Assembly (NCBI RefSeq): GCF_001577755.1
Contig: NZ_CP010776.1
Span: 682,001 to 746,000, forward strand
DNA length: 64,000 nucleotides
Origin: Rufibacter sp. DG15C
GTDB taxonomy: Bacteria > Bacteroidota > Bacteroidia > Cytophagales > Hymenobacteraceae
Direction of reading: 5' to 3'
Notes under the pieces: model-generated
Database searches by the model: none
Seen by the model: the letters and a program-made list of their open reading frames with translations, nothing else
What the model was told of the DNA's origin: nothing
Part shown: positions 1 through 64,000 of the stretch, in pieces
How the letters are laid out: every line of letters begins with the position of its first letter
How positions within the stretch are numbered: the stretch's first letter is position 1
Translations under genes and position numbers: made by a program

Positions 1-313
1 GTGGAATACCGTCAATGGCTTCGCCAATTACGTTGAACAGACGGCCTAGCACGTTATCGCCGGTAGGCATTGAGATAGGAGACGCCAAGTCGGTTACTTC
101 CATACCGCGGGTAAGACCTTCGGTTGCGTCCATTGCAATGGTACGTACGCGGTCTTCGCCTAAGTGCTGCTGAGTCTCAAGTACCACGCGGGCACCGTTC
201 GCCTTCACCACCACCAGGGCATCCATGATGTTGGGCAACTTAGAATTCTCACCCGAGAAGCTAACGTCCACTACCGGACCGATCACCTGGGTAATTCTGC
301 CAATATTCGCCAT
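1..313 (-). CDS. atpD: ATP synthase F1 subunit beta, N-terminal part (cut by window edge)
   Basis: This is the first 104 or so codons of the catalytic beta subunit of the F1F0 ATP synthase, which makes ATP from ADP and phosphate at the inner face of the membrane. The ATG is the reverse complement of 311-313. The translation opens [19 protein letters not shown], typical of the beta-barrel N-terminal domain of AtpD, and continues through [20 protein letters not shown] and [20 protein letters not shown]. The nucleotide-binding P-loop lies beyond the window. A TATTTTTG -7 box on the minus strand at 362-369 lies about 50 bases upstream. The gene is divergent from purL. Identification is firm; only the start is visible. 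Confidence 0.95.
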
Positions 314-361
314 TTGGTTGGTTTATAAATATTTAGATAGATACAGTACTCAATCAGGGTG

Positions 362-369
362 CAAAAATA
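362..369 (-). promoter_or_regulatory. atpD promoter -7 box
   Basis: Minus-strand TATTTTTG matches the Bacteroidota -7 consensus TAnnTTTG and ends about 48 bases before the atpD ATG. No TTG was found at the ideal -33 spacing. Confidence 0.5.
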
Positions 370-563
370 GAGCATTCTGTCTTGATTTCCATAGAAGTAT
401 CTAAAAATCTTTGGGATTATGCCCCAATGAAAATCCTTTACCCTCACCACCTACTCTATAATATGCGTTCCGCTCTGTTTTACCCGTTATAACCAGAGGC
501 AAGCCACCGCTCCATCACTCCCATTTATGGCCGTGACAAAAGAGCATCTTCTGCCCGATCTCC

Positions 564-601
564 CGTTTTTGGGCTACTTTTCTGAAAACAGGCTAAAAAC
601 G
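564..601. repeat. 38-bp palindrome, copy 1
   Basis: Imperfect copy, CGTTTTTGGGCTACTTTTC then TGAAAACAGGCTAAAAACG. It lies in the divergent atpD-purL spacer, 37 bases before the purL -7 box. Confidence 0.85.
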
Positions 602-637
602 AAGGCAAAAGAGGCAGGCGCGTTCAAAAGGAATCTC

Positions 638-645
638 TATTTTTG
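638..645 (+). promoter_or_regulatory. purL promoter -7 box
   Basis: TATTTTTG matches TAnnTTTG exactly. It overlaps the upstream in-frame TTG at 643, so that codon should not be in the transcript. This points to TTG 676 as the purL start. Confidence 0.6.
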
Positions 646-675
646 CCTTGTCATTTCACCAAACCTGTACCTGCT

Positions 676-2898
676 TTGGAAAACCAGACCACGCTCACCA
701 CTGTTGACACCGCTCAGAAACTGGGCCTCCTCCCCGAAGAGTTTGATCGCATCAAGGAAATCCTGGGCCGCACGCCCAACTTCACAGAACTGAGCATCTT
801 CTCAGTGATGTGGTCTGAGCACTGCTCTTACAAAAATTCCATTGTCTGGCTCAAGACCCTGCCCAAAGACTCTCCGCGCATGCTGGCCAAGGCCGGCGAA
901 GAGAACGCGGGTCTGGTAGACATCGGTGACGGACTGGCTTGCTCCTTTAAAATAGAATCCCACAACCACCCATCCGCGCTTGAGCCTTACCAAGGCGCCG
1001 CCACTGGCGTGGGCGGGATTAACCGTGATATCTTCACCATGGGCGCACGTCCTATTGCCCAGTTGAACTCTCTGCGCTTCGGCAATCCAAATTCTGACAA
1101 GACCAAAGGTTTACTACGCGGGGTAGTGAAAGGCATTGGCGACTATGGCAACGCCTTCGGGATACCAACGGTGGGCGGTGAGCTGTTCTTTGACGAATGC
1201 TACCACATCAACCCACTGGTAAACGCCTTCTCTGCCGGTATTGTAGAAGTAGGCAAAACGGCCAGTGCTACGTCTTATGGCGTAGGCAACCCGGTGTTCA
1301 TCATCGGTTCGGCTACGGGCAAGGACGGCATCCATGGCGCGGCCTTCGCGTCTAAAGACATCACCGAGGATTCTGTAAATGACCTGCCTTCTGTTCAAGT
1401 GGGTGACCCGTTCCAGGAAAAACTATTACTAGAAGCTACCCTTGAAATTCTGGCCACAGGTCGTGTGATTGGTATGCAGGACATGGGCGCCGCCGGTATC
1501 ACCTGCTCTACCTCAGAGATGAGCGCCAAAGGCGAACACGGCATGGAAATCTGGCTAGACAAAGTGCCTACCCGCCAGGCCAACATGCAACCGTTTGAGA
1601 TTCTTCTTTCTGAAAGCCAGGAGCGTATGCTGGTAGTCATGGAGAAAGGCGCCGAAGACCTTATTCACCAAATCTGCGACAAGTGGGACATGTCCTGCGC
1701 CCAGATTGGCGAAGTAACCGACACCCAACGTCTGCGCTATTATGTAAAAGGCGAACTGGTCGCCGATGTTCCCGCTGATGACTTGGTTCTTGGCGGTGGC
1801 GCCCCGGTATACCACAGAGAATACAGAGAGCCTGCTTATTTTGCAGAGGCCCAAAAATTCAACATTGACTCTGTTCAAGAGCCAACCAATTACAAAGAAG
1901 TAGCCGAGTTCCTGGCCACGCACCCCAACATTGCCTCTAAGCGCTGGGTGTACAAGCAGTATGACTCCATGATTGGCACGGCCACCTTGACCACCAACCG
2001 TCCGGCAGACGCGGGCGTGGTGAAAGTGAAAGGCTCTAACAAAGCCCTGGCCATGACCGTGGACTGCAACAGCCGTTACGTGAACGCCGACCCAGAGCAA
2101 GGCACCGCCATTGCCGTCGCTGAGGCCGCCCGTAACATTGTCTGCGCCGGCGGTGAACCCGTAGCCATTACCAACTGCCTCAACTTCGGGAACCCGTACG
2201 TGCCGGAAGTGTACTGGCAGTTTGTGGGCGCCATCAAAGGCATGGGCAAAGCCTGTACCGCATTTGGTACGCCAGTGACGGGTGGTAATGTGAGTTTTTA
2301 CAACCAGTCCTCAGATGAAGGTCCGGTGTTCCCTACTCCAACTATTGGTATGCTGGGTCTCATTGAAGACAAGGAAAACACCATGACCCTGGCGTTCCAG
2401 AAAGAAGGTGACCTCATTTATTTATTAGGCGAAGCCCAAAATGACATCGCCTCTAGTGAGTATCTGTATTCTTACCACGGCGTAAAACTGTCTCCGGCCC
2501 CGGCCTTTGACATGGAGAAAGAGCTGTTGGTGCAGAAAACAGTGAAAGAACTGATTATTAACCGCTTAATCCAGTCGGCGCATGACTGTGCAGACGGCGG
2601 TTTGTACATCACCTTGCTAGAGTCTGCCATGTACCATCACCTTGGTTTTGAGATTGCCACAGATAAAAATTTCCGGAAGGATGCTTATTTATTTGGTGAG
2701 AGCCAGGGCCGCATTGTGGTGAGCGTAAGCCCAGCCCAGCGCGAGGCTTTTGAGAAAGCCCTGACAGGCAACGGTCTGGTTTTCACTCAACTTGGCGTGG
2801 TGACTGGTAAGAACGTGGTGGTAGACGGCGAGGTTTTCCATGACATTGAGACCATTAAAAACAGCTATGACACCGCGCTGGAGCGGATTATGGAATAA
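676..2898 (+). CDS. purL: Phosphoribosylformylglycinamidine synthase subunit PurL
   Basis: PurL carries out the fourth step of purine synthesis, the ATP-dependent conversion of FGAR to FGAM, using ammonia delivered by PurQ. At 740 residues it is the small PurL type, which in known systems works with separate PurQ and PurS; neither is in this window. Visible family signatures are SVMWSEHCSYKNS near the N-terminus, SHNHPSALEPYQGAATGVGG (ATP/metal binding, about residue 95) and a second related half with GGEPVAITNCLNFGNP and GTPVTGGNVSFYNQ. I use TTG 676 (reads MENQTTLTTV) because the further-upstream TTG at 643 lies inside the -7 promoter box. The gene stands alone and is followed by tRNA-Gln. 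Confidence 0.93.
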   Translation: MENQTTLTTVDTAQKLGLLPEEFDRIKEILGRTPNFTELSIFSVMWSEHCSYKNSIVWLKTLPKDSPRMLAKAGEENAGLVDIGDGLACSFKIESHNHPSALEPYQGAATGVGGINRDIFTMGARPIAQLNSLRFGNPNSDKTKGLLRGVVKGIGDYGNAFGIPTVGGELFFDECYHINPLVNAFSAGIVEVGKTASATSYGVGNPVFIIGSATGKDGIHGAAFASKDITEDSVNDLPSVQVGDPFQEKLLLEATLEILATGRVIGMQDMGAAGITCSTSEMSAKGEHGMEIWLDKVPTRQANMQPFEILLSESQERMLVVMEKGAEDLIHQICDKWDMSCAQIGEVTDTQRLRYYVKGELVADVPADDLVLGGGAPVYHREYREPAYFAEAQKFNIDSVQEPTNYKEVAEFLATHPNIASKRWVYKQYDSMIGTATLTTNRPADAGVVKVKGSNKALAMTVDCNSRYVNADPEQGTAIAVAEAARNIVCAGGEPVAITNCLNFGNPYVPEVYWQFVGAIKGMGKACTAFGTPVTGGNVSFYNQSSDEGPVFPTPTIGMLGLIEDKENTMTLAFQKEGDLIYLLGEAQNDIASSEYLYSYHGVKLSPAPAFDMEKELLVQKTVKELIINRLIQSAHDCADGGLYITLLESAMYHHLGFEIATDKNFRKDAYLFGESQGRIVVSVSPAQREAFEKALTGNGLVFTQLGVVTGKNVVVDGEVFHDIETIKNSYDTALERIME

Positions 2899-2926
2899 TT
2901 TTTCTGATTTTTTTTGGCGCGGGGTA

Positions 2927-2956
2927 TTGCGCTGAATAATTTCTTTCCTACCTTTG
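2927..2956 (+). promoter_or_regulatory. tRNA-Gln promoter (-33/-7)
   Basis: TTG at 2927-2929, exactly 19 bases, then TACCTTTG at 2949-2956: a full match to the Bacteroidota sigma-A-type promoter. The tRNA starts 37 bases after the -7 box. Confidence 0.8.
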
Positions 2957-2992
2957 CATCACCAAACGATAGCAATGCTGTCTAAGGGAGAT

Positions 2993-3065
2993 TGTCCGAT
3001 GGTGTAACTGGCAACACGTCTGATTTTGGTTCAGAAGAGTCCAGGTTCGAAACCTGGTCGGACAA
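2993..3065 (+). tRNA. tRNA-Gln (anticodon UUG)
   Basis: A cloverleaf can be drawn. The acceptor stem TGTCCGA (2993-2999) pairs perfectly with TCGGACA (3058-3064), with A3065 as discriminator. The anticodon stem TCTGA/TCAGA closes a 7-base loop TTTTGGT with anticodon TTG. The T arm is CCAGG-TTCGAAA-CCTGG. CCA is not encoded, so it would be added after transcription. The gene has its own full promoter and is followed at once by an intrinsic terminator, so it is a single-gene transcript. Confidence 0.96.
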
Positions 3066-3073
3066 CGTAAAAA

Positions 3074-3110
3074 GACGCCTCTACCTTAACCGGAGAGGCG
3101 TCTTTTTTTT
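3074..3110 (+). terminator. Intrinsic terminator after tRNA-Gln
   Basis: GACGCCTCT pairs with AGAGGCGTC across an 11-base loop and is followed by a run of eight T. Confidence 0.92.
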
Positions 3111-3165
3111 ATGTGCTCAGTTGTATTTTTTTGAAGGATAGGGTGTTAGCCAAGTATTTATACCG

Positions 3166-3173
3166 TACTTTTG
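3166..3173 (+). promoter_or_regulatory. prs promoter -7 box
   Basis: TACTTTTG matches TAnnTTTG and ends 28 bases before the prs ATG. No good TTG is seen at the -33 position. Confidence 0.6.
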
Positions 3174-3201
3174 CACCACCAAACCCTTCATCCATACAAC
3201 T

Positions 3202-4134
3202 ATGACTCCCACGGTAAAAATCTTCTCCGGCACTGAGTCCCGGTATTTCGCAGAACAGGTAGCGGCTGCTTACGGTACTACGCTAGGCGACTTAACGATT
3301 AATAGGTTCTCTGACGGGGAGCTTTCTGTCCATTTCAATGAGTCTGTGCGTGGTTGTGAAGTATTCTTAATTCAGTCTACTTTTCCGCCGGCAGACAACT
3401 TGATGGAGTTGATGTTATTAGTAGATGCGGCCAGAAGGGCTTCGGCGCACAAAGTGATTGTGGTGATGCCTTATTACGGCTACGCTCGCCAAGACAGAAA
3501 AGACAAGCCACGGGTTTCTATTGGAGCCAAAGTAATGGCCAACGCTATTCAGTCTGTAGGTGCTGACCGTTTGATGACCTGCGACTTGCACGCTGGCCAG
3601 ATTCAGGGCTTCTTCGACATACCGGTAGATCATCTGGACGGGTCGGCTATATTTGTGCCGTATCTGCGCAGCTTGAACCTGGGTCAGGACCTTATTTTCG
3701 CCTCACCGGACGTGGGGGGCGTGGTAAGAACCAGAAGCTTTGCCAAAGTTTTTGGTGTGGAGATGGTAGTCTGCGACAAGCATAGAAAACGTGCCAATGA
3801 GATTGCCTCAATGCAGGTGATTGGAGACGTGGAAGGCATGGACGTAGTTTTGGTAGATGACTTGGTAGACACCGCCGGAACCATTACCAAAGCCGCCGAG
3901 TTGTTGAAAGCCAAAGGCGCCAAGAGCGTACGGGCAATTGCCACACACGGCGTATTGTCTGGACCGGCCTATGAACGCATTGAGAACTCTGTCTTGGAAG
4001 AACTGGTGATTTCAGACACCATTCCTTTAAAGCAGCAGTCTTCTAAAATAAAAGTACTGACGTTCTCTGACCTGTTTGCCAGAGCCATCAGCAACGTAGT
4101 GACCCATGATTCTATCTCGTCCCTATTCATTTAG
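3202..4134 (+). CDS. prs: Ribose-phosphate pyrophosphokinase (PRPP synthetase)
   Basis: Prs makes PRPP from ribose 5-phosphate and ATP in the cytoplasm, feeding purine, pyrimidine, histidine, tryptophan and NAD synthesis. The 310-residue length is normal for class I enzymes. Visible motifs are the N-terminal FSDGE loop (NRFSDGELSV), the metal/ATP segment TCDLHAGQIQGFFD at about residues 126-139 and the PRPP-binding loop VVLVDDLVDTAGTI at about residues 215-228. The ATG at 3202 follows an exact -7 box by 28 bases. rplY starts 55 bases after the stop and no terminator lies between, so prs, rplY and possibly pth form one transcription group, an arrangement common in bacteria. Confidence 0.96.
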   Translation: MTPTVKIFSGTESRYFAEQVAAAYGTTLGDLTINRFSDGELSVHFNESVRGCEVFLIQSTFPPADNLMELMLLVDAARRASAHKVIVVMPYYGYARQDRKDKPRVSIGAKVMANAIQSVGADRLMTCDLHAGQIQGFFDIPVDHLDGSAIFVPYLRSLNLGQDLIFASPDVGGVVRTRSFAKVFGVEMVVCDKHRKRANEIASMQVIGDVEGMDVVLVDDLVDTAGTITKAAELLKAKGAKSVRAIATHGVLSGPAYERIENSVLEELVISDTIPLKQQSSKIKVLTFSDLFARAISNVVTHDSISSLFI

Positions 4135-4189
4135 TTAGAGACCAGAATCCAAGAGTAGTTTTTTCATTTTTTATTTATAAACAATTTTT

Positions 4190-4774
4190 ATGCAAAGCTT
4201 AGAGATTATAGGGTTTAAAAGAGCAAATCTCGGTAAATCCGAAGCTAAGGCGCTTCGTGAGGAAGCTCAAGTTCCATGTGTATTGTACGGCGGTTCTGAG
4301 CAAGTTCACTTCTCATCACCGGCTATCTTGTTCCGTGAGTTGGTTTACTCTCCAAACGTGTATCAGGTAGAATTGAACGTAGAAGGCACTATCTACAAGG
4401 CCATCATGCAAGACTTGCAGTTCCACCCAGTTAATGAGCAATTGTTACACGTGGACTTCTTGTTGCTAGATGACGAAAAAGAAGTAAAAGTAGACGTTCC
4501 AGTACGTTACGTAGGAACTTCTCCAGGTGTAATGGCCGGTGGTAAATTGGTAACCAAACTGCGTAAACTACGCGTGAAGGCGCTTCCAGCTAACTTGCCA
4601 GATTCAATTGCGGTTGACATCTCTGACCTTGAGTTAGGTAAGTCTATCAAAGTGAACAAAATCACTCCTGAAGGCTACACTATCTTGACCAACCCACTTT
4701 CTCCAGTTGCTACGGTAACTATCCCAAGAGCCCTGAAGAGTGCTCAGACAGAGGAGAAAAAAGGCAAGAAATAG
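4190..4774 (+). CDS. rplY: 50S ribosomal protein L25 (TL5/Ctc type)
   Basis: L25 binds 5S rRNA in the large ribosomal subunit. The 194-residue protein is the long Ctc/TL5 form: an N-terminal L25 barrel (residues 1-90; RANLGKSEAKALREEAQVPCV and FHPVNEQLLHVDFLLL) followed by the C-terminal TL5 domain (VPVRYVGTSPGVMAGGKL onward) and a lysine-rich tail ending in KKGKK. It lies between prs and pth, the usual bacterial context. Codon use is more biased than its neighbours, as expected of an abundant protein. A strong terminator follows 20 bases after the stop. Confidence 0.96.
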   Translation: MQSLEIIGFKRANLGKSEAKALREEAQVPCVLYGGSEQVHFSSPAILFRELVYSPNVYQVELNVEGTIYKAIMQDLQFHPVNEQLLHVDFLLLDDEKEVKVDVPVRYVGTSPGVMAGGKLVTKLRKLRVKALPANLPDSIAVDISDLELGKSIKVNKITPEGYTILTNPLSPVATVTIPRALKSAQTEEKKGKK

Positions 4775-4795
4775 TCTTAGCTTTTCCCTTTTCAA

Positions 4796-4835
4796 AAATC
4801 CTGTTCTGCCTCGGCAGGGCAGGATTTTTCTTTTT
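4796..4835 (+). terminator. Intrinsic terminator after rplY
   Basis: AAATCCTG pairs with CAGGATTT, with an inner CTGCC/GGCAG stem, followed by a T-rich tail. It closes the prs-rplY transcript. Confidence 0.88.
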
Positions 4836-4884
4836 AAGTGAAATCCTTAAATCAGTAATACATTCTCCTAATTCAGTCAGAGTC

Positions 4885-4922
4885 CGTTTTTAGCCTGTTT
4901 TCCAGAAATCAGCCGAAAAACG
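4885..4922. repeat. 38-bp palindrome, copy 2
   Basis: CGTTTTTAGCCTGTTTT, CCAG, AAATCAGCCGAAAAACG. It is 111 bases after the rplY stop and on the left side of long repeat copy A. Confidence 0.88.
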
Positions 4923-4947
4923 ATCCTTGGCGCTGCCGTTTTATCCG

Positions 4948-5362
4948 CAATGCGCCAGAGACAAGGCAATGCCATTGTCTCTACAAACCGCGCCAGCGCA
5001 CGCAGGCATTGCAACCCTTCACCACCTAGAAGTCCCCCGACTGACCTTGCGCAGGGCAGCCATCGGCTGTGCGCCCGGAGCATGGGCAGGGAGCAAGCAT
5101 CGGATTATCAAATGGCAATGGCGTAAGCCTGCCATGAAACACGTCACGCCGGCCAAGTGCAAAACTTTGAGCCCGCCCTGTCCGAGCGGTCAGCGAGTTC
5201 GGGGGTTCTTGATTCTTTTGGTTAGGTTGAGCATCAAGGAGAAAAGTAACAAACGCAGGCAGTAAGTAAGGGAAAATGAGATTGGTAGTGATGGGTTTGG
5301 GAGGCAAAGGCCTAAATAAATAATCAGAAAAAGAAGTCATCCCCCTACCTCCTTCGAAGGAG
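4948..5362 (+). repeat. Long intergenic repeat (~400 bp), copy A
   Basis: By eye this aligns collinearly with 44901-45279. Shared blocks include GCATTGCAAC near 5010, GAGCGGTCAGCGAGTTCGGG, the segment GGGGTTCTTGATTCTTTTGG around 5200, ATCAAGGAGAAAAGT, GAAAATGAGATTGGTAGT and GTCATCCCCCTACC at the right end. The middle is more diverged. Both copies have 38-bp palindromes on both sides. Confidence 0.8.
4957..4982. repeat. GAGACAA hairpin, copy 1
   Basis: GAGACAA pairs with TTGTCTC around an inner GGC/GCC pair. Similar hairpins occur at 44909, 52559 and 58139. Confidence 0.75.
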
Positions 5363-5389
5363 TATAAAGAAGCCCTTAACCAAAAAAAC

Positions 5390-5427
5390 CATTTTCAACC
5401 TATTTCTCAGAAAACAGCCCAAAAACG
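5390..5427. repeat. 38-bp palindrome, copy 3
   Basis: CATTTTCAACCTATTTC, TC, AGAAAACAGCCCAAAAACG. A diverged left arm. It closes the right side of long repeat copy A and precedes the pth promoter. Confidence 0.75.
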
Positions 5428-5461
5428 AAGCACCTTTCTGCCCCTTACAAAAGACACAGTA

Positions 5462-5491
5462 TTGCTCGCTGTCTCCTGTTCAGTACCTTTG
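5462..5491 (+). promoter_or_regulatory. pth promoter (-33/-7)
   Basis: TTG at 5462-5464, exactly 19 bases, then TACCTTTG at 5484-5491. Transcription should begin within a few bases of the ATG at 5496, so that ATG would be leaderless at best. The ATG at 5568 would have a 5' leader of about 70 bases. Confidence 0.75.
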
Positions 5492-5567
5492 TAAAATGCT
5501 ACACCGTTTATTCAACTGGCTTACCGGAAGCAAACCGCCACAGCCAACGGATGCAATACCTTCAGAC

Positions 5568-6128
5568 ATGAAATATCTACTAGTGGGCCTGGGCAACATT
5601 GGCCCAGAATACGCAGACACGCGGCACAACATCGGGTTTATGGTGTTGGACTATTTGGCCAAGAGGCAGGAGGTCTCCTTTGACACCGGCCGTCATTCCT
5701 TTGTCACCGAGTTCAAACACAAGGGCAAGCACTTTACGCTGGTAAAACCTACCACCTATATGAATCTGAGCGGCAAGGCGGTGGCGCACTGGCTGAGCGT
5801 TTTGAAGATACCCGCAGAGCAGATGCTGGTCATCACCGATGACCTGGCCTTGCCCTTTGGCAAGCTGCGCATGCGGGCAAAAGGCAGCGCGGGCGGGCAC
5901 AACGGCCTCAAGCACATTGAACAGACCCTGGGCAGCAATGAATACCCTCGGCTACGCTTTGGCGTGGACTCGCAGTTCTCCAAGGGACGGCAGGTGGATT
6001 ATGTGCTGAGCCCCTTCTCTGAAGACGAGAAAATTGACCTGGGCACCTACATTGAAAAAGCCGCTGAGATGAGCCTTTCCTTCGGGACCATTGGACTGGA
6101 GCGCACCATGAACTTCTTTAATAAATAG
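5568..6128 (+). CDS. pth: Peptidyl-tRNA hydrolase
   Basis: Pth frees tRNA from peptidyl-tRNA that drops off the ribosome. With the ATG at 5568 the protein has 186 residues and opens MKYLLVGLGNIGPEYADTRH, which places the conserved Asn10 and catalytic His20 at the same positions as in E. coli Pth. YMNLSGKAV and the ITDDLALP aspartate motif follow. An in-frame ATG at 5496 would add 24 residues (MLHRLFNWLTG...), but it lies only five bases after the -7 box. The extension looks codable, so a leaderless long form is not excluded. A long perfect hairpin terminator follows. Confidence 0.94.
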   Translation: MKYLLVGLGNIGPEYADTRHNIGFMVLDYLAKRQEVSFDTGRHSFVTEFKHKGKHFTLVKPTTYMNLSGKAVAHWLSVLKIPAEQMLVITDDLALPFGKLRMRAKGSAGGHNGLKHIEQTLGSNEYPRLRFGVDSQFSKGRQVDYVLSPFSEDEKIDLGTYIEKAAEMSLSFGTIGLERTMNFFNK

Positions 6129-6143
6129 AAATTGCCGATACAG

Positions 6144-6190
6144 GCTCATAAAAAAAGGAACAGAACAATAGCTGTTCCTTTTTTTATGAG
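6144..6190. terminator. Bidirectional-type terminator after pth
   Basis: Perfect 20-bp stem: GCTCAT, seven A, GGAACAG pairs with CTGTTCC, seven T, ATGAGC across a 7-base loop. The A and T tracts allow it to work in either direction. Confidence 0.9.
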
Positions 6191-6316
6191 CTTCACTTTT
6201 TAAGAGGTTGACACCAAATGCAAGACCTTCAGCAAAGAAAACAGCCTAGGATAAACTGAGTTGTTTTCTTTGCAAGAATGGAAGTTTCTCTACTTTTACG
6301 GCGCAAACTCCATTTC

Positions 6317-7519
6317 ATGAAACGCATCCTAGCCCTGTACGGCAACGCTTACGGGGGCCTCTCCAGAGAAGCCTGGTTTCTAGCCGCCGTTATGTTCATC
6401 AATAGAAGCGGGGCCATGGTGGTGCCTTTCCTGAGCGTGTACCTAACCGAGTCTTTGGGCTTTACGCTCAAGCAGGCGGGCATCTTGCTCAGTCTGTTTG
6501 GGGTGGGCTCCATGTGCGGCACCTTCTTGGGCGGCTGGCTTACAGATAGGATCGGGCATTTTAAGGTGCAGCTGGGCAGTCTAGTGATGGGCGGACTTTG
6601 GTTTTTCGTCATGATCCAGCTGGACACCTTTGCGCTGTTTGCCATTGGCATCTTCCTACTCAGCGTCATGACCGAATGCCTGCGTCCCGCCAACGCCTCT
6701 TCGGTGAGTCACTATGCCAGCCCTGAGAACGTGACCCGCGCCTTCTCCTTGAATAGAATGGCCATCAACTTGGGCTTCTCCATTGGTCCGGCCTTGGGCG
6801 GTCTGCTGGCCACTATCTCCTACCAGTTTCTGTTCATGGCCGACGGGTTCACCTGCCTGGCAGCGGGCGCCTTGTTTTACTTTTACTTCAGAAACAAGAC
6901 CGGCCATACCATTCCACCCAAAACAAAGGACAAAGCACCATCCAAGTCTCCTTATCAGGATTGGCTTTTTGTGCTTTTTGCGGTGCTATGCTGCCTATTT
7001 GCCATCTGTTTCATGCAGTTTTTCAGTACCATGCCGCTGTATTTCAGGCAGGTGTATAGGTTGAGCGAGCTGGAGATTGGCGCGCTGCTGGCGTTTAATG
7101 GCTTGATTGTATTCTTTGTTGAGATGGTGCTGGTGTACTTGCTGGGGGACAAAGTATCTCTCTGGAAGCTCATTGTCTTCGGGCTGTTCCTGCTGGCGGC
7201 GGCCTTCGTGTTTTTGAACGTCTTCTTCGGGTTCTGGGTGTTGATTGTGTCTGTGCTGTTGATGAGCCTAGCTGAGATCTTTGCCATGCCGTACATGTCT
7301 ACGCTCACGGTGCAGCGCTCTGGCCCACAGAACCGGGGCTCTTACATGGCCCTGTACAGCCTCTCCTACTCGGCAGCGCACATTGTAGCGCCCTACGTGG
7401 GCACCACCGTCATCGCCAACCATGGTTTTGCCACCCTGTGGTGGGGCGCCAGCGTCGTGTGCCTGGCCACCGCAGTCGGGTTTTATTTTATAGTCAGGCG
7501 CCTGACGGCCTTGGCATAG
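6317..7519 (+). CDS. Major facilitator superfamily transporter
   Basis: A 400-residue integral membrane protein with about 12 hydrophobic segments arranged in two halves and a charged loop near the middle (NKTGHTIPPKTKDKAPSK, about residue 190-210), the usual MFS layout. The loop between helices 2 and 3 reads GGWLTDRIGHFKVQLGS, matching the MFS signature GxLaDrxGrrxxl. The ATG at 6317 gives MKRILALYGNAYGGLSREAW; an upstream in-frame ATG at 6278 would add 13 poorly placed residues. The family resembles drug or sugar efflux MFS proteins, but the substrate cannot be read from sequence. A 38-bp palindrome begins five bases after the stop. Confidence 0.88.
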   Translation: MKRILALYGNAYGGLSREAWFLAAVMFINRSGAMVVPFLSVYLTESLGFTLKQAGILLSLFGVGSMCGTFLGGWLTDRIGHFKVQLGSLVMGGLWFFVMIQLDTFALFAIGIFLLSVMTECLRPANASSVSHYASPENVTRAFSLNRMAINLGFSIGPALGGLLATISYQFLFMADGFTCLAAGALFYFYFRNKTGHTIPPKTKDKAPSKSPYQDWLFVLFAVLCCLFAICFMQFFSTMPLYFRQVYRLSELEIGALLAFNGLIVFFVEMVLVYLLGDKVSLWKLIVFGLFLLAAAFVFLNVFFGFWVLIVSVLLMSLAEIFAMPYMSTLTVQRSGPQNRGSYMALYSLSYSAAHIVAPYVGTTVIANHGFATLWWGASVVCLATAVGFYFIVRRLTALA

Positions 7520-7523
7520 CCTG

Positions 7524-7561
7524 CGTTTTTGGCCTGTTTTGGTCAAAAGAGGCCAAAAACG
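7524..7561. repeat. 38-bp palindrome, copy 4
   Basis: CGTTTTTGGCCTGTTTT, GGTC, AAAAGAGGCCAAAAACG. It starts five bases after the MFS stop and 39 bases before the next start codon. Confidence 0.92.
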
Positions 7562-7599
7562 AACAAATTTATTTCAACTCAGCACTTGAATACAATTCC

Positions 7600-8775
7600 A
7601 TGAAAAACGTCAATGCGGTTCTACTCCTGCTCACCGTTCTTATCTTTTCTGGTTGCGCATCCGTTAATAAGGTCCAACAGCAGAAAGAAATGTTTGTATA
7701 CGTGGGCACGTACGCCAAGCCAGACGCCGAGGGGATTTTCGGATACCAATTGAATGAGGAGACCGGCGAGCTCACGCAAGTCTTGCGCGTAAAAGCCGGG
7801 CCCAATCCTTCTTACCTTGCCTTAGACAAAGACCGCAAGCACCTCTACGCCGTCAATGAGGTCACCGAGTATGAGGGACAGAAAAGCGGTGCAGTGAGCG
7901 CCTTCGCCATTGACTCCAAAACCGGCGACCTCACCTTGCTGAACCGTCAGTTGAGCCTAGGCGGCGCCCCGTGCTACATCAGCGTAGACGAGAAGAATAA
8001 GCTGGCACTGATAGCCAATTACATGGGCGGCAACGTCACGGCCTTCCCAATCCAGGAGGACGGAAAACTGAAGAGTGCCACCGGCATGGATCAACACGTG
8101 GGCAAAGGCCCGAAGCCCCAGCAAGACGCCGCCCACGCGCATTGCATCCTGCCAGACCCAGCCCATAAGTTCGTCCTTGCCGTTGACCTGGGCATTGACC
8201 AGATCATCCGCTACAAAGTCAATACCGGTTCTGAAGACCTGTTGGAGAGACAGTCACAGCCAGCGTTTCAGGCGAAGGCTGGGGCAGGGCCGCGCCATTT
8301 GACCTTTCATCCCAACAAACGGTTTGCCTACCTCATGAATGAACTGGACGGCACGCTTTCGGCTTTAGAGTACAATAGTTCCAAGGGTTCTTTCACTGAG
8401 ATAGAAACCGTCTCTGCCTTGCCTGAAGGCTACACGGGCGGGGTTTCTGGTGCAGACATACACGTCTCGCCTGACGGGCGTTATGTGTACGGCTCCAATA
8501 GAGGGCACAACAGCATTGTGGTCTTCAAAATAGACGAGAGGACTGGCAAGCTGACCTTGATGCAACACGTGAGCACGCACGGGGACTGGCCGCGCAACTT
8601 CACGCTCACGCCTTCGGGCAAGATGCTTCTGGTGGCCAACCAGCGTTCTAATAATATCACAACTTACCACGTAAACACGCAGACGGGAGAACTGACCTAC
8701 ACCGGAAAATCAATAGAATTGGCATCTCCGGTATATTTGCAGGTAGTGCCCGAATTTATGGCAACTCCCAAGTAA
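7600..8775 (+). CDS. Lactonase-family (YbhE/Pgl-like) beta-propeller lipoprotein
   Basis: A 391-residue protein of the 6-phosphogluconolactonase YbhE-type seven-bladed propeller family. The ATG at 7600 is followed by a lipoprotein signal ending in LIFSGC (lipobox), so the mature protein should be lipid-anchored. MFVYVGTYAKPDAEGIFGYQL, GPNPSYLALDKDRKHLYAVNE, GGAPCYISVD, HAHCILPDP and GAGPRHLTFHPNKRFAYLMNE are typical blade motifs. Because it is exported, a cytoplasmic pentose-phosphate role is unlikely; a carbohydrate-lactone substrate in the periplasm is my guess. The open frame extends upstream to 7438 but runs through the MFS gene, so the longer start is rejected. Confidence 0.88.
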   Translation: MKNVNAVLLLLTVLIFSGCASVNKVQQQKEMFVYVGTYAKPDAEGIFGYQLNEETGELTQVLRVKAGPNPSYLALDKDRKHLYAVNEVTEYEGQKSGAVSAFAIDSKTGDLTLLNRQLSLGGAPCYISVDEKNKLALIANYMGGNVTAFPIQEDGKLKSATGMDQHVGKGPKPQQDAAHAHCILPDPAHKFVLAVDLGIDQIIRYKVNTGSEDLLERQSQPAFQAKAGAGPRHLTFHPNKRFAYLMNELDGTLSALEYNSSKGSFTEIETVSALPEGYTGGVSGADIHVSPDGRYVYGSNRGHNSIVVFKIDERTGKLTLMQHVSTHGDWPRNFTLTPSGKMLLVANQRSNNITTYHVNTQTGELTYTGKSIELASPVYLQVVPEFMATPK

Positions 8776-8788
8776 CAAAGCTCAACTC

Positions 8789-8824
8789 CGTTTTGGTGCA
8801 ATTTCTAGAAAACAGGCCAAAATC
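8789..8824. repeat. 38-bp palindrome, copy 5 (degenerate, 36 bp)
   Basis: CGTTTTGGTGCAATTTCTAG then AAAACAGGCCAAAATC. The left arm is decayed. It starts 14 bases after the lactonase stop. Confidence 0.7.
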
Positions 8825-9024
8825 AACTCTATGATTATTATTTTACCAGTATTCTGCACAATCTACATGGGTAAAGTCAGATAAGATGCGCCAAAAATAG
8901 CAGGGTGGGTACGGTCATTGGGCAATAAAGTTGTCATTTCTAACGTGCAAGGTGCTGTATTTAGCTAATTTATGTTTTGTGAAACGCAATTTTCTTGTAT
9001 CTTGGATTTCCAATTCAAACAATC

Positions 9025-9861
9025 ATGCGTTTCTTAGCTTTCTTTTTTCTCTTTTTCTTTGCCTATACTGCGTCCGCGCAGGAGGTGAGATACTATTCCA
9101 AAAACTTTCAGGCCAACGTTCCTTCCAAGACGGGCCAAGAGCGACGCTATGTGGTAGAAGGCGATAAGTTGCGGGCAGAGGACTATCAGAACAGCAACCT
9201 TGTCCAAAAAAGCACCATCACCGGTACTACAGATTTTGTAGAGGCCGACGCCTATTTGTGGTACCTTAAAAACCAAGCCTCCAACCTGGTAAAGCCTTAC
9301 TTTACTAAGTTAAAAGGAGTAGTACAGACTTACTCAGATGCGGGCGCGCCGTCTTCTGAAATCTATGCCAGAGCAGAAAAGATTAAATATGGCCAGGTTT
9401 GGGGCAATGAGAACCAACCGTTCTTGGTAAAAGGCGCCGGCCGTGACACGTATTGGAACGCAGACAAGACCGAGCAAAACATCACAGTGTACAAAGACTC
9501 TGCCTTGGTGGCTTCTTACATTTACAGACTAACTCAGAAAGATACGCTGTACACCAAGGTAGACAAGGTGGCTACGCCCAAAGGCGGCTTGGAGGTATTC
9601 AGGTTCCAACTTTCTTCTGCCTGTCCATATCCAAGCAAAGAGGTGATGGTAGGCAGCCAGACCACTATTTACATTCAGTTCACCATCAATGAGCAAGGTG
9701 CCTTGAAGGACTTTACCCCGTTAGATAAACCGGGTTATACCTTTGACGAAGCCACTATTGCCAAACTGGAAGCTTCTCCGGCCTGGACCCCAGCCACCTA
9801 CAAAGGGCGAGCGGTTAAGACTAGGCAGTCGGTGCCAATCACCTTTAAGCAAGCCAAATAA
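9025..9861 (+). CDS. Secreted protein with C-terminal TonB-like domain
   Basis: A 278-residue protein with a signal peptide (MRFLAFFFLFFFAYTASAQ, cleavage after SAQ or TASA). The N-terminal part has repeated short strands resembling MORN/antitoxin-like segments often seen in Bacteroidota secreted proteins (YVVEGDKLRAEDYQNSNLVQ). The last 80 residues (VGSQTTIYIQFTINEQGALK to SVPITFKQAK) look like the TonB C-terminal domain found in energy-transducer TonB proteins, but there is no TonB-type membrane anchor or proline-rich linker. A near-consensus promoter (TTG 8977, 18 bases, TATCTTGG 8998-9005) supports ATG 9025 over the upstream TTG at 8995. The exact function is unknown. Confidence 0.78.
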   Translation: MRFLAFFFLFFFAYTASAQEVRYYSKNFQANVPSKTGQERRYVVEGDKLRAEDYQNSNLVQKSTITGTTDFVEADAYLWYLKNQASNLVKPYFTKLKGVVQTYSDAGAPSSEIYARAEKIKYGQVWGNENQPFLVKGAGRDTYWNADKTEQNITVYKDSALVASYIYRLTQKDTLYTKVDKVATPKGGLEVFRFQLSSACPYPSKEVMVGSQTTIYIQFTINEQGALKDFTPLDKPGYTFDEATIAKLEASPAWTPATYKGRAVKTRQSVPITFKQAK

Positions 9862-9880
9862 GGAATCAGCTATAACCACA

Positions 9881-9918
9881 AAAAAGCCTCGCAGACTAAT
9901 CTCTGCGAGGCTTTTTTT
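9881..9918. terminator. Bidirectional terminator between convergent genes
   Basis: AAAAAGCCTCGCAG pairs with CTGCGAGGCTTTTT. It serves the plus-strand TonB-domain gene and can serve metG from the other side. Confidence 0.9.
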
Positions 9919-9926
9919 ATGATGCT

Positions 9927-9964
9927 TGTTTTTGGGCTGTTTCACTGGAAACAGCCCAAAAACG
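9927..9964. repeat. 38-bp palindrome, copy 6
   Basis: TGTTTTTGGGCTGTTTC, ACTG, GAAACAGCCCAAAAACG. Near-perfect arms with covariation (GGGCTG/CAGCCC). It lies 15 bases past the metG stop. Confidence 0.92.
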
Positions 9965-9978
9965 AAGTTTCTATTTAC

Positions 9979-12021
9979 TTAAGACACGCCGCCGCCGTTC
10001 ACCACGGGTTTGGACGGTTGCATGAAGGCTAGGGAGCCATCAGCGTTCTCGGCCATCAGGAGCATGCCCTGGCTTAGAATTCCTTTGATCTCACGCGGAG
10101 CCAGGTTCACCAGCACAGACACTTGCTGCCCTATGATGTCCTCTGGGTTAAAGTGCTCAGCGATGCCGCTCACAATGGTACGCTGGTCCAAGCCCGTATC
10201 AACCTTCAGTTTGAGCAGCTTCTTGGTTTTGGCTACTTTCTCGGCTTCTAGGATGGTCCCCACCCGGATGTCAATCTTGGAGAAATCATCAAAGGTGATG
10301 TCTTCCTTAGCGGGCGCGGCCACGGCGTTGGCAATCTCATTGGCTTTCTTGGTATCCAAAAGCTTTTGCACCTGCGCTTCCATCACGGCATCTTCTATCT
10401 TCTCAAACAAGAGCGCGGCTTCGCCGATGACATGACCAGCTGGCAATAAGTCTGGGGAACCGGCCTGATCCCATTTGCCCGGCGTGTACTGCAGCATGTT
10501 GGCCAGTTTGGTAGCGGTCTCCGGCAAGAATGGCTCAGAGAGAATGGTCAAGCTAGCCGAAATCTGAAGCGCAATGTTCATGATGGTTTCCACACGCACC
10601 GGGTCGGACTTAAACAGTTTCCAAGGCTCGGTGTCGGCCAGGTACTTGTTCCCTAGGCGGGCTAGGTTCATGAGTTCGCCTAAGGCTTCTTTAAAACGAT
10701 ATTGTTCTAAAGAGGCAGCAATCTTCTCTGGAAAAGCGGCCAAATTAGCCAGCACTTCTTGATCAAAATCAGTCAGCTCGCCGCGTTGCGGGATGGCACC
10801 GTGGTAGTATTTATGCGTAAGCACCACCGCGCGGTTAATGAAGTTCCCGAAGATGGCTAGTAGCTCATTGTTGTTTCTGGCCTGAAAGTCTTTCCACGTG
10901 AAATCATTGTCCTTGGTCTCTGGCGCGTTGGCGCACAGCACGTACCGTAGCACATCGGCTTTACCTGGCAGGTCCTCCAGGTACTCATGCAGCCACACCG
11001 CCCAGTTGCGCGAGGTGGAGATCTTGTCGCCTTCCAGGTTCAGGAACTCATTGGCAGGCACGTTGTCAGGCAGCACGTAGTCGCCGTGCGCCTTTAGCAT
11101 GGCCGGGAAGATGATGCAATGGAACACGATGTTGTCCTTGCCTATAAAGTGCACCAGCTTGGTCTCCTGGTCTTTCCAGTACAGCTCCCAGTCGGGCGTC
11201 AGATCTTTGGTAGCCGAGATGTAGCCGATGGGCGCATCAAACCAGACGTACAAGACTTTGCCTTCGGCGCCCTCTACCGGTACGGGCACGCCCCAGTCTA
11301 AATCTCTTGTGACCGCGCGCGGTTGCAGACCCTGGTCAATCCAGCTTTTGCACTGGCCGTAAACGTTGGTCTTCCAGTCGTTTTTGTGGCCTTCTACTAT
11401 CCACTCGCGCAGCCAGGGCTCATATTGGTCCAGTGGCAAATACCAGTGTTTGGTTTCCCGCATCACGGGTTGCTCGCCGCTGAGGGTACTTTTGGGATTG
11501 ATCAGGTCAGTGGCGCTGAGTGAAGTTCCGCAGCTTTCGCACTGGTCCCCGTAGGCACCGTCGTTGCCGCATTTGGGGCAGGTGCCCACAATGTAACGGT
11601 CCGCCAGGAACTGTTGGGCTTTCTCGTCAAAATACTGCTGGGTGGTCTGCTCAATGAACTTGCCCTCCTCGTAGAGTTTCTTAAAGAAATTAGAAGCCGT
11701 CTCGGCGTGAGTCTTGGACGATGTACGGGAGTAGACGTCAAAGGAGATATTAAAGTCAGCAAAGGACTTCTTAATCAGCTCATGGTACTTGTCTACGGCC
11801 TGCTGCGGCGTAATGCCTTCTTTCTTGGCCCGAATGGTAATGGGAACGCCGTGCTCATCTGATCCGCAGACAAACTTGACATCGCGCCCGCGCGAACGCA
11901 GGTACCGCGAGTACACGTCTGCGGGAATATATACGCCGGCCAAATGGCCAATATGCACGGGACCGTTGGCATAAGGCAAGGCGGCGGTAATGGTATATCT
12001 TTTAGGATTGGTAATAGCCAT
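9979..12021 (-). CDS. metG: Methionyl-tRNA synthetase with C-terminal tRNA-binding domain
   Basis: MetG charges tRNA-Met with methionine. The 680-residue protein has the class I HIGH motif intact (PVHIGHLAG, residues 23-26), a zinc knuckle [18 protein letters not shown] at about residues 145-162, the KMSKS-equivalent KISTS at about residue 330, an anticodon-binding helical domain, and a C-terminal EMAP/Trbp111-type tRNA-binding fold ([17 protein letters not shown] to the end). I use the ATG at 12019-12021 ([20 protein letters not shown]). The open frame continues 27 codons upstream but those codons overlap the -7 box and leader. The enzyme is complete and standard for the phylum. Confidence 0.96.
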
Positions 12022-12040
12022 GTTCTCTTCTTTCAAAAAA

Positions 12041-12048
12041 CAAATATA
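12041..12048 (-). promoter_or_regulatory. metG promoter -7 box
   Basis: Minus-strand TATATTTG matches TAnnTTTG and ends 20 bases before the metG ATG, a spacing close to that of typA. Confidence 0.6.
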
Positions 12049-12107
12049 GTGAAAATGCAGGGACCTGCCTCCGGGGAGATTCCTATCAACCCGCCAAAAC
12101 AAAACCT

Positions 12108-12145
12108 CGTTTTTGGCTTATTTTACCGAAAACAGGGCAAAAACG
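12108..12145. repeat. 38-bp palindrome, copy 7
   Basis: CGTTTTTGGCTTATTTT, ACCG, AAAACAGGGCAAAAACG. It lies 87 bases upstream of the metG start. Confidence 0.88.
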
Positions 12146-12239
12146 AAAGCCTGCAACCTCTAATTCAAAGATGACAGATATTAGGCTGAAAGCATTTGCT
12201 ACATCTAGATAAACAAGTAAACCTTTCTTGCCCTACAGC

Positions 12240-12290
12240 AAAAACGCCGAAGCAGCTCCTTGGGTTAGAAAGAACTGGTTCGGCGTTTTT
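12240..12290 (-). terminator. Terminator after the minus-strand lipoprotein gene
   Basis: AAAAACGCCGAA pairs with TTCGGCGTTTTT across a 27-base loop. Its outer arm (CGTTTTT, 12284-12290) is also the first arm of palindrome copy 8, so two alternative hairpins compete for the same bases. Confidence 0.65.
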
Positions 12291-12321
12291 GCCCTGTTTT
12301 CCAGAAATCAGCCGAAAAATG
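12284..12321. repeat. 38-bp palindrome, copy 8
   Basis: CGTTTTTGCCCTGTTTT, CCAG, AAATCAGCCGAAAAATG. It lies eight bases past the stop of the lipoprotein gene. Confidence 0.88.
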
Positions 12322-12328
12322 GCTGCGC

Positions 12329-12673
12329 TTATCTAATGGTGTCCCGGCGAACGGTGTCTGGCTTCACAATGATTGGTGCTGGCGGCGTTGGCTGCGGCCG
12401 GGAGCGCAACAGCCTACGGCTACGGACCTCGGGCGGTTGGTTAGCCGGAGCGTTGGGACTGGCTTCCTCAATGTTCTTCTTGCGGTTCACGTCACTGGAC
12501 TGCTGGTTCATGTCGCGCACGGTGGGTGTGGGTTTGTAGACCCGGGCGGGGTCTGCCCGCTGCACGGGGTTGTCCTTGCCTGAGGTACAACTCGCCATGG
12601 CCCAAGCGAAGAACAACAGGATGAAGGCCGTTTTTCGGCTGATTTCTTTAAAACTGCTCAAAAACGTCTTCAT
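12329..12673 (-). CDS. Small lipoprotein, unknown function, N-terminus encoded by a palindrome copy
   Basis: 114 residues. The N-terminus is a lipoprotein signal: positively charged n-region, hydrophobic core ILLFFAWAMASC with the lipid-attachment cysteine near residue 29. The mature part is polar and rich in Pro, Arg, Gln and Asn (PPEVRSRRLLRSRPQPTPPA), so it is probably disordered and exported. The unusual feature is that codons 3 to 15 lie inside copy 9 of the 38-bp palindrome (12629-12666), so the n-region of the signal peptide (TFLSSFKEISRKT) is palindrome-derived. The next possible Met is just before the cysteine and could not give a signal peptide. The gene starts 13 bases after the stop of the 106-residue gene. 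Confidence 0.7.
   Translation of the reverse strand: MKTFLSSFKEISRKTAFILLFFAWAMASCTSGKDNPVQRADPARVYKPTPTVRDMNQQSSDVNRKKNIEEASPNAPANQPPEVRSRRLLRSRPQPTPPAPIIVKPDTVRRDTIR
12629..12666. repeat. 38-bp palindrome, copy 9 (inside a coding sequence)
   Basis: CGTTTTTCGGCTGATTT, CTTT, AAAACTGCTCAAAAACG. It lies within the first codons of the minus-strand lipoprotein gene and 21 bases past the stop of the gene before it. Confidence 0.85.
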
Positions 12674-12686
12674 CTTATGATTAGTA

Positions 12687-13007
12687 TTAGCGTGCGTTGC
12701 TTTGGCTCAGGTCTTGTCCGTCCATTTCTTGGATGGCCTTGTAGCCCACCTCGGTCAGGCGCAGGCCTGCTGGGTCTGGAATGGCGTAGGATTGGTTGCG
12801 CAGGTGCTCCTCGGCTAGTTTCTGTACATCCCTGAAGTGCTCATGGTCATCGGCTTTGTTCAGGAACGGATAGATCTCGGCCCAGGGCAATACCTCGTCT
12901 GCCTGGGTGCCAGAGGTTTTAAAAGCTTTTAAAATAAGCAGGGCGGTGTTCTCAATATTGGCGGTATTGGAGCTTAAATGCTCCATGTCCATGTTTTGCA
13001 TATCCAT
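12687..13007 (-). CDS. Small protein of unknown function
   Basis: 106 residues, no signal peptide or membrane segment. The N-terminus is methionine-rich (MDMQNMDMEHLSS). The middle and C-terminus look helical, with a winged-helix-like ending (AIPDPAGLRLTEVGYKAIQEM) that resembles the tail of some DNA-binding or DUF proteins, but I do not recognise the family. It lies between the DUF3050-like gene (60 bases upstream) and the small lipoprotein gene (13 bases downstream) on the same strand, so the three may be co-transcribed. The start could be any of three early Met codons; I use the first. Confidence 0.65.
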   Translation of the reverse strand: MDMQNMDMEHLSSNTANIENTALLILKAFKTSGTQADEVLPWAEIYPFLNKADDHEHFRDVQKLAEEHLRNQSYAIPDPAGLRLTEVGYKAIQEMDGQDLSQSNAR

Positions 13008-13067
13008 AGTTTGGCAGTATAAGGTCTGAGAATAGAGTACGCAGACCTACCACCAAAAGATATGAGG

Positions 13068-13850
13068 CTAGGCTTTGAGGATGGCTGCTAAAACGCCGTC
13101 CCAGAGGTGCAGGCGCATGCGGTAACAGGCCACGGCCTCTTCATGGCACTGCCTCCATTTCTCATCATCCTGGCCGCAGAGAATAGAAACCATTTGCATG
13201 GCCAACGGCGAATGCATTTCCTCATCCAGGTGAATGTGGCGGTCCATGTAGTATTGAAAAGTGTCTACCGTGCCGGGGTAGCGGCGGCTAAGGTCACTGA
13301 CCAAGTGCCTGAACATTTCTGGAATGACATCCTCCCTACCAAAGGTAAAGGCGGCGGCAATGCGATGGGGTTGTCCGCTCTGGATGATTTGAAAGGTGTG
13401 CTTGACAAAGTCCTGGGTGTTGCCGGGCACTGGCAGGTTCTCTAACTGGGTGTACACAGACTTGCCATGCTGCAGCCCATACAAGAACTCTAACATAAGG
13501 CTGGTGTCTGCGCCGCACTCTTCCATGGCGCGGGTGTAGAGTTCAAAATGGCTGATGGGCTGTCCGTCCTGGTCAATGTCTGTTTCTTCTTCCAGCACAA
13601 TGGCGTTGATGAGCCTGCGGTTGGCAGGGTTCCCGAACGGCACCCATGGCACCTCTACACAGGTGAGGTGGCGCTGCAGGCTTTTGAGCAGGCTCATAAA
13701 GTCCCAGACCGCAAACACGTGATGCTCCATGAAGACCCGCAGGTTATTCAAGTCCTGGATGCTCTCATAGAGGGCGTGCTGCATGAGGGCCTCGCGGTGA
13801 GGTTTCAACTCCTCTTGTAGCCACTGAATCTTTTCATGGTTGATGGGCAT
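13068..13850 (-). CDS. DUF3050-type, heme-oxygenase-like fold protein
   Basis: 260 residues. The ATG at 13848-13850 gives MPINHEKIQWLQEELKPHRE; an open upstream frame of 30 codons looks non-coding. The protein is helical, with conserved-looking histidines: MEHHVFAVWDFMSLLKSLQ, YYMDRHIHLDEEMHSPLAMQM and the closing RMRLHLWDGVLAAI. This matches my memory of the DUF3050 family, which is placed in the heme oxygenase/TenA-like superfamily. Enzyme activity is unknown; the HxxLDEExH pattern suggests metal or heme binding by analogy only. It has no signal peptide, so it should be cytoplasmic. Confidence 0.75.
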   Translation of the reverse strand: MPINHEKIQWLQEELKPHREALMQHALYESIQDLNNLRVFMEHHVFAVWDFMSLLKSLQRHLTCVEVPWVPFGNPANRRLINAIVLEEETDIDQDGQPISHFELYTRAMEECGADTSLMLEFLYGLQHGKSVYTQLENLPVPGNTQDFVKHTFQIIQSGQPHRIAAAFTFGREDVIPEMFRHLVSDLSRRYPGTVDTFQYYMDRHIHLDEEMHSPLAMQMVSILCGQDDEKWRQCHEEAVACYRMRLHLWDGVLAAILKA

Positions 13851-14593
13851 AGCAGTATAGTTAGAACAGGCCTCTCTCCTAGGCAGAGCGAATGCAGAAG
13901 CACCTGTTGATGTACACGTATGGACAAAGCGAATATACAAAACCCGCCCTTGAAATGTGTCCCCTATACGTGGTTTCGGGCTTTAGGATGCACTGAGAGA
14001 ACCTCTTTATCCCTTGAAAGTGAAATTCCTTTTTATAGTCATAAATCCTCTCCTTCTAATTGGCCATAATCCAGCATGAATCCTATGCCATGGGTGGTCC
14101 TAATACCTAATTTATACGCCTCTGTTTAAGACTGTTTAATAGTAATTAGTAGGCATGCAGCACATGTTTAATGCATGCTCCTATCCTTAAAAATTATAAT
14201 TAACCAAAATCACTCTTCATTGGAACTTAACTATTCTAAATATGATTATTCAACCTAAATCAGAATTATCCACAAAATTTATATTCTAGGTTGATTATAA
14301 AACTATTATCATCCATAGCTTAGCATAAGTGATTTTTTAAACTCATTAAATATAATTTTTACAAGTATTTATTTTCATTTAGCAGAACCACAAATGGACT
14401 CTATAATATAATAATTACAATAAAACCATATAATTTATTCAGTAAAAATCTTTTTAACCAGTTTTCTAAACACCTAGAAAAATCAATTAAAGAATGATAG
14501 TTAAAAAGCACTTAACCCCTCTAGAAATCAAACAAATATTGACTCTAGGATAAGTGCTTTCAGACAAAAAATGACTCCCCCTAACAGTACTAT
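13851..14593. other. AT-rich leader region upstream of the giant adhesin gene
   Basis: About 740 bases with no credible gene, markedly AT-rich from about 14100 on compared with both flanks. No exact TAnnTTTG box was found. A long inverted repeat (14505-14560) ends 33 bases before the adhesin ATG. GCATGC occurs twice (14153 and 14173) around an AT-rich spacer. The low GC and length suggest a regulatory region for the adhesin operon. Confidence 0.6.
14505..14560 (+). promoter_or_regulatory. Hairpin in the adhesin 5' leader
   Basis: AAAGCACTTA (14505-14514) pairs perfectly with TAAGTGCTTT (14551-14560), and an inner TCTAG near 14520 can pair with a CTAGA or TCTAG segment near 14545. It ends 33 bases upstream of the ATG. 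It could be an operator or a leader RNA hairpin. Confidence 0.55.
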
Positions 14594-17500
14594 ATGAATA
14601 CAACCTCTACTCCTACCTTACACCCTTACTTTTTTCTTGTCATTCTCTGGTTACTTCAACTAACCAGTGCACAGACTGCTTTTGCCCAAGGGAATAATAC
14701 GGCGCCTGTTTATAACGTCAATTTAACGGGCCAGCCAAACGGCGTTTACACTTCTCCAGACTTAGACAGAAACGGAAAAGCTTGCGGGGTTACCGGCAAT
14801 GACAACTGTATTCAGTTCTCTGTGACCCTGGACAGAAATGCGGCGGGGCTGGAGTTTAATATCATTGACGGACCAGTCCCTTCTGGGTCCATGACCTATC
14901 AGATTAACTGTGGCAAACCTGTGCCTGTTGGTCAACCTATCTGTGTGTCTGGAGTGGGACCCCATGTCATTACCATCTGTATGCCCGGGGGTGCTAAAAA
15001 CAAATACCAGGTTAAATCAATTGGAGCGTTTACCCCGGTGGCAGATACTCCGGTTTCTGGGGGTTGTTCTACCAAATTACAGGCCCCTTTCGCGTTTGAA
15101 GAGCCCTCCATTACTTGGACAGATATTACCGGTGGCGGCGCCTACAACAAATACCTGAGCTGTACCACAGGTTGCGCTACGCCTACGGTAACACCAGATG
15201 ACAATGCACCTGCCTTTGTAGACTATGTGGTCTGCGGATCTTCTGTGCAGTCACCTTGCTCTGATCTTCCTTTCTGTGATACGGTGCGGGTATACTTTTC
15301 TAAAACTCCTACGGTATCCATCTCTCCCAGCCCGGCCATCATCTGTCCGGGCTCTTCTGGCGTTGAGCTGACCGGTCTTGTGACCGGCGGCTCTGGAAAT
15401 TTCACTTACCTCTGGACAGACAGCAACGGCAACTTGGTTGGTAGCAGTCAAAAATTCATAGCACCTAAAACCGGAACGTACTCTTTAGAAGTTCGCACGG
15501 AGAATTACCCTTCTTGCAAGAAGTTCTCAGCTAGTATTAACGTAGTCACTGATTTAACTGTCAATGCCGGGCCTGACCAACTGGTCTGTTCTCTCAATCC
15601 TGTGAATTTGGCAGGAATAGTCACGGCCGCTACGGGTGGCCGGTGGAGCGGCGGATCTGGTACATTCTCGCCAAGCAATACCACATTAAATGCGGTTTAT
15701 ACGCCTACCGCCAGTGAACTGCAAGCGGGTTTTGTGAAGCTTACCTTAACCTCAACGGGCAATGGTTCTTGTACGGCAGCCAGTGATGAGGTGCTTGTTA
15801 CTTTTTACAAAATGCAGGTGAGCGTGGCAGGACCTTCTGTTCTCTGTACCGGTGCTACGGCTAGTTTAACAGCCATCGTAACTGGTGCTGAAGGACCTGT
15901 CACCTACAAATGGAACACCGGCGAAACCACCGCCTCCATCTCCAACAAACCAGCTGGCACCTACACCGTCACAGTCACAGATGGAAAAAACTGTGCCATT
16001 CAAAAGTCGTTCACTGTCACGCAAGTAGTAAGCCCAACGGACCTTGCCTTTACATTAACCTCTACCACCTGCGGCGCCAGCAATGGCACCATTCAAGCCA
16101 GCGGAGTGACCAACGGCACCGCTCCTTTTACCTACAGCCTAAACGGCGGCGCATTCCAAGCCTCCACTACCTTCAGTTCACTGGCTAAGGGCACGTACGC
16201 GGTACAGGTGAAGGATGCTAATGGCTGCGTGTACTCAGAGTCAGTTACACTTCTGGATGTTCCGGGGCCTTCTGCCTTAGCTTTGACAAGCCAGTCCTCA
16301 ACTTGTGGCAATGCCAACGGAGCAATTTCTGTGACAGGTGTTACTGGCGGGACAGCACCATACACCTATAGCTTAAACTCTTCTGCCTATCAGGGTTCGG
16401 CTAACTTTGCAGGGCTAGCAGCCGGCACTTATACTGTTTCGGTGAAGGACGCCAATGGTTGTCTTTTCGCCAAGGCAGTGACTGTGGGCAATGTGGCGGG
16501 TCCTTCTACTTTCGTTAGTTCGACCATTTCCAGCACTTGTGGCGCCAATAATGGAGGTATCACTATAACGGGTGTTACAGGAGGCACGGCACCCTACACC
16601 TATAGCAAGGATGGGATTAATTTCCAGAGCACGGCTTCCTTCACGGGCCTCCTGGCTGGCACTCATTCCATCACTGTCAAGGACACAAACGGCTGCACGG
16701 TTTCTAAATCTGTTACAGTGGCCAACGTGGCAGGTCCAACAAATATTCTTGGTACAGTAGCGTCTTCTACCTGTGGCAACAGCAACGGAACGTTGACTGT
16801 TACTGGAGTGACGGGAGGAACGGCGCCTTACACCTTCAGCCTGAATGGCGGGATTTTTGACGCATCTGGGACTTTCTCTTCGCTGACGGCCGCCACCTAT
16901 AATGTGACTGTGAAGGACGCCAATGGATGTACTTTCTCCAAAGCCTTCACGATTTCAAACATTGCCGGGCCTTCTGATTTCTCTGCTAGCATTACCTCCT
17001 CTACCTGCGGTGCAGCTAATGGTGCGTTAACGGTAACGGGTATTACTGGCGGCACTACACCCTACAGCTACAGCATAGACGGTACTACTTTCCAAGCGTC
17101 TGCCAGTTTTACTGGGTTGACCGCGGGCACGCATTCTATTACCGTGAAGGATGCCAATGGATGCGTTTTCAGCAAAGTTGTCACGCTACAAGACATTGCC
17201 GGCCCAACCGCCTTTACCTTAACCCCAACGGCTTCTACCTGCGGCAACCCCAATGGAACCGTGTTGGTAAGCGGCGTAACGGGCGGAACCGCTCCCTACA
17301 CCTATAGCCTAAACGGCACGGATTATCAGCCGTCTGCTACGTTCACTGCATTAGCCGCGGGTACATATACTGCCACGGTGAAAGATGCGAACGGCTGCAC
17401 CATTACCAAAAGCGTGACCGTCACCAACATTGCAGGTCCTACTGCCTTAGCCGCGACCACAACCTCTTCTACCTGCGGCGCTGCCAACGGTGAATTAACC

Positions 17501-20500
17501 ATCACTGGGGTTACCGGCGGAACAGCGCCTTATACCTACAGTAGAAACGGTTCTACCTTCCAAGCCTCGGCTACATTTACATCGTTGGCTTCCGGCGCTT
17601 ATACCATCATCGTAAAAGACGCCAATGGTTGTACATATACCAAGGCGTTTACCATTACCAACATTGCTGGCCCCACTGCGGTTTCGGCCTCTGCCATTCC
17701 GGCCAGTTGCTTGAACAATGATGGAAGTATTCTTGTCTCTGGGGTAACCGGTGGCACCGCCCCTTATACGTATGCTATCAATGGCACTACCTTCCAATCA
17801 ACTACTACATTTAGTGGTTTAGCTACGGGCACGTATACCATCACGGCTAAGGATGCCAACGGCTGCTTAATCACCACCTCTGTGAGCGTGGGCAAAAACA
17901 TACCGACGGCGTTTGCCGCTACCATATCCTCTTCTACTTGCGGCGACAGCAACGGCAGCATTACCGTTGGCACCATCACCGGCGGAACTGCTCCTTTCAC
18001 CTATAGCAAAGATGGGAGTACTTTCCAAGCGTCGGCTAGCTTTACAGGGTTAGCAGCCGGCACGCACAGTATCACCGTGAAAGACGCGAAGGGCTGTACG
18101 TTTACACGCTCTCTCACCATCACCAATAGTGCAGGTCCTTCAGATGTAGCCATTTCTACCAAAGCGACTACTTGCGGCAACGCTAATGGTGTACTAACCC
18201 TTGGTGCTGTCACTGGCGGAACGGCACCCTATTCTTATTCCCTGGACGGCAATAATTTTCAGACAGGCACTACCTTCACGACACTCACTTCTGGTACGAA
18301 AACCATCACGGTAAAAGATGCCAACGGTTGTGTCTACACGGAGCAGGTCACTATCTCTAATATTGCAGGCCCTGTTGCCTTTACTACCAGTACCCAAACC
18401 ACCAGTTGCGGCCGGAACAACGGAGCCATCACCATTACCGCCGTCAATGGCGGTACAGCACCCTATACCTACAGCAAGGACGGAAACACGTTCCAATCCA
18501 ACTCCACTTTCGCTACTTTGGTAGCCGGCACTTATACGCTGGTGGTGAAAGATGCAAATGGCTGTACAATTAGCCAGTCGGTAGAACTGCAAGACATTGC
18601 GGGTCCTTCTGCCTTGAACTTGACCAGCCTTTCCTCTACCTGCGGTAGCGCCAACGGTTCCATAAATGTACAATCTGTTTCGGGTGGGACTGCCCCTTAC
18701 TCTTACTCTTTAAATGGAGGTACTTTCCAAACCGAAATTAGCTTCAATGGGCTTCTAGCGGCAGAATACACCATCACGGTCAAAGACATTAACGGCTGTA
18801 CCTTCATCGAAGCGGTTACTGTTACCGACAAAGCAGGCCCAACCAATCTCCTGGCCAGCGCCCAGTCATCTACCTGTGGCGCCAGCAATGGAAAAGTAAC
18901 TTTGACCGATGTCACCGGCGGAACCGCACCGTTCTCTTATAGCAAAGACGGAACTACCTTCCAGGCTGAGACCACCTTCACTGGTCTGGCGGCTGGCACT
19001 TATACCTTCACGGTGAAGGATGCCAACGGCTGTACTTATTCCAAGAGCTATATAGTTACCAATATCACTGGACCAACAGCAGTTGCTACTTCTGTGCAAC
19101 CAGCTAGTTGTTTGAACAATGACGGGGTTCTAACCATTGGCAATGTGTCTGGCGGAACAGCTCCTTACACGTATGCTGTCAATGGAAGCAGTTTCCAGAC
19201 AGAGGCTAGTTTCACTGGCTTGGCCGCTGGCACCTACACGCTTACTGCTAAAGATGTGAATGGCTGTACAGTCACTAAGACGGTTACCATTCAAGTAAAC
19301 GTTCCTACAAATTTCACAACTTCTGTCACTTCTTCTACCTGCGGCAATGACAACGGAAGCATCACGGTTTCCCAAATCACTGGTGGAACGGCGCCCTACA
19401 CTTATAGCAAGGATGGCCTAACTTTCCAGACTAGTTCTACTTTGACTGATTTACTAGCTGGCACGCACAGCATCACGGTGAAAGACAGCAAAGGCTGTAC
19501 CTTTACCAAGCAAGTGACGGTCACCAATATTGCAGGTCCATCCAACTTTGTTGCCACTGCTAAGGCAAGTACCTGCGGAAACGCCAACGGCGAATTAGTG
19601 CTCACAGGCGTCACTGGCGGTACAGCTCCTTACACGTATTCAATTGATGGCTTTACCTTCCAGACGTCGGCTACCTTCACCGCTTTAACGGCAGGCACCT
19701 ATACAGCCACCGCTAAGGATGCCAACGGCTGTACAATGACCAAACAGGTAACTATCAGCAACATTGCAGAACCTTCAGATTTTACCGCTACCACAGTATC
19801 TACTTCTTGCCGACGTAACAACGGAAGCATTTCCATATCTGGGGTGGTTAATGGCACTGCGCCTTACACCTATAGTTTAGACGGTGGGGCTTACCAAACC
19901 ACTACTACTTTTACTACGCTAACAGCTGGCGCCTATACCATCCATGTAAAAGACGCCAACGGTTGTATTTTCAGCAAGACTATCCAAGTGCAGGATCAAG
20001 CAGGTCCTTCTGCCTTGAGCTTAGCTATCGCTTCTTCTACTTGTGGCAATAGCAACGGATCCCTTACCATTACAGGCGTAACCGGCGGCACTGCGCCATA
20101 TACCTATGCATTGGGCACTGGCGCCTTCCAAGCTAACACCAGCTTCGGGAATTTGATGGCGGGGGAATACACCCTCACAGTCAAAGACGCGAATGGCTGT
20201 ACGTATTCTCAAAAGGCGCGAGTAGAAAACATAGCTGGTCCTACCGCCATCTTGGCGTCCTTGTCAGCTTCTACCTGCGGCAATAGCAACGGGGTATTAA
20301 GGGTAACCAGCATTACTGGCGGCACGGAGCCTTACACATATTCCATTAACGGCGCCTCGTTCCAAACAGCTGCTAGCTTCTCCTCTCTTACCTCGGGTAC
20401 GCATACCGTCATGGTGAAAGATGCCAACGGCTGTACCATGCAGAAGTCTTTCACCCTCACCAACGTTGCAGGCCCAACTGCTATAGCGGTTACTACGGTG

Positions 20501-23500
20501 GCTGCCAGCTGCCAGAACGATGACGGAAGCCTTATGGTAACCGGCGTTACAGGCGGAACGGCACCGTTTACTTACGCCATCAACAACGGAATTTACCAAT
20601 CAAGTATAGAATTCACCGGCTTGGCAACGGGCACGTACACATTGGCCGCCAAGGATGCCAATGGATGTGTAATCACGAGAACAGTTACCATCAACAAAAA
20701 TGTGCCTACTGCTTTTACCAGATCTACCACCGCCTCTACCTGCGGAAGCAACAACGGCAGCATCTCTATTACAGGCGTAACTGGTGGAACGGCTCCTTAT
20801 TCCTACAGTACAGACGGCATCACGTTCCAGTCTTCTAATATTTTAACGGGTCTTCCAGCTGGCACCTACAATGTGACCATAAAAGATGCGAAGGGCTGTA
20901 CTTTTGCCAACTCTGTGGTTGTCTCTAACATTGCAGGACCATCTAACCTAGCGGCAGTTCTCACCTATACCACCTGCGACGCTAGCAACGGGACGATAAT
21001 CATTACAGGCGTAAGCGGCGGCACAGCCCCATACACCTATAGCCAGAATGGCACCGACTTCCAAGCATCTACCTATTTCAATGGGTTAACCGCCGGCCCG
21101 TATACGCTGATGGTGAAAGACGCCAATGGCTGCATCTTCTCCAAGGCATTCACGCTCACAAACATTGCTGGTCCTACAGCAATCTCAGCTACTGCTCAAG
21201 ATGCATCTTGCCAGAATAATGACGGAAGTGTATTGGCAGCATCTGTTTCTGGGGGCACGGCTCCTTACAGCTATTCCATCAACGGCACCATCTTCCAAAC
21301 AGCCGCCTCTTTTACAGGCTTGGCTTCAGGCACGTACACCCTCACCGCCAAAGACGCCAACGGTTGTTTGGCCACCACTTCCATCACAGTGGGCACGGAT
21401 AAACCAGTGGCTTTTGCCCGTTCAACCGTCGCATCTACGTGCGGCAACAGCAACGGAAGTCTTACCATTACTGGCGTGACAGGAGGATTCGCGCCGTTCA
21501 CTTACAGTAAAAACGGCACTAGCTTCCAAACCTCAGCCACCTTCACAGGATTAGCAGCCGGCACTTTTACCATTACCGTGAAAGATGCCAAAGGCTGTAC
21601 CTATTCTGAGCAGGTAACTATCACCAACGTGGCAGGCCCAACAGAATTTATCTCTTTTGCCAAAGCTTCTACCTGCGGCAATGCCAACGGAGAATTGACC
21701 CTAGGTACCGTCACTGGTGGAACGGCCCCTTACACCTACTCTCTTAACAATGGTGCCTATCAGGCTTCCGCTACTTTTGGCGCCTTGATGGCGGGTGAAT
21801 ACCTGTTGACTGTCAAAGACGCCAATGGATGCGTGCTTTCTAAAACAGTACAGCTCACTAATATTGCCGGCCCTCAGGCGACCGCTACGGCAACAGCATC
21901 AACTTGCGGTAACAGCAACGGCCAAATCTCAGTGCAGGTCACGGGAGGAACAGCCCCTTATACCTTCAGCAGAGACGGCGGAGCCTTCCAGACGGAGAAT
22001 ACTTTCCAGAACCTGGCGGCCGCTACCTACAGCATCTCAGTGAAAGATGCCAACGGCTGTATAAAGACCCTTTATGTAGCTGTAACCAATATCAATGGAC
22101 CTACTCAAGTAAGCCTTGCAACCGTTTCCAGCACCTGCGGTGCAGCCAATGGTAGCCTAACCATTTCTGGCGTAACAGGCGGAACCAGTCCTTTCCAATA
22201 CTCATTGGACGGCACCTCCTTCCAAAACGGCACCAGCTTTGGACAAATCTTGGCGGGTGAGTACACCCTTACGGTAAAAGACGCTAATGGCTGTACTTAC
22301 GCCCAGAAAGTGAGAGTAGAAAACATAGCTGGCCCAACTGATTTAGTGACTGCCAGCAAATCATCTACCTGCGCAAACGCCAACGGCGGACTGACAATTA
22401 CTACGGTGACTGGCGGAATGGCACCCTTCACATACAGCCTGGAGGGAGCACCTTTCCAGACATCTGGCTCTTTCTTAAATCTGGCTTCTGGCACGTACAT
22501 CCTCACCGTAAAAGACGCTAACGGATGTACATTCACTAAGCAAGCTACCATCACCAACATTACGGGCCCAACCGCCTTGGTGACAACCGTCAACTCTTCT
22601 ACCTGCGGGAACAAGAATGGCAGTCTTACTGTCACTGGGGTTACCGGCGGCACCGCTCCTTATACCTATAGCAAAGATGGCAGCACCTTCCAGACCAGCG
22701 CCACCTTTGCTTCTTTGACAGCTGGCACCTACACCATCTTGGTAAAAGATGCCAATGGGTGCTCAGTTTCTCAAACAGTGACAGTAGGAGATGTGGCAGG
22801 CCCTACCAACCTTGCGGTAAGCAACGTTTCATCCACCTGCGGAAGCAGCAATGGCTCTATCCTAGTCAATGGCGTAACCGGCGGCACGGCTCCTTACCAG
22901 TACTCCTTGAACGGAGGCACTTTCCAGAGCAATACTACTTTCCAGCAGTTGGCGGCGGGTACGCATTCCATTACGGTGAAAGACGCCAACGGCTGTATCT
23001 TCAGCAAGTCAATAACGCTAGTGAACATTGCCGGGCCGTCCAGCTTTACAGCTTCTACCCTTCCTTCTAACTGCGGTTCTAGCAACGGTAGCCTGACGGT
23101 GACTGCCACCACGGGCGGGACGGCTCCTTACACCTACAGTATAGACGGCATCAACTACCAGGCCTCTTCTACCTTCTCAGCACTACTGGCAGGCACCTAC
23201 ACCGTTATTGTGAAAGATGCTAACGGCTGTACTTTCCAGAAGGCAGTCACCCTCTCAAACATTGCGGGTCCTACGGCTATCGCGGTTAGTTCTCTACCGG
23301 CCAGTTGTTTGAACAATGACGGAAGTATCTTTGTAGGCAACGTCACCGGCGGAACGGCCCCATTCACCTATTCCATCAACGGTACCACCTTCCAGACAGG
23401 CACCACGTTCCTAGGACTGGCAGCCGGCACGTACACGGTGTACTCAAAAGATGCGAATGGCTGTGTAACCTCTTCGCCCGTAACTATTCAGGAAAATGTG

Positions 23501-26500
23501 CCTACGCGTTTTGTTAGCACCACCACAGCCTCTACTTGTGGCCGCAGTGACGGTCAGTTAACCATTGGTCAAGTAACCGGTGGCACGGCTCCCTATCAAT
23601 ACAGCCAGGACGGCGTGACCTATCAAACGTCTACCACCTTTAACAACCTGGCGGCGGGCACCTACACCATTTTTGTAAAAGACAGCAAAGGCTGTATTTA
23701 TAGCCAGGCAGTATCTATCAGCAACATCTCAGGCCCTACCTTCACTACCTCTAGCGACGCCAGCACTTGCGGCGCGGCAAATGGACGCATTGTAGTGTCT
23801 GGTGTTTCTGGGGGAGTTGCTCCATACACGTATAGCAAAGACGGAAGCACCTTCCAAACGGCCACTACCTTTAGCAACTTGCTGGCTGGCACGTATGCCA
23901 TCACCACCAAAGACGCCAATGGATGTGTGTCAACAGAGACCGTAGTAGTGACAGATATTGCCGGACCTAGCGAGGCTGTACTTACCGCTACTTCTTCTAC
24001 CTGCGGTAATAGCAACGGACGGTTGGTAGTAGGCACAATCACTGGCGGAACGGCTCCTTTCACCTACAGCAGCAATGGTACCTCATTCCAGGCTTCGGCC
24101 ACTTTCTCAGGCTTAAAAGCTGGCGCGTACACCGTCACGGTGAAAGATGCCAACGGCTGTATCTACACTAAGACTGTTGAGCTAGAAAACATAGCTGGAC
24201 CCACTCAACTGCAATTGGCCGCTACTTCTTCTACCTGTGGCGCCAACAATGGAGTAATTGCCATTAACGGTGTACTAGCCGGAACAGCTCCATATGTCTT
24301 CTCCCTGAACGGTTCTGCCTACCAAAGCTCAACAAGTTTCACAGCAGTATTAGCAGGTGAGCATACGGTAACAGTGAAAGATGCCAATGGTTGTACCTAC
24401 AGCCAGAAAGTAACCCTCACCAACATTGCCGGTCCAACTACTTTCATGGCTAGCACCAATGCTTCTACCTGCGGTGCCAATAATGGTGCCTTGACCATCA
24501 CAGACGTCACTGACGGCACGGCTCCTTATACTTACAGCAAGGACGGGGTGAACTTCCAGGCTTCGGCTACCTTCTCAGAGGTGTTGGCGGGCACGTACTC
24601 TATCACCGTGAAAGACGCTAATGGCTGTTCTACCACCAAGTCAGTTTCTGTTGCAGATGTAAAAGGTCCAAGCGCCCTGGTGGCTACCTTCTCTCCGGCC
24701 AGTTGCGCAGACAATGACGGCACCATTACCATCTCTGGCGTAACCGGGGGCACGGCGCCTTTCAGCTACTCCATCAATGGCAGTGCCTTTACTGCAACCA
24801 CCTCTTATGCTGGTTTGAAGTCAGGAGACTATGTGATCATGGCCAAAGACGCCAATGGTTGCCAGGTAAGCACTACGCTCCAAATCAACCAGAACGTTCC
24901 TACCGCCTTTGCCTTCAGCACTACCTCCTCAACGTGTGGAAATAGCAACGGACGCATTTCCCTGGGAGGAATCACGGGTGGCACGGCTCCTTATACCTAT
25001 AGCAAAGATGGCAACACGTTCCAAGCGGGTGCTTCGTTCACTGCGCTGGTGGCCGGCACATACAGCATCACCGTGAAAGACGCCAAGGGCTGTACATTTA
25101 CCCAAGCGGTGACGCTCGGCAACACCAACGGTCCTTCTGATGCCATTACCACAACCAAAGCCTCTACCTGCGGAAGTAACAACGGTGAGTTCACCGTCAG
25201 CAGTGTAGCGGGCGGAACTGCTCCGTTTACCTATAGATTGGAGGAGGGCAGTTTCCAGACTTCGGCTACCTTCACAGGGCTGACCGCTGGGGCTTATACA
25301 CTTCACGTAAAAGACGCGAACGGCTGTATTTACACAGAAGAGGTTTCTTTACAAGACATCTCAGGCCCGTCCTTCACGGCCACTGCCCAAGCCTCTACCT
25401 GTAGCGCCAGCAATGGAGCCATTATGGTACAAAATGTGGCCGGCGGCACCGCACCGTATACCTACAGCAAGAATGGTACTTTGTTCCAAACCAGCGCCTC
25501 TTTTACAGGCTTGCTGGCCGGGACGCATACCATTACTGTACAAGATGCCAATGGGTGTCGCTTCAGCCGGTCTGTAGTAGTTGAAAACATAGCAGGCCCC
25601 GCAGACCTGTTATTAGTCTCTACCGCTTCTACCTGTGGCAACAGCAATGCTTCTATCTCAGTCACTAACGTTACCGGTGGAACCGCTCCGTATACTTACG
25701 CCCTAAACGGCGGATCCTTCCAAATCGCGAGTCTGTTTGATTTCATTAAAGCAGGTGAGCACACGGTGACCGTAAAAGATGCCAATGGCTGTGTATTCTC
25801 TAAGAAGGTAGTCATCACAAACGTGGCAGGCCCTTCTGCCTTCACGGCCTCTACCACAGCTTCTACCTGCGGCAACAACAACGGCGAGCTAACCCTCACA
25901 GGCGTGACAGGCGGAACGGCTCCTTATACCTATAGCAAGGACGGGCTTATTTTCCAGACGTCAGAAACCTTCACCGCCTTGTCTGCTGGCTCTTATACCA
26001 TCACGGTGAAAGACGCCAACGGCTGTATTCTTACTAAGGCTGTAACCGTCGCCAACGTGGCCGGCCCAACTGCGGTAGCTGCCACTACTGGTTCTGCTTC
26101 TTGCGCAAACCAAGATGGCAGTGTGACTGTTTCTGGAGTGACGGGTGGCACTGCGCCTTACCAATTCTCTATCAATGGCACTACCTTCCAGCCGGGATTA
26201 ACCTTTGAGAACCTGGCAGCTGGCACGTACACGCTTACAGCCAGAGACGCCAATGGATGCACGGTTACCGCATCTGTGCAAGTAAAACAGAACGTGCCTA
26301 CTGCTCTTACCGCTACAACCACCGCTGCTACCTGCGGTCAAAGCAATGGCAGCATTCAGGCAACAGCGGTCACGGGTGGTACTGCTCCTTACACGTATAG
26401 TTTAGACGGTTTTGTATTCCAGGCTTCGGCCACGTTTACAGGAGTAGGCGCCGGCACGCACACGCTTCTGGTAAAAGATGCGAAGGGCTGTACATTCAGC

Positions 26501-29500
26501 ACCTCTGTGCAGGTGGGCAACATTGCCGGACCTACCGGCTTTGCCATCGCTACCAAAGCAACTACCTGCGGCATTGCCAACGGCGAATTGACGATGGGAG
26601 CGGTCACGGGCGGAACGGCTCCTTACACCTACTCGTTAGAGGGGTCTCCTTTCCAGGCTAACGCCAGATTCACTGGCTTGCTGGCCGGCGATTACGTCCT
26701 CACCGTGAAAGACGCCAACGGTTGTACCTTCATAAAAACAGTCACGCTTACAGATGTACCGGGGCCAACAGATTTCACGGCGGCACCAGTGGCCTCTACC
26801 TGCGGAGACAACAACGGAAAAATTACAGTCTCTGGAGTTTTAGGCGGCACGGCACCTTATAGCTATTCCTTGAATGGAGGCACCTTCCAACCTGCTGCCA
26901 GCTTTACAGGACTGCTGACCGGCAACTACACCATCACGGTAAAAGACGCCAATGGCTGTGTAACCAGCAAAACGGTAGACGTTACCAACATTGCCGGACC
27001 AAGCACTCTGACGGCTACCAGCGTACCTACTACCTGCGGTGCTTCTAACGGTTCTATTATCATTACGGGTACTACGGCCGGAACCGCTCCTTATACTTAT
27101 GCACTGGACAACGGCAACTTCCAAACTGCTGCCACCTTTGCCGCCGTGTTGGCGGGCGAGCATACAGTAACCGTAAGAGATGCTAACGGCTGTACTTACA
27201 GTCAAAAGGTACAAGTAGAAAACATTGCCGGTCCGTCTGGCTTAGTGGTTACTACCCAATCCAGTACCTGCGATAATAAGAACGGCGGCCTAACCATTGC
27301 CTCTGTTAAGGGTGGCACCGCGCCTTACACCTATAGTGTAGACGGCAGTACTTTCCAAGGGTCAAGCGACTTCAACAACTTGATGGCTGGGCCATACACT
27401 GTGACTGTCAAAGATGCCAACGGATGCGCTACGCAAAAGACCGTGACTATCTCTAACATCACCGGCCCTACGGGAGTCGCGGCCTTTGCGGAACCTGCTA
27501 GTTGCCAGAACAACGACGGACGCGTGTCTGTCTCTGGCGTAACGGGCGGAACGGCTCCTTATACCTACTCCATTAATAGACAGGACTTTGCAACGGATGA
27601 AACATTCACCAGCTTAGCAGCGGGCCAGTACACCATTACGGTGCGGGATGCCAATGGCTGCGAGGTGACTGCTACAGTAGAAGTAAAGACCAACATGCTT
27701 ACCAGCTTCTCAGCCGCTACTAACGCCTCTACCTGTGAGCAACAGAACGGCAGTGTAACGGTAAGTGCGGTAACCGGAGGTTTTGCCCCTTACACCTATA
27801 GCGTAAACGGAGGTGTCTATCAAAGCAATGCCACGTTTGCGGGTATGTCCATGGGCACTCATACGGTCATGGTGAAAGATGCCAGAGGCTGTACCATAAG
27901 CCAAGAGGTGACCATTCAGAACATTACCGGCCCAACCTTCACCTTAACCACCACTGCCAGCACCTGTGGCAATAGCAATGGAAAGATAAATGTGATGGGA
28001 TTAACCGGCGGTACTGCGCCATTCCTCTACAGCAGAAATGGGGTAGACTTCCAGACGGCTTCTGGCTTTGAGAACCTGATAGCCGGCACCTACACCATCA
28101 TCGTGAAAGATGCCAACGGTTGCCAGACCTCAGAGACAGTGACTCTAGAAGGCGAAGCCGGACCTAACACTTTCACAGCAACTGCTACTCCTTCTACCTG
28201 TGGCAACAGCAACGGCCAAGTGACTATAGATGAGGTAACAGGAGGAACGGCACCTTATCTGTATAGCGTAGACGGCGGCACGTTCCAAACGGGCTCTACT
28301 TTCGGGAACATGAGAGCAGGCACTTACCAGATAACCGTGAAAGACGCCAACGGTTGTCTGTTCACCTCAGCGGTTACGGTAGGCAATGTAGATGGCCCAA
28401 GCACTGTAAGACTAGCCGCCAAGGCTAGCACTTGCGGGGATAGGAACAGTGAATTGACCGTAACGGAAATTACCGGCGGAACCGCTCCCTACACTTACTC
28501 ACTCAACGGAATTGACTTCCAGACCGAGGCAACCTTTACGGCCCTGGCCGCTGGTGAGCAAACCATGATTGTGAAAGACGCCAATGGATGCGTGATTACC
28601 CAAAAGATGACCATAGAGAACCTAGCAGGTCCAGCCAATTTATTGGCCGCCACTAGCGCTTCTACTTGTGGCAAATCTGATGGTACAGTCACGATCACTA
28701 GCGTAAGCGGTGGGACTGCTCCTTACAGCTACAGCATTGACGGCATTAGTTTCCAAGCGTCGGCTAGCTTTACTTCGCTGCCAGATGGAGATTACACCAT
28801 CACGGTAAAAGATGCAAACGGCTGTACTTTCCAGAAAGAAGTAACCATCAACAATATAACCGGACCAACCACAGTAGCCGCCAGCACCATGGCCGCCAGC
28901 TGCTCTGACCAGGACGGAAGCTTGACGGTGACGGGTGTAACAGGTGGCACTGCTCCTTACACTTATGCCTTGAACGGTGGCATTTTCCAAACCAGCACTA
29001 CTTTTGCGGCCTTGGCCTCTGGCACTTACACCTTGATAGCCAAGGACGCCAATGGTTGTGAGGTAAGCACTATGGTACAAGTGGGCAAAGAAACACCTGT
29101 CAGCTTTATAGCTTCAGCCAAAGCTTCTACCTGCGGCGCTCCTAACGGAATCATCACCATTGACAACGCAACGGGTGGTTCTGCACCCTATACCTTTGCC
29201 CTAGAGAATGGCACCTTCCAGACGTCTAACCGCTTCTCAGGATTAGCCGCTGGCACCTACACCATCACCGTGAAAGATGCCAAAGGCTGTACCTCCGTAG
29301 AGCAAGTGCAGGTGACAGATGTAGCCGGATTTGCAGGATTCACTGTCTTGGCGCAAGCTACTTCTTGCAATAATAGCAATGGAAAAATCACCGTCTCAAC
29401 AGTAGCAGGTGGCACAGCTCCATTCAGCTATAGCCTGGACGGAATCAACTTCCAGGGCAATGCCACCTTCACGGCCTTGACCGTTGGTAAGTACACCGTC

Positions 29501-31699
29501 CTGGTAAAAGACGCGAACGGCTGTACGTTTACCCAAGAAGCCGAAGTGACGTCAACCTCTGGCCCTACTGACTTTAAGATTGGTTTGCAGGCCACTACCT
29601 GTGATAAAGCCAACGGAGTGATTACCGTGGCAGACATCACAGACGGCGTAGCACCATTCACTTACAGCAAAAACGGCACAACGTTCCAGACATCGCCTAC
29701 TTTTAACGGCTTAACAGCTGGCAAATACACCATTCTGGTGAAAGACGCCAACGGCTGTACGCACACCAGAGAAGTAGAGGTAGAAAATGTGGAAGGTCCT
29801 AAAGACTTTGTCCTAGCATCCACTCCCCCGGCTTGTGGTAACGCCAACGGTACCATCACCATCCAAGCCCCAACCGGTGGAACCAGTCCTTACGCGGTCA
29901 CCTTGAAAGGATTTGCCTTGGAGACAACTACTAATTTGGAGAGTGCTTCTTACACATTTGAGAAGTTGCCGGCAGGCACCTACACCATTACCTTGACAGA
30001 CGCCAATGGTTGTCAAGTGGTGAAGCAAGTGACGTTGCAGGACAAGACAGGCCTAACAGCATTTGCCACGACCACCACCTCGGTTACTTGTACTACGGCT
30101 GGTTCTATCACTATCACCGGCACCACCGGCGGAACCGCACCATTCCTATACTCCTTGGATGGCAGTACGTTCCAGGCTTCTAACACTTTCACCCAACTAG
30201 CCGCCAAGGCCTACCAAGTGTATGTGAAAGACGTCAACGGTTGCGGCGCTTCTTCAACGGTAACGGTGAGAGAAAACAAGTTGCAAGATGCTACTCTGGC
30301 CTTCACGGCTTCTACCTGCGGATTGGCAAATGGTTCTATTACCATCAGCAACGTGACGGGCGGTTCGGAACCATATACCTACAGCCTGAACGGAGCGGCA
30401 TTCCAAACGTCTGCGCAGTTCCAGAACCTGGCGGTAGGATCTTATACCGTTACCATCAAAGATGCTACGGGTTGTGTGCTCACCAAAAACCAGAGCATCA
30501 CCTCTACCGGTGGCATTCAGACCTATGTGGTAAGTAACACCAACGCTACCTGCGGAAACACTAACGGCAAAATCAGCATCAGCCAGGTGCAAGGCGGACA
30601 AAGCCCTTACAGCTACAGCATCAACGGCACCACCTTCCAGACCGGTGCAGAGTTTACCGGCCTAGCTGAAGGAACTTACCAAGTGACAGTTAAGGATGCC
30701 AAAGGATGTCTTCTGGTACAATCTACCACGGTGGCCAGCACCACGTCTATCACAAAGGCAAGTGTTACTGCAGAGCCTGCGGGTTGCGGCCAGACAATTG
30801 GTAAAGTTACCGTCACCCAAGTAGAGGGAGGCACCGCGCCATACACCTACTCACTCACAGGCACCACCTTCACCAGCAATGCTACCATGACGGGTGTAGC
30901 GCCGGGCAACTACCAGCTCACAGTTAAAGACGCCAAAGGTTGTACGTTCTCAACTCCGGTGACAGTAACCCAAGTAGGCGCGCAACTAGCTTCTGTGAAG
31001 AACGTGCTTTGCCTGGGAGATGCCAACGGTTCCATTTCCTTCTCCACGCAAGGCGCCAAAGGCCAAGCCGAATTCAGTATCAACAACGGGCAGTCGTTCC
31101 AGAAGGATTCTGTATTCAACGGCTTGGCAGTAGGCACCTACCAGCTAGTAGCTCGCTTTGGCGGCACCTGCACCATAAGCGTAGGCAAGGCAGACGTGAA
31201 AGCCCCTACGGCTATCAAGGCTACCGTCAAAGCCATCACGGCCAACAGCGCCGCGGTAACGGCCATTAGCGGTGGTACGGCTCCTTACACCTACAAGCTG
31301 AACAACAGTCAGTTTGCCAAGGACTCTGTCTTTACCAACCTAAGCCCGGGCAACTATACCCTGACGGTAAAAGACAAGAACGGCTGTACGGTAGAAGTAA
31401 CCTTCACTATGCAGGCTATCTCTGACGGCCAGGGCATTGAGATCCCAACTGGGTTCACGCCTAACGGTGACGGCATCAATGATGTATGGGTCTTGAAAAA
31501 CCTGAACACCATGTTCCCTGGCTGTAGAGTAACCGTGTACAACCGCTGGGGAAGCCCGGTGTTTGAGTCCAGAGGCTATCAGAAACCTTGGGACGGTAAC
31601 GTCATGGGCAAACCAGTACCTGCCGGCACATACTACACCGTGGTTGAGCTAGGCAACGGACAACCAGCCATCAGAAAGTCCATCACCATCATACGCTAA
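14594..31699 (+). CDS. Giant SprB-repeat surface adhesin with T9SS type B sorting domain
   Basis: 5701 residues in one intact frame. A signal peptide (about residues 1-32, cleaved near TAFAQ) is followed by a unique N-terminal region to about residue 479 with Ig/PKD-like segments (AIICPGSSGVELTGL; NAGPDQLVCSLNPVNLAGI). About 66 tandem repeats of about 78 residues follow, each reading STCGxxNGxITVTGVTGG, TAPYTYSxDG, FQ, AGTYTITVKDANGC and NIAGP. This is the SprB repeat of Flavobacterium gliding adhesins. The last 85 residues (IPTGFTPNGDGINDVWV to ITIIR) are a type B (gliding-associated) T9SS sorting domain. It is therefore secreted by the type IX system to the cell surface, for adhesion and possibly gliding. 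PorP/SprF, known to be needed for SprB export, is 26 bases downstream. Gliding itself is not shown. Confidence 0.93.
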   Translation: MNTTSTPTLHPYFFLVILWLLQLTSAQTAFAQGNNTAPVYNVNLTGQPNGVYTSPDLDRNGKACGVTGNDNCIQFSVTLDRNAAGLEFNIIDGPVPSGSMTYQINCGKPVPVGQPICVSGVGPHVITICMPGGAKNKYQVKSIGAFTPVADTPVSGGCSTKLQAPFAFEEPSITWTDITGGGAYNKYLSCTTGCATPTVTPDDNAPAFVDYVVCGSSVQSPCSDLPFCDTVRVYFSKTPTVSISPSPAIICPGSSGVELTGLVTGGSGNFTYLWTDSNGNLVGSSQKFIAPKTGTYSLEVRTENYPSCKKFSASINVVTDLTVNAGPDQLVCSLNPVNLAGIVTAATGGRWSGGSGTFSPSNTTLNAVYTPTASELQAGFVKLTLTSTGNGSCTAASDEVLVTFYKMQVSVAGPSVLCTGATASLTAIVTGAEGPVTYKWNTGETTASISNKPAGTYTVTVTDGKNCAIQKSFTVTQVVSPTDLAFTLTSTTCGASNGTIQASGVTNGTAPFTYSLNGGAFQASTTFSSLAKGTYAVQVKDANGCVYSESVTLLDVPGPSALALTSQSSTCGNANGAISVTGVTGGTAPYTYSLNSSAYQGSANFAGLAAGTYTVSVKDANGCLFAKAVTVGNVAGPSTFVSSTISSTCGANNGGITITGVTGGTAPYTYSKDGINFQSTASFTGLLAGTHSITVKDTNGCTVSKSVTVANVAGPTNILGTVASSTCGNSNGTLTVTGVTGGTAPYTFSLNGGIFDASGTFSSLTAATYNVTVKDANGCTFSKAFTISNIAGPSDFSASITSSTCGAANGALTVTGITGGTTPYSYSIDGTTFQASASFTGLTAGTHSITVKDANGCVFSKVVTLQDIAGPTAFTLTPTASTCGNPNGTVLVSGVTGGTAPYTYSLNGTDYQPSATFTALAAGTYTATVKDANGCTITKSVTVTNIAGPTALAATTTSSTCGAANGELTITGVTGGTAPYTYSRNGSTFQASATFTSLASGAYTIIVKDANGCTYTKAFTITNIAGPTAVSASAIPASCLNNDGSILVSGVTGGTAPYTYAINGTTFQSTTTFSGLATGTYTITAKDANGCLITTSVSVGKNIPTAFAATISSSTCGDSNGSITVGTITGGTAPFTYSKDGSTFQASASFTGLAAGTHSITVKDAKGCTFTRSLTITNSAGPSDVAISTKATTCGNANGVLTLGAVTGGTAPYSYSLDGNNFQTGTTFTTLTSGTKTITVKDANGCVYTEQVTISNIAGPVAFTTSTQTTSCGRNNGAITITAVNGGTAPYTYSKDGNTFQSNSTFATLVAGTYTLVVKDANGCTISQSVELQDIAGPSALNLTSLSSTCGSANGSINVQSVSGGTAPYSYSLNGGTFQTEISFNGLLAAEYTITVKDINGCTFIEAVTVTDKAGPTNLLASAQSSTCGASNGKVTLTDVTGGTAPFSYSKDGTTFQAETTFTGLAAGTYTFTVKDANGCTYSKSYIVTNITGPTAVATSVQPASCLNNDGVLTIGNVSGGTAPYTYAVNGSSFQTEASFTGLAAGTYTLTAKDVNGCTVTKTVTIQVNVPTNFTTSVTSSTCGNDNGSITVSQITGGTAPYTYSKDGLTFQTSSTLTDLLAGTHSITVKDSKGCTFTKQVTVTNIAGPSNFVATAKASTCGNANGELVLTGVTGGTAPYTYSIDGFTFQTSATFTALTAGTYTATAKDANGCTMTKQVTISNIAEPSDFTATTVSTSCRRNNGSISISGVVNGTAPYTYSLDGGAYQTTTTFTTLTAGAYTIHVKDANGCIFSKTIQVQDQAGPSALSLAIASSTCGNSNGSLTITGVTGGTAPYTYALGTGAFQANTSFGNLMAGEYTLTVKDANGCTYSQKARVENIAGPTAILASLSASTCGNSNGVLRVTSITGGTEPYTYSINGASFQTAASFSSLTSGTHTVMVKDANGCTMQKSFTLTNVAGPTAIAVTTVAASCQNDDGSLMVTGVTGGTAPFTYAINNGIYQSSIEFTGLATGTYTLAAKDANGCVITRTVTINKNVPTAFTRSTTASTCGSNNGSISITGVTGGTAPYSYSTDGITFQSSNILTGLPAGTYNVTIKDAKGCTFANSVVVSNIAGPSNLAAVLTYTTCDASNGTIIITGVSGGTAPYTYSQNGTDFQASTYFNGLTAGPYTLMVKDANGCIFSKAFTLTNIAGPTAISATAQDASCQNNDGSVLAASVSGGTAPYSYSINGTIFQTAASFTGLASGTYTLTAKDANGCLATTSITVGTDKPVAFARSTVASTCGNSNGSLTITGVTGGFAPFTYSKNGTSFQTSATFTGLAAGTFTITVKDAKGCTYSEQVTITNVAGPTEFISFAKASTCGNANGELTLGTVTGGTAPYTYSLNNGAYQASATFGALMAGEYLLTVKDANGCVLSKTVQLTNIAGPQATATATASTCGNSNGQISVQVTGGTAPYTFSRDGGAFQTENTFQNLAAATYSISVKDANGCIKTLYVAVTNINGPTQVSLATVSSTCGAANGSLTISGVTGGTSPFQYSLDGTSFQNGTSFGQILAGEYTLTVKDANGCTYAQKVRVENIAGPTDLVTASKSSTCANANGGLTITTVTGGMAPFTYSLEGAPFQTSGSFLNLASGTYILTVKDANGCTFTKQATITNITGPTALVTTVNSSTCGNKNGSLTVTGVTGGTAPYTYSKDGSTFQTSATFASLTAGTYTILVKDANGCSVSQTVTVGDVAGPTNLAVSNVSSTCGSSNGSILVNGVTGGTAPYQYSLNGGTFQSNTTFQQLAAGTHSITVKDANGCIFSKSITLVNIAGPSSFTASTLPSNCGSSNGSLTVTATTGGTAPYTYSIDGINYQASSTFSALLAGTYTVIVKDANGCTFQKAVTLSNIAGPTAIAVSSLPASCLNNDGSIFVGNVTGGTAPFTYSINGTTFQTGTTFLGLAAGTYTVYSKDANGCVTSSPVTIQENVPTRFVSTTTASTCGRSDGQLTIGQVTGGTAPYQYSQDGVTYQTSTTFNNLAAGTYTIFVKDSKGCIYSQAVSISNISGPTFTTSSDASTCGAANGRIVVSGVSGGVAPYTYSKDGSTFQTATTFSNLLAGTYAITTKDANGCVSTETVVVTDIAGPSEAVLTATSSTCGNSNGRLVVGTITGGTAPFTYSSNGTSFQASATFSGLKAGAYTVTVKDANGCIYTKTVELENIAGPTQLQLAATSSTCGANNGVIAINGVLAGTAPYVFSLNGSAYQSSTSFTAVLAGEHTVTVKDANGCTYSQKVTLTNIAGPTTFMASTNASTCGANNGALTITDVTDGTAPYTYSKDGVNFQASATFSEVLAGTYSITVKDANGCSTTKSVSVADVKGPSALVATFSPASCADNDGTITISGVTGGTAPFSYSINGSAFTATTSYAGLKSGDYVIMAKDANGCQVSTTLQINQNVPTAFAFSTTSSTCGNSNGRISLGGITGGTAPYTYSKDGNTFQAGASFTALVAGTYSITVKDAKGCTFTQAVTLGNTNGPSDAITTTKASTCGSNNGEFTVSSVAGGTAPFTYRLEEGSFQTSATFTGLTAGAYTLHVKDANGCIYTEEVSLQDISGPSFTATAQASTCSASNGAIMVQNVAGGTAPYTYSKNGTLFQTSASFTGLLAGTHTITVQDANGCRFSRSVVVENIAGPADLLLVSTASTCGNSNASISVTNVTGGTAPYTYALNGGSFQIASLFDFIKAGEHTVTVKDANGCVFSKKVVITNVAGPSAFTASTTASTCGNNNGELTLTGVTGGTAPYTYSKDGLIFQTSETFTALSAGSYTITVKDANGCILTKAVTVANVAGPTAVAATTGSASCANQDGSVTVSGVTGGTAPYQFSINGTTFQPGLTFENLAAGTYTLTARDANGCTVTASVQVKQNVPTALTATTTAATCGQSNGSIQATAVTGGTAPYTYSLDGFVFQASATFTGVGAGTHTLLVKDAKGCTFSTSVQVGNIAGPTGFAIATKATTCGIANGELTMGAVTGGTAPYTYSLEGSPFQANARFTGLLAGDYVLTVKDANGCTFIKTVTLTDVPGPTDFTAAPVASTCGDNNGKITVSGVLGGTAPYSYSLNGGTFQPAASFTGLLTGNYTITVKDANGCVTSKTVDVTNIAGPSTLTATSVPTTCGASNGSIIITGTTAGTAPYTYALDNGNFQTAATFAAVLAGEHTVTVRDANGCTYSQKVQVENIAGPSGLVVTTQSSTCDNKNGGLTIASVKGGTAPYTYSVDGSTFQGSSDFNNLMAGPYTVTVKDANGCATQKTVTISNITGPTGVAAFAEPASCQNNDGRVSVSGVTGGTAPYTYSINRQDFATDETFTSLAAGQYTITVRDANGCEVTATVEVKTNMLTSFSAATNASTCEQQNGSVTVSAVTGGFAPYTYSVNGGVYQSNATFAGMSMGTHTVMVKDARGCTISQEVTIQNITGPTFTLTTTASTCGNSNGKINVMGLTGGTAPFLYSRNGVDFQTASGFENLIAGTYTIIVKDANGCQTSETVTLEGEAGPNTFTATATPSTCGNSNGQVTIDEVTGGTAPYLYSVDGGTFQTGSTFGNMRAGTYQITVKDANGCLFTSAVTVGNVDGPSTVRLAAKASTCGDRNSELTVTEITGGTAPYTYSLNGIDFQTEATFTALAAGEQTMIVKDANGCVITQKMTIENLAGPANLLAATSASTCGKSDGTVTITSVSGGTAPYSYSIDGISFQASASFTSLPDGDYTITVKDANGCTFQKEVTINNITGPTTVAASTMAASCSDQDGSLTVTGVTGGTAPYTYALNGGIFQTSTTFAALASGTYTLIAKDANGCEVSTMVQVGKETPVSFIASAKASTCGAPNGIITIDNATGGSAPYTFALENGTFQTSNRFSGLAAGTYTITVKDAKGCTSVEQVQVTDVAGFAGFTVLAQATSCNNSNGKITVSTVAGGTAPFSYSLDGINFQGNATFTALTVGKYTVLVKDANGCTFTQEAEVTSTSGPTDFKIGLQATTCDKANGVITVADITDGVAPFTYSKNGTTFQTSPTFNGLTAGKYTILVKDANGCTHTREVEVENVEGPKDFVLASTPPACGNANGTITIQAPTGGTSPYAVTLKGFALETTTNLESASYTFEKLPAGTYTITLTDANGCQVVKQVTLQDKTGLTAFATTTTSVTCTTAGSITITGTTGGTAPFLYSLDGSTFQASNTFTQLAAKAYQVYVKDVNGCGASSTVTVRENKLQDATLAFTASTCGLANGSITISNVTGGSEPYTYSLNGAAFQTSAQFQNLAVGSYTVTIKDATGCVLTKNQSITSTGGIQTYVVSNTNATCGNTNGKISISQVQGGQSPYSYSINGTTFQTGAEFTGLAEGTYQVTVKDAKGCLLVQSTTVASTTSITKASVTAEPAGCGQTIGKVTVTQVEGGTAPYTYSLTGTTFTSNATMTGVAPGNYQLTVKDAKGCTFSTPVTVTQVGAQLASVKNVLCLGDANGSISFSTQGAKGQAEFSINNGQSFQKDSVFNGLAVGTYQLVARFGGTCTISVGKADVKAPTAIKATVKAITANSAAVTAISGGTAPYTYKLNNSQFAKDSVFTNLSPGNYTLTVKDKNGCTVEVTFTMQAISDGQGIEIPTGFTPNGDGINDVWVLKNLNTMFPGCRVTVYNRWGSPVFESRGYQKPWDGNVMGKPVPAGTYYTVVELGNGQPAIRKSITIIR
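16031..31430 (+). repeat. Tandem array of ~66 SprB-type repeats with six-unit higher-order period
   Basis: I count 64 units with the TCG or SCxxxDG signature and two degenerate ones at the end, each about 234 bases. Units whose STCGxxNG is replaced by SCxNNDG start near 17700, 19100, 20500, 21205, 23300, 24700, 26100, 27495 and 28895. They are mostly 1.4 kb apart, that is six units. Each is followed by a unit with KDAKGC or KDSKGC in place of KDANGC. Confidence 0.88.
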
Positions 31700-31725
31700 G
31701 CTGTCCCTAGACCCTAATTAGTCTT

Positions 31726-32682
31726 ATGAAAAAGTACCTTATCCTTTTCACCTTTTTGCTGGGGGCCTCTGTAGCGGAGGCCCAGCAGAAGGCGCTATCC
31801 AGTCAGTACATGACCAATTACTTTCTCTTAAACCCAGCCGTAGCCGGGTATGAGAAGGACCTCAACTTCAAGGCCGGCTTCCGGAACCAGTGGGTAGGGT
31901 TTGAGGGCGCGCCCCAGACCTTTTACCTGAGCGGCGAAGGAGCCTTGTTCCAGAACAGCAGAAGCCGCAGACGCGGCAAAATGCAGGGGTTCCATGGCGT
32001 AGGTGGTTATTTGTACACAGACAACACGGGTCCCACAAGACAGACGGCAGTGCTGGCCTCTTACGCCTACCATGTGCCCTTGAACCGCGAATTGTGGTTG
32101 TCTTCTGGCATGTTTGTGGGCGCGCAGCAGTTCAAGTTTGACCCAAATAAGGTACAGCTGGCCGACAACTCCAACCACTTGGACCCCGTGACGGCCTCTG
32201 GCCCCATCAACAAGTTTATGCCAGATTTAACCTTGGGCGTGAACCTGCACAATGAGCAGTTTTTTGCGGGCATATCTTTGTTCCAAGTGTTGGGCAACAA
32301 GTTTTTTGAAGTAGAGAATAGTAACAATGAAAGCCGGCTGTACCGTCACCTATATGTGTCGGGGGGTTATAATTTTGACGTGCAGAAGAACATCTCTCTC
32401 TCGCCTTCCATCCTGTTCAAGTACGCAGAACCGGCGCCGGTGCAGGCAGACTTCAACCTGAAAGGCATTTACCACTTCAGCAAGCGCCGCCGGAGCAAGG
32501 CAGATGACCAGATCTGGGCCGCCGTTTCTTACCGCACCCAAGACGCCGTAGTGGCGTTGCTGGGCACGCAGTTCAAGGAGCAGTACCAGTTCTCTTACTC
32601 CTATGACATCACCGTTTCAAGGTTAAGACCCTACAGCGCGGGCTCTCATGAAATCATGCTGGGGTTCAGGGTGAAGCAATAA
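31726..32682 (+). CDS. PorP/SprF family outer-membrane protein
   Basis: 318 residues with a signal peptide (cleaved after VAEA, mature start QQKALSSQYM). It opens with the family hallmark SSQYMTNYFLLNPAVAGYEKDL and has alternating strand patterns of an outer-membrane barrel, ending in IMLGFRVKQ. Proteins of this family partner with T9SS substrates that have type B sorting domains; SprF in Flavobacterium is needed for SprB to reach the surface. The start is 26 bases after the stop of the giant adhesin with no terminator between, so the two are an operon and this protein most likely serves that adhesin. An extended palindrome lies 47 bases after the stop. Confidence 0.93.
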   Translation: MKKYLILFTFLLGASVAEAQQKALSSQYMTNYFLLNPAVAGYEKDLNFKAGFRNQWVGFEGAPQTFYLSGEGALFQNSRSRRRGKMQGFHGVGGYLYTDNTGPTRQTAVLASYAYHVPLNRELWLSSGMFVGAQQFKFDPNKVQLADNSNHLDPVTASGPINKFMPDLTLGVNLHNEQFFAGISLFQVLGNKFFEVENSNNESRLYRHLYVSGGYNFDVQKNISLSPSILFKYAEPAPVQADFNLKGIYHFSKRRRSKADDQIWAAVSYRTQDAVVALLGTQFKEQYQFSYSYDITVSRLRPYSAGSHEIMLGFRVKQ

Positions 32683-32729
32683 GAATAGGCCAGGGATTTT
32701 CGCTTTTTTCAGAAGATTCACTCCCCTTC

Positions 32730-32781
32730 ACGAAGTCGTTTTTGGCCTGTTTCTCAGAAAGTAGGCCAAAAACGACTTCGT
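32730..32781. repeat. 38-bp palindrome, copy 10, with extended stem
   Basis: The core is 32737-32774. Seven extra base pairs on each side (ACGAAGT and ACTTCGT) extend the hairpin to 52 bases. The T-rich sequence after it (TCTTTTA) makes it a plausible terminator for the adhesin-porP operon. Confidence 0.92.
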
Positions 32782-32962
32782 TCTTTTACAGGGATCCAGA
32801 AGTTTTTTCATCACGTAAACCGCCAGGATTCTTGTACTTAAATGGGCCTTAATCGGAACTTACGAAGGCCAGAGCCTGTTAGCCCCAGAATAACTCAAGA
32901 GTGTAACTGGTTGGAGCAAAGGCGATTTTATAATTTAATATAAAAAACCGCCGGAAAAACCC

Positions 32963-32970
32963 TACCTTTG
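32963..32970 (+). promoter_or_regulatory. typA promoter -7 box
   Basis: TACCTTTG matches TAnnTTTG and ends 21 bases before the ATG. No TTG at the ideal -33 spacing. Confidence 0.6.
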
Positions 32971-32991
32971 CGCCCTGAAAATAACCTCTGA

Positions 32992-34794
32992 ATGCAAAGT
33001 ATCCGCAACATCGCGATTATTGCCCACGTGGACCACGGTAAGACCACGCTGGTAGACAAAATCATCCACGCCTCAAAGATTTTTGACGCCCACCAACAGT
33101 TCGACGACCTTATCCTGGACAACAATGACCTGGAGCGGGAACGCGGCATCACTATCGTTTCCAAGAACGTATCGGTTCGTTACAACGGTGTTAAAATTAA
33201 CATCATTGACACGCCTGGTCACGCCGACTTTGGAGGTGAAGTAGAGCGCGTGTTGAAAATGGCCGACGGTGTTCTTTTGTTGGTAGATGCCTTTGAAGGC
33301 CCTATGCCACAGACCCGTTTCGTGCTAGGTAAAGCTATCCAGTTGGGCTTGAAGCCAATTGTGGTGGTAAACAAAGTAGACAAAGAAAACTGCCGCCCAG
33401 ACGAGGTGCACGAAATGGTATTCGACCTGATGTTCAACTTGGACGCCACTGAAGACCAGTTAGACTTCGTGACCCTTTACGGTTCCAGCAAGCATGGCTG
33501 GATGAGCACAGACTGGCAGAAACCAACTGATAACATCATCCCGCTTTTAGATGCCATCATCAATGTAATCCCGCCTGCTCCTTTTGAGGAAGGAACGCCA
33601 CAGATGCAGATTACATCATTGGACTACTCTTCTTTTGTGGGTCGTATTGCCATTGGACGTGTAAAGCGCGGTACTTTGAAAGAAGGCGCCAACATGAGCC
33701 TTTGCAAGCGTGACGGTTCTATCAAGAAAGTAAAAATCAAAGAACTTCAAGTGTTTGAAGGTCTTGGCAAAGTGAAAGTAGAAGAAGTATCTGCCGGCGA
33801 AATCTGCGCCGTGACCGGTATTGAAGGCTTTGACATTGGCGATACCCTGGCAGACTTTGAGAACCCAGAGCCGTTGGAGCGCATCTCTATTGATGAGCCA
33901 ACCATGAACATGTTGTTCACCATCAACAACTCTCCTTTCTTCGGGAAAGAGGGCAAGTTTGTAACATCGCGTCACTTGCGTGACCGTTTGTTCAAAGAGA
34001 TGGAGAAAAACCTGGCCCTGCGTGTAGACGAGACTGACAAAGAAGATACCTTCTTGGTATACGGACGTGGTATTCTCCATTTGTCTGTACTGATTGAAAC
34101 CATGCGCCGTGAAGGCTATGAGTTACAAGTAGGCCAGCCACAGGTTATCTTCAAAGAAGTAGACGGCCAGAAAATGGAGCCTATGGAGCACTTGGTGGTG
34201 GACGTACCAGAAGAATCTGCCGGTAAGGTGATTGAATTGGTAACCCAGCGCAAAGGTGACTTGACCATCATGGAGCCGAAGGGCGACTTGCAACACTTGG
34301 AATTCAACATTCCTGCGCGTGGTTTGATTGGTCTGCGTAACAACGTATTGACCGCAACCGCTGGTGAGGCCATCATGAACCACCGTTTCATGAGCTATGA
34401 GCCCTTCAAAGGCGCTATCCCAGGCCGTATCAACGGTTCTTTGATTGCCATGGAGACTGGCCCAGGAACGGCTTACTCTATTGACAAACTGCAAGACAGA
34501 GGCGTGTTCTTTGTTGATCCAGGCGAAGATGTGTACATGGGCATGGTAATTGGCGAGCACTCTCGTCAGAATGACCTGACCGTAAACATCCAGAAAGGAA
34601 AGCAGTTGACCAACATGCGTGCCTCTGGTTCTGACAACAACGTGAAAATTGTTCCTAAGAAGCAGTTCTCTCTGGAAGAAGCTATGGAATACATCCAGAA
34701 GGATGAGTTGCTGGAGATTACGCCTAAGAGCATTAGAATGCGTAAGATTTACTTGGATGAGAATGAGCGTAAGCGCTACGGTGACAAAAGCTAA
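32992..34794 (+). CDS. typA: Translational GTPase TypA/BipA
   Basis: A 600-residue ribosome-associated GTPase linked in other bacteria to ribosome assembly and stress or cold adaptation. G motifs are intact: AHVDHGKTTL (G1), RERGITI (G2), DTPGHADFGGEV (G3) and VNKVDKE (G4). EF-G-like domains III and V follow, then the TypA-specific C-terminal domain (SRQNDLTVNIQKGKQLTNMR). Length is normal. Codon use is biased as in rplY, so expression is probably high. It has its own -7 box and a strong terminator, hence a single-gene transcript. Confidence 0.96.
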   Translation: MQSIRNIAIIAHVDHGKTTLVDKIIHASKIFDAHQQFDDLILDNNDLERERGITIVSKNVSVRYNGVKINIIDTPGHADFGGEVERVLKMADGVLLLVDAFEGPMPQTRFVLGKAIQLGLKPIVVVNKVDKENCRPDEVHEMVFDLMFNLDATEDQLDFVTLYGSSKHGWMSTDWQKPTDNIIPLLDAIINVIPPAPFEEGTPQMQITSLDYSSFVGRIAIGRVKRGTLKEGANMSLCKRDGSIKKVKIKELQVFEGLGKVKVEEVSAGEICAVTGIEGFDIGDTLADFENPEPLERISIDEPTMNMLFTINNSPFFGKEGKFVTSRHLRDRLFKEMEKNLALRVDETDKEDTFLVYGRGILHLSVLIETMRREGYELQVGQPQVIFKEVDGQKMEPMEHLVVDVPEESAGKVIELVTQRKGDLTIMEPKGDLQHLEFNIPARGLIGLRNNVLTATAGEAIMNHRFMSYEPFKGAIPGRINGSLIAMETGPGTAYSIDKLQDRGVFFVDPGEDVYMGMVIGEHSRQNDLTVNIQKGKQLTNMRASGSDNNVKIVPKKQFSLEEAMEYIQKDELLEITPKSIRMRKIYLDENERKRYGDKS

Positions 34795-34807
34795 TCTCAT
34801 TAATTCA

Positions 34808-34850
34808 TAAAAGAAGAAGCCCGGCCAAATTGGTCGGGCTTCTTCTTTTA
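34808..34850. terminator. Terminator after typA
   Basis: TAAAAGAAGAAGCCCG pairs with CGGGCTTCTTCTTTTA, with an inner CCAAATTGG. It can act in both directions. Confidence 0.9.
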
Positions 34851-34860
34851 TAGGGGATTT

Positions 34861-34898
34861 TGTTTTTGGCCTGTTTTCTGGGAATGGGGGCAAAAACG
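34861..34898. repeat. 38-bp palindrome, copy 11 (degenerate right arm)
   Basis: TGTTTTTGGCCTGTTTTC then TGGGAATGGGGGCAAAAACG. It lies 66 bases past the typA stop, just after its terminator. Confidence 0.75.
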
Positions 34899-34983
34899 GA
34901 TTAGAATTCACTAAATGCTACTTCCTAATAGACTATAACGTCTAGGCTAAATGGCGCCAGAGGCCGTCGGCCGAGGCTGACTT

Positions 34984-35541
34984 TTAGCTATTGTTAGTGG
35001 CAGGCATTTCTTCTGACTTTAACCAAACTCCGACACTTATTCCGAAGCCCACCAAAGTCTGCCAGCAAATAAAGTAAAGCCCTGGGTCAGCGGTCAGAAT
35101 GCCAAAAGGGCTGGTATTGGTTAAAGTCTGCTTTATAAGCTCAACAAAAGGTATGACAGCCAAGGCAGAGGCAATCGTGATGGTAAGCCCAGTTTTGAAG
35201 AAATCAATTCTAATGTAGACGCTGCAGACAAGATACATTAAGGTAGCTCCTATTGCAGTACCTAGTGGCTGAGAGGCGCTTCCCAAAGCTTTGGAGAGCA
35301 TTACTACCCCTATAATCGTAATAAGAAAGGCAGCAAACGAGAGCAGTAGCCCTACACATACAACTATAGTTTTATTAGGGGGAACCCTGTCAAGGTTAGT
35401 AAGGAAGATGGCTAAAGCAAAGGCGAAGGTGCTTAGAAATGGCCCTCTCTCCTCTCCAGCCAGAAGGAATGAGAATACAGAAACCATGAGACACGCACCT
35501 GTTGTGAGAACAATCCTTTTTGCGTCGACAGATATTTCCAC
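34984..35541 (-). CDS. Predicted integral membrane protein, unknown function
   Basis: 185 residues with five or six hydrophobic segments (for example ACLMVSVFSFLLA, TIVVCVGLLLSFAAFLITII, GATLMYLVCSVYI, TITIASALAVIPFVELI and ICWQTLVGFGISVGVWL). The start is GTG at 35539-35541; an in-frame stop lies just upstream, so no ATG can be further out. A later ATG at residue 19 would remove the first helix. I do not recognise the family. The gene is monocistronic by spacing. Nothing nearby suggests a role. Confidence 0.65.
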   Translation of the reverse strand: MEISVDAKRIVLTTGACLMVSVFSFLLAGEERGPFLSTFAFALAIFLTNLDRVPPNKTIVVCVGLLLSFAAFLITIIGVVMLSKALGSASQPLGTAIGATLMYLVCSVYIRIDFFKTGLTITIASALAVIPFVELIKQTLTNTSPFGILTADPGLYFICWQTLVGFGISVGVWLKSEEMPATNNS

Positions 35542-35669
35542 TGTTTATGATTTTTGCTTGCCTCTAACTAGAAGCTAAAAGGAACTACTCAGCTTATCAG
35601 CTCAATATATGGAATAAAACTTCTTGCTTAAGGAGATTATGATGTGCACTTGAAATTGCCTAAATAAAT

Positions 35670-36725
35670 TTACCCAACCTCCACCACTCGTTTCTCCTCA
35701 CTGCTCTGCATAGCCAGTTCAATAATTCTAATCACATCCCGCGCCTGCTCTGGTTTTACAGCTAATTCGGCTTCACCAATGATAGCCTGCTCCACGTTGT
35801 CATAAAAGCCGCGATAATCGCCGGTTTCGCTTTCTACTTTGCCTATAAAGTGCAAGCCATGAATATCGGTGTTCAACTGTCCCCAGAGATGCTCGGGTTC
35901 TACGCCCCAAGTGGTGGGTAGGGCCTTCGGGAAGAGGCCTTGCTTGAGTGCTTCTTCCTGTACGTCCAGGCCGTGTTTAAAGAAAGAGCCTTTGTCGCCG
36001 TGCAAGATGTAACGGGGACCAGGTTCGCGCACCAGCATGCCGGCGGTTAAAACCACTTTGAGTTTGTCATAGAAGAGCACGGTCTCAAACTTGTCTGGTA
36101 TCTGGCTTCCTTCGCGCTGACTTCTGATGTCTGCCCAAATGGCTTTCGGCATCCCGAACAAGGTCAAGGCTTGGTCAATGAGATGCGAACCCAAGTCATA
36201 AAGAATACCCGTACCTGGCGCCTCTTCCTCTTTCCAAGTGTTAGCCCTAACAGCGTTCCTGAATCGGTCAAAGTGCGCGCGGTATTCTACCAAAGTACCC
36301 AGAAGGTTTTGCTGCACTAGCTTCTGGATGGTTCTAAAGTCGCTGTCCCAGCGGCGGTTGTGGTACACGGTCAATACCTTGCCTTGAGACTTTGCCAGCT
36401 CAATCAGCTCTTCGGCCTCGGCAGAGGAGACGGTAAAGGGCTTTTCCACCACCACGTGCTTTCCGGCTAGCAAGGCTTCCTTGGCCAGTGAGTAGTGGGC
36501 ACTGTTGGGCACGGCCACAATAACTAGGTCAATGTCATCGTCTTGGAGAATATCCTGCACATTGGCCGTCACTGCCGCTTTGGGGTAACGGTCATTAGCC
36601 AGACGAATATTCTCCTCCCGTGACTCCCTGATTCTGGTCAGTTCCAACCCATCCACAGCCTCCACAAACGGGGCATGAAACACTTGTCCGGCCATGCCAT
36701 AACCTATCAATCCTACGCGTATCAT
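35670..36725 (-). CDS. Gfo/Idh/MocA family oxidoreductase
   Basis: 351 residues. An N-terminal Rossmann fold binds NAD(P) (VGLIGYGMAGQVFH, residues 4-17) and the family signature GKHVVVEKPFTVS follows near residue 95 with the EKP lysine. The C-terminal alpha/beta domain carries YDLGSHLIDQAL with a conserved Asp and His. Members oxidise sugars, inositols or related polyols; the closest pattern I recall is the scyllo-inositol dehydrogenase-like subgroup. No sugar-catabolic neighbours are present, so the substrate is unknown. It has no signal peptide, so it is cytoplasmic. Confidence 0.9.
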   Translation of the reverse strand: MIRVGLIGYGMAGQVFHAPFVEAVDGLELTRIRESREENIRLANDRYPKAAVTANVQDILQDDDIDLVIVAVPNSAHYSLAKEALLAGKHVVVEKPFTVSSAEAEELIELAKSQGKVLTVYHNRRWDSDFRTIQKLVQQNLLGTLVEYRAHFDRFRNAVRANTWKEEEAPGTGILYDLGSHLIDQALTLFGMPKAIWADIRSQREGSQIPDKFETVLFYDKLKVVLTAGMLVREPGPRYILHGDKGSFFKHGLDVQEEALKQGLFPKALPTTWGVEPEHLWGQLNTDIHGLHFIGKVESETGDYRGFYDNVEQAIIGEAELAVKPEQARDVIRIIELAMQSSEEKRVVEVG

Positions 36726-36834
36726 ACTTCTTGTTTTTTAATGCCAACCAAAAGAGCGAACCCACCTCCAAAGAAAATAAAATATCCCGTGGCTTTCTGA
36801 TTCTTCTTTCACCAAGACGCAAAGGGCAGACTTT

Positions 36835-36872
36835 CGTTTTTAACCTCTTTTCTATAAATCAGGGCAAAACCG
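36835..36872. repeat. 38-bp palindrome, copy 12
   Basis: CGTTTTTAACCTCTTTT, CTAT, AAATCAGGGCAAAACCG. Diverged arms. It lies between divergent genes and far from any stop codon. Confidence 0.7.
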
Positions 36873-37085
36873 GTATCCCTATCATAGTCAATCCCAAAAT
36901 GCCTTGGACACTAAGCACCTCTTCTTTGAAAACTTCAAAACACGGGTACGTATTTGTACTATAATTTCATAAAAAAGCAGGAATAAAGACGTAATTATCT
37001 CAGTTACAAAGGCTAAAACCTGCCCTCAGCGCTCAGACATCAACTATTTTTTATGTATATAGCGTATAGTATTCAAGAGAATACA

Positions 37086-37093
37086 TACCTTTG
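37086..37093 (+). promoter_or_regulatory. csp promoter -7 box
   Basis: TACCTTTG matches TAnnTTTG and lies 22 bases before the ATG, after an AT-rich stretch. Confidence 0.6.
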
Positions 37094-37114
37094 CATATCT
37101 ATTAAAATCAAAAA

Positions 37115-37306
37115 ATGAAAAACGGTAAAGTAAAATTCTTCAATGACTCCAAAGGATTTGGTTTCATTAAAGATGCAGAAACAAACGAAGAGTACTTTGT
37201 TCACGTGTCTAACTTAGTAGACGAGATCAGAGAGAATGATGATGTAACTTTTGAGCTGAAAGAAGGCAGAAAAGGTTTGAACGCTGTTAATGTGAAGCTT
37301 GCATAA
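37115..37306 (+). CDS. Cold-shock domain protein (CspA family)
   Basis: 63 residues, a single OB-fold cold-shock domain that binds single-stranded RNA or DNA as an RNA chaperone. RNP1 (KGFGFI) and RNP2 (EYFVHVSNL) are both present, and the C-terminal half reads VTFELKEGRKGLNAVNV. The protein is slightly shorter than E. coli CspA (70) but normal for this phylum. The gene is flanked by its own promoter box and a terminator with seven T, so it is transcribed alone. Confidence 0.95.
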   Translation: MKNGKVKFFNDSKGFGFIKDAETNEEYFVHVSNLVDEIRENDDVTFELKEGRKGLNAVNVKLA

Positions 37307-37329
37307 GTTTTAATATATATCAGTTTCAT

Positions 37330-37367
37330 AAAAAAGGGCTTTGCATACATGCGAAGCCCTTTTTTTG
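37330..37367. terminator. Terminator after the cold-shock gene
   Basis: AAAAAAGGGCTT pairs with AAGCCCTTTTTT, with an inner GCAT/ATGC pair. Symmetric A and T tracts. Confidence 0.92.
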
Positions 37368-37438
37368 TATCTTCCCTGTGGGGAACGCCCATTGCCGTTG
37401 CCCCGCCCCTTTTCCTTCTTTTTTTATCTTTTACCCGT

Positions 37439-38350
37439 ATGACCCGGAACCGCAGTTGGTATTTAGTACTAGTACCTGTTTTGTTACTAGCAGGTTATTT
37501 CTTGTTTGCATTCTCTGGCCAAATCGAAGCCCGGGCCCCTGTTGCCTCGGCTAAAAAGCCACTCCCCGCTACCCAGCAAAATGCTACTACGCCACCGGCG
37601 GCAGCTTCAGCGGTGGCAGACCCCAACGCACCGTTTAAAGAAGTGAAAGCCACGGCGGCTTCTATCCTGGCCAGACCGCAGGTGCCCATTCTGTGCTACC
37701 ACCAGATCCGCAATTGGACCTCTAAGGACGGCAAAGTGGGCAAAGACTATATTGTCAAGACTGCCGAGTTCAGGGCCCAGATGAAAATGTTAGCCGACAG
37801 CGGTTACCACACCATCCTACCCGACCAGCTCTACGCCTACCTCACTGAGGGGAAGCCGCTACCGTCCAAGCCCATCATGCTCACCTTTGATGACACCAAA
37901 CTGGACCAGTACACTGTTGCCAAGCCCGAACTGGACAAGTACGGCTTCAAAGGCGTGTTCTTTTTGATGACGGTTTCTATTGGCAGGCCCAACTACATGA
38001 CCAAGGCGCAAATTAAAGAACTCTCTGATCAGGGGCACGTGATAGGCTCGCACACCTATGACCACCACAACGTCAAGAAGTACGAGGGCAAGGACTGGAT
38101 TACCCAGATAGAGAAACCTACCAAGCAACTGGAAGCCATCACGGGCAAGCCTATCCGCTACTTCGCGTACCCGTTTGGATTGTGGGAGCCCGAGGCCATT
38201 CCTGAACTACAGAAACGCGGCTTTGCGGCGGCCTTCCAGCTCGCCACCAAACGCGACCAGCAGGACCCGCTCTTCACCATTAGACGCATTATTGCGAGCG
38301 GTTACTGGAGCACGCGCACCCTGCACAACAGCATCAAGAATAGCTTTTAG
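37439..38350 (+). CDS. Polysaccharide deacetylase (NodB-like), membrane-anchored
   Basis: 303 residues. An N-terminal membrane anchor (WYLVLVPVLLLAGYFLFAF) is followed by an Ala/Pro-rich linker to about residue 75 and then a NodB domain (carbohydrate esterase 4). Motif 1 is present as MLTFDDTKLDQ with the catalytic Asp pair, motif 2 as GSHTYDHH with metal-binding histidines, and motif 3 as RYFAYPFG. The enzyme should remove N-acetyl groups from peptidoglycan or an exopolysaccharide outside the cytoplasm. The ATG at 37439 is chosen because the open upstream frame overlaps the cold-shock terminator. The next gene begins three bases after the stop. Confidence 0.9.
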   Translation: MTRNRSWYLVLVPVLLLAGYFLFAFSGQIEARAPVASAKKPLPATQQNATTPPAAASAVADPNAPFKEVKATAASILARPQVPILCYHQIRNWTSKDGKVGKDYIVKTAEFRAQMKMLADSGYHTILPDQLYAYLTEGKPLPSKPIMLTFDDTKLDQYTVAKPELDKYGFKGVFFLMTVSIGRPNYMTKAQIKELSDQGHVIGSHTYDHHNVKKYEGKDWITQIEKPTKQLEAITGKPIRYFAYPFGLWEPEAIPELQKRGFAAAFQLATKRDQQDPLFTIRRIIASGYWSTRTLHNSIKNSF

Positions 38351-38353
38351 GGA

Positions 38354-38821
38354 ATGTTAAAAAAAAGCAGTTCTATTATTTTAGCTTACTTCATTCTCTT
38401 ATCCACTCTCATATCTTGCTCAAGCAGAGTAGAAGAAACGATGGAAGGAATTTGGGATATAGAAGCTATACACTACAATGAATATGATATTAGGGGATGT
38501 TTACTTGGAAGCATATTCAGGTTCAAAGACGAATATGTAACTCTTCCCGTAACCTTAAATTGCAGTGTATTAGGAAAAACTAGAGATAGAGGCACTTGGG
38601 AGGTTATTGAACCCGATTCAGGCGGCTTTCTCCTTAAAATTGATTCTGAAAGCAAAGTCTTCAACGGAACCCACAGGTTAAGATTCATCAAAGACTTTGA
38701 AAACAAGATGTTGAAGTTTGAGATAACTTCTGACAGCTTATACATTGTGGGAAATAAAGTTCTTTACCCTTTTAAATCTAATATTAATAACATTGATTAC
38801 TTAGTTAAGCTTAGCAAATAA
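38354..38821 (+). CDS. AT-rich lipoprotein of unknown function
   Basis: 155 residues with a lipoprotein signal ending in LLSTLISC. The mature part alternates short strands and may be a small barrel of lipocalin type: GIWDIEAIHYNEYD, GCLLGSIFRFKDEYVTLP, RGTWEVIEPDSGGFLLKIDSE and MLKFEITSDSLYIVG. This resembles lipocalin-like lipoproteins of Bacteroidota, but I cannot name the family. Its AT content and codon use differ clearly from the GC-rich deacetylase gene three bases upstream, which suggests later acquisition. It is probably co-transcribed with the deacetylase. Confidence 0.75.
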   Translation: MLKKSSSIILAYFILLSTLISCSSRVEETMEGIWDIEAIHYNEYDIRGCLLGSIFRFKDEYVTLPVTLNCSVLGKTRDRGTWEVIEPDSGGFLLKIDSESKVFNGTHRLRFIKDFENKMLKFEITSDSLYIVGNKVLYPFKSNINNIDYLVKLSK

Positions 38822-38851
38822 ATATCCTTTACCCAACTTACACATAAAAAC

Positions 38852-38901
38852 AAAACCCGTTTTTGGCCTGTTTTCTCAGAATCAGGCCAAAAACGGGTTT
38901 T
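38852..38901. repeat. 38-bp palindrome, copy 13, with extended stem
   Basis: The core is 38858-38895, CGTTTTTGGCCTGTTTT, CTCA, GAATCAGGCCAAAAACG. Flanks AAAACC and GGTTTT extend the stem by six pairs. It is 30 bases past the lipoprotein stop. Confidence 0.93.
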
Positions 38902-38994
38902 CGCTTTCCAGTGAAATTCAACCGCTAGAGGGAGAAAGAAAACCGGTGCCCGGCAAACACAGTACATCTTTCTAACCTAACGACTCTTAAAACT

Positions 38995-39534
38995 ATGGAT
39001 AGCATCAACCAAAATCAGCCCGAGAAGAACCACCAGGACCTGCACGGCGCTGAGGCCGCCAAGAAAATGAAAGCCTTGGCAGAAACCGCTGAGAGCTGTT
39101 TCTTCTGCACCAATATCAAGGCCAGCCAGCCCATTACTACCCGTCCCATGGCAGTCTTGAAAGCAGACGAGGCCGGCAATTTCTGGTTCCTGACCTCAGA
39201 CGACTCCCACAAGATTGAAGAGCTACAGCAAGACCCGTTTGTACAGTTGATGTTCCAAGGCTCGGCGCACTCAGACTTCTTGACCGTCTACGGCAACACC
39301 GAGGTGAGCAAGGACAAAGCCATGATTAAAGAACTCTGGAACCCCATGCTCAAAACCTGGTTCACCGAAGGCGTGGACGACCCCAGAATCACTGTCCTCA
39401 AGGTGGTGCCCACCGGCGGCTATTACTGGGACAACAAGCACGGTAATGCTGTCGCCTTCGCCAAACAAGCCGTTGGTGCGGCTATAGGCGTCACCCTGGA
39501 TGATTCCATTGAAGGAAAACTGGACCTGCAATAA
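38995..39534 (+). CDS. Pyridoxamine 5'-phosphate oxidase-like (general stress) protein
   Basis: 179 residues of the split-barrel flavin-binding fold related to general stress protein 26. Segments such as MKALAETAESCFFCTNI, TRPMAVLKADEAGNFWFLT, PFVQLMFQGSAHSDFLTVYG and KVVPTGGYYWDNKHGNAV are typical. Members bind FMN or F420-like cofactors and are stress-induced in other bacteria; the substrate is unknown. It is not PdxH, since the PLP-site arginines and C-terminal signature of that enzyme are missing. A perfect 48-bp palindrome with T tail 25 bases downstream probably terminates it. Confidence 0.87.
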   Translation: MDSINQNQPEKNHQDLHGAEAAKKMKALAETAESCFFCTNIKASQPITTRPMAVLKADEAGNFWFLTSDDSHKIEELQQDPFVQLMFQGSAHSDFLTVYGNTEVSKDKAMIKELWNPMLKTWFTEGVDDPRITVLKVVPTGGYYWDNKHGNAVAFAKQAVGAAIGVTLDDSIEGKLDLQ

Positions 39535-39558
39535 GAAGCCTGTTCGTACTAAAACCAG

Positions 39559-39606
39559 AAAAGCGTTTTCGGCCTGATTTCTAGAAATCAGGCCGAAAAC
39601 GCTTTT
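39559..39606. repeat. 38-bp palindrome, copy 14, perfect 24-bp arms
   Basis: Core CGTTTTCGGCCTGATTT and its exact complement, extended by AAAAG/CTTTT. The whole 48 bases are a perfect palindrome centred between 39582 and 39583. TTTTTC follows, so it can act as a bidirectional terminator between convergent genes. Confidence 0.96.
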
Positions 39607-39674
39607 TCATGGACCAGCCTTTCAATGGCTTTTCGGTTTAAACGAGTTAAGGACGTAAAAAAGCGTAGGCCAAC

Positions 39675-40853
39675 CTAGCACTTCTCCAACGCCTGCAGAA
39701 TATCGTTCAAGATGTCATCTACGTGCTCCAAGCCAACTGAGATTCTGATAAGGCCGGGGGTGATGTTAACGGCCAGTCGCTCCTCTTCGGTGAGTTTGGC
39801 GTGGGTGGTGCTGGCCGGATGCGAGGCAATGCTACGCGTGTCGCCTAAATTGGCGGTGAGCGACAACATCTGCAGACTGTCCAGGAATTTCCGGCCACTT
39901 TCTAGACCGCCTTTCAATTCAAAGCAGAGCAAGCCGCCGCCGTTCTGCATCTGCTTTTGGGCAATGGCATATTGCGGATGAGATGGCAGAAACGGGTACT
40001 TCACCCAGCTCAGTTTTGGATGGTCTTGCAAAGCTGTGGCAATCTTTAAGGCGTTGCCAGCGTGGCGCTCCATGCGCACATCCAAAGTCTCCAGGCTTTT
40101 GCTCAACACCCACCCGTTGAACGGCGACAGCGCAGGGCCGGTGCTCCTACAGAACAGGTAAATGTCTTTGATAAGCGCTGCCTTGCCTACCACTACGCCA
40201 CCCATTACGCGGCCTTGCCCGTCCAACCATTTGGTCGCCGAATGCACCACTAAATCAGCGCCGAATTGAATAGGCTGCTGGTTCAAAGGAGTAGCAAAGC
40301 AGTTGTCTACGTTGAGCAAGATGTTGTGCTTCTTGGTCAATTGTCCCACCCACTCCAGGTCAATGATGTCCAGCCCCGGGTTGGTGGGCGTCTCAATGTA
40401 GAGCATCTTGGTGTTGGCCCGAATGGCAGCTTCCCATTCCTCGGGTTTGTCGGCGGGCACATAACTGTACTCTATGCCGTACTTGGGCAAGAATTTGGTA
40501 ATGACCGTGTGTGTGCTTCCGAAGATAGAGTTGCAGGAAAGCAGATGGTCTCCGGATTTGAGCAGGGCCATGAACGAGGCAAACACCGCACTCATCCCAG
40601 ACGCCGTCGCGAAGCCCGCCTCCGCTCCTTCCAAGGCAACCATCTTGTCGGTGAACTCTTGCACGCTGGGGTTGCTGAACCGACTGTAAATGTTGTCGTC
40701 GGTCTCATCGGCGAAGGCGGCGCGCATGTCCTCGGCGTTGTCAAACACGAAGCTGCTGGTCAGGAAGAGCGGTGTGGCGTGCTCCATTTCCTGGGTGCGT
40801 TCGGTTTGGGTTCGGATGGCTTGAGTGATGGGATGGTAGTTTTGCTCTTCCAT
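39675..40853 (-). CDS. metZ: O-succinylhomoserine sulfhydrylase / trans-sulfuration PLP enzyme
   Basis: 392 residues of the Cys/Met metabolism PLP-dependent family. SATKW (about residue 207) carries the lysine that binds pyridoxal phosphate. The family signatures YSRFSNPSVQEFTDKMVALEG, TASGMSAVFASFMALL and ETPTNPGLDIID are present, as is the late loop ANLGDTRSIASHPASTTH. The pattern and length fit MetZ (direct sulfide addition to activated homoserine), but cystathionine gamma-synthase or an acetylhomoserine sulfhydrylase is possible. Convergent with the stress protein; metX lies nearby on the other strand, so the two supply methionine synthesis. Confidence 0.87.
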   Translation of the reverse strand: MEEQNYHPITQAIRTQTERTQEMEHATPLFLTSSFVFDNAEDMRAAFADETDDNIYSRFSNPSVQEFTDKMVALEGAEAGFATASGMSAVFASFMALLKSGDHLLSCNSIFGSTHTVITKFLPKYGIEYSYVPADKPEEWEAAIRANTKMLYIETPTNPGLDIIDLEWVGQLTKKHNILLNVDNCFATPLNQQPIQFGADLVVHSATKWLDGQGRVMGGVVVGKAALIKDIYLFCRSTGPALSPFNGWVLSKSLETLDVRMERHAGNALKIATALQDHPKLSWVKYPFLPSHPQYAIAQKQMQNGGGLLCFELKGGLESGRKFLDSLQMLSLTANLGDTRSIASHPASTTHAKLTEEERLAVNITPGLIRISVGLEHVDDILNDILQALEKC

Positions 40854-41220
40854 TGTTTCTTTGTTTGAATGCTTGCGGCACGCATTTGGCTGTTCCCTTG
40901 GTTATGCCGATTCTTGCGGTGCGAAACACCTGCTTTGTTTCATCTTTTCCGCTAAGCGCTCACGGCCGCGGGGCCCCGTCTTGGCCCTTCGCACTGCTGT
41001 TGTACTCTGGGCCTTTGACCCCGCCTTTCAGGCGACGAAACAACAGAGGCGCTCAGGACCAAGACTGGTTTCGGTCCCAATTCTTCAAAGACTTAATTGT
41101 CAATCACCTCTTTTCAGGCAAATTCTGCTACTGTCGCTGCAGAGTCTTGCGTGCTAAAGCACGGTTTGCTTTATCTGCTGGAACGTAGCTGGCTTGGCCT
41201 GCGGCCTAAGCCAAGTTTAT
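40854..41220. other. metZ upstream non-coding region
   Basis: No credible gene in about 370 bases. The segment 40960-41080 is GC-rich with CGGCCGCGGGGCCCC and several short inverted repeats, and a hairpin (CTTGGCC, TGC, GGCC plus CCAAG) lies at 41193-41215. I looked for a SAM riboswitch and did not find one. Open frames here (40853-41188, 40861-41157, 41097-41513) overlap each other or neighbouring genes and look spurious. Confidence 0.55.
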
Positions 41221-41257
41221 CGTTTTTGGCCTGTTTTCCAGAAAACAGGCCAAAACG
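41221..41257. repeat. 38-bp palindrome, copy 15 (37 bp, near-perfect)
   Basis: CGTTTTTGGCCTGTTTT, CCAG, AAAACAGGCCAAAACG. It is the closest to the family consensus, lacking a single A. It lies 43 bases past the osmC-like stop. Confidence 0.95.
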
Positions 41258-41299
41258 CATTTCAGACTCAGGACTCGCGACTCAAGACTCAGGACTAGC

Positions 41300-41722
41300 T
41301 TACGCAGTAAGCTTCACTTCCCAGGTGATGTTGGCGCCGGCGCGGCGGAGGGTTTCGGCCACGGAGCAGTACTTGTCCATAGAGAGCTGGCAGGCGCGGT
41401 CGGCTTTGTCTGCGTCTATGGTGCCGCCCAGTTCATACACCACGTGGATATTGGTCCAGAGGGCGGGTTCTTTGCCGGTCTCGCGTTCGCCGTCAATGTA
41501 CATTTTGAAATGAGTGATGGTCTGGCGCTGTTTGTTCAAGATCATGACCACGTCAATGCCCGCGCAGCCGCCCAGGGCCATTAAAAGCATTTGCATGGGG
41601 CGTACGCCCGCGTTGCTACCGCCGCCATCATGGCTGGTGTCGGTGGTGATGACGTGCCCGTTGGTGTCTTTTGCCTCGAAGCCGTAGTCGCCGGCGGTGC
41701 GTTCTAATTCTATTCTAATCAT
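41300..41722 (-). CDS. OsmC family protein
   Basis: 140 residues of the OsmC/Ohr-like fold, a thiol-dependent peroxidase family. Two cysteines sit at the family positions: GGCAGIDVVM (about residue 53) and MDKYCSVAETLRRAG (about residue 119). The opening FEAKDTNGHVITTD and RPMQMLLMALGGC match the YhfA/OsmC-like subgroup rather than Ohr. Members detoxify organic peroxides or handle sulfur species in the cytoplasm; position between metZ and metX hints at sulfur metabolism, but that is inference. Divergent from metX. Confidence 0.9.
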   Translation of the reverse strand: MIRIELERTAGDYGFEAKDTNGHVITTDTSHDGGGSNAGVRPMQMLLMALGGCAGIDVVMILNKQRQTITHFKMYIDGERETGKEPALWTNIHVVYELGGTIDADKADRACQLSMDKYCSVAETLRRAGANITWEVKLTA

Positions 41723-41779
41723 TTTCTTCGATTTAAAACCTGTAGCGCCTTTCTTTGCAGAACATTGGCATCACACGGC

Positions 41780-42799
41780 ATGAATTACTTTGAGTACCCT
41801 CACCCTTTCGCGTTAGAGACCGGCCAGACGCTTCCGGCTCTGACTATTGCCTACCATACATTTGGTGAGTTGAACACAAAGAAAAGCAATGTAGTCTGGA
41901 TTTGCCATGCCCTCACCGCTAATTCCAACCCGCTGGACTGGTGGAACGGCGTCACCGCCGAAGGCAAAGCCATCAATCCCCGGGAGCATTTCATTGTCTG
42001 CGCCAACATTCTGGGCTCGTGCTATGGCTCTACGGGTCCGCTGAGCAAGAATCCAGAAACCAACCAACCCTATTATGCCACGTTTCCGCAAGTAACCATC
42101 AGGGACATGGTCAAGGCGCATGCGTTGTTGCGGGAGCATCTGGGCATAGAAAAGATTTACCTCTTGGCCGGCGGAAGCATGGGTGGTTATCAGGCGTTGG
42201 AATGGTGCGTGCTGGAGCCAGACCGAATTGAGAATTTGTTTCTACTGGCTACCTCAGCGGCCGAAAGCGCCTGGGGCATTGCCATTCATACCACTCAGCG
42301 CCTGGCCATTGAAGCCGATGGCACTTTTGGCGAAAACTCTGATACGGCCGGGAGCAAAGGCTTGAAAGCGGCTCGTGCCGTGGGCATTCTCACCTATCGT
42401 AGCTTCCAGATTCTGGAACAGAACCAAACCGACCCTGACGTGGAGAAGCTGGACAACTACCGCGTCTCGTCGTACATCAATTATCAAGGCGACAAGCTGG
42501 TAAACCGGTTTAACGCCTACAGTTACTGGATTCTCACCAAGGCCATGGACAGTCATCACTTGGGCCGTGGCCGCGGCGGAAAACTGGCAGAAGTGCTACA
42601 CCAGATAAAGCAGAAAACCTTGGTGATTGGCATTAGCAGTGACGTGCTGTGCCCGGTGCAGGAGCAGAAGTTCCTAGCTCAGCATATCCCCAGCGCGCAG
42701 TACGTGGAGATTGAATCTGACTACGGCCATGACGGCTTCATTATTGAAGGCGAGCGCATCACCCAGGCTTTGCAGGAATGGTTGCCAGCCGTTAAATAA
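41780..42799 (+). CDS. metX: Homoserine O-acetyltransferase (MetX-type)
   Basis: 339 residues of the alpha/beta-hydrolase MetX family, which activates homoserine with acetyl-CoA or succinyl-CoA for methionine synthesis. Visible are the nucleophile elbow GGSMGGYQALEW (catalytic Ser), LTANSNPLDWWNG, NILGSCYGSTGP, NRFNAYSYWILTKAMDSHH, the catalytic Asp region GISSDVLCPVQEQ and the final histidine ESDYGHDGFI. I use ATG 41780 (MNYFEYPHPFALETGQ). A TTG at 41765 lies only eight bases from a near -7 box (TTTCTTTG, 41750-41757) and is rejected. Acetyl versus succinyl specificity cannot be told by eye. Confidence 0.93.
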   Translation: MNYFEYPHPFALETGQTLPALTIAYHTFGELNTKKSNVVWICHALTANSNPLDWWNGVTAEGKAINPREHFIVCANILGSCYGSTGPLSKNPETNQPYYATFPQVTIRDMVKAHALLREHLGIEKIYLLAGGSMGGYQALEWCVLEPDRIENLFLLATSAAESAWGIAIHTTQRLAIEADGTFGENSDTAGSKGLKAARAVGILTYRSFQILEQNQTDPDVEKLDNYRVSSYINYQGDKLVNRFNAYSYWILTKAMDSHHLGRGRGGKLAEVLHQIKQKTLVIGISSDVLCPVQEQKFLAQHIPSAQYVEIESDYGHDGFIIEGERITQALQEWLPAVK

Positions 42800-42855
42800 A
42801 CCATCGCATAGCCTTTTCATCGCCGCAATTTCACCTTCGGGGCATACTAGATTTT

Positions 42856-42893
42856 CGATTTTGGCTTCTTTTTTGGAAAACAGGCCAAAAATG
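42856..42893. repeat. 38-bp palindrome, copy 16 (degenerate left arm)
   Basis: CGATTTTGGCTTCTTTT, TTGG, AAAACAGGCCAAAAATG. It lies 57 bases past the metX stop. Confidence 0.8.
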
Positions 42894-42997
42894 GGTTTAG
42901 AGGGCGACCTCCATATTTTTAGAAACCTCAGCCTACGCAAAACGGTACACGGTATGTCAGAAGCCGGCAGACAATCCCGGCGTCTATCAGAACCCGT

Positions 42998-44779
42998 ATG
43001 GCGAAGCACACCTATGATATGGGCTTGATTGGCAACTGTGCCTATCTAGCCTTGATACACCAAGACACCAATATTGAATGGCTCTGCTGGCCCAGATTTG
43101 ACAGCAGTTTTGTGTTCGGGCCCATGATGGACCGGCAGAAAGGCGGCGAGTTCTCCCTAAAACCAGACGCAGAGGAATTTACCTCGCACCAATATTATGT
43201 AGAAAACACCAACATCCTCTGCACCGAAATCACCTGCCAAGAAGGCTCTTACCGCGTCACCGACTTTGCCCCGCGCTTTAGACAGCACCAACGCTATTAC
43301 AAGCCCTTGATGCTGGTGAGAAAAGTGGAGCCTATCGCTGGTTCGCCGCGCATCAAAGCCACCTGCCACCCCATGGGCAACTATGGTCAACTAGAATTAA
43401 AACGAAGACGCAGTTCTAACCATATCGCTTTTTTGGGCTTAGACGAGGAAGTGCGCCTGACCACCAACGCTTCTTTAAGCTACATTCTGGAAGACCAGTA
43501 TTTTGTACTCAATGAGACCCTGTACTTTGTCCTAACCTATGGAGCGCCGCTAGAGGCGAATCTGGAAAGCACCGTTGAATCCTTCCTTCGCCAGACCACG
43601 CGCTACTGGCACAACTGGGTGAAGAACACCAGTATCAGCAACTTCTTCCAGGAGCAAGTGATCCGAAGTGCGCTGGCCTTGAAAATACACCAGTACGAAG
43701 ACACGGGCGCCATCATCGCCTCGCCTACCACCAGCTTACCGGAGCACCCCGGTAGCGGCCGGAACTGGGATTACCGCTTCTGCTGGATGCGCGATACCTA
43801 CTACATCCTCAACGCGTTCAACAACATCGGGCACTTTGAGGAGATGGAGCGCTACTTCCATTTCATTGCCAACATCACCGCTAAGGACACGCCACGCTAC
43901 CAACCGCTCTATTCCATCAGCGGACAAAGTAAACTCACCGAGCTGGAACTGGAGTTGGAAGGTTACCTGGGCAACAAGCCGGTGCGCATTGGCAATGACG
44001 CTTATACCCACATTCAGAACGACGTGTACGGTCAGATTCTGGTGGCACTGTTGCCGCTCTACATTGACCGCCGTTTCAACGATGCCGAGCGCATTGAATC
44101 CCAGAAGCTGATTTACAAGACGCTCTACAAGATACAGGACACCATGGAAGAGCCCGATGCGGGACTCTGGGAGTTCCGGGATTTTGCGCAGTACCACACC
44201 TACACCTACCTGTTCCATTGGGCGGGCGCGGCGGCGGCACGCAGCGCAGCCCGTCATTTTGGCGACGAACAACTGCACCAACTAGCCACCGACTTGATGC
44301 AACAAGCCGCGGCCAAAATCGAGCAATGCTTTGACCCAACCAGAGGCGTATACACGCAGGCCATAGGCAAGAATCACTTAGACGCCAGCACGCTCCAGTT
44401 GATTATGATGCACTACATTGACCCCGCCTCTGAGGTAGCCAAAACGCACCTGGCCGCCATGGAACGGGAGCTCAAAACTCCCGAGGGACTTTTCTACCGC
44501 TACAAGCACGCCGATGACTTCGGGGTTCCGCAAAGCACGTTTTTGATTTGCGCCTTCTGGTACATTGAGGCCCTGGCCTGCGTAGGCCGCGTGGACGAAG
44601 CTCTGCTTGAGTTTGAGAACATCCTCAAGTACACCAACCACCTAGGCTTGCTCAGCGAGGACGTAGACTCCAGAGACGGCAGCCAGTGGGGGAACTTCCC
44701 TCAGGCCTATAGCCACGTGGGCTTGCTCAATGCCGCCTACCGCATTTCTAAACGCTTGGACAGACCTTCTTTCTTGTAA
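42998..44779 (+). CDS. Glycoside hydrolase family 15 protein (trehalase/glucoamylase-like)
   Basis: 593 residues of bacterial GH15. The N-terminal beta-sandwich opens with IGNCAYLALIHQDTNIEWLC and the catalytic (alpha/alpha)6 barrel starts near residue 220. The family hallmark GSGRNWDYRFCWMRDTYYIL is at about residues 251-270; a typical C-terminal segment is LLSEDVDSRDGSQWGNFPQAYSHVGLLNAAY, which contains the second catalytic acid region. There is no signal peptide, so it is cytoplasmic. GH15 members hydrolyse trehalose or alpha-glucans. The convergent neighbour is an OtsA-OtsB trehalose synthase, which favours a trehalose role, though this is inference. Confidence 0.9.
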   Translation: MAKHTYDMGLIGNCAYLALIHQDTNIEWLCWPRFDSSFVFGPMMDRQKGGEFSLKPDAEEFTSHQYYVENTNILCTEITCQEGSYRVTDFAPRFRQHQRYYKPLMLVRKVEPIAGSPRIKATCHPMGNYGQLELKRRRSSNHIAFLGLDEEVRLTTNASLSYILEDQYFVLNETLYFVLTYGAPLEANLESTVESFLRQTTRYWHNWVKNTSISNFFQEQVIRSALALKIHQYEDTGAIIASPTTSLPEHPGSGRNWDYRFCWMRDTYYILNAFNNIGHFEEMERYFHFIANITAKDTPRYQPLYSISGQSKLTELELELEGYLGNKPVRIGNDAYTHIQNDVYGQILVALLPLYIDRRFNDAERIESQKLIYKTLYKIQDTMEEPDAGLWEFRDFAQYHTYTYLFHWAGAAAARSAARHFGDEQLHQLATDLMQQAAAKIEQCFDPTRGVYTQAIGKNHLDASTLQLIMMHYIDPASEVAKTHLAAMERELKTPEGLFYRYKHADDFGVPQSTFLICAFWYIEALACVGRVDEALLEFENILKYTNHLGLLSEDVDSRDGSQWGNFPQAYSHVGLLNAAYRISKRLDRPSFL

Positions 44780-44797
44780 GGAGGAGAAGTTGTATGA

Positions 44798-44840
44798 TAA
44801 ACCAAGAAAGGCCAGCGAATTGCTGGCCTTTCTTGGTTTA
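44798..44840. terminator. Terminator after the GH15 gene
   Basis: TAAACCAAGAAAGGCCAGC pairs perfectly with GCTGGCCTTTCTTGGTTTA around a 5-base loop. Confidence 0.9.
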
Positions 44841-44849
44841 ATAGGAAAT

Positions 44850-44887
44850 CATTTTTAGCCTGTTTCAAAGGAATTAGCTCAAAACCG
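44850..44887. repeat. 38-bp palindrome, copy 17 (degenerate)
   Basis: CATTTTTAGCCTGTTTC, AAAG, GAATTAGCTCAAAACCG. It lies 70 bases past the GH15 stop and on the left side of long repeat copy B. Confidence 0.75.
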
Positions 44888-44900
44888 AAAAGATCTATGT

Positions 44901-45279
44901 AATGCGCAGGAGACAAGGCCGTGCCGGTGTCTCTACAAAGGCTCCGCGCCAGCGCATACAGGCATTGCAACGGCACCACCCATAACCAGCCTGCCCTTGA
45001 CCGAGGGAGAAAGTAATGGCTTGTGAAGTAGTAACGGCGTAAGTTCGCCATGAAACGAACCACATTGGCCAGGTGCACAAAACTGAACCACCGCCTGTCT
45101 GAGCGGCAGCGAGTTCGGGGGTTCTTGATTCTTTTGGTTACTTTTCTCATCAAGGAGAAAAGTGACGAACGCAGATAGGAAGTAAGCGAAAATGAGATTG
45201 GTAGTAATGGGCTTGGGTGGTAGAGGCGGAAGGTAATAATGAGATAAAGCATGTCATCCCCCTACCCCCTTCAAAGGGG
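44901..45279 (+). repeat. Long intergenic repeat (~400 bp), copy B
   Basis: Collinear with copy A at 4948-5362. It shares GCATTGCAAC, CAGCGAGTTCGGGGGTTCTT, GATTCTTTTGGTTA, CATCAAGGAGAAAAGT, GAAAATGAGATTGGTAGTAA and GTCATCCCCCTACC. It is a little shorter in the middle. Both copies lie in the plus orientation. Confidence 0.8.
44909..44934. repeat. GAGACAA hairpin, copy 2
   Basis: GAGACA pairs with TGTCTC around an inner GGC/GCC. Same position in the long repeat as copy 1 in copy A. Confidence 0.7.
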
Positions 45280-45329
45280 GACGAAATGCTAGCTTTTACC
45301 TAACTCAACATTAAACAAAAAGCAAACAT

Positions 45330-45367
45330 CATTTTTAGGCTGCTTTCCAGAAAGCAAGCCTAAAAGA
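45330..45367. repeat. 38-bp palindrome, copy 18
   Basis: CATTTTTAGGCTGCTTT, CCAG, AAAGCAAGCCTAAAAGA. It lies 18 bases past the otsAB stop and on the right side of long repeat copy B. Confidence 0.82.
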
Positions 45368-45384
45368 AGACATATACATCCAGA

Positions 45385-47565
45385 CTATTTTTCTTCGCAC
45401 AGATCCTGCAATAGCTTCCTCACTTCTTGGTGATTGTCCAAGTTGTACTTGGCCAGGGAGCGTTGGCTACCCACTTTAATGGTGTAAGCGTCGTCGGGCA
45501 TGATCTTGAACATATCCTCGTCGGTGCGGTCATCGCCAATGGCCAGCAGGAAATCATGGGGGTGCAGTTCTAGCCAGCGCAAGGTGGCCAGGCCTTTGTT
45601 CACTTCTACGTTCTTCACTTCCAGCACCTTGTCGCCTTCCATGACTTGCAGGTTGATGTTGGCGGCCATGAACTGAAGGTGGTTGCTGAGTTCGCGGGCG
45701 CGCAGTTCGCCTAAGGAGGAATCTACCTTGCGGTAATGCCACACCAGGGAGTAGTCCTTCTCCTCTATGAACGAGCCGGGCGTGCGGCTTACGTGCATTT
45801 CCATGATGGGCCGCACCTCGGTTTTCCAGTCATTGGTGATATGATGCATCATGTGCCAGTCATGGGTTTGCTGGCGCATCCAGACGCCGTGCTCCGCAAT
45901 GATGTCTACGGGCAGATGGCCTAACCACTCTTCTAAGGTATGGCGGTCGCGGCCGCTGATGACCACCACGCGGTTTTTAGGTTCTTGGGTTAAGTGGTCC
46001 AACACACGTAGCAACTCCTCGTCTGGGAACGCATGCTTGGGGTTCTGCACGAAGCCCGTGAGCGTGCCGTCATAGTCCAGGAACAGGATACGCTGCTGGG
46101 CCTTCTGGTAGCTTTGCAGCAAGGCCTGGCGCTCTTCTTTTGACAGGTACTCGGTGGCCAGGGTCAGCTGCTTGATTTTGATGTACTCCAGACGGTTCAT
46201 GAAAATGCTCACCCACTGGTGGATGTCATAGCGCTTGAGGATCTCCTGCATGTGCTGCATGCGGGTTTGCTGGTCGGCCTCGGGCATGGTCATGGCCTCG
46301 CGCATGGCCTGCACCATCTGGCCAAGATCATTGGGGTTGATGATGAGCGCGTCTGACAGTTCTTTGGCGGCGCCGGCCATCTCACTCAGAATCAGGACGC
46401 CTTTTTGATCCAGTTTACTGGCCACAAACTCTTTGCAGACCAGGTTCATGCCGTCGCGCATGGGAGTGATGAGGGCAATGTCTGCCACGGTATAAAGCGC
46501 CGACAACTCCTCAATGGGAAACGAGCGGTAAAAGTACTGGATGGGGTTCCAGGAAATAGTGCGGTACGAGCTGTTGATGCGGCCCACCAACTCATCAATG
46601 GTTTCTTTGAGTTGCTTGTATTTTTCTACCTGATCCCGGGACGGCACCACCAGCATAAACAAGGTCACCTTCTCCCTGAACTCCGGGTACTCCTGCAAAA
46701 GCAGCTCAAAGGCTTGCAATCGGGCTGGTATTCCTTTGGAGTAGTCCAGTCGGTCAATGGACAGGATGACCTTCTGCCCGCTCAGGGCCTCATTGTAGGG
46801 GATGAGTTTCTCCTTCATCTCTTCTGAGGCAGCCAGTTGGGCATATTTCTCATAGTCAATGCCCATGGGGAATGCATCTACCATGATCTGCCGGTAGCCG
46901 TTGTCTATGAGGCCCTGCGTGGTGTTCATGCCAATGATGCGGCTCACCGAACTCAGGAAATGTCGGACGTCGTCATAGGTATGGAAGCCAATGAGATCGG
47001 CGCCCAGCATGCCTTTCAAAAGCTTTTCGCGCCAGGGCAGCATCCTGAACACCTCAAAAGACGGAAACGGAATGTGCTGAAAAAACCCGATGCTGCTCTC
47101 TGGAAACGCCTCTCTGATGTAGGCAGGCAGCAAGAGCAACTGGTAGTCATGCACCCAGATGGTGTCACCGGGTGCAGCCACTTCCATGACGGCTTGGCAG
47201 AACTTCCGGTTTACGTTTTGGTACGCCTCCCAGTAAACGTCGTCATAGACCGTGTATTGACTGAAGTAGTGGAAGGAAGGCCACAGCGTTTCATTGCTGA
47301 AGCCTTCGTAGAACTCTTTGATCTCGCTCTCGGTGAGGAACACCGGGTACATGCTCTGGGACTTGAGCGATTGAGTGACTTCCTGTTCTTCGGCTTCGTC
47401 CTCAAAGAAAAGACCGGGCCAGCCAATCCAGACGTTGTCGCCTTCTTTATAGATAGAGCCTAAGCCTGTGGCCAATCCTCCTTCACTTGTCTCATAGGCC
47501 AACCCCTCTTCCTTACGCTGTACTTTAATGGGCAATCTATTGGAGATGATGATGGTTTTAGACAT
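45385..47565 (-). CDS. otsAB: Trehalose-6-phosphate synthase/phosphatase fusion (OtsA-OtsB)
   Basis: 726 residues with two enzymes in one chain. Residues 1 to about 465 are a GT20 trehalose-6-phosphate synthase: SNRLPIKV, GGLATGLGSIYKEG, SIDRLDYSKGIPARLQAF and RDGMNLVCKEFVASK. From about residue 485 a HAD-type trehalose-phosphatase follows: LFLDYDGTLTGF with the DxDGT nucleophile, VVISGRDRHTLEEWL, AEHGVWMR and AIGDDRTDEDMF. Together they convert UDP-glucose plus glucose 6-phosphate to trehalose, a compatible solute. ATG 47563-47565 (MSKTIIISNR) is chosen; eight upstream codons look unlike the family. Divergent from mscS and convergent with the GH15 gene: a small osmotic-stress cluster. Confidence 0.95.
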   Translation of the reverse strand: MSKTIIISNRLPIKVQRKEEGLAYETSEGGLATGLGSIYKEGDNVWIGWPGLFFEDEAEEQEVTQSLKSQSMYPVFLTESEIKEFYEGFSNETLWPSFHYFSQYTVYDDVYWEAYQNVNRKFCQAVMEVAAPGDTIWVHDYQLLLLPAYIREAFPESSIGFFQHIPFPSFEVFRMLPWREKLLKGMLGADLIGFHTYDDVRHFLSSVSRIIGMNTTQGLIDNGYRQIMVDAFPMGIDYEKYAQLAASEEMKEKLIPYNEALSGQKVILSIDRLDYSKGIPARLQAFELLLQEYPEFREKVTLFMLVVPSRDQVEKYKQLKETIDELVGRINSSYRTISWNPIQYFYRSFPIEELSALYTVADIALITPMRDGMNLVCKEFVASKLDQKGVLILSEMAGAAKELSDALIINPNDLGQMVQAMREAMTMPEADQQTRMQHMQEILKRYDIHQWVSIFMNRLEYIKIKQLTLATEYLSKEERQALLQSYQKAQQRILFLDYDGTLTGFVQNPKHAFPDEELLRVLDHLTQEPKNRVVVISGRDRHTLEEWLGHLPVDIIAEHGVWMRQQTHDWHMMHHITNDWKTEVRPIMEMHVSRTPGSFIEEKDYSLVWHYRKVDSSLGELRARELSNHLQFMAANINLQVMEGDKVLEVKNVEVNKGLATLRWLELHPHDFLLAIGDDRTDEDMFKIMPDDAYTIKVGSQRSLAKYNLDNHQEVRKLLQDLCEEK

Positions 47566-47771
47566 AGGATACCAGTTGGTGACGTACAAAGCGCCGCTGC
47601 CAGCTTTTGGCCAGCACCTGCGCCGTTTACAGCTTAGTGGTATAGTTTACTCTTTTAGAAGGGCTTTGGTTAAGGGGTGCACCCATGGGGCTAAGGTTTG
47701 GAGCCTGTGCCCCATGGGTAACCTTTCTTTCTTGCATGGGGTAAGGGAAGACGTGATAGACGCGCACGTCC

Positions 47772-48866
47772 ATGGAACTACTACAACAACTCAGGCACTT
47801 CACCTTAGACCATCTTTCTCAGTTTTTACAGGGTTTGGGCGTGGTAGTGGCGGCATTGTTGGCGGGCCTCCTGCTTAAATGGATGATCTTCAAAGTCCTG
47901 ACGGCCTATCAGCATTGGTTTCCTAGCAGTTGGGTAGAAGGCATCTTGTTAAGGCAGAGCAAACCCTTGGCTTATTTCCTTCCCTTGCTGGTGTTGTCTG
48001 TAGCGCTTCCGCTGCTTCCTTTGGCGCCAGATGCCTTTGAGGTACTGCGGCGCATCATGGAGATTCTGCTTATCTGCGCTTTTGCCTATTTTTTGATTGG
48101 CTGGGTGAACGTGGTGCAGTACAGGGTGCGCAAGAAACATCACATTGACAAGGAGGACAACATACGGGAACGGCGGCTCTTCACGCAGTTGCAGTTCATA
48201 AGAAGGATGGTCATTATTTTGATTATCTTCTTTGCGGCCGCCATGATTTTGATGAGTTTCCCGACGGTGCGCAAAATAGGCACGGGCTTACTCACTTCTG
48301 CGGGGATTGCCGGGGTCATCATTGGCTTTGCGGCCCAGCGGTCCCTGGCCAATCTGCTGGCTGGTTTCCAGATTGCCTTCACGCAGCCCATACGCATTGA
48401 TGACGTGCTAGTGGTGGAGAACGAATGGGGCCGCGTGGAGGAGATTAACCTTACCTACGTGGTCATGCGCCTCTGGGACCAGCGCCGTCTGGTGTTGCCC
48501 ATCAACTACTTTATTGAAAAGCCCTTCCAGAACTGGACCCGCACCAATGCTGAGATTCTGGGCACCGTGTTTCTTTATCTGGACTATACCATTCCGGTGG
48601 AGCCGCTCAGGGAAGAGCTCAACAAAATCTTGAAAGAGACGCCGCTCTGGGACGGGCGCGTGGGCCTGCTGCAAGTCACGGATTCCAAAGAGCGGACCCT
48701 GGAACTGCGCATGCTGGTGAGCGCCCGCGATTCTGGCTCAGCCTTTGACTTGCGTTGCTTTGTGCGGGAAAAACTGGTGGACTTTGTGCAGAAAAATTAT
48801 CCAGAATGCCTGCCTCTTACTAGGACTGTGGTGCCAGGTGCGGCAGAGGGCGGTGTGATTATTTAG
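47772..48866 (+). CDS. MscS family mechanosensitive channel
   Basis: 364 residues. Four or five membrane helices occupy the N-terminal half (GVVVAALLAGLLLKWMIF, LAYFLPLLVLSVALPLLP, ILLICAFAYFLIGWVNVVQ, MVIILIIFFAAAMILMSFP). The pore helix TSAGIAGVIIGFAAQRSLANLLAGFQIAF is of MscS TM3 type, and the beta domain has IRIDDVLVVENEWGRVEEINLTYVVMRLWD, the family signature. The protein opens under hypo-osmotic stress and releases solutes. Its neighbour makes trehalose, so synthesis and release of osmolyte are genetically adjacent. The start ATG is the first in frame; no promoter box was clear. Confidence 0.93.
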   Translation: MELLQQLRHFTLDHLSQFLQGLGVVVAALLAGLLLKWMIFKVLTAYQHWFPSSWVEGILLRQSKPLAYFLPLLVLSVALPLLPLAPDAFEVLRRIMEILLICAFAYFLIGWVNVVQYRVRKKHHIDKEDNIRERRLFTQLQFIRRMVIILIIFFAAAMILMSFPTVRKIGTGLLTSAGIAGVIIGFAAQRSLANLLAGFQIAFTQPIRIDDVLVVENEWGRVEEINLTYVVMRLWDQRRLVLPINYFIEKPFQNWTRTNAEILGTVFLYLDYTIPVEPLREELNKILKETPLWDGRVGLLQVTDSKERTLELRMLVSARDSGSAFDLRCFVREKLVDFVQKNYPECLPLTRTVVPGAAEGGVII

Positions 48867-48883
48867 AAACTCTCTAAACAACT

Positions 48884-48913
48884 TTGTATTCCTGAAATTC
48901 TCCAGTAAGTTTG
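48884..48913 (+). promoter_or_regulatory. Siderophore receptor promoter (-33/-7)
   Basis: TTG at 48884-48886, exactly 19 bases, then TAAGTTTG at 48906-48913. The ATG is 33 bases downstream. An AT-rich leader follows (ATTAGTCTAAATAAATAGAC), which could hold an iron-responsive operator, but I cannot define one. Confidence 0.72.
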
Positions 48914-48945
48914 CGCAAGTTTATAATTAGTCTAAATAAATAGAC

Positions 48946-51261
48946 ATGCAACGCTTACTTACCCTCCTGTTTCTTTTCACATTCACTTCTTCTCTCCTCT
49001 TTGGACAATCCTCCACGGGCCGCATTGAAGGGCGCATCCAATCCCAGAAAGGCGAATCTTTGCCCGGTATCAGCGTGGGTTTGGAAGGCACCACCTTGGG
49101 GAGTACCACCGACGATGAAGGCAAATTCCTCATCAAAAGCATTCCGGCCGGTAACTACACCTTAGTGATTTCAGGCATAGGCTACGAGTCTGTCAAGCTG
49201 CCCATCTCCCTTGCGGCTCAGCAGGTTCTGCCCGTGTATATGCGCTTGAACACTTCAGATTTTACTTTGGCGCAGGTAGAGATTACCGGCAGCAAAGCCG
49301 GCAATTACCTGGAGCGCGAAGGCACCACCGCTACCAAGATGGAAGCGCACCTGAGCACTGTTCCGCAGTCGGTGCAGGTGCTGTCAAGACGCGCCATGGA
49401 CCAGTTGCAGGTGGTACGAGTGGAAGACGCCATGCGTAACGTGAGCGGGGTTTCTGTGGAGACCGGCTTTGGCGGACGCACAGATGTTTTCCAGATTAGA
49501 GGCTTTAGAACAGACCAGACCAGCATTTTCAAGAACGGTTTCAGAAACCCGGCCCGTACTTACCGCGAAAGCGCTAACATCCAGCAGGTGGAAGTAATGA
49601 AAGGCCCCGCCTCCGTCTTATATGGCGTGAGTGACCCCGGCGGTCTCATCAACCTCACCACCAAAAAACCAACAGCCTCCACGTTCCAGTCTGTTCAGTT
49701 GACCGGCAACAACTTCAATTTAATCAGACCAAGCGTGGACTTGGGCGGTACCATCGGCGAAGCCAAAGCCTTTAAATACCGTTTAAACAGCTTGTATGAG
49801 CGCAGTGAAAGCTACCGCGATTTTGTAAAGACCAAGCGCTACTTCGTGGCCCCATCGGTGATGTATGACTTCTCCCCTAACACGTCTTTAAGCGTAGAGG
49901 CCGAGCTCCTGAACCACAACCAACCATCTGACCGCGGAATCTTCGCCGTGAAAGGAAAGATTGCAGACGTTCCGCGTAGCCGAAGCCTGGGTGAGCCGGA
50001 CAACTACTCATTCTACCAGAACCGTTTGGTGCAATACAATCTTACCCACCGCCTGAACGATGCCTGGAGCCTGCGCCACGCCGTGAACTTCAACTATGGC
50101 ACCGAGACCCGCAAACTGGTAGAGCAGACAACGTTGGTGGCTAACTCTGACCGCCGCATCAACCGCCGCTACCAGGACCAGTATACCTTTGACCGCTACT
50201 TCGCGACGCAGAACGAAGTGTATGGCAAGTTCAATACCGGCGCAGACATTGCGCACCGTACCGTGGCTGGGGTGGAGTACAGTTCCTTTATGCTGGACCT
50301 GAACGTGAAACGGGCAGCCTATGACCAGCTGGATATTTACAACCCTGAGTACAGCACCAAGCCCAAACCGGTCAACAGCACGGCCACGTCTCAAGACTAC
50401 CGGGACCGCACCCAGAACGCCGGTTTTTACCTACAGGATTTCATCACCATCCGTCAGCGTTTGAACGTGTTGCTGGGTGGACGCTATGACATCTTTGATT
50501 TCCGCAGCGAGGATTATTTTGGCAAAGACACCACCACGCAGCGCAACTACTCCTTTAACCCGCGCATAGGTTTGCTGTATGAAGTCTACGGTCCTTTGTC
50601 TGCCTACGCCAACTATTCCACCGGTTTCCAGACGGAAATTGGCCGTACCTTAGAGGGTGATACCTTTGAGCCCTTACGTACCCAGCAACTGGAAGGCGGT
50701 ATCAAATTGGGCCTCTTTCAGGACAGATTGAACCTGACCACCAGCTACTTCAGAATCAAGAAAAGCAACGTCTCTGCCCCAGACCCGCGTGACGTGAACT
50801 TTAAAGTGCAAGTGGGCGAAATTATCAGTGAAGGCGCTGAGGTGGATGTGACCGGCGAGGTGCTTCCTGGCTTGAACCTGATTGCCACCTACAGCTTTAT
50901 TGATGCCCGCGTGAGCAGTGACGGCGTGACCAGCAAAGGCACCCGTTTCCAGAATGTGAGCCCGCATAACTTCACCTTCTGGACTACTTATGAGTTGCAG
51001 GCTGGCTGGCTGAAAGGCCTGGGCTTTGGCGGAGGGTTTACCTCGGTGCAGTCCCGTCCGGGAGACATCAATGACTCGTTCAGGTTGCCGGGCTATACCA
51101 AGGTAGATGCGACTATTTTCTATCGCGCCAAACGTTTCCATGTGAGCGTGAACGGCAAGAACCTGACGGATGAGTACTACTATGACGGCGCGCAGTCGGC
51201 GACGGGTATTATGCCAGGCGCCCCGTTGACCGTGATTGGCACCGTAGGGTTTAACTTCTAA
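48946..51261 (+). CDS. TonB-dependent siderophore receptor
   Basis: 771 residues. After the signal peptide (cleaved after LLFG) comes a carboxypeptidase-regulatory-like domain (TGRIEGRIQSQKGESLPGIS, residues 24-110), a TonB-box-like stretch, the plug domain (TKMEAHLSTVPQSVQVLS; EVMKGPASVLYGVSDPGGLIN) and a 22-strand barrel ending in GTVGFNF. The Bacteroidota extension plus siderophore-type plug match TonB-dependent ferric-siderophore receptors (FhuE/FpvA-like). It imports an iron complex across the outer membrane, powered by TonB. A PepSY membrane protein starts 72 bases after the stop; such pairs are common in iron uptake. Substrate is unknown. Confidence 0.93.
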   Translation: MQRLLTLLFLFTFTSSLLFGQSSTGRIEGRIQSQKGESLPGISVGLEGTTLGSTTDDEGKFLIKSIPAGNYTLVISGIGYESVKLPISLAAQQVLPVYMRLNTSDFTLAQVEITGSKAGNYLEREGTTATKMEAHLSTVPQSVQVLSRRAMDQLQVVRVEDAMRNVSGVSVETGFGGRTDVFQIRGFRTDQTSIFKNGFRNPARTYRESANIQQVEVMKGPASVLYGVSDPGGLINLTTKKPTASTFQSVQLTGNNFNLIRPSVDLGGTIGEAKAFKYRLNSLYERSESYRDFVKTKRYFVAPSVMYDFSPNTSLSVEAELLNHNQPSDRGIFAVKGKIADVPRSRSLGEPDNYSFYQNRLVQYNLTHRLNDAWSLRHAVNFNYGTETRKLVEQTTLVANSDRRINRRYQDQYTFDRYFATQNEVYGKFNTGADIAHRTVAGVEYSSFMLDLNVKRAAYDQLDIYNPEYSTKPKPVNSTATSQDYRDRTQNAGFYLQDFITIRQRLNVLLGGRYDIFDFRSEDYFGKDTTTQRNYSFNPRIGLLYEVYGPLSAYANYSTGFQTEIGRTLEGDTFEPLRTQQLEGGIKLGLFQDRLNLTTSYFRIKKSNVSAPDPRDVNFKVQVGEIISEGAEVDVTGEVLPGLNLIATYSFIDARVSSDGVTSKGTRFQNVSPHNFTFWTTYELQAGWLKGLGFGGGFTSVQSRPGDINDSFRLPGYTKVDATIFYRAKRFHVSVNGKNLTDEYYYDGAQSATGIMPGAPLTVIGTVGFNF

Positions 51262-51284
51262 GTAAATTCCGCCTATTTTTACAG

Positions 51285-51327
51285 CGCCGGCCTCTCTTGC
51301 ATACAGTAAAAGAGGCCGGCGTTTTTT
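51285..51327 (+). terminator. Terminator between receptor and PepSY gene
   Basis: CGCCGGCCTCT pairs with AGAGGCCGGCG, followed by six T. The T tract ends six bases before the PepSY ATG, so it may act as an attenuator rather than a full stop. Confidence 0.88.
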
Positions 51328-51333
51328 GTGACT

Positions 51334-52452
51334 ATGAAACTGAAGAAAATCTTTGTCTTTCTGCACCTCTGGGTGGGTTTACTAAGCGGAGCCGTTTTGT
51401 CTGTGGTGGGCATCACGGGCTCTCTGTATGTCTTCCAGCCAGAATTGACCGGGATTTTTTATTCAAAGTATTACCAGACCCAAAACACTGGTCCTGTTTA
51501 TCCAGCAGAGCAAGTAGTACAGAAAGCCGAGACCCAGTTCCAAGAGCCCATTGCTACGCTCAACTTCCCTACCCGTGAGCTGGAGAACTACCAAATCAAG
51601 CTTCAGAAAAAGAAGGAATGGTTGTTTTATGATATTCATACCGGTGAGTATCTAGGCGAAATGAAACAGCGCCGGGGCGTGTTTGAAGGCATTCTGGAAC
51701 TACACCGTCAATTGACTATGGGCGAAACCGGCTCTATCATCACTGGCACCTGTGCCTTGTTGATGGCCTTGGTCTTATTAAGCACGGGTCTGTATCTGTG
51801 GTTCCCTAGAAAGAAGCGCTTGTTAAAAGACGGGTTGCAGTACAAGAAAGGCGCAGGCCCTAAACGCCGGGCGTATGACCTGCACAACGTGACTGGTTTC
51901 TATGTATCCATTCCGTTATTCATCATGGCCATAACGGGCGTGAACTTCGCGTTCCCCGAAGAAACCCAAACCGCCATCAATCAAATTACCGCCACCACAG
52001 AGCGCATGCCCGCTGGTAAAAAACTAAAGTCTACCTATGTGGCTAACGCCGAAGGCCTAGACGTGCAACAGGCCCTGCAACGTATGGCAACCTATTACCC
52101 CAACCACGCCAAACGCAGTCTGGTCCTGCCCAAAGACAGCGTGGGTACCGTCCTGCTCACGTTTGTAGAAGACCCCACCGTGGGCGCTGGACCAGAGATG
52201 AGACCCATGGTGTACCTGGACCAATACACCGGCACAGAGCTTTACCACTTCAACCCAGAAACCAGCCCCCGCGGCGCCCGCATCTTGCGCAACTGGTTTA
52301 TTCCTATCCACTTCGGGGAGGTAGGCGGGTATGTGACCCGAGTTCTGTGGTTTATCCTTGGCTTTCTACCGGCCTTCCTGTGGGTGTCTGGCTTTGTTAT
52401 CTGGCGAAACAAGAAGCGTAAAAACAGGGCGACTACTGTTAAAGTTGGTTAA
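51334..52452 (+). CDS. PepSY domain membrane protein (iron-uptake associated)
   Basis: 372 residues, four membrane segments in the usual PepSY-TM layout: WVGLLSGAVLSVVGITGSLYVF, ITGTCALLMALVLLSTGLYLWF, FYVSIPLFIMAITGVNFAF and VLWFILGFLPAFLWVSGFVIW. Between helices are PepSY-like regions with HRQLTMGETG and PMVYLDQYTGTELYHFNPETS. Conserved HLWVG, ELHRQL and NWFIPIHFGEVGG carry histidines that may bind heme. Related proteins reduce ferric siderophores at the inner membrane. I use ATG 51334 rather than GTG 51328. It follows the siderophore receptor after a strong hairpin. Confidence 0.9.
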   Translation: MKLKKIFVFLHLWVGLLSGAVLSVVGITGSLYVFQPELTGIFYSKYYQTQNTGPVYPAEQVVQKAETQFQEPIATLNFPTRELENYQIKLQKKKEWLFYDIHTGEYLGEMKQRRGVFEGILELHRQLTMGETGSIITGTCALLMALVLLSTGLYLWFPRKKRLLKDGLQYKKGAGPKRRAYDLHNVTGFYVSIPLFIMAITGVNFAFPEETQTAINQITATTERMPAGKKLKSTYVANAEGLDVQQALQRMATYYPNHAKRSLVLPKDSVGTVLLTFVEDPTVGAGPEMRPMVYLDQYTGTELYHFNPETSPRGARILRNWFIPIHFGEVGGYVTRVLWFILGFLPAFLWVSGFVIWRNKKRKNRATTVKVG

Positions 52453-52454
52453 GG

Positions 52455-52492
52455 CGTTTTTAGCATCTTTTCCAGAAAACAGGGCAAAAACG
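52455..52492. repeat. 38-bp palindrome, copy 19
   Basis: CGTTTTTAGCATCTTTT, CCAG, AAAACAGGGCAAAAACG. It begins three bases after the PepSY stop. Confidence 0.87.
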
Positions 52493-52558
52493 GAATTGGA
52501 AGGTTTCTTCTCCCTAAGGGAGAAAGTTTGGATGAGAGCTTGCCGTTGCGGATAAATG

Positions 52559-52585
52559 TAGAGACAACGGCACTGCCTTGTCTCC
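52559..52585. repeat. GAGACAA hairpin, copy 3
   Basis: GAGACAA and TTGTCTC around an inner GGC/GCC, in the orientation opposite to copies 1 and 2. Confidence 0.72.
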
Positions 52586-52628
52586 AACGAATTGCCCATC
52601 TACTGCAGAATTATCTGCTGATGTAAAC

Positions 52629-52660
52629 ACCCCTCTTCGCTCCCCTCAAGGGGAGAATCT
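52629..52660. repeat. CCCCTC block, copy 1
   Basis: Identical over 32 bases to 58201-58232: CCCCTCTTCGCT, then CCCCTCAAGGGGAG (a hairpin), then AATCTG. In both places it follows a GAGACAA hairpin by a similar distance. Confidence 0.8.
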
Positions 52661-52748
52661 GGTTGACAACCGCCTTTGGCATAGACGCTTACAGGTGCTA
52701 GCGCACGCTACGAGGTCTTTTGAGCAAAGGCTGTTCAAATGATTAGGT

Positions 52749-52786
52749 CGTTTTTAGCCTATTTCCTGGAAATCAGCCTAAAAACG
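52749..52786. repeat. 38-bp palindrome, copy 20
   Basis: CGTTTTTAGCCTATTTC, CTGG, AAATCAGCCTAAAAACG. It lies 31 bases past the rtcB stop. Confidence 0.9.
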
Positions 52787-52816
52787 GCCCAGCCTCATCA
52801 TAATACTAAACAACCA

Positions 52817-54040
52817 TCAATCCTTGTAAGGGTCAAACACTTCGTCACTGGCCATGGCCACACCTAATGGTCTAAGTGTGTGCAGGACTTTGATGGTGTT
52901 GCCTTGGTATTGGAGGACGTCTTCCAGTTTCTTGTAGGCCTCTGGGGCTTCATCTGCGCCGGCACCGCGTAGTTCTATTTTGCGGGCTTTCATGCGCATC
53001 TGCACCTGGTCAAAATCTATGAGACCCGGCGAGATGATGGTCTTGCGCTTGACGCCTCTCCTATCGCGTATCCATTTGGTTTTACCGGCGGCGGCGCGTC
53101 TGCTCATGACCCTGCCCGCGCCGTGCACCGTGGAGTACAAGCCTCTGATGGAAAGCTCACTTTCCACACCTTCAATGATGACGGAATTGTCATGCATGTT
53201 GGCGCCAATAAAGCCTTTCTGACCCGGGAAAGCGGGCGTACAGCCTTTGCGAACCACCCAGTATTCTTCACCCTGATGCTTCTCAAACCACGCGAAGTTG
53301 TGGTGGTTATGGATAAGTTCGGTGCTCTGCGCGCCTAGAATCTCCAGCACCTTCTCCACCACCACGTCGCGCCCGGCATAGGCGTATTCTCCCGCCAGGC
53401 CCATGGCCGAGATGTAGTCCTGGCCCAGTTCTGAGTGGATGTCGAACAAGATGGGCGGGCCGTCCATAGGCCCTTCTTTGGCTTTGTCAAAAAACGAAAG
53501 ACCCTGTGACATGGCAATAAAGCCTGAGGCGGTCTTGTGCCCAAAGCCCCTTGACCCGAAGTGCACGCCAATCCAGAGAAAGCCTTTCTCGTCCTCAAAC
53601 AAATCAATGAAATGGTTGCCACTGCCCACAGTGCCTAATTGTGCCGATGCCATTTTAATCATTTCGCGCTGGGGTTTGAAGTCGGCGTTTTGGATGTGCT
53701 CCAGCACCGGATGGTCCACGCGCTTGGGATTGGGCCTACCCACTCCGAAGCCAATCTGGTCTACTATCTCATCCATGATGCGGGCAATGTTCACATCGCT
53801 GGCCAGCACGTTGGTCTTGACGGCCTTGTTGCCACAGCCAATGTCAAACCCCACCCCAGATAGAGACACTTTGTTTTTATACGCCACTGCCCCGCCTATG
53901 GGGTGGGCGTAGCCATAGTGGGCATCGGCGGTGAGCACACCAATGTCTCCCTCGCTCACACAGCGCTGTATCTGTTCAATGGCGCTCTGGTCTATGATTT
54001 CCTCCCCGAAGACCGTGATGTTGTTGATTACCGTAGCCAT
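52817..54040 (-). CDS. rtcB: RNA-splicing ligase RtcB
   Basis: 407 residues of the RtcB family, which joins a 5'-OH RNA end to a 3'-phosphate or 2',3'-cyclic phosphate with GTP and Mn. Metal-site motifs are GVGFDIGCGNKAVKTN, GTVGSGNHFID, WIGVHFGSRGFGHK and NHHNFAWFEKH; the guanylated histidine lies in STVHGAGRVMSR near residue 303. Late motif: KKLEDVLQYQ with KVLHTLRPLGVAMA. It is the shorter bacterial type. No archease or RtcA gene is next to it. Roles in bacteria are in RNA repair after toxin or stress cleavage. It is convergent with the PepSY gene. Confidence 0.95.
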   Translation of the reverse strand: MATVINNITVFGEEIIDQSAIEQIQRCVSEGDIGVLTADAHYGYAHPIGGAVAYKNKVSLSGVGFDIGCGNKAVKTNVLASDVNIARIMDEIVDQIGFGVGRPNPKRVDHPVLEHIQNADFKPQREMIKMASAQLGTVGSGNHFIDLFEDEKGFLWIGVHFGSRGFGHKTASGFIAMSQGLSFFDKAKEGPMDGPPILFDIHSELGQDYISAMGLAGEYAYAGRDVVVEKVLEILGAQSTELIHNHHNFAWFEKHQGEEYWVVRKGCTPAFPGQKGFIGANMHDNSVIIEGVESELSIRGLYSTVHGAGRVMSRRAAAGKTKWIRDRRGVKRKTIISPGLIDFDQVQMRMKARKIELRGAGADEAPEAYKKLEDVLQYQGNTIKVLHTLRPLGVAMASDEVFDPYKD

Positions 54041-54084
54041 AGCTTTTGAGTTGGTGGCTTAGGCTATACGAGAAAAAGTGAGTT

Positions 54085-54122
54085 CGTTTTTGGGTTGTTT
54101 TGGGGAAAAGAGGCAGAAACAG
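54085..54122. repeat. 38-bp palindrome, copy 21 (degenerate)
   Basis: CGTTTTTGGGTTGTTTT, GGGG, AAAAGAGGCAGAAACAG. It lies 45 bases upstream of the rtcB start and left of the GIY-YIG element. Confidence 0.78.
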
Positions 54123-54215
54123 GTTGAGACGCTAGTAGGAGCTACACGCACTACGAGGTAATTTAGTTGGACGTACTTGAGTTAGGGATAAACGGAAATA
54201 CCTGCACTCTCCCTC

Positions 54216-54244
54216 TTTTGTCATCCTGAAAGGACCTTGTGGGC
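54216..54244 (+). repeat. Left 29-bp inverted repeat of the GIY-YIG element
   Basis: Exact inverse complement of 54572-54600. It contains an inner TCCT-GAA-AGGA pair and ends 20 bases before the nuclease ATG. Confidence 0.95.
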
Positions 54245-54264
54245 GTACTAGCCAGACAGAACCT

Positions 54265-54561
54265 ATGAAACAACATAATTACTTCGTCTACATTACTAGT
54301 AATCCAAGTAAAACTGTTTTATACACAGGGGTAACCAATGATTTGGAAGCTCGCCTACAGCAACATAAAGACAATAGAGGAAAGCCGGACACTTTCGCTG
54401 GTAAATTCTACTGCTATAAATTGTTATACTATGAACGCTATGCCAATGTAGAGCAGGCGATTGAAAGAGAAAAGGAAATAAAGTTGCTGGGTAGGCAATC
54501 AAAGGAAGAGTTGATAAAGACAATTAATCCGAAAATGGGTTTCCTTTACATAGCAAGCTGA
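54265..54561 (+). CDS. GIY-YIG nuclease family protein
   Basis: 98 residues, a single minimal GIY-YIG domain of the YhbQ/UPF0213 type. The two motif strands read YFVYITS and VLYTGVTNDLEARL, followed by QQHKDNRG, a Tyr-rich strand CYKLLYYERYANV and the helix EQAIEREKEIKLLGRQSKEELI. The active-site Arg and Glu positions appear present. It is AT-rich compared with rtcB and the protease on either side, which hints at separate origin. The coding frame fills the space between 29-bp inverted repeats, so the gene may travel with them. Substrate unknown; family members can cut DNA flaps or structured DNA. Confidence 0.9.
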   Translation: MKQHNYFVYITSNPSKTVLYTGVTNDLEARLQQHKDNRGKPDTFAGKFYCYKLLYYERYANVEQAIEREKEIKLLGRQSKEELIKTINPKMGFLYIAS

Positions 54562-54571
54562 GTTACAACTT

Positions 54572-54600
54572 GCCCACAAGGTCCTTTCAGGATGACAAAA
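54572..54600 (-). repeat. Right 29-bp inverted repeat of the GIY-YIG element
   Basis: Perfect inverse complement of 54216-54244, starting 10 bases after the nuclease stop. Confidence 0.95.
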
Positions 54601-54622
54601 AGGGGGTAATGGATTGTGAGCT

Positions 54623-54660
54623 CGTTTTTGGCCTATTTCTACCAAAATACGCCAAAGACG
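54623..54660. repeat. 38-bp palindrome, copy 22
   Basis: CGTTTTTGGCCTATTTC, TACC, AAAATACGCCAAAGACG. It lies 54 bases past the tricorn-like protease stop and right of the GIY-YIG element. Confidence 0.82.
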
Positions 54661-54662
54661 AA

Positions 54663-54692
54663 AGAAGCCCTGCCAAATCTGGCAGGGCTTCT
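54663..54692 (-). terminator. Hairpin after the tricorn-like protease gene
   Basis: AGAAGCCCTGCC pairs with GGCAGGGCTTCT around six bases. The T tract on the minus strand is short (TTTCG), so strength is uncertain. Confidence 0.7.
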
Positions 54693-54714
54693 CTTTATCT
54701 AATCGAATCTTGGA

Positions 54715-57700
54715 TTACTTCTTAGGCAGTTCCTGTAACAGAACCTCCACGGCTTTCTCCAGCTGTTGGTCACGGCCTTGGGCGGTTAAAGCTGGTTCAT
54801 TGGCTACCAGGTAGTCAGGCTCCAGTTGGGTGTTCTCTAGGAACTTGCCGCCTTTCAAGGTGCGGTAGCCAATCTGCGGAATCCCGAAGACCATGGTAGG
54901 GTCAATCAACGTTTCCCACCAGACAAACGTACCGGTTCCGGCCACGGGCATGCCCACGGTTTTACCCAGGCCCAGCTCTTTGTAGAGCATCGGGAAGATG
55001 TGCGCGTCTGAGTAGTTGCTTTCGTTCATAACCACCACCGACGGCTTCGTCCATTTGTTGCGAGGCTCATCTGAGAGGTGCTGGTTGCGCGGGATAAACT
55101 CGGCGTAGCGTTTGGTGTTCAGGAAGCTGATGAGGTCATCATGCAGGTTTCCGCCACCGTTGGAGCGGGTGTCCACGATGAGGGCCTCTTTGGTGGCATT
55201 CTTGCCCAGCGCGTCCTCGTACACGGTGCGATAGCTGGCGTCGTTCATGCCCCGTATGTGCACGTAACCCAACCGACCACCCGACAGGCGGTCTACTTTT
55301 TTCCGGCGGTTCTCCACCCAGCGCTGGTACAGGAGCTCGCTCAGCTCACCGGTGTTGATGGGCTTCACGGTCTCTTCCCAACGCGTTTTGGTTTTCTCAT
55401 CATACAGTGAAACCAGCGTGTACTTACCTGATTTGCGGTTGAGAATTTGGTCCAGGTCCGTGTTTTCCTCGATGGCCTGTCCGTCAATCATCTCAATCAC
55501 CACGCCCGGTTTCACTTTGGAACTGGCGCGGTCAAACGGACTCAGGTTGATGACTTCCTTCACCTTCAAGCCTTTGCCAGTATACTGCTCATCATAGAAC
55601 AAGCCTAAAGAAGCAGTGGCATCTGGGTTGGTGGCGCGGTGGCTGTAACGACCGCCCGTGTGCGAGGCGTTTAGTTCGCCCAACAGCTCGCTCAATACAT
55701 CTGCGAAGTCATAGTTGTTGGCGATGTGAGGCAGGAACTGGCGGTAATTCTCTGTGTTGGCTTTCCAGTCTACGCCGTGCAAATCAGTTACATAGAACTT
55801 CTGCTCCAGTTCCCGTATCACGTGGTCGTACATGTAGGTGCGCTCAGCAGAGGCGTTCAGGTTCATCTCGCCGTTTACTTTGAGCGTTTCTTGTTTGCCG
55901 TTCTCGGTGTCCAGCTTGAGGATTTTGCCTTCGGTGAGCACGAACAGGTTTTTGCCGTCTTTGCTCATGGCCATGTCACCACCGCGGGCGCCTAGTTTGG
56001 CCAGCAGTTTGGTGTCATTGTCGCGCAGGTTAGTCACCCACAGGTCGTATCCTTTCTCGAAGCGGGTTAAATAAAACAGTCGGTCACCTTTAGCTGAAAC
56101 CACTGCGTCTGCGATGTCTGAAGACGTACCCGTCAGGCGGGCTTTGCGGTAGGCCAGATTGTCCAGTTCCATGGTCATGCCCGCAGGCGCCATGGTTTTA
56201 GGAGTTTCTCCTTTCTTGCCCTTACCTTTCGGCTCGGCTTTCTCAGCTTGGCTTCTGGCTTCGGTTTCGCGCTTCTCCAGGTCTTCTAGCAAGTTATAAT
56301 CATCCTTGCTCAGCTTGAAGCGGTCAAAGGCATCTTGCGTGGTGAACAGGGCATAAATATCGCCGGTGCCCGAGTTATTGCCGTTGCCCCGAAGGCCTTC
56401 GCGGTTAGAGTAATAGATAATCATCTTACCACCCATCATCCACTGCGGGCCGTTTTCATAATAACCGCTTTGGGTTAAGTTTCTAATGGCGCCGGTACCC
56501 GATGCAGACACTAAACCTACTTCACTCACCCATTGCTTAGGCTGGTTGTACTGCACCAGAAACCACTTTCCGTCTGGTGACCACTCATAGTACTGGTCGC
56601 CGTCTGAGTAGGAGTAGTTGTTGGCGGTGGTCATGATGTCACGCACCTGCTTGGTGGCTTTGTTAACTACGCGCAACTTTACCCGGTCTTCCAGAAACGC
56701 CACTTCTTTGCCGTCTGGCGAATACGCCGGCTGGAACTCCTCTGCTTTGGGATTGGCGATGACCACGTCTTCCTTTAGAATGGTAGACGCATAGAAATAC
56801 GGCTCATTGGCACGTACCAGGCTGGCTTCATACACGTTCCAGCTGCCGTTGCGCTCGCCGGCGTACAGAATCTTGCGGCCGTCCGGCGAGAAGCTCACGC
56901 TCCGCTCCTGCTCCGGTGTGTTGGTGATGCGCTTGGTGATGCCGCCCTCCACCGAGGACACGAACACCTCCCCGCGGTTCACGAACACCACTTCTTTGCC
57001 GTTCGGCGATACTTCCATTTCGGTCATGCCACCCGAGATGGGCAACACCGTCTCTTGGTTGGCCCGAATATCTGAATACAGTTGGATGGCTACTTTTTGC
57101 GGTTGTGCGCCCGGTTTCTGGGTGTAGATTTCGCCATTGTAGGTAAAGGACAATACGCCGTCTTTAGAACCGCTCAAGTGCCGTACCGGGTGTTTGGTGA
57201 AGTTGGTGACCGCGGTGCTTTGCTTCGGGTTTTGCAGGCTTAGCTTGCGTACGTTAAACGTACCGTTGGCTTGTTCGCTCAAATAATACACGTCCTGCCC
57301 GTTGGCCGCCACCATAGGCTGACGGTCTTCGCCGGCATTATCCGTGAGTTTTGTGTGCTGTTTGGTTTTGGCGTTGTAGGCCCAGATGTCACGGGTGATG
57401 GACGAAACATGGTGCTTGCGCAAGGCATTCTCGGGGCCTTTGCGGTCTTGGTACACAATGACGTCACCAGCAGGGCTGTAACGAGCGGACTCGGCGGGCG
57501 TGGTCAAAACCATGCTGTTCTTGCCACCGCTCACCGGCACGCTGTACAACTCCGGGAACGCCCCCGATGGGAACATAGAGTTGTTGGCCGCATCCAGTCT
57601 GGCCGCCGTGAACAATACGTTCTTCCCATCCGCTGAAAAATCTGATGGCAAATCTCCGGAGGAGTTAAAGGTCAGGCGCCTGGACTCTCCGCCCTGGGCC

Positions 57701-57990
57701 GGCATCACAAACACGTCAAAGTTACCGTGACGGTCAGAGGCATAAGCCAATTGCTTACCGTCTGGGGACCAAACGGGCATGTATTCGTAGCCTTCGTGCA
57801 TGGTGAGCGGGGTGGCCGTACCACCCGCGGTGGCCACTCTATATAAGTCGCCTTTGTAGCTAAAGACAATGGTCTGACCGTCTGGCGAGATGGCCGGCGT
57901 GGTCATCCAGAGCGGGGCTTGGGTTTGCGCACTCGCCCCCAGACTGCTGGCGCAGCAGAAGGCCAAAATGGCGAAGAACCTCTTTTTCAT
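54715..57990 (-). CDS. Tricorn-like S41 protease with beta-propeller and PDZ domain
   Basis: 1091 residues with a signal peptide (cleaved after ASAQ), so it is exported, unlike archaeal tricorn. The N-terminal half is a WD40/TolB-like propeller with repeated SPDGKxxxF blades (PAISPDGQTIVFS, PVWSPDGKQLAYAS, SFSPDGRKILYAG and others) up to about residue 620, then a Lys/Glu-rich linker. The C-terminal half has a PDZ region (GLGLFYDEQYTGKGLKVKEV) and a tail-type protease domain. Catalytic pairs seem present: SH in ELNASHTGG (about residue 775), SD in NESNYSDAHIFP (about 993) and a Glu in FLENTQLEPD (about 1052). It should degrade peptides in the periplasm. Confidence 0.92.
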   Translation of the reverse strand: MKKRFFAILAFCCASSLGASAQTQAPLWMTTPAISPDGQTIVFSYKGDLYRVATAGGTATPLTMHEGYEYMPVWSPDGKQLAYASDRHGNFDVFVMPAQGGESRRLTFNSSGDLPSDFSADGKNVLFTAARLDAANNSMFPSGAFPELYSVPVSGGKNSMVLTTPAESARYSPAGDVIVYQDRKGPENALRKHHVSSITRDIWAYNAKTKQHTKLTDNAGEDRQPMVAANGQDVYYLSEQANGTFNVRKLSLQNPKQSTAVTNFTKHPVRHLSGSKDGVLSFTYNGEIYTQKPGAQPQKVAIQLYSDIRANQETVLPISGGMTEMEVSPNGKEVVFVNRGEVFVSSVEGGITKRITNTPEQERSVSFSPDGRKILYAGERNGSWNVYEASLVRANEPYFYASTILKEDVVIANPKAEEFQPAYSPDGKEVAFLEDRVKLRVVNKATKQVRDIMTTANNYSYSDGDQYYEWSPDGKWFLVQYNQPKQWVSEVGLVSASGTGAIRNLTQSGYYENGPQWMMGGKMIIYYSNREGLRGNGNNSGTGDIYALFTTQDAFDRFKLSKDDYNLLEDLEKRETEARSQAEKAEPKGKGKKGETPKTMAPAGMTMELDNLAYRKARLTGTSSDIADAVVSAKGDRLFYLTRFEKGYDLWVTNLRDNDTKLLAKLGARGGDMAMSKDGKNLFVLTEGKILKLDTENGKQETLKVNGEMNLNASAERTYMYDHVIRELEQKFYVTDLHGVDWKANTENYRQFLPHIANNYDFADVLSELLGELNASHTGGRYSHRATNPDATASLGLFYDEQYTGKGLKVKEVINLSPFDRASSKVKPGVVIEMIDGQAIEENTDLDQILNRKSGKYTLVSLYDEKTKTRWEETVKPINTGELSELLYQRWVENRRKKVDRLSGGRLGYVHIRGMNDASYRTVYEDALGKNATKEALIVDTRSNGGGNLHDDLISFLNTKRYAEFIPRNQHLSDEPRNKWTKPSVVVMNESNYSDAHIFPMLYKELGLGKTVGMPVAGTGTFVWWETLIDPTMVFGIPQIGYRTLKGGKFLENTQLEPDYLVANEPALTAQGRDQQLEKAVEVLLQELPKK

Positions 57991-58077
57991 AAAGGGAATG
58001 GAGTTAGTTAGGTTGGTATTGGAAAGCTACGGAATAAGCGCCTTCTATTCAACCCGTTTAGAGGGGATTTATTCAAT

Positions 58078-58115
58078 CGTTTTTAGGCTGTTTTGGATGA
58101 ATTAGGCTAAAAACG
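58078..58115. repeat. 38-bp palindrome, copy 23
   Basis: CGTTTTTAGGCTGTTTT, GGAT, GAATTAGGCTAAAAACG. It lies 88 bases upstream of the protease start. Confidence 0.85.
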
Positions 58116-58138
58116 GAAATCATGCTGAAAATTGGTTA

Positions 58139-58165
58139 TAGAGGCAATGGCATTGCCTTGTCTCT
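58139..58165. repeat. GAGACAA hairpin, copy 4
   Basis: GAGGCAA and TTGTCTC around an inner GGC/GCC, same orientation as copy 3. Confidence 0.7.
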
Positions 58166-58200
58166 TACGTATTTATAAACGGTATCTGCAAATGTAAACT

Positions 58201-58232
58201 CCCCTCTTCGCTCCCCTCAAGGGGAGAATCTG
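58201..58232. repeat. CCCCTC block, copy 2
   Basis: Identical over 32 bases to 52629-52660, and like it preceded by TGTAAAC with a short variable segment. Confidence 0.8.
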
Positions 58233-58343
58233 CGTTTAATTAAGCGCCTATTTAGTTCGCTAACTAGATACTTACACATCACAAAAAGTGAATGAAGTCG
58301 TGATAATAGCAACTGATGCTCCTGCGGCAAATTCATAAAAACA

Positions 58344-58393
58344 AAATCCCATTTTTGGCCTATTTTCATGAAAACAGACCAAAAATGGGATTT
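58344..58393. repeat. 38-bp palindrome, copy 24, with extended stem
   Basis: The core is 58350-58387, CATTTTTGGCCTATTTT, CATG, AAAACAGACCAAAAATG. Flanks AAATCC and GGATTT add six pairs. It is 30 bases past the tdk stop. Confidence 0.93.
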
Positions 58394-58422
58394 CAAAAAT
58401 TAACTCGTGACTTGGGAATAGC

Positions 58423-59016
58423 TTAAAGCTTTCCCTTCAATCCCTCTTGAAAGCAGTGACGGCAACGGGCCTCGTACGAGTCCGTTTCGCCTAATAACAC
58501 TTTCTCTTGGGAGGCGGCATTTCTAAAAGAGTACGAGGCAATTTCACCGCACTGCACGCAGATGGCGTGTACTTTGGTCACGTACTCGGCTACGCCCATC
58601 AAGGCCGGCATGGGTCCGAAGGGTTTGCCCAGGTAGTCCATGTCCAGTCCGGCGACAATCACGCGCACGCCTGAGTTGGCGAGCTGCACGCAGACATCAG
58701 TGATGGCATCGTCAAAGAACTGGGCCTCGTCTACGCCCAGTACGTCACAGCTGCTGCCCAGCAAGAGCATGTCGTTGGCGAACTGGATGGGCGTGGACCG
58801 GATGGAGGTGGCGTTATGCGACACTACGTCCTCATCATGGTAACGCGTGTCAATGGCCGGCTTGAAAATCTCCACGCACTGTTTGGCAATCTTGGCGCGG
58901 TTGAGCCGGCGTATGAGCTCTTCGGTCTTTCCTGAGAACATAGACCCGCAAATCACTTCTATCCAACCACGCTTCTGGGTCTGTTGGCGGTTTCCCACCC
59001 GAGGCTCTATGAACAT
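58423..59016 (-). CDS. tdk: Thymidine kinase (type II)
   Basis: 197 residues. Tdk phosphorylates thymidine with ATP in the nucleotide salvage pathway. The P-loop is [10 protein letters not shown] (residues 24-33), followed by the DEAQFF motif near residue 97 and the lid region. Two zinc pairs, CVQCGEI and CRHCFQEG, mark the type II tetrameric enzyme. The family feedback site for dTTP is typical of such enzymes but cannot be judged here. Start ATG 59014-59016 gives a 17-residue N-terminal tail before the core. Confidence 0.96.
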
Positions 59017-59301
59017 AAATTACTATACTAATTAAAATGGGCTCCCGTGCTGCCTATTGCCTTAACACATGACCAAGTTACATGGTGCCCCGCCTTCCCT
59101 AATGCACAACTTTTCCACACACTTATCCAATCCCCTGTCCCTCAGAAGATTGACCAATTTAACAGCAGATGAAAGACCCGATTTAATTGAGTTGGAAAGC
59201 ACGCGCACGTAGTGCGAAAACGGTTAAGACAGCTAGCATCCGGAAACGTAAGGTTGAAGTTAATTACCATCTCCAACGTACCTAAACAGCAAAACCGCAG
59301 T
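59017..59301. other. tdk-ferredoxin spacer
   Basis: About 285 bases with no gene, no 38-bp palindrome and no clear promoter box on either strand. It is one of the few long gaps without a palindrome copy. Confidence 0.5.
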
Positions 59302-59622
59302 TTAACTGCTGTAGGTCAAGTGCGGCAGCTTGGTCTGCTCGGGGACGCGGCAGGTGACGGGGCCGGTTATGTGGGTTTGGCAGGTGAGGCGGGCATTGGG
59401 CTTGAGGCGTCCGTTCTCCCTGAACCGGACCTCAGGAGCGGTGAGCGGGGCCAGGTTTTCTTCGCCGGCTTTGACAATCATGCGGCAAGAGGTGCAGCGG
59501 CCTCTTCCGCCGCAGGCGTGCATCCAGTCTACACCGGCGGCCTGCAGGGCGGCCAGAACCGTCTGCCCCGGGGCTACGTTAAGCGTTTTATCTGCCAGAT
59601 TCTGCACCGTTAATTCGCCCAT
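59302..59622 (-). CDS. 2Fe-2S ferredoxin
   Basis: 106 residues, plant-type ferredoxin fold with cysteines at 37, 43, 46 and 81 (ACGGRGRCTSC then LTCQTH), the C-x5-C-x2-C spacing that binds a 2Fe-2S cluster. It passes electrons in the cytoplasm. The C-terminus is short. Its partner reductase is not in the window. It is divergent from the unknown gene at 59666 with only 43 bases between the starts. Spacing to tdk (285 bases) suggests a separate unit. Confidence 0.93.
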   Translation of the reverse strand: MGELTVQNLADKTLNVAPGQTVLAALQAAGVDWMHACGGRGRCTSCRMIVKAGEENLAPLTAPEVRFRENGRLKPNARLTCQTHITGPVTCRVPEQTKLPHLTYSS

Positions 59623-59665
59623 TATTCCCTATCTTCGCTATCTTTACCCCTGTATGCTTCCGCCA

Positions 59666-60814
59666 ATGAAAGACAAATATAATCAAATCCGCCTAGCGCT
59701 ATATAGCCAGCAATTGGCCCAGCGCCTCAGTGAGGAACATTTTGCCACTCATGAGGCCGTTACTGCCCAGCAGTTGATTTCGTTTACGCCTGTCAAACAG
59801 GTGAACCTCTACATGATACGCGAGCTGCTCACGCTCTGGAACCACGAGATGGCCAACCTGCGCAGCCCGTACTTCGACTTTGAGCACCCCGAAGTGAAGG
59901 ATGCCCTGGTGCAGTTCATGAACGTGCTCTCCCGCAAAATCTCCATCAAGCGCGAGCATTTTGAGCCGCTTCTGGTGAACGCCATTGAAGACACCATCCG
60001 GATTCCCTTGGAGCCCGTGGCCGTGTTTGAGGAGAAGTTCCTGCGCTTGGAGGACCTGACCGCCGCCAAGTTGCAAGATAGCCTCAAGTACCAGGACATT
60101 GACAAAGAGCTGTACCGAAGCTTTATAGGCACGCTCTCTGGCATTGACATGGAGCGTTCTACCATCATGAGCCAACTGGACCGTTTTCTGGCCGAGCACG
60201 AAGAAGAGCGTGTGTCTTTGAAAGAAGTGCTGGACAAGTTCTACACCCTGCAACCGCTGGAAGTGGAGGAACTGTTGCTTTCTGAGCCGGCCGTAGCTGT
60301 GGAAGAAGAAGTACCAGCCCCCGTTGCCGAAAGACGAGCCATTCCTGCGCCCACACCATTGGTGCCGGTAACGCCCATCGCGCCAGAAGAACCAGAAGCC
60401 CCCGCCGTGGCGGCCCCGTTCTTCCGCCCGGTCTTGCAGGCCGAGCCTAAGTTAACGGAACGGACCGAACCAAACTTGAATGACCGTTTCCAGGCTGAGC
60501 AGAAACCCAGCCTGAACGACCGTCTAAAGCAGACCACCGCCTCTACCAGCTCACTTTCTGACCGCAACCAGGAGCAGAAAATTGAGTCCCTGCGCGAGGC
60601 CATTTCCATCAACCAGCGTTTCGCGTTCATCAATGAACTGTTTGACGGCGACAACATGGCCTATCATGCCGCCATCAAGCACCTGGATGAGCAACCTAGC
60701 GCTGAGGACGCTAAGCGCGTTCTTTTGAATGAGATAGGCTGCAACTACAATTGGACCAAGAAAGAAGACCACGTCCAGAAACTGACCAGATTGCTGGAGC
60801 GCAAATTCGCGTAA
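59666..60814 (+). CDS. Protein of unknown function with proline-rich linker
   Basis: 382 residues, no signal peptide. Residues 1 to about 200 are helical and charged (YNQIRLALYSQQLAQRLSEE, LLTLWNHEMANLRSPYF, TIMSQLDRFLAEHEEERVSL). A Pro/Ala/Glu-rich linker follows (about 210-260; PAPVAERRAIPAPTPLVPV), then short NDR-type repeats (NLNDRFQAEQ, SLNDRLKQ, SLSDRNQEQ) and a C-terminal helical unit, INQRFAFINELFDGDNMAYH. The ending resembles conserved Cytophagales hypothetical proteins I cannot name. Start 59666 is used because an ATG at 59654 is only eight bases from a near -7 box (TATCTTTA, 59639-59646). Confidence 0.82.
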   Translation: MKDKYNQIRLALYSQQLAQRLSEEHFATHEAVTAQQLISFTPVKQVNLYMIRELLTLWNHEMANLRSPYFDFEHPEVKDALVQFMNVLSRKISIKREHFEPLLVNAIEDTIRIPLEPVAVFEEKFLRLEDLTAAKLQDSLKYQDIDKELYRSFIGTLSGIDMERSTIMSQLDRFLAEHEEERVSLKEVLDKFYTLQPLEVEELLLSEPAVAVEEEVPAPVAERRAIPAPTPLVPVTPIAPEEPEAPAVAAPFFRPVLQAEPKLTERTEPNLNDRFQAEQKPSLNDRLKQTTASTSSLSDRNQEQKIESLREAISINQRFAFINELFDGDNMAYHAAIKHLDEQPSAEDAKRVLLNEIGCNYNWTKKEDHVQKLTRLLERKFA

Positions 60815-60855
60815 GCCATGATGCAGGACGAATAACCCGTGATTGATGGGGAATT

Positions 60856-60893
60856 CGTTTCCCGGCTGTTTCCTGGAAAATAAGCCAAAAACG
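60856..60893. repeat. 38-bp palindrome, copy 25
   Basis: CGTTTCCCGGCTGTTTC, CTGG, AAAATAAGCCAAAAACG. Its right arm is shared with the next terminator. Confidence 0.78.
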
Positions 60894-60923
60894 CCCGATT
60901 CTCTCAGGAGAGCCGGGCGTTTT
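60887..60923. terminator. Terminator overlapping palindrome copy 25
   Basis: AAAACGCCCG pairs with CGGGCGTTTT, plus an inner CTCTC/GAG pair. The left arm uses the right-arm bases of palindrome copy 25. Confidence 0.82.
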
Positions 60924-60942
60924 GTTTTAAACAAAGCAGGTT

Positions 60943-61155
60943 TTATGGCTGCTGTCCAAGCACCTCATCAGGCTTCACTTTCCGGAGCAGCCGCCCTATC
61001 ACCACCGTAGGATACGGCAGATGAAGAAAACGCACCAGCATGCTTCCGTTTTTGCCTCTAATGCATTTACCGTTTTCTTGGCGCACGGCTTCGCAGGTGG
61101 CTCCCTTCAGCGCCGGGTCTGTGTGCTTGTCTCCTAAATAGCGGTAGAAAGTCAT
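60943..61155 (-). CDS. Small conserved-looking protein of unknown function
   Basis: 70 residues, starting MTFYRYLGDKHTDPALKGAT. It has two cysteines (ATCEAVRQENGKCIRGKNGSM) and a basic C-terminal strand pattern (TVVIGRLLRKVKPDEVLG). No signal peptide or membrane segment. The open frame continues 81 codons upstream through a palindrome and into rodA, but that part is low-complexity Trp/Arg/Ser-rich and is rejected. The product looks like a real short protein; I cannot name a family. It lies downstream of rodA on the same strand, with copy 26 of the palindrome between. Confidence 0.68.
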   Translation of the reverse strand: MTFYRYLGDKHTDPALKGATCEAVRQENGKCIRGKNGSMLVRFLHLPYPTVVIGRLLRKVKPDEVLGQQP

Positions 61156-61192
61156 AGATACAGTGATTAAGTTTCCCTTCGGACTGAAACAG

Positions 61193-61242
61193 AAATTCCG
61201 TTTTCGGCCTGCTTTCCAGAAAACAGGCCGAAAACGGAATTT
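61193..61242. repeat. 38-bp palindrome, copy 26, with extended stem
   Basis: The core is 61199-61236, CGTTTTCGGCCTGCTTT, CCAG, AAAACAGGCCGAAAACG. Flanks AAATTC and GAATTT add six pairs. It lies 20 bases past the rodA stop. Confidence 0.94.
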
Positions 61243-61261
61243 GAAGTATTGCCTATATTGA

Positions 61262-62539
61262 TTACCCTCTGCCCAAATCCAGCTTGCGGTGGGCGTCAAT
61301 GGCCAGGAGGATGAAGAGCAAGGTGGTAAACGACCAAAGCCCCGAGCCGCCGTAGCTGAAAAACGGCAACGGAATCCCCACCACCGGCGCCAGACCAATG
61401 GTCATGCCTATGTTCACCAGAAAGTGGAAGAAGATGATGGAGGCCACACAGTAGCCGTACGTACGCCCAAAGACAGAGCGTTGCCGTTCGGCTATGAAAA
61501 TGATGCGGGTGAGCAGCCCCATAAACAAGGCCACCACCAAAAAGCTCCCTATCCAGCCGTGCTCCTCGCCAATGGTACAAAAGATAAAGTCAGTGGATTG
61601 CTCCGGCACAAAGTCAAACTTGGTCTGCGTCCCCTCCAGAAAACCCTTCCCGAAGAAACCGCCCGAACCAATCGCAATCTTGGACTGCGTCACGTTCCAG
61701 CCCACACCCAGCGGGTCAATCTCTGGGTCCACCAACACCTTGATGCGGTTCTGCTGGTGGGGCTGCAACACATTCTCTATAAAGTAGTGCACACTAAACA
61801 CCATCACGATGACGGCCACCCAGATGCCAATGTAGGTGCGCAAATCCCGGCGCAGCCTATGAAAGTTCAGCCACAGGTACGCGCCCATCAACACCGTCAA
61901 AATGCCCACCAGCCACCACTGCGGAATCAGCAAGGTCAAGACGAAGATGAACACCGCCACCGCCCCAATAATCAGAATCAACGGGGACATTCCCTCTCTG
62001 AAGAACGCCAGCGTAAAGGCGGCAAACACCAGCGCAGAGCCCGTCTCATTCTGTAGGATGATGATAATAGGAGGCAAAAGCGCCAATCCCGCCAGTTTGG
62101 CTTGGTCACGCCAGTTCTGCTGTCTTAGGTTAATACCGCTCATGAACTTGGAGACCGCCAGGGCCGTGGCAAACTTGGCAAACTCGGCGGGCTGCAGCCT
62201 GACAGAATCCGTAATCACTAGCCAGGACCTGGACCCTTTAATCTCTGAGGCAAAGGCCAAGGTGCCCAGCAACAGCAGAATAAAGAACCAGTAGATCACG
62301 TACGCCAAGGAATCATACGCCTTGTAGTCAATGGCAAAGAGCATGACAATGATTACCACTGATGTCCCAATCCAAGCCAATTGTTTTCCTGAGTTCAGGG
62401 AAAAGTCAAAGATGTTGGTTACATTCTCAGGGTTGTACACGGCGGCGTAAATATTCATCCAACCCAAAAGCACCATTAAGCCATAGAGGCCAATGGTAAT
62501 CCAGTCAACGTTTTTGGTGAGGTTATAAGAGGACCGCAT
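61262..62539 (-). CDS. rodA: Rod shape-determining glycosyltransferase RodA
   Basis: 425 residues, a SEDS-family membrane enzyme that polymerises peptidoglycan glycan strands during elongation. About ten hydrophobic segments are visible. Signatures are GSRSWLVITDSVRLQPAEFAK (the catalytic-loop region), ILQNETGSALVFAAFTLAFFR and the C-terminal GMTIGLAPVVGIPLPFFSYGGS. The start is two bases after the mrdA stop, so the two are an operon; RodA works with PBP2 as the elongasome pair. The length is longer than E. coli RodA (370), mostly in a mid-protein loop. Confidence 0.96.
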   Translation of the reverse strand: MRSSYNLTKNVDWITIGLYGLMVLLGWMNIYAAVYNPENVTNIFDFSLNSGKQLAWIGTSVVIIVMLFAIDYKAYDSLAYVIYWFFILLLLGTLAFASEIKGSRSWLVITDSVRLQPAEFAKFATALAVSKFMSGINLRQQNWRDQAKLAGLALLPPIIIILQNETGSALVFAAFTLAFFREGMSPLILIIGAVAVFIFVLTLLIPQWWLVGILTVLMGAYLWLNFHRLRRDLRTYIGIWVAVIVMVFSVHYFIENVLQPHQQNRIKVLVDPEIDPLGVGWNVTQSKIAIGSGGFFGKGFLEGTQTKFDFVPEQSTDFIFCTIGEEHGWIGSFLVVALFMGLLTRIIFIAERQRSVFGRTYGYCVASIIFFHFLVNIGMTIGLAPVVGIPLPFFSYGGSGLWSFTTLLFILLAIDAHRKLDLGRG

Positions 62540-62541
62540 GC

Positions 62542-64000
62542 TTAATCAATTTTGTAGAAACCGCCGTCAATCAACCACTCCTCCCAACGCTTGCGCGGAG
62601 CGGTCTTGATGGAGTCTGTGAGATATTTTTCCACCATGAGGCTGGCCATGGGCGCGGCGGCAACACCCCCGCCCCCGGCATTCTCCACGTACACGGCAAT
62701 GGCAATCTTGGGATTTTCCTTAGGCGCGAAGGCAATGAACACGGAGTGGTCCTTGCCGTGCGGGTTCTGCACGGTGCCGGTTTTTCCGCAGAGGATCACA
62801 CCTATGTGGCTGAGCTTGGCAAACTGGGCCGTACCCGCGTTCACCACGCGCTCCATGCCGTCAATCACCGGGTAGAAATGCTTAGGGGCAACACTGGTAT
62901 GGTGCTTCACCGAGTATTCTGGCAGCGGCTTACCTTTTTCCCCTACAGACCTAATCAGGTGAGGCGTATAGTAATAGCCCTTGTTGGCAATGATGGCGGC
63001 AAAGTTGGCCATCTGCAACGGCGTTACCCCCGTCTCCCCCTGCCCGATGGCAATGGAATAAATAGTCGGGAATTTCCAGCCTTTGGGACCGTAGATTTTG
63101 TCATAGAACTTACTGCCCGGCATCAAACCCTTTTTCTCCTGCGGAAAGTCAATTCCCAGCTGTGAGGCAAACCCAAATGAGGTGATATGCTCCCGCCAGG
63201 CATCCAAGCCTAGCTTTGCATCCTGGTACACGTTGGTAGAGCGTCCTTTGCTTACCACCGACCGGAACACCTGATAAAAATAAGGGTTACAGGACTGCTC
63301 AATGGCAATACCCAGATTGGCCGGATACGCATGGCTATGCGAACACCGCACCAATGACTGGTTACAAGGATAACCGGTATCAGCGGTAAGCGTTCCCTCC
63401 TGCATGGCTATCAAGGCCTGGGCCAGTTTAAAGATAGAGCCCGGCGGGTAGGTGGCCATGGTAGGCCGATTGAAGAGCGGTTTGATGGGATCCCGCAGCA
63501 ACTTCATGTAATTGTTGCCCAGCTCCTTGCCCGTCAGCAAGGAAGGGTCATAGTACGGCGCCGAAATCATGGACAGGATCTCGCCGGTCTGCGGTTCAAT
63601 GGCCACAATACTGCCCACCTTGCCCGCCATCAGCTTCTCGCCGTACTTCTGCAGTTCCAGGTCAATGGTGGTGATAAGGTTCTGGCCGGCAATAGAGAGC
63701 GTGTCATACTCGCCGTTCTTAAAAGAGCCTTTCTCAATACCCCGCACGTTCACCATGGTGTATTTCACCCCACGCCGGCCCATGAGGTATTTCTCGTACT
63801 CCTTCTCCAGACCACTCACACCCAGATAGTCACCCGGCATATAGCCTTTGTAAGAAGAATCCTCTAATTGTCTCGGACTGATTTCACCAATATACCCCAA
63901 GGCATGAGACAAGCTCTGGTGCGGATAGCCGCGCACGGTACGCGCACTAATGTAGAACCCCGGAAAGTCAACTAGGTTGTCCTGGATGTGGGCAAACTCC
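62542..64000 (-). CDS. mrdA: Penicillin-binding protein 2 (transpeptidase), N-terminus cut by window edge
   Basis: The visible 486 codons cover the rest of the PBP dimerisation domain and the whole transpeptidase domain. Active-site motifs are intact: SIFK in TYPPGSIFKLAQ (nucleophile serine), SCN in IEQSCNPYF, and KTG in CGKTGTVQNPHGKDH. The visible dimerisation part includes RGYPHQSLSHALGYIGEIS and LGVSGLEKEYEKYLMGRRG, typical of PBP2. It cross-links peptidoglycan during elongation with RodA. The start codon lies beyond the window. Confidence 0.95.
   Translation of the reverse strand, partial: EFAHIQDNLVDFPGFYISARTVRGYPHQSLSHALGYIGEISPRQLEDSSYKGYMPGDYLGVSGLEKEYEKYLMGRRGVKYTMVNVRGIEKGSFKNGEYDTLSIAGQNLITTIDLELQKYGEKLMAGKVGSIVAIEPQTGEILSMISAPYYDPSLLTGKELGNNYMKLLRDPIKPLFNRPTMATYPPGSIFKLAQALIAMQEGTLTADTGYPCNQSLVRCSHSHAYPANLGIAIEQSCNPYFYQVFRSVVSKGRSTNVYQDAKLGLDAWREHITSFGFASQLGIDFPQEKKGLMPGSKFYDKIYGPKGWKFPTIYSIAIGQGETGVTPLQMANFAAIIANKGYYYTPHLIRSVGEKGKPLPEYSVKHHTSVAPKHFYPVIDGMERVVNAGTAQFAKLSHIGVILCGKTGTVQNPHGKDHSVFIAFAPKENPKIAIAVYVENAGGGGVAAAPMASLMVEKYLTDSIKTAPRKRWEEWLIDGGFYKID

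Follow-up and report, generated by a model that had tools for sequence, protein, structure and literature searches.

A GIY-YIG nuclease gene between tagged hairpin repeats in Rufibacter: a probable REP/RAYT-like system with a nuclease in place of the transposase

In their 2013 survey, Di Nocera et al. sorted most bacterial REPs into the GTAG and CGTC superfamilies, noting that intergenic regions are favoured by REPs and that CGTC REPs "apparently lack a dedicated transposase"; CGTC-positive species include S. meliloti, A. lipoferum and N. aromaticivorans (PMC3733652). The locus reported here resembles REP/RAYT systems (REPtrons, REPINs) in that a nuclease gene is flanked by tagged hairpins which are high-copy and paired elsewhere in the genome, and also in its cognate repeat types, low gene copy number and mainly vertical inheritance. 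It differs in its enzyme, a GIY-YIG nuclease where a RAYT is an HUH/Y1 transposase, and in its tag, which is TGTC, CGTC or CCTC here but GTAG in RAYT-linked REPs. Because the enzyme is of another class, we do not file the system as a RAYT, though it appears to work like REP/RAYT.

The CGTC REPs (including dRS3 and Rickettsia RPE; PMC3733652) share their CGTC/TGTC/CCTC tag with the repeats that flank the nuclease genes of Proteobacteria, most of which also have an 8-9 bp stem beginning with AT, a 4-5 loop and the CCA tail. The repeats of Bacteroidota share the tag and the AT start, but have shorter stems, other loops and no CCA tail. While CGTC REPs are without a known dedicated enzyme (PMC3733652), the repeats described here are paired with a nuclease gene. 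MITEs and insertion sequences likewise combine terminal inverted repeats with short non-autonomous forms derived from a gene-bearing form; here, in contrast, there is no DDE or other transposase and no target duplication was seen. GIY-YIG homing endonucleases are well known, and share with this system the catalytic domain and, probably, a selfish spread. They differ in that here there is no intron or intein, the terminal repeats are the element's own, and the protein of ~98 aa is the domain alone.

The locus lies in a window of 64,000 nucleotides, 682001-746000 of the Rufibacter sp. DG15C chromosome, and positions are given within this whole stretch of analysed DNA. Among named genomes, Rufibacter species are its closest relatives. 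Inverted-repeat analysis of the window identified 34-nt arms (54211-54244 and 54572-54605) with 94% complementarity, which contain a perfect 29-bp core (54216-54244 and 54572-54600; left arm TTTTGTCATCCTGAAAGGACCTTGTGGGC, right arm its exact complement). One 98-codon gene lies between them on the forward strand (54265-54561), with a gap of 20 bases to the left arm and one of 10 to the right. The features are as follows.

54207..54219, + strand: pyrimidine tract outside the left repeat, ending in TTTT (76-97% pyrimidine outside the core across 67 ends)
54216..54244, + strand: left terminal repeat, perfect 29 bp, with the TGTC tag at 54219-54222, then the short hairpin TCCT-GAA-AGGA and the tail CTTGTGGGC
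54245..54258, + strand: GTACTAGCCAGACA, a subterminal B end (consensus in the family, GAACTAGACAGGC) that precedes the gene and has the polarity seen in most other elements of the genome
54265..54561, + strand: GIY-YIG nuclease gene, 98 aa (PF01541; catalytic residues invariant in 21 homologues; AlphaFold2 pLDDT 93.9)
54562..54571, + strand: subterminal A end, GTTACAACTT, from element comparison within the genome
54572..54600, - strand: right terminal repeat, exact inverted copy of the left repeat
54597..54606, - strand: matching purine tract outside the right repeat, AAAAAGGGGG, from the sequence and the 67-end comparison

A first-pass annotation, made from the sequence alone, had described a 98-residue GIY-YIG gene between perfect 29-bp inverted repeats, some 10-20 bases from each, AT-rich compared with its flanks and accompanied by no transposase. 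The coordinates, the measured spacing and the PF01541 match agree with this, as does the G+C content (~38-39% in the nuclease gene vs ~52-58% in the flanking genes). The GIY-YIG gene is the only one that the element encloses; a transposase carried within it, whether DDE or HUH/Y1, was considered and discarded, none being among the genes found there. Three other readings were set aside: an RNA or riboswitch, with no Rfam family reaching its curated score in 53900-54900; a gene inside a self-splicing intron or intein, the gene being free-standing and intergenic with the same Rfam result; and a defence or phage gene, with no match in PADLOC or PHROGs.

The repeat in the window carries TGTC followed by AT, which is unpaired in this copy (GGACC) and paired in many others (GGATC). 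It has a stem of 4-5 bp, a loop of 3 and the tail CTTG, with no 8-9 bp stem, 4-5 loop or CCA tail; since it matches the four published CGTC families in neither stem length nor tail, we regard it as CGTC-like and do not file it as a member. The 4-5 bp hairpin within a single Rufibacter repeat folds no better than shuffled sequence. A complete 88-bp element, taken as a single strand, has a strong fold (z=-11) that one end by itself does not have, so the true substrate may be the paired form.

The nuclease matches PF01541 with E=8e-14 and 52.1 bits, against a curated cut-off of 22.6. Among the residues invariant in 21 homologues from Bacteroidota, Cyanobacteria and Proteobacteria are Y9, Y20, G22, T24, R30, H34, E69, K73, R77, N88 and P89, and these include the expected GIY-YIG catalytic set of Tyr, Tyr, Arg and Glu (Y9, Y20, R30 and E69); by sequence the active site is intact. 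AlphaFold2 predicts a confident fold (pLDDT 93.9), for which the top structural matches are a UPF0213 protein and Slx1, the latter being the closest fold outside the small-protein family when the predicted model is compared. Slx1 is a nuclease that cuts branched DNA. Among PDB sequences the nuclease matches 1zg2 (E=1e-5) and 1ywl, both UPF0213 small GIY-YIG proteins that are alike in fold, size and sequence; they differ, in a comparison by record only, in that no repeat association is on record for the solved proteins.

Within the 4.14-Mb genome, the 25-nt repeat core (54220-54244) occurs in 63 copies with up to 3 mismatches while the reversed-pattern control gave 0, and the inverted repeats are thus far beyond chance. 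We inspected 39 repeat sites individually. Most are inverted pairs with outward-facing tags, mostly 87-155 bp long, so the repeat exists throughout the genome both with the nuclease gene and, mainly as short paired elements, without it, the two states that the first-pass annotation had proposed to look for. Element sizes fall at 87-88 bp (8 elements), 135-155 bp (11), 222-301 bp, 377 bp (the gene-bearing element of the window) and, in a few cases with other content, 582-1303 bp. Most paired elements combine a single B end (GAACTAGACAGGC) with a single A end (GTTACAACTT type) and share the polarity of the gene element, where B lies upstream of the gene; a few, e.g., L063 and L043, have two B-like ends. 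The start-codon context of the gene, GGCNATGAAAC or a close variant, is kept in 7 of the 11 elements of 135-155 bp, which for that reason look like internal-deletion derivatives. Furthermore, a 582-bp element retains the last codons of the gene (GCAAGCTGAGTTAC) after another small gene. Just outside the core, pyrimidines make up 76-97% at each of the nine nearest bases (67 ends compared).

Some features of individual sites deserve mention. The pyrimidine tract outside every repeat keeps its strand composition and not its sequence, and may belong to the element or to the target. Three one-B/one-A pairs enclose unrelated small genes, namely L042 (G000:C1:473977-474558), L051 (1125002-1125618) and L049 (878296-879598); L042 retains the 3' tail of the nuclease gene, as if the cargo took the place of the nuclease, and the L049 unit is missing in the nearest relative, G009. 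At L050 (G000:C1:922468) the A and B ends of the short element are swapped relative to the orthologous site in G009, as if the interior had been inverted in place. The 870-bp repeat pair at L043, in which two B-like ends surround a peptidyl-prolyl isomerase-like gene, was excluded from the element count.

Comparison among relatives points to movement of the element. R. latericius carries an element whose 81.5% identity covers precisely the span bounded by the two repeats (window 54212-54606) and does not extend into the 3-kb flanks, which show no similarity, and at the window locus (rtcB to a tricorn-type protease) the gene is found in 0 of 13 relatives, some of which have short repeat pairs there. 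The first-pass annotation had weighed mobility against repeats found nowhere else and a gene fixed at one locus; the repeats are genome-wide and the element occupies different loci in relatives. An ordinary fixed gene with chance repeats was rejected on the 63 genome copies, the other locus in R. latericius and the absence from the window locus in relatives. That annotation had also suggested looking for empty sites and target duplications. Here the presence or absence of the unit is clear at the searched loci, with flanks too diverged for exact junctions, and we obtained no target duplication or base-exact empty site at the window locus, the thiolase site described below, the Azospirillum and Sphingobium loci or across ~1.2 Mb of the nearest Rufibacter genome.

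A nuclease homologue is present in 12 of 16 Rufibacter genomes, and broken gene copies are found in G007, G010, G013 and G015. Most copies occupy one of two gaps beside a thiolase gene and, given this conserved site, the gene itself moves rarely; as with RAYTs, its inheritance is mainly vertical, with occasional moves in between. The window's own genome has a second nuclease copy at the thiolase site with a second repeat type. Across the thiolase region (L194-L209) both gaps repeatedly hold a nuclease element, and in G014 type 1 lies in one and type 2 in the other; the gaps are possibly a preferred or ancestral site. In Rufibacter, type 1 proteins go with repeats ending in CTTGTGGGC and type 2 proteins with repeats containing CTYGGTGGC. 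On the protein tree the repeat type changes once (shuffled mean 5.2, shuffled minimum 2), and the L159 protein, which branches between types 1 and 2, has one repeat of each type; linkage within the element explains part of this agreement. The median repeat count is 23 in Rufibacter genomes without the gene vs 62 where it is intact (p=0.017), and a second genus gives a weak link (3 without vs 9 with, p=0.07), in tests that ignore phylogeny. Repeats persist in genomes without the nuclease gene.

These patterns bear on whether the nuclease serves the host. As a housekeeping enzyme it would act at replication forks, where trimming or resolving the hairpins and cruciforms of REPs would make the repeats less harmful, and would lie near REPs through regulation or co-inheritance, the repeats themselves spreading by, e.g., replication slippage or template switching. 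The similarity to Slx1, a cutter of branched DNA and the closest fold outside the small-protein family, would suit such a role, as would the strongly conserved active site and the mainly vertical inheritance at one site in Rufibacter. However, patchy presence, broken copies, gene units at different loci and short elements resembling deletion products of the gene element are all traits of mobile elements, and we consider the housekeeping role unlikely.

We examined the best 80 homologues in one-genome-per-species data. Flanking inverted repeats scoring at least 14 accompany 45 of the 80, vs 0 of 71 shifted controls. A [CT]GTCAT-tagged hairpin lies within 250-280 bp of 58 homologues, on both sides in 38, and 22 have none by the detector used; tagged-hairpin density is 3.56/kb beside the genes vs 0.077/kb beyond 800 bp, a 46-fold excess. 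All of stem positions 3-5 pair in 52 of 65 loci (shuffled mean 9.6, maximum 18), with several pair types per position, a figure that is indicative rather than exact because choosing the matching loop somewhat favours complementarity. Four compensatory stem variants coexist in one Pedobacter genome (ATTCT/AGAAT, ATGCT/AGCAT, ATACT/AGTAT and ATCCT/AGGAT). Hairpin repeats tagged with TGTC, CGTC or CCTC flank GIY-YIG genes of this subfamily in Bacteroidota, Proteobacteria and other phyla, and TGTCAT hairpins, read by eye, adjoin Spirosoma and Planktothrix plasmid genes.

Three repeat patterns drawn from repeats beside the genes were counted in 12 genomes. TGTCATTCAGVAGGAA has 229, 19, 5, 46 and 31 copies in the five genomes where it accompanies the GIY-YIG gene and 0 in the other seven; TGTCATTTCGAACGAGGTACGAGGAGAAATC has 46, 57 and 10 in three Mucilaginibacter and 0 in nine; TGTCATTCTGAGGMACGAAGAATCT has 58, 31 and 15 in three Pedobacter as well as 16 and 1 in two Mucilaginibacter, and 0 in seven. 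Reversed controls of all three gave 0. The flanking repeat is a high-copy repeat of the nuclease's own genome, with nearly block-diagonal counts over the 12 genomes, in a comparison that asks whether a repeat is multi-copy at home and absent elsewhere; taken alone, it does not distinguish a causal link from common ancestry.

Searching plasmid records with the window nuclease as protein query returned 30 records, mostly from alpha-proteobacteria, including the CGTC-positive S. meliloti, A. lipoferum and N. aromaticivorans. Two plasmid-labelled records of 3.7 and 4.9 Mb (CP090106.1 and NZ_AP026896.1) look like chromosomes, and the first holds, e.g., gltA, lpxB and ntrC. At least two CGTC/TGTC/CCTC hairpins lie within 400 bp at 10/10 screened proteobacterial loci, compared with 0-5% of 800-bp windows in 50-kb stretches from six of the same replicons and with 4/45 and 2/29 ordinary genes, i.e., 6/74 or ~8%. 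The tag, the 8-9 bp stem, the 4-5 loop, the CCA tail and head-to-head pairs are found in S. meliloti, Shinella, Rhizobium, Azospirillum, Photobacterium and others, and in Sphingobium and Novosphingobium the tag and stem are retained without the AT start or the CCA tail. By these features the repeats beside proteobacterial nuclease genes fit the published CGTC REPs. In S. meliloti Ak57, one of two nuclease genes is accompanied by CGTCATCCTCGGGCTTGACCCGAGGATCCA and the other by CCTCATYCCTGTGCTCGTCACAGGRATCCA, i.e., different repeats accompany paralogous nucleases within one genome.

The presence of the unit also varies among relatives in Proteobacteria. In Azospirillum lipoferum it lies between sufB and sufC, and A. 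ramasamyi, A. oryzae and strain B510 are without it there; the remaining Azospirillum matches span only the two flanking genes. Shinella and Rhizobium relatives have the flanking genes without the nuclease unit, and the Shinella and Azospirillum units consist of the REP dimer and gene together. Beside fnrL in Sphingobium, some strains have REP-gene-REP, two have a lone hairpin tagged at both ends and one has neither. Deletion between equal stem arms would give exactly the lone double-tagged hairpin seen at L232 and L233.

A selfish GIY-YIG gene could alternatively land in existing REPs: it would cut REP loci and be copied into them through inter-REP recombination, with the REPs moved by something else. 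Homing endonucleases are a known precedent, and both the units of REP dimer plus gene in Shinella and Azospirillum and the lone double-tagged hairpin at a Sphingobium site of REP-gene-REP in other strains speak for such a parasite. Yet each repeat type tracks its nuclease and is abundant where that nuclease occurs and, because short elements keep gene remnants, derivation seems to run from the gene element to the repeats and not solely in the opposite direction; we therefore find this account improbable. Mere coincidence, with small intergenic genes and REPs gathering in the same gaps and an unrelated transposase moving the REPs, would draw on the preference of REPs for intergenic regions (PMC3733652), but is barely credible against the 46-fold hairpin excess beside nuclease genes, the 10/10 proteobacterial loci vs ~8% of other genes on the same replicons and the nearly block-diagonal repeat counts.

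We conclude that this is probably a REP/RAYT-like system with a GIY-YIG nuclease in place of the HUH transposase, and that the element in the window is the gene-bearing form of a REP-type mobile family. The sequences show the association, the cognate repeat types, the compensatory stem changes, the presence and absence of units and the intact active site; cleavage and mobilisation by the nuclease are inferred. Against the reading stand the failure to find a target duplication or base-exact empty site, the repeats in genomes without the gene, the weak copy-number link in the second genus, the single conserved thiolase site of most Rufibacter copies, the poor folding of the lone Rufibacter hairpin and the 22 homologues with no tagged hairpin. 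The first-pass annotation, borne out in part, had drawn the same analogy and suggested a minimal element with its own terminal repeats, and this much the genome-wide repeat, the differing loci and the cross-phylum pairing strongly support. Action of the nuclease on these repeats, which it also put forward, is a prediction, and no target duplication was found.

In the mechanism that we propose, the unit consists of two REP-like hairpin repeats, TGTC tags outward, around the nuclease gene, and the nuclease would serve TGTC/CGTC-tagged REPs as their dedicated enzyme, in the way that RAYTs serve GTAG REPs. The short forms, i.e., those of ~88 bp and the internal-deletion derivatives of 135-155 bp, would be non-autonomous, REPIN-like members. 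The nuclease may recognise the tagged hairpin when single-stranded or extruded, e.g., at replication forks, and nick next to the tag. Host replication or repair would then copy the released or primed hairpin unit to another intergenic position, a step that we assign to the host because DNA hydrolysis, without strand joining, is all that is expected of a GIY-YIG enzyme.

This nuclease may spread a major class of bacterial palindromic (REP) repeats whose enzyme has long been missing. We are evenly divided on the broader proposal that several phyla contain a kind of prokaryotic mobile DNA not described before, whose TGTC/CGTC-tagged hairpins are spread by a GIY-YIG nuclease alone, with neither transposase nor recombinase, and which would explain the enzyme-less CGTC REPs. 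No paper joining GIY-YIG proteins to REPs was found in the open-access literature, and earlier work may exist elsewhere. For CGTC REPs there is now a specific candidate enzyme, small and expressible, whose matched substrates occur in many genomes, so that the question of their enzyme can be tested directly. If the nuclease mobilises REPs, DNA would be disseminated by a hydrolytic nuclease alone, of which we found no description for bacterial transposable elements in the open literature, and a nuclease shown to move REPs would define a new class of mobile element.

The palindromes neighbouring the element had been put forward by the first-pass annotation as a further target of the nuclease. The one at 54663-54692 proved to be a separate terminator-like hairpin, which appears unrelated to the nuclease and its repeats and was discarded as part of the system. 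At least two other palindromic repeat families occur in Rufibacter intergenic regions, one of the CGTTTTTGGCCTGTTTTC...GAAAACAGGCCAAAAACG type and one of the CTCGTAGTGTGCGCAGCTCCTACGAG type, e.g., at 54078-54100 and 54616-54638 in the window and at L046 and L056.
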